From NCBI GenBank assembly GCA_020349865.1, contig CP070700.1, positions 4,264,093 through 4,270,860 on the forward strand: a DNA stretch of 6,768 nucleotides, written 5' to 3'. Position 1 is the first letter of the stretch. Every line of letters begins with the position of its first letter. A program made the translations under genes and the position numbers. The notes under the pieces were generated by a model. It was not told where the DNA came from. It saw only the letters and a list, made by a program, of their open reading frames with translations, and did not search any database. Positions 1 to 6,768 of this stretch are shown piece by piece. This DNA comes from Desulfobacteraceae bacterium. Lineage in GTDB: Bacteria > Desulfobacterota > DSM-4660 > Desulfatiglandales > Desulfatiglandaceae.

Positions 1-363
1 AAACAAGGCTGGCTGAAAAAGAGTCCCTGCGATTTAACTCAAACCTTGATCACCACCTCTCAAACCCGGGAGAAGGAGAGGCCGAGTTGCTGGTGATACT
101 GTACCTGCCATGAGTTTAATAGGGGCCTATTGTGGAAAACCCGGATGAGATTTATCTCAAAGATTCAGCAAGTCTGTCTCCTCACGTGTTCTAAGCTCAA
201 GGGACTGTATCAGTTTCTCTGTCCTCACCTGAATTAGAATATTCGTACCACTTTAGCGTTTAAAAAAACCAACCATTGCCCGGCTTGTCTTATTTTTAAA
301 GTGCTAAAGAGTTACGAAATTCCTTATCGCTCATCCAGAGCTTCATCAGGCAGGTCATGTTTC
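1..363. other. 363-bp stretch without a supportable gene
   Basis: No reading frame on either strand gives a recognisable protein, and the minus strand has frequent TAA and TAG stops. The plus strand is open in frame 1 from the window edge to TAG at 235-237, apart from a TGA at 94-96, but the translation looks like noise and has no start. The stretch contains the inverted repeat at about 238-323 and a short hairpin (AATAGG/CCTATT, 118-131). It lies downstream of the methyltransferase gene, so it probably holds its 3' end and decayed intergenic sequence. Confidence 0.5.
238..323. repeat. Imperfect inverted repeat A (TTTAGC-core arms)
   Basis: The left arm, about 238-268 (TTCGTACCACTTTAGCG then TTTAAAAA), matches the reverse complement of the right arm, about 292-323 (TTCGTAACTCTTTAGCAC then TTTAAAAA). 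The central spacer is about 23 bp. The arms resemble those of the repeat at 1876-1973, all sharing GTAnCnnTTTAGC followed by a T-run and an A-run. It lies about 50 nt past the methyltransferase stop codon. It may be a MITE-like remnant or a structured 3' element. No classical terminator T-tract follows it on the minus strand, and the flanking 8-mers (GAATATTC and GAAATTCC) are too different to be called a target duplication. Confidence 0.5.
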
Positions 364-1215
364 TCAGGTGGAGCCAACCAGTTGCTCATGTGGAGTCTCT
401 TCTTCATCCAGTATGTGGGTCTCCACAGCTTTCTCCTGTGCTAAAGACGCCAGTGCATTTTCTTGAAGCTTTTTTTGAGCAAGAAACAATGCGCCTTTTG
501 TAACGGGAGAACTGTTAAAACCGGTATCCGCAACGAGTTCTATATCCACAAAGCCGGCTTGCTTAAACATTGCCAGGAAATCCTTTCCCGGTATCGCTCC
601 CCCTTCTCACCTGAACCAGTTTTCAATCCTTGCCTTGGTATCCGCTGGTAACTGCCCTGTCAGGATCTGATCGGCTATCATGAGGCATCCACTGGGCCTC
701 AGGACCCTGAACGCCTCTGCCAGGGCCCTCGTTTTGTCAGGGATGAGGTTAAAGACGCCATTGGAGATAACCATGTCGAAGCTTTCATCTGGAAAAGGCA
801 AATTCTCGGCAGAGGTCAGCTGGAAGGTGACATTGTTAAAAGTCGTCTCGCACAGATTCACTTTGGCACGTTCAAGCATTTCTGGAATCATGTCAATGCC
901 CACTGCCTTTCCTTCAGGACCTACCATGCTGGCAGCAATAAATGTGTCTACACCGGCGCCACACCCAATATCCAAAACCGCCTCTCCCTCCCGAATAGAC
1001 GTTAGAGTGAAAGGGTTTCCTACTCCGCAGTACGAGGCCACGATATTATCGGTTAAGGCTTCGATCTTTTCTGCGTCGTAAGCCAATGCTTCGAGGCCTG
1101 CACGCCCAGTTGGGTAATTAAAATGGCCTTCAGGACTTGAAGCGACCTTAGTGTATTTTTGCCGTATACTTTGCTCAATCCGTTTTTTGTCCTCAGGTGC
1201 TAACTTAAATTCCAT
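364..1215 (-). CDS. ArsM-like SAM-dependent methyltransferase, selenoprotein (Sec203)
   Basis: Class I methyltransferase related to arsenite S-adenosylmethyltransferase. The gene is 283 aa when the in-frame TGA at 609-607 is read as Sec203; without readthrough it looks like two fragments, 1215-607 and 570-364. SAM-binding motif I, VLDIGCGAG, is at about residues 80-88; the acidic motif II is GIDM at about 106-109; SFDMVISNGVFNL is at about 145-157. CGVGNP near residue 63 matches the ArsM Cys-Gly-x-Gly-Asn-Pro region. Sec lies in WFR-U-EGGAIPG, where ArsM proteins have a conserved metalloid-binding cysteine before an AGA/GGA turn. The sequence after the TGA, AGFVDIELVADTGFNSSPV, is a typical continuation of this family. 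The ATG at 1215 is chosen because GGGGAGG lies 5 nt upstream. The gene ends in TGA, with another TGA two codons later. It follows the Cys thioredoxin gene by 75 nt. The substrate could be As(III) or another thiophilic element. Confidence 0.87.
573..609 (-). promoter_or_regulatory. SECIS-like hairpin after the methyltransferase UGA
   Basis: The UGA is at 609-607. After 15 nt comes an 8-bp stem, CCGGGAAA paired with TTTCCUGG (one G-U), with a GGA loop at 583-581. The loop G lies about 24 nt past the UGA, within the range known for bacterial SECIS elements, which sit in the coding region just downstream of UGA with G in a small apical loop bound by SelB. Confidence 0.7.
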
Positions 1216-1220
1216 GGTTA

Positions 1221-1227
1221 CCTCCCC
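1221..1227 (-). promoter_or_regulatory. Ribosome-binding site fixing the methyltransferase start
   Basis: GGGGAGG on the minus strand, 5 nt before the ATG at 1215. It favours this start over the upstream in-frame ATG at 1242, which would place the Shine-Dalgarno sequence inside the coding region. Confidence 0.75.
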
Positions 1228-1290
1228 TTTTAGGACATGCAAAGAGTAGAACCTTTTTAGTGCTACATTATTGTTAGAAAGGTGCTCCCT

Positions 1291-1593
1291 TTAAACCTTG
1301 AAAGCCCCTCGAACAGCCTCTGACAGTGCTTCAAAGTCAGGGATATGATCAAATGCTATTTTTTCGTTGATGACAATAGAGGGTACTGCCAACCTGCGGC
1401 CGCACAGTTTAGTCAATTCATCAAACCTTCGCAGTCCTTCACGGGCGCCTACGTCCACCACATCCCATTCTAATATTCCTCCATCAAATTCAGGGGCAAT
1501 CTCTTCCAAAATTCCTATCGCTAAGTCGCAAAGCATGCAGCCCTTCTTCTTGGCAATGATTTCTACAAACACCTTTTGACAGTGCTCTTTCAT
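1291..1593 (-). CDS. Thioredoxin-like protein, Cys form (CMLC)
   Basis: A 100-aa thioredoxin-fold protein. Cys19-Met-Leu-Cys22 is the redox motif after the first beta strand, and AVPSI with Pro71 is the cis-proline loop facing it. It shares REGLRRFDEL near residue 51 with the protein at 3732-4025 (REGIQRFKEL) and IEGAIRYNEL with the one at 4991-5293. It is therefore the cysteine paralogue of two selenoproteins in this window. The start at 1593 has GGAGG 4 nt upstream. A longer frame reaching 1725 runs through a MITE-like insertion and is not the native protein. It probably acts in the cytosol as a disulfide reductase; no signal peptide is visible. It lies upstream of the methyltransferase and may supply reducing equivalents to it (inference). 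Confidence 0.85.
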   Translation of the reverse strand: MKEHCQKVFVEIIAKKKGCMLCDLAIGILEEIAPEFDGGILEWDVVDVGAREGLRRFDELTKLCGRRLAVPSIVINEKIAFDHIPDFEALSEAVRGAFKV

Positions 1594-1597
1594 TTGG

Positions 1598-1602
1598 CCT
1601 CC
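1598..1602 (-). promoter_or_regulatory. Ribosome-binding site overlapping a target-site duplication
   Basis: GGAGG lies 4 nt before the ATG at 1593. Its first three bases belong to the 8-bp duplication created by the adjacent mobile element, so the insertion left the Shine-Dalgarno sequence intact but replaced everything upstream of it. Confidence 0.65.
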
Positions 1603-1607
1603 AAATT
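1600..1607. repeat. Target-site duplication, left copy
   Basis: TCCAAATT directly abuts the left terminal inverted repeat of the MITE-like element and is repeated exactly at 1801-1808. Confidence 0.85.
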
Positions 1608-1800
1608 GGTTCATCCGGTTAATGAGTACCGCGAAACTGATCAGATATGAAGTTGGCAGAGGGGAAGGTCGAAGCAGTCTTTTCTTCGATTCCGGGCTTC
1701 TCAGCCTGGTGATTTCAGCAGTCACTACGAAAAGACCGCTTCAACCTTCAACCCCGCAACCATGTGTTGTGTTGAGGCGTACTCATTAACCGGATGAACC
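1608..1800. mobile_element. 193-bp MITE-like element with 22-bp terminal inverted repeats
   Basis: The ends are perfect 22-bp inverted repeats, GGTTCATCC...GAGTAC at 1608-1629 and its complement at 1779-1800. They are flanked by identical 8-bp direct repeats, TCCAAATT. A second nested inverted pair at 1664-1684 and 1729-1749 matches at 19 of 21 positions with nearly the same centre, so the whole element can fold into a long imperfect hairpin. It encodes no transposase and is presumably moved in trans. An 8-bp duplication is known from several IS families (for example ISL3, IS1595 and IS66); I cannot assign the family from the ends alone. It is inserted 14 nt upstream of the Cys thioredoxin start codon and may have displaced or replaced its promoter. 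Confidence 0.88.
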
Positions 1801-1855
1801 TCCAAATTGAAGCTTGGTGCCATTTCCGAGAGATTAGTTCATCCTCGGTCCTCAT
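1748..1855 (-). CDS. Possible 35-codon ORF interrupted by the MITE (doubtful)
   Basis: ATG at 1855 has a well-spaced Shine-Dalgarno sequence (GGAG at 1866-1863, 7 nt away). The frame reads MRTEDELISRKWHQASIW, then crosses into the MITE and stops at TGA 1750-1748. Without the insertion the frame would overlap the start of the thioredoxin gene in another frame. It could be a leader peptide, a gene remnant or chance. I recognise no family. Confidence 0.2.
   Translation of the reverse strand: MRTEDELISRKWHQASIWRFIRLMSTPQHNTWLRG
1801..1808. repeat. Target-site duplication, right copy
   Basis: TCCAAATT directly follows the right terminal inverted repeat and is identical to 1600-1607 in the same orientation. 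Confidence 0.85.
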
Positions 1856-1875
1856 CAATATTCTCCTTTACTCTT

Positions 1876-1973
1876 GATGAGTTGGTAACAGTTTAGCTGT
1901 TTTAAAATAGTGCAAAAAGGGAGATACTCTAATGATGATTTTTTCAAAGCGCTAAACTGTTATCAAACTCGAT
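1876..1973. repeat. Imperfect inverted repeat B (TTTAGC-core arms)
   Basis: TAACAGTTTAGC at 1886-1897 is perfectly repeated in inverse at 1951-1962. The match extends imperfectly outward (GATGAGTTGG against GATCGAGTTTGA) and inward (TTTTAAAA against TTTGAAAA). The arms resemble those of the repeat at 238-323, so these are two copies of one repeat family. It begins about 58 nt past the DsrE-like gene stop. It could be a MITE-like remnant or a transcript-end structure; no clear target duplication or T-tract was seen. Confidence 0.55.
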
Positions 1974-2030
1974 CAGGGTCTGCTTTATTTTTCCCCTCTT
2001 TATCAGAGGTTATGGGAAATCGATGCAGAT

Positions 2031-2381
2031 TTAGAAGTTGAAAACCTTCGCCTTAGCAGCGAGATCAATTAAATGTGGAGCTCCGTCAAGGGCCATATTG
2101 GAAAAAAATTTCGCCTCGTCAACCTGACGAGCGTTAGCACAAGGCGGTCAAACTCCAATGGGGACTTCATTTTCTTCCAAATAGGGGAAATAATCGTTAG
2201 GGCAATCTCCAGTATCACTCTTAGCGTTAAAATCACGTGTAGAATCCGCCCATAGGACACCATCATCGATGAAAAATAGATTCACCAAATGCCCTTTTGA
2301 GTGTGTAATCTTGGCGAATTGAAAACACCTTGTTGCTGCATTAACATCTCCTTTGCTTAAAATGAACACGAAACTCGCCAT
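2031..2381 (-). CDS. DsrE-family sulfur-relay protein, selenoprotein (Sec78, UPPC)
   Basis: A 116-aa DsrE/DsrF-like protein when TGA 2150-2148 is read as Sec78. The N-terminus FVFILSKGDVNAATRCFQFA and the following HLVNLFFIDDGVLW are typical of the DsrE fold, whose members bind persulfide sulfur on a cysteine or act as small redox partners. The motif GV-U-PPC-ANAR (residues 76-85) corresponds to the family's C-x-P-C-A-x-A-R motif with its first Cys replaced by Sec. After the TGA the frame continues for 38 codons of DsrE-like sequence to TAA at 2033-2031. The ATG at 2381 is chosen for the AGGAGG 6 nt upstream; the earlier ATG at 2402 lies before that site. It is the last gene of the 5293-2031 operon, 62 nt after the HMA-SMC gene. 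The sulfur or selenium carried is unknown. Confidence 0.88.
2115..2150 (-). promoter_or_regulatory. SECIS-like hairpin after the DsrE-family UGA
   Basis: The UGA is at 2150-2148. After 16 nt comes a perfect 6-bp stem, CUCGUC paired with GACGAG, with the loop AGGUU at 2125-2121. The loop GG lies 24-25 nt past the UGA, matching bacterial SECIS geometry closely. Confidence 0.78.
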
Positions 2382-2387
2382 AAGAAG

Positions 2388-2393
2388 CCTCCT
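2388..2393 (-). promoter_or_regulatory. Ribosome-binding site fixing the DsrE-family start
   Basis: AGGAGG on the minus strand, 6 nt before the ATG at 2381. It decides against the in-frame ATG at 2402. Confidence 0.8.
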
Positions 2394-2443
2394 TTCTTCC
2401 ATATTGTCAGTAAAATTAGGATCTCAACTTACTAAACATTACC

Positions 2444-3709
2444 TTAGCAGCATTTATAGAGTCTCAGAAGGCGCTCGTCCATCACAAAGTAGAACTTCAT
2501 GAAGGAAGAGCCATCCCATCGTGTTCTCACTCCGTGGACAGTGTTTGCAAGTTGTATGGTGCTTCGCAAGTGGGTGATTATGATGAGTTGTTTCTTTAAG
2601 GCGAGAGTCCTGAGAAGGGCCTGCATGGACTTATGGTTTGTGTAATCCAAGGAGGGTTCCACTTCATCGAGCAAATAAAAAGGACTGTCCAATTGTTCGA
2701 AGATGGCCAATTTTAAGGCAAGACTGGTGACGGATTTCTCTCCACCGGAGAGCTGGTGAGATTTGCGTTTTCTGTTCCCCGGTAAAGTAACCTCTATTTC
2801 TAAGCCCTTTCGACCATTCTGCTCAAGAACCTTCAACTCCCCCTCCCCTAATGGAAACAAGAATTCCAGATATTTACGGAAAAGGGGATCTATATCCCCC
2901 TGAATACTCTGGGCTAAATCTTCTGTTCCATTGAAAGACAGTAGATTCTCAACCCAATGAAAACGCTGCCAGGGGTCCAATAATATCATGTCGTTGATCT
3001 GTTCCTGCCTGATAATGGACTTCAGGGCATGGGGAGCCTTCAAGTTTATTAACTCCTGGAGATATTCTTCTCTTTCAAGGCGTTCATCTTTGACCCAGTA
3101 ATCATCTTGCCCATCCTTTGTCATATCTCTAACCAGTCGTACTGCCGGTGCCTTCTTTTCCTTGCCCCTCTTAAAAATCAATTCGACCCGAATTTGTGAC
3201 GCGGGAGGATAATTCTTACTGCCAGAGAAGAATAACTCTCCTTTCTCATAACAACGGAGCCTGGTGAGATCATCCTCACCGAGGGTCCAAACGATAGCAT
3301 CCAGTATGTTCGATTTCCCAACCCCGTTATTTCCTATAATGACTCCAATACCGGGTTGGAAGCCCATATTCGTCAGCTCTGAGAATGATTTGAACCCTTG
3401 AATATTCACATCTTCCAGATACAAGCTGCTCGATTTATCCATTTTAACCTCTTGCGAAGAATCAATCAGTTTTGCCTGATAATTCATCCCTCTATTTTTC
3501 CCAGCGGCTGCCACTTCACGGAAAATCTTGTCAATAGAGGTCTTTTGTGATTCATATTCCAGATGAAATCTATGTGATTCATCATTATAAACGATCACTT
3601 TTATGCCAGGAAGCCCCTCCAGGGCTTGAACCAAGCTCGGGGGTCATGATCTTCAAAGTATACCCCCGGGCACCTCGATCCTGAACTCAATCTTTTTCAG
3701 TTCTTCCAT
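2444..3709 (-). CDS. HMA domain (UxxU) fused to an SMC/RecN-like ATPase head, double selenoprotein
   Basis: A 421-aa protein with TGA at 3655-3653 (Sec19) and 3646-3644 (Sec22). Residues 1 to about 75 form a heavy-metal-associated (MerP/CopZ-type) domain: strand KKIEFRIEVPGG, then U-RS-U where this family has CxxC, then helix SLVQALEGLPG, strand IKVIVYND, and IDKIFREVAAAG. From about residue 95 an SMC-type ATPase follows: FKSF, Walker A GNNGVGKSN (126-134), a Q-loop near RQEQI (about 234-238), signature LSGGEK (320-325), Walker B FYLLDEVEPSLD (344-355) and switch His in IIITH (376-380). Little sequence separates the two half-heads, so the long coiled-coil arms of SMC proteins are missing. The ATG at 3709 has AGAGG 6 nt upstream; without Sec readthrough the gene appears to start at TTG 3634. 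The C-terminus ends in CysCys. It lies 22 nt after the second thioredoxin-like selenoprotein. Metal-gated ATPase activity is inference. Confidence 0.85.
3611..3646 (-). promoter_or_regulatory. SECIS-like hairpin for the second HMA UGA
   Basis: The UGA is at 3646-3644. After 16 nt comes a perfect 6-bp stem, AAGCCC paired with GGGCUU, with the 5-nt loop UGGAG at 3621-3617. This is the same geometry as the DsrE-family hairpin. It shares bases with the hairpin assigned to the first UGA, so the two cannot form together. Confidence 0.65.
3624..3655 (-). promoter_or_regulatory. SECIS-like hairpin for the first HMA UGA
   Basis: The UGA is at 3655-3653. After 16 nt comes a 5-bp stem, GCUUG paired with CAAGC, with a GUU loop at 3631-3629, so the loop G lies 22 nt past the UGA. 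The 3' half overlaps the stem of the hairpin serving the second UGA, implying alternative folding as the ribosome advances. Confidence 0.5.
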
Positions 3710-3731
3710 GTTTTTCCTCTGCTCAATGGCC

Positions 3732-4025
3732 TTAGGTCTCATTCTTTAATTGGTGCCGACGACGAATCTCATCGCACAGCTCTTCCTGCATGGGGATGAT
3801 GGCCTCATAGACAAGCTCTTCATCCAATGCGACACTGGGGAGGGATTTGGCCTTAAGCTCCTTAAAACGCTGAATCCCTTCCCGCGTGCGCATGTCCCAT
3901 TCTTGCACTTCAATAAGACCTTTAATATCCTCCGGTAAGACCCTCACCGATTCCGCCATATAGACGCAGGCCAGTCATTGATTGAAATCAGTTAAAAGCA
4001 CATCCACAACGACCTTTTGCGTCAT
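3732..4025 (-). CDS. Thioredoxin-like selenoprotein (Sec17, ULAC)
   Basis: A 97-aa thioredoxin-fold protein when TGA 3977-3975 is read as Sec17. The first strand is KVVVDVLLTDF, followed by Q-U-LAC-VYMAESV, a CxxC-type active site with its first Cys replaced by Sec. SLPSV with Pro63 is the cis-proline loop, and REGIQRFKEL is shared with the Cys paralogue at 1291-1593. The ATG at 4025 has GGGAGG 5 nt upstream, whereas the fragment after the TGA has no such site. It lies 16 nt after the TSCPD gene and 22 nt before the HMA-SMC gene, so it is almost certainly co-transcribed with them. It is a likely cytosolic redox partner or selenol carrier; the substrate is unknown. The C-terminal tail (residues 78-97) is rich in charged residues and contains one further Cys. 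Confidence 0.86.
3933..3977 (-). promoter_or_regulatory. SECIS-like hairpin after the ULAC UGA
   Basis: The UGA is at 3977-3975. A 7-bp stem, CGGUGAG paired with CUUACCG (one G-U), has a GGU loop at 3942-3940, 33-35 nt past the UGA. This is further away than in the other genes but still within the known bacterial range. No better hairpin was seen closer. Confidence 0.5.
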
Positions 4026-4041
4026 ACTATCCTCCCTTCAA

Positions 4042-5028
4042 CTATTCCACCCTCAAGATATTAAAGTCAATCTCTCCACCGTTTACTTCCAAGAGCCCCC
4101 AGGTCAAACCCTTATCACTCAAAGCAGGCCCTATGCTAATAAAATCTATCCTTCCTATCTGCCACCGGACCCATCTCTTTATCTGGCTGAAGAGGATTAC
4201 CTGGGCGCTGAACTGAGGTACCATGGCTTCCAGGGCTGGAAACACTGTTTCATCCTGCAAAAATTGCGTCAGATCGCAGACCATGTTCATTTCTAAGGCA
4301 AAAGGCTCGAAATCAGAAAAATCGGGAAGATCACGTACATACTTCCCAAAAAAAGCCATGCCTTTCTTTTCCCCTAACTGGAACGATAGGACCTGGGGAA
4401 GACGGACCAGGTAGTCCCTTTCCTTTTGATTGAGGCAGGGGAAACCTGTGGGCTCTTGTCCATTTGCATACCTGAAGTCCAGTTCTCCCTGAATGGCTAA
4501 AATTTCTTCCTTGCGCATTCGCTTGATCAGATCCTCATTTTCCGCAGAATTCCCTGTCATGTCTCCAAGAGAGTATATAATCTCTACTTCCTCTTTACGG
4601 ATATTTTCAATAAGCCCTTGCAGGAGTTCACTGTGTCCTCCCAGGTCGCCAATCAGGCCAATACGCTTCCTGGGCTCGGGATCTGAATAAACCTTAAATG
4701 ATCGGGCAGGCTCAAGGCTACCATCCATGGTGGCTTTCAGGGCTTTAGCCAACTGATCCGGACATGACGTGCCATTCCTGCAAGTAATTTCCCCAATGAG
4801 TTCCAATACATCATTTACCGGTCTGTCCTGCAAAAATCGGCTTACTAACTGGGCATTGCCCGGGCATCCCCCGCCCACGAATCGCACCTCTTTAACTTCG
4901 TCTCCTTGAATCTGGAAATGGATTTCCGGGGGACAGACGCTTTGGGTAGGATAAACATAGCGAAGAATTTTTTCATCGGGTTTCAATTTATCAATCCTTT
5001 CCAGCAGCATCGGCGATGTATCTTTCAA
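4042..5028 (-). CDS. TSCPD domain fused to a degraded metallophosphoesterase-like domain
   Basis: A 328-aa two-domain protein. Residues about 20-105 match the small four-cysteine TSCPD family: Cys32, Cys55 (GGGCPGN), Cys83 and Cys89 in GTSCPDQLAKAL, probably a metal site, related to a region of class II ribonucleotide reductases. Residues about 122-328 resemble YfcE/MJ0936-type phosphoesterases: IGLIGDLGGH (123-132), YSLGDMTGN (152-160), QGELD (180-184) and a final strand pattern GLLEVNGGEI. The usual GN(H/C)D/E is GELD here, and the usual GHTH near residue 281 is SQIK, so several metal ligands are lost and catalysis is doubtful. The start is uncertain: TTG at 5028, with AGAGGG 4 nt upstream, overlaps the preceding gene by 38 nt; ATG at 5010 is the alternative. 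There is no in-frame TGA. It sits between two thioredoxin-like selenoprotein genes. Confidence 0.82.
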   Translation of the reverse strand: MKDTSPMLLERIDKLKPDEKILRYVYPTQSVCPPEIHFQIQGDEVKEVRFVGGGCPGNAQLVSRFLQDRPVNDVLELIGEITCRNGTSCPDQLAKALKATMDGSLEPARSFKVYSDPEPRKRIGLIGDLGGHSELLQGLIENIRKEEVEIIYSLGDMTGNSAENEDLIKRMRKEEILAIQGELDFRYANGQEPTGFPCLNQKERDYLVRLPQVLSFQLGEKKGMAFFGKYVRDLPDFSDFEPFALEMNMVCDLTQFLQDETVFPALEAMVPQFSAQVILFSQIKRWVRWQIGRIDFISIGPALSDKGLTWGLLEVNGGEIDFNILRVE

Positions 5029-5293
5029 GAAACCCTCTTAGTTCCTCCTGACCAGGCGTCTGATCAAATACCAAATCACCATCGATAAATATGGACGGAA
5101 CCGGGGCAGGTCTTCCAAGTTTTTTCGAAAGCTCATTATAGCGTATTGCACCTTCAATTTTAGTGGTGATTGATTTTTCATACTTTATGGCATCGCCAAA
5201 CTCCGGAGCCACTGCTTCGACCACCCTGGCCATGTATTCACAGGGGATTCAGTGTTGCCCTTCGTGCAGGAGTTCCAAATGAATCGTTTTCAT
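4991..5293 (-). CDS. Thioredoxin-like selenoprotein (Sec15, UIPC)
   Basis: A 100-aa thioredoxin-fold protein when TGA 5251-5249 is read as Sec15. MKTIHLELLHEGQH is followed by U-IPC-EYMARVVEAV, a UxxC active site preceding the first helix. PVPSIFI with Pro66 is the cis-proline loop, and IEGAIRYNEL is the segment shared with the two paralogues in this window. The ATG at 5293 has GGAGGGAGG 6 nt upstream. Without readthrough the gene is truncated to 5233-4991 with no ribosome-binding site. It is the first gene of the operon, and its end overlaps or abuts the TSCPD gene. Its true stop is TGA immediately followed by TAA. The predicted role is cytosolic thiol/selenol oxidoreductase; the partner is unknown. 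Confidence 0.88.
5218..5251 (-). promoter_or_regulatory. SECIS-like hairpin after the UIPC UGA
   Basis: The UGA is at 5251-5249. After 16 nt comes a short 5-bp stem, UGGCC paired with GGUCG (including two G-U pairs), with the loop AGGGU at 5227-5223. Spacing and loop match the DsrE-family and HMA hairpins, but the stem is weak. Confidence 0.5.
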
Positions 5294-5448
5294 CTTTTTC
5301 CTCCCTCCATCCGTTATGCCATGGGTATTGCGAAATCGGTTACCACGAAAACAGTCATAATCATAACGAATAACCCACTGGCTTTTTCGGGGGTCACTTA
5401 ATTACTTTTTGCCCAAATATTTATATTTATTGGATTTAATCTGCATTG
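5294..5448 (-). promoter_or_regulatory. Leader and probable promoter region of the selenoprotein operon
   Basis: This AT-rich gap between the upstream terminator hairpin and the first selenoprotein gene must hold the operon promoter if the hairpin ends the upstream transcript. TATGAT at 5365-5360 is a good -10-like hexamer, but I see no convincing -35 hexamer 16-18 nt upstream and no clear sigma-54 site. GGAGGGAGG at 5308-5300 is the ribosome-binding site. Confidence 0.3.
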
Positions 5449-5471
5449 AAAATCGTCCAAAGGACGATTTT
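5449..5471. terminator. Hairpin terminator after the YkgJ-like gene
   Basis: A perfect 10-bp stem, AAAATCGTCC paired with GGACGATTTT, with a 3-nt loop, lies 40 nt past the YkgJ-like stop. On the minus strand it ends in TTTT and would end that transcript. The plus strand has the longer T-run (TTTTTT), so it may work in both directions. It separates the YkgJ-like gene from the selenoprotein operon. Confidence 0.65.
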
Positions 5472-5511
5472 TTAGAAAAAAAGAGATGAAAATAGAAAGG
5501 CAGTATATGGG

Positions 5512-6261
5512 TTAGGGAGAGCGGATTGTATCAGGCGATACCTTTTCGAGTGTTTCTTGAAGGCGCGTGTTGGTTCCCTTTTGTACCATTTCCTTGATCA
5601 CTGCGAACTTCAGGAGGAGCGCTTTTCTCATTCCCAAAAACAGCGAGGCCAGAAAAAAACTGAAATCAGAATGGTATTCTTCTTCGAAGCGGGTTTGAAG
5701 ATCGCCCAGAGATTTCCCAAGGTCGTAGACATTTTTCAGCAACTCCATGATCATGGTGTCATTAATGGTCTTTCCTGACTGAATCTGAACCTTGTCGCAG
5801 TAATCAATCTCAAATTCCACTATGTCTGAAGGGATTTCCACGCCGTATCTTTTCCACATCTGCCTTAGGGCCTTTTTACCATTGCGGCTCTCCCGTGTCC
5901 GCATCCATCCCATTTCCTGACTCCACAAGCCATAGGAACGGCATCCGAATGTTCGGTATCGGTAAATGGTGCAGACGCCGTCTTCCTTAAATGGACAGCC
6001 AGAAAGACGAGCAGGATTGGTCATATAAAATTCCACGAATCTTCTGAGTTTGGCGGATAATTCGGAATCGGACATGGTCTGCATAAGTTTGATCCATTGC
6101 AAGGCTTCGAGTACGGTCATTTCGGGCAAGAACGTGCAACAGACCCCTGGTTGATCACACGTGCAGTTCGTCCCGGGCAGGCGGTCATAGAGTTCCTGAA
6201 GCCGAAGTAAAAGAGGCTCTGCAGCGAGCATGGCTTCTTTAATTTCATCCGCGGTTATCAT
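5512..6261 (-). CDS. YkgJ-type zinc/iron-chelating cysteine-cluster protein
   Basis: A 249-aa protein of the YkgJ family. The cysteine cluster is Cys33-x-Cys35, Cys41-Cys42, Cys89 in GCPFKEDGVC (Cys97), then IYRYRTFGCRSYG (Cys107). This is the family's CPFL-G-C-IY-RP-CR pattern, with Thr104 where the family usually has Pro. The cluster is thought to bind a metal or Fe-S cofactor; the biochemical role of the family is not settled. The C-terminal part (about 165-249) is helical and not recognised. The ATG at 6261 has AGAGG 7 nt upstream. It lies 64 nt after the unknown gene and is cut off from the selenoprotein operon by the hairpin at 5449-5471, so the functional link is uncertain. Confidence 0.85.
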   Translation of the reverse strand: MITADEIKEAMLAAEPLLLRLQELYDRLPGTNCTCDQPGVCCTFLPEMTVLEALQWIKLMQTMSDSELSAKLRRFVEFYMTNPARLSGCPFKEDGVCTIYRYRTFGCRSYGLWSQEMGWMRTRESRNGKKALRQMWKRYGVEIPSDIVEFEIDYCDKVQIQSGKTINDTMIMELLKNVYDLGKSLGDLQTRFEEEYHSDFSFFLASLFLGMRKALLLKFAVIKEMVQKGTNTRLQETLEKVSPDTIRSP

Positions 6262-6325
6262 TAAAATGCCTCTGATTAGAAAAGATTAGAGCGCCTTGTT
6301 TAATCGGTCGTTAAAGTTAGAGAAC

Positions 6326-6751
6326 TCAATGCATTATATCGCCGCTGATCATCTGATCCTTTAACATATTCTTGAGACGGGTCTTCCATATCCCATAAAG
6401 ATCTTTCAGGGCCTTGTCACAGTCCAAGGTTCTGCCCAGGCCTTTTAACTGGCCAAGACAATAGCCTAATTCCAAGGAGAGCATGATGCTGACGGGTATT
6501 GCCAGTTCCTGCCCAATCTCTACGGCCAAACGGCCTTTCTCAACTTCATCGAGATAGGCCTGCTTGTCGAATTCCGGCCCTAAGAGTTGAAAAACGCGTT
6601 CTGCGATGGACTCCAGCATGGTTTGATAAAAATCGCTCTTTTCAATATCTATGATCACCTTCTCTCCCAAGAGGGTGATCGTTGAGTTCGTGGCTTTACC
6701 CATATCACTTATAACCTTTCCAGGCCTGTAATCACTCCGTGGCAGCGGCAT
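6326..6751 (-). CDS. Hypothetical protein, possibly 5'-incomplete
   Basis: An open frame of 141 codons from ATG 6751, still open to the window edge, so the gene may begin outside. ATG at 6703 (GKATNSTITLLGEKVIID) is another possible start, with AAAGG about 10 nt upstream. The protein is soluble-looking, mostly helical and rich in Leu, Glu and Lys, with no signal peptide or membrane segment. It contains one Cys in LGYCLGQL and another in TLDCDKAL. I recognise no family. It ends in TGA (6328-6326), followed two codons later by TAA. It probably shares a transcript with the YkgJ-like gene. Confidence 0.6.
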   Translation of the reverse strand: MPLPRSDYRPGKVISDMGKATNSTITLLGEKVIIDIEKSDFYQTMLESIAERVFQLLGPEFDKQAYLDEVEKGRLAVEIGQELAIPVSIMLSLELGYCLGQLKGLGRTLDCDKALKDLYGIWKTRLKNMLKDQMISGDIMH

Positions 6752-6768
6752 GCAGTGCTTACCAGGAG

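What the first reader, a model, noticed from the sequence alone, without database searches (positions are those of the whole stretch)
364..5293. Selenoprotein island: five genes, six in-frame UGA codons in about 5 kb
Seen: translating through TGA at 609-607, 2150-2148, 3655-3653, 3646-3644, 3977-3975 and 5251-5249 joins each short frame to an upstream start with a good Shine-Dalgarno sequence, or to a clear family C-terminus. Known: every site is where the family has a redox or metal/metalloid-binding Cys. Inference: these are Sec codons, not nonsense mutations, because frames stay intact on both sides and the neighbouring genes (TSCPD, YkgJ, Cys thioredoxin) contain no internal TGA. So many Sec genes in one operon-like block is exceptional, and standard annotation would show truncated or missing genes.
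Basis: partly seen in the sequence, partly recalled or inferred. Interest (0 to 1): 0.93.

Follow-up and report, generated by a model that had tools for sequence, protein, structure and literature searches.

The report
Selenoprotein gene island with new families
Five neighbouring bacterial genes carry six stop-like UGA codons, each followed by a hairpin and placed where related proteins have cysteine, so the cell likely inserts the selenium amino acid selenocysteine there; two of the five proteins are of kinds that we did not find in current selenoprotein catalogues.

Summary
Selenocysteine (Sec) decoding is strongly supported. All six have a GGN-loop hairpin 22, 23 or 32 bases downstream, against 1 of 281 other TGAs in the window and 96 of 29,537 in fetched loci. 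Relatives keep TGA: 34 of 34 ULAC orthologues, 23 of 30 DsrE, 26 of 30 ArsM and 18 of 23 HUIPC loci read, the rest being Cys. The window's genome is not held; of 33 relatives with the block, SelB was found in 27 and tRNA-Sec in 29. HUIPC, DsrE and ArsM selenoproteins are known kinds. The ULAC family, and a UxxU metal-binding-like domain fused to an SMC-head ATPase, are not in the 119-family review table as far as I read it, nor over cut-off in NCBIfam 20.0. The UxxU codons could not be checked in relatives' DNA. Relatives place the block beside corrinoid methyl-transfer genes, so a selenol/thiol reducing arm for such a system is my inferred role (about 35%). Larger selenoprotein operons are already described.

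The parts
4991..5293 (-). HUIPC thioredoxin-like selenoprotein gene; internal TGA at 5251-5249 (motif HUIPC), terminal stop also TGA
   Evidence: NF047660 149 bits, cut-off 105; TGA in 18 and Cys in 5 of 23 loci; codons
5218..5232 (-). hairpin TGGCCA-GGG-TGGTCG, loop 22 nt after the TGA
   Evidence: at least 5 of 6 pairs in 22 of 22 TGA homologues and 2 of 6 Cys homologues
4042..5028 (-). TSCPD domain plus metallophosphoesterase-like protein, no internal TGA
   Evidence: TIGR03905 70.7 of 67.7 bits; PF12637 over and PF12850 below cut-off; TTG start as called
3732..4025 (-). ULAC thioredoxin-like selenoprotein gene (name mine); internal TGA at 3977-3975
   Evidence: TGA in 34 of 34 distinct orthologues, Cys in 16 of 16 paralogues; thioredoxin fold by model
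3932..3950 (-). hairpin TCGGTGAG-GGT-CTTACCGG, loop 32 nt after the TGA
   Evidence: at least 6 of 7 pairs in 33 of 34 TGA orthologues and 0 of 16 Cys paralogues
2444..3709 (-). fusion of a UxxU HMA-like domain (about residues 1-85) to an SMC-head ATPase ending Cys-Cys; TGA at 3655-3653 and 3646-3644
   Evidence: PF02463 151.3 of 40 bits; SMC head 5h68 E 2.8e-27; HMA below cut-off; domain order by model; Cys-Cys end invariant in 46 rows
3611..3627 (-). hairpin AAGCCCT-GGA-GGGGCTT, loop 23 nt after the second TGA and 32 nt after the first
2031..2381 (-). DsrE-like selenoprotein gene; TGA at 2150-2148 (UPPC)
   Evidence: PF02635 66 of 22.7 bits; 23 TGA and 7 Cys in 30 loci; aligns with a Cys of 2hy5
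2115..2131 (-). hairpin CTCGTCA-GGT-TGACGAG, loop 23 nt after the TGA
   Evidence: at least 6 of 7 pairs in 24 of 26 TGA and 1 of 7 Cys homologues
364..1215 (-). ArsM-like methyltransferase selenoprotein gene; TGA at 609-607, terminal stop also TGA
   Evidence: best NCBIfam matches are ArsM selenoprotein fusions, below their cut-offs; site aligns with Cys of 5evj and 5eg5; 26 TGA and 4 Cys in 30 loci
573..591 (-). hairpin CCGGGAAA-GGA-TTTCCTGG, loop 23 nt after the TGA
   Evidence: at least 7 of 8 pairs in 22 of 22 TGA homologues
1291..1593 (-). Cys thioredoxin-like protein (CMLC), no internal TGA
   Evidence: NF047660 60.3 bits, below cut-off 105
5512..6261 (-). YkgJ-like CxxCxxCC protein, conserved neighbour in relatives
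   Evidence: PF03692 E 0.0097, below cut-off; matched in 13 of 34 loci

Best explanation
The six in-frame UGA codons of these five genes are predicted to be read as selenocysteine by SelB and tRNA-Sec, each directed by a GGN-loop hairpin that lies 22, 23 or 32 bases downstream, one hairpin lying in range of both UGAs of the UxxU motif. Shown by the calls: the codons, the hairpins, their conservation in four of the five genes, and Cys at the same place in homologues. Inferred: decoding in this organism, since its genome is not held. Role (inferred, about 35%): the two Sec thioredoxin-like proteins would take electrons from a thioredoxin reductase and keep thiol, selenol and metal(loid) sites reduced for a corrinoid-dependent methyl-transfer system that lies beside them in relatives; the SMC-head ATPase, with its UxxU domain and Cys-Cys tail, would be an ATP-driven client or carrier, and ArsM and DsrE would handle methylated or sulfur-bound species. 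The confidence given is for the decoding claim.
For: Codons and frames. Hairpins by the published model 5 of 6 against 30 of 281 other TGAs; simpler GGN form 6 of 6 against 1 of 281 and 96 of 29,537. TGA conserved: ULAC 17 of 17 loci, 34 of 34 distinct sequences; DsrE 23, ArsM 26, HUIPC 18 of 30, 30 and 23 loci, the rest Cys. Hairpin goes with TGA: ULAC 33 of 34 against 0 of 16 Cys paralogues, DsrE 24 of 26 against 1 of 7, HUIPC 22 of 22 against 2 of 6, ArsM 22 of 22. Cys in solved homologues. SelB in 14 of 18 and tRNA-Sec in 16 of 18, then SelB in 13 of 15 and tRNA-Sec in 13 of 15. TGA is also a normal stop in HUIPC, ArsM and ORF9. Role: neighbours.
Against: No protein-level evidence. Own genome not held. 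The UxxU codons are seen in the window alone: no fusion was found in 213 genomes of one order or 85 of another group, and its N-terminal domain is below the HMA and NF041115 cut-offs. The window's ULAC site failed the published model at -7.5 kcal/mol, as did 15 of 33 other ULAC orthologues. The HUIPC hairpin in strict GGN form is in 4 of 9 and 0 of 18 TGA homologues, and Cys homologues still pair 4.2 of 6 on average against 5.1. One ArsM relative has Gly at the site. G176 has the block but neither SelB nor tRNA-Sec was found. For the role: the window itself shows no corrinoid gene.
Confidence: 0.94

Rival explanations
1. The TGAs are nonsense mutations or assembly errors in decaying genes, and only truncated proteins are made.
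For: Protein sets list many ULAC homologues as 71-83 aa fragments that start after the site.
Against: The same codon is TGA in 34 of 34 ULAC orthologues and in most DsrE, ArsM and HUIPC homologues, with the frames open on both sides and hairpins kept.
Confidence: 0.02
2. TGA is reassigned to Trp or another residue throughout the genome.
For: 14 of 20 ULAC database proteins that I fetched have Trp at the site, which looks like translation with code 4 (inference).
Against: TGA ends HUIPC, ArsM and ORF9 in the same window; homologues have Cys, not Trp; tRNA-Sec and SelB are common in relatives.
Confidence: 0.01
3. Sec decoding is real but the genes share no pathway; they lie together because this lineage uses Sec in many thiol proteins.
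For: SelB is near-universal in the order sampled, 178 of 213. DsrE and ArsM selenoproteins occur in many genomes of that order away from the block.
Against: TSCPD, ULAC and ATPase stay together in most loci mapped, and DsrE with the Cys thioredoxin-like gene also in L074 and L075.
Confidence: 0.35
4. The block is a metalloid or metal detoxification set (arsenic, selenium or mercury), not a helper of methyl transfer.
For: ArsM with Sec at the Cys position of solved arsenite methyltransferases; nearest NCBIfam models of the UxxU domain are a UxxU metal-binding selenoprotein, MerTP and CopZ; an MTH895/ArsE-family thioredoxin lies beside the block in L012.
Against: No arsenate reductase, arsenite pump or ArsR family appears in the family lists for the window's proteins (lists of two proteins were capped at 25). 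An ArsM-like match lies near the block only in L019 and L074 among the loci mapped.
Confidence: 0.2

Closest known systems
HUIPC motif thioredoxin-like (seleno)protein, NCBIfam NF047660
   Same: The window's HUIPC protein scores 149 bits against a cut-off of 105.
   Different: ULAC (41.5 bits) and the Cys thioredoxin-like protein (60.3 bits) are below the cut-off; ULAC is a distant kin with its own motif and its own Cys paralogue family.
Arsenite methyltransferase selenoproteins (NF008823, NF041536, NF041537)
   Same: Best profile matches; UxxG at the site (U-EGG), as in the review table.
   Different: Below every cut-off (209.4 of 263, 389.3 of 575, 394.7 of 510); lacks the fused DUF2284 or AhpD domain of the last two.
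DsrE-like selenoprotein (PF02635, UxxC)
   Same: PF02635 66 of 22.7 bits; UPPC motif.
   Different: Nothing notable; a member of a known kind.
UxxU metal-binding (seleno)protein, NF041115
   Same: UxxU motif; best NCBIfam match of the N-terminal domain, E 2.4e-4.
   Different: 21.2 of 95 bits; here joined to an SMC-head ATPase.
LULAXC motif selenoprotein TsoA, NF045695, and the Tso operon
   Same: A ULA-C-like motif; several selenoprotein genes together (review table and section 9).
   Different: No TsoA match for ULAC at E 0.1; a TsoX match to HUIPC is 14.3 of 52 bits.
SAO (Sec-assisted organometallic) operon
   Same: Many selenoprotein genes in one block (review section 9).
   Different: No Sao family among the NCBIfam matches of the window's proteins.
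Type I mlp gene clusters (corrinoid methyltransferase sets tied to selenium, PMC10418091)
   Same: Relatives of the block adjoin MtaA-like, corrinoid, MtrH and RACo genes.
   Different: That paper's main text has no occurrence of CobW, TSCPD or MtrH; membership of these clusters was not tested.

Membership tests
bacterial selenoprotein gene | in-frame UGA with conserved frame on both sides | tested here: met
   6 codons in 5 genes; conserved in relatives for four genes
bacterial selenoprotein gene | Cys in homologues at the UGA position | tested here: met
   DsrE 7 of 30, ArsM 4 of 30, HUIPC 5 of 23 loci; ULAC in paralogues only; UxxU by weak alignments, 20 of 20
bacterial selenoprotein gene | SECIS-like hairpin in range | tested here: met
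   published model 5 of 6, GGN form 6 of 6
bacterial selenoprotein gene | SelB and tRNA-Sec in the same genome | tested here: inconclusive
   own genome not held; relatives 27 and 29 of 33
bacterial selenoprotein gene | selenium found in the protein | not testable with these tools
   needs 75Se labelling or mass spectrometry
HUIPC NF047660 (window 4991-5293) | profile over curated cut-off | tested here: met
   149 of 105 bits
HUIPC NF047660 (ULAC, window 3732-4025) | profile over curated cut-off | tested here: not met
   41.5 of 105 bits; relatives 47.9 and 46.1
TsoA NF045695 (ULAC) | profile match | tested here: not met
   no match at E 0.1
arsenite methyltransferase NF008823 | profile over curated cut-off | tested here: not met
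   209.4 of 263 bits
DsrE PF02635 | profile over curated cut-off | tested here: met
   66 of 22.7 bits
HMA PF00403 / UxxU NF041115 | profile over curated cut-off | tested here: not met
   16.8 of 24.8 and 21.2 of 95 bits; works-like claim rests on fold order and UxxU placement
SMC-type ATPase head | SMC_N profile and SMC-head fold | tested here: met
   151.3 of 40 bits; 5h68_B E 2.8e-27, TM 0.84 on the target
full-length bacterial SMC (TIGR02168) | profile over curated cut-off | tested here: not met
   193.7 of 567.35 bits; 432 aa frame
type I mlp gene cluster | Mlp, corrinoid and activase genes of that set | not tested
   only similar gene kinds in relatives

The most novel reading that the evidence does not exclude
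A selenocysteine-dependent, ATP-driven machine for metal(loid) and methyl-group handling: an SMC-head ATPase carrying a diselenol UxxU metal-binding domain and a Cys-Cys tail, kept reduced by two Sec thioredoxins (one of an all-Sec family not yet catalogued), serving a corrinoid methyltransferase island in Desulfobacterota, with one SECIS hairpin decoding two UGAs.
Probability: 0.25. Interest if true: 0.85.

Novelty: new variant of a known kind. Interest (0 to 1): 0.63.

Why it matters
It adds what appears to be an uncatalogued selenoprotein family (ULAC): every orthologue whose site I could read has TGA, and the database proteins that I fetched are cut short or carry a probably wrong Trp or Arg there. 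It adds an architecture in which a UxxU domain is joined to an SMC-head ATPase. It ties selenoproteins to corrinoid methyl transfer in Desulfobacterota, which can be tested directly. It also gives a natural test of bacterial SECIS rules: one loop type at 22-23 or 32 nt, hairpins kept with TGA and mostly lost with Cys, and one hairpin placed for two UGAs.

Tried and rejected
Nonsense mutation and TGA=Trp were considered and rejected (see rivals). An SbcCD/Mre11-Rad50-like pair (SMC-head ATPase beside a metallophosphoesterase) was considered: Foldseek ranks SMC heads first and the first Rad50 at rank 34, and the phosphoesterase match is below cut-off, so it is not claimed. A search with the HMA-like part in the protein set gave nothing; in genomes it gave only weak matches to long frames of 481-910 aa that look like P-type ATPases by size and CxxC (not tested further). 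The TSCPD protein has no solved relative by sequence at E 0.1. Rfam gave one sub-threshold miRNA-family match; no tRNA in the window. The promoter and terminator scan found no more than shuffles do. SelB as a discriminating marker failed because it is near-universal in the order sampled, 178 of 213.

Rows dropped before counts: only the loci kept for the 30 best DsrE places and for 30 of the 31 ArsM places were read, and all 23 for HUIPC. The ULAC place G011:C113 was left out because its match begins after the site; L014 has no ULAC because its contig starts inside the ATPase gene. The ULAC count of 34 is of distinct 63-base sequences that fit a residue pattern. The L017 Cys HUIPC protein was dropped after one search failed. 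Part 3 of 3 of section 7 of the review was not read.
Full report
What is there. The nine genes considered all read on the minus strand. In order of transcription: ORF9 (6751-6326), a YkgJ-like protein (6261-5512), HUIPC thioredoxin-like (5293-4991), TSCPD-metallophosphoesterase-like (5028-4042), ULAC thioredoxin-like (4025-3732; the name is mine), an HMA-like/SMC-head ATPase fusion (3709-2444), DsrE-like (2381-2031), a Cys thioredoxin-like protein (1593-1291) and an ArsM-like methyltransferase (1215-364). HUIPC overlaps TSCPD, and the next gaps are 16, 22 and 62 nt, so HUIPC to DsrE looks like one transcription unit (inference). The window lies in a Desulfobacterota genome by inference: its own ATPase (P0003) and an 80% identical protein named 'Desulfobacteraceae bacterium' (P0025) show the same longest contig, 4,985,782 bases. 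No whole genome is held.

Is it Sec? Three lines agree. First, hairpins. By the constraints of the bacterial SECIS model printed in PMC13188914 (section 5, read whole), as I coded them, 5 of 6 sites have a fitting hairpin, against 30 of 281 other TGA trinucleotides of the window. A simpler form (three-base loop starting GG, at least 6 pairs, at most 2 G-U, loop 16-37 nt after the TGA) is met by 6 of 6, by 1 of 281 others in the window, and by 96 of 29,537 in loci L001-L031 and L074-L093. I set this form after seeing the hairpins, so it is post hoc; some of the 96 may be real Sec sites. Distances are 23 (ArsM), 23 (DsrE), 22 (HUIPC), 32 (ULAC), and 32 and 23 for the two UGAs of the fusion, which share one hairpin.

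Second, conservation. ULAC has TGA in 17 of 17 loci and in 34 of 34 distinct sequences, while a paralogue family (motif SVQCAACGYM, about 45% identical) has Cys in 16 of 16. In 213 genomes of one order, the 26 places at 66% identity or more all have TGA. Of the loci read, DsrE had 23 TGA and 7 Cys, ArsM 26 and 4, HUIPC 18 and 5. A further ArsM, in L074, has Gly (GGA). The Sec of ArsM aligns with a Cys in solved ArsM structures 5evj and 5eg5 (that this Cys binds arsenite is recalled), and that of DsrE with a Cys of 2hy5.

Third, hairpin and codon go together. At the loop position of the window's hairpin, all or all but one pair form in 33 of 34 ULAC with TGA against 0 of 16 Cys paralogues, in 24 of 26 DsrE against 1 of 7, in 22 of 22 HUIPC against 2 of 6, and in 22 of 22 ArsM. 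The Gly ArsM keeps its hairpin, 8 of 8, as if changed recently or by an error. Mean pairs are 6.7 of 7, 6.4 of 7, 5.1 of 6 and 7.7 of 8; shifted by 3 or 6 bases they fall to 2.0-3.6, 1.0-1.7, 1.9-3.4 and 1.2-4.2. HUIPC is the weak case: Cys homologues still pair 4.2 of 6, only 11 of 22 TGA sequences have a GG loop, and the strict GGN form is found in 4 of 9 and 0 of 18. In ULAC 95.8% of cells pair, against 19.7-52.5% when slid by 1-3 columns, with an A-U to G-C change in 6 sequences at one pair; the count of pairs with two-sided changes and the count of pair types are not above shuffles. Codons are frozen there: Val-27 GTA in 33 of 34, Leu-30 TTA in 30 of 34.

Machinery. In the 18 genomes of loci L001-L018, SelB is over its cut-off in 14 and tRNA-Sec in 16. 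In 15 further genomes with a TGA-bearing ULAC place, tRNA-Sec is found in 13 and SelB in 13 (11 of 13, 2 of 2). That makes 27 and 29 of 33; G176 has neither. SelB is common anyway in the order sampled (178 of 213).

The fusion is the least secure part. No relative's DNA with it was found: only weak matches in 213 genomes of one order, and in 85 genomes of another group the four ATPase matches begin at residue 85 or later. The N-terminal domain scores below the HMA and NF041115 cut-offs, although NF041115, itself a UxxU metal-binding selenoprotein family, is its best NCBIfam match and the model gives the beta-alpha-beta-beta-alpha-beta order. UxxU aligns with CxxC in 20 of 20 alignments, from 17 loci, that cover both places (25 loci searched; Cys in the query favours this). 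The ATPase part is an SMC head with an invariant Cys-Cys end in 46 of 46 rows. ULAC has a thioredoxin fold by model (mean pLDDT 80.8, under 50 at residues 15-17 around the Sec; best PDB match thioredoxin m, E 1.3e-4).

Novelty. The review PMC13188914 says that it covers 119 families; in its Table 1 (section 7, parts 1 and 2 of 3 read) I found HUIPC, ArsM, DsrE-like and the UxxU metal-binding protein but no entry for ULAC or for an HMA-ATPase fusion. NCBIfam 20.0 has no model over cut-off for ULAC or for the HMA-like domain. Literature searches listed no paper whose title or shown abstract describes them. The deep-Sep paper (PMC12013277, passages) says that its method may miss selenoproteins that lack Cys homologues, which would fit ULAC (inference). 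Haft and Tolstoy 2025, cited for HUIPC, is not held, so it may hold more. A six-gene SAO operon is already described (passage), so the gene number is not a record.

Role. In relatives the block sits among corrinoid methyl-transfer genes: CobW in 25, UroD/MtaA in 17, MtrH in 15, corrinoid protein in 10, thioredoxin reductase in 8 and RACo in 5 of 34 loci, against 0, 0, 0, 0, 1 and 0 of 20 evenly placed 20-kb stretches of two of the genomes. The profiles were built from the test loci, which favours them, the loci are related to each other, and in the 21 long loci thioredoxin reductase (6 of 21) and RACo (3 of 21) are not significant (P 0.05 and 0.12). In L011 (Desulfococcaceae bacterium HSG9) one co-directional run reads MtrH, MtaA-like, corrinoid protein, RACo, an unnamed gene, MtaA-like, the Cys paralogue of ULAC, CobW, thioredoxin-reductase-like, HUIPC (TGA), a Cys kin of HUIPC, ULAC (TGA), ATPase. 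From this I infer electron flow from thioredoxin reductase to the Sec thioredoxins in the service of methyl transfer. Type I mlp clusters, corrinoid methyltransferase sets tied to selenium, are a known parallel (PMC10418091, passages). The window itself shows no corrinoid gene, so this is argued from relatives.

Verdict. Sec decoding: about 0.94. The corrinoid-linked role: about 0.35.

Noticed in passing
window 1600-1808: MITE-like element at 1608-1800: 39-nt imperfect terminal inverted repeats (79%), flanked by an 8-bp direct repeat TCCAAATT (1600-1607 and 1801-1808), just upstream of the Cys thioredoxin-like gene. Its repeat arm was found in none of the loci fetched by then.
   Followed up: partly
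window 1882-1966: Second inverted repeat, 26-nt arms, 85% complementary, 33 nt apart.
   Followed up: no
window 5449-5471: Palindrome AAAATCGTCC-AAA-GGACGATTTT between the YkgJ-like and HUIPC genes; a similar one lies between the same genes in L001 (seen by eye). Possibly a terminator, though one search did not list it.
   Followed up: no
P0025: An 80% identical paralogue of the ATPase shows the same longest contig length as the window's own protein, so the genome may hold a second copy of this system.
   Followed up: no
P0122-P0142, 20 ULAC proteins fetched: 14 of 20 have Trp and one Arg at the Sec place, 5 begin after it: probable translation with code 4 and truncation in public protein sets.
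   Followed up: partly
L074:5569-6408 (-): ArsM homologue with Gly (GGA) in place of Sec, hairpin fully kept; recent loss or sequence error.
   Followed up: partly
L174, L175, L177, L179: A second, more distant ArsM-like group (36-39% identical) has TGA in the motif TG-U-IAGG with a GGA-loop hairpin at 17 nt.
   Followed up: no
L076:10682-11401 (+): The YkgJ-like gene of this relative matches across two stops, perhaps a pseudogene or a sequence error.
   Followed up: no
L226-L237: Where HUIPC lies apart from ULAC, CobW and UroD/MtaA genes are each near it in 8 of 12 loci.
   Followed up: partly
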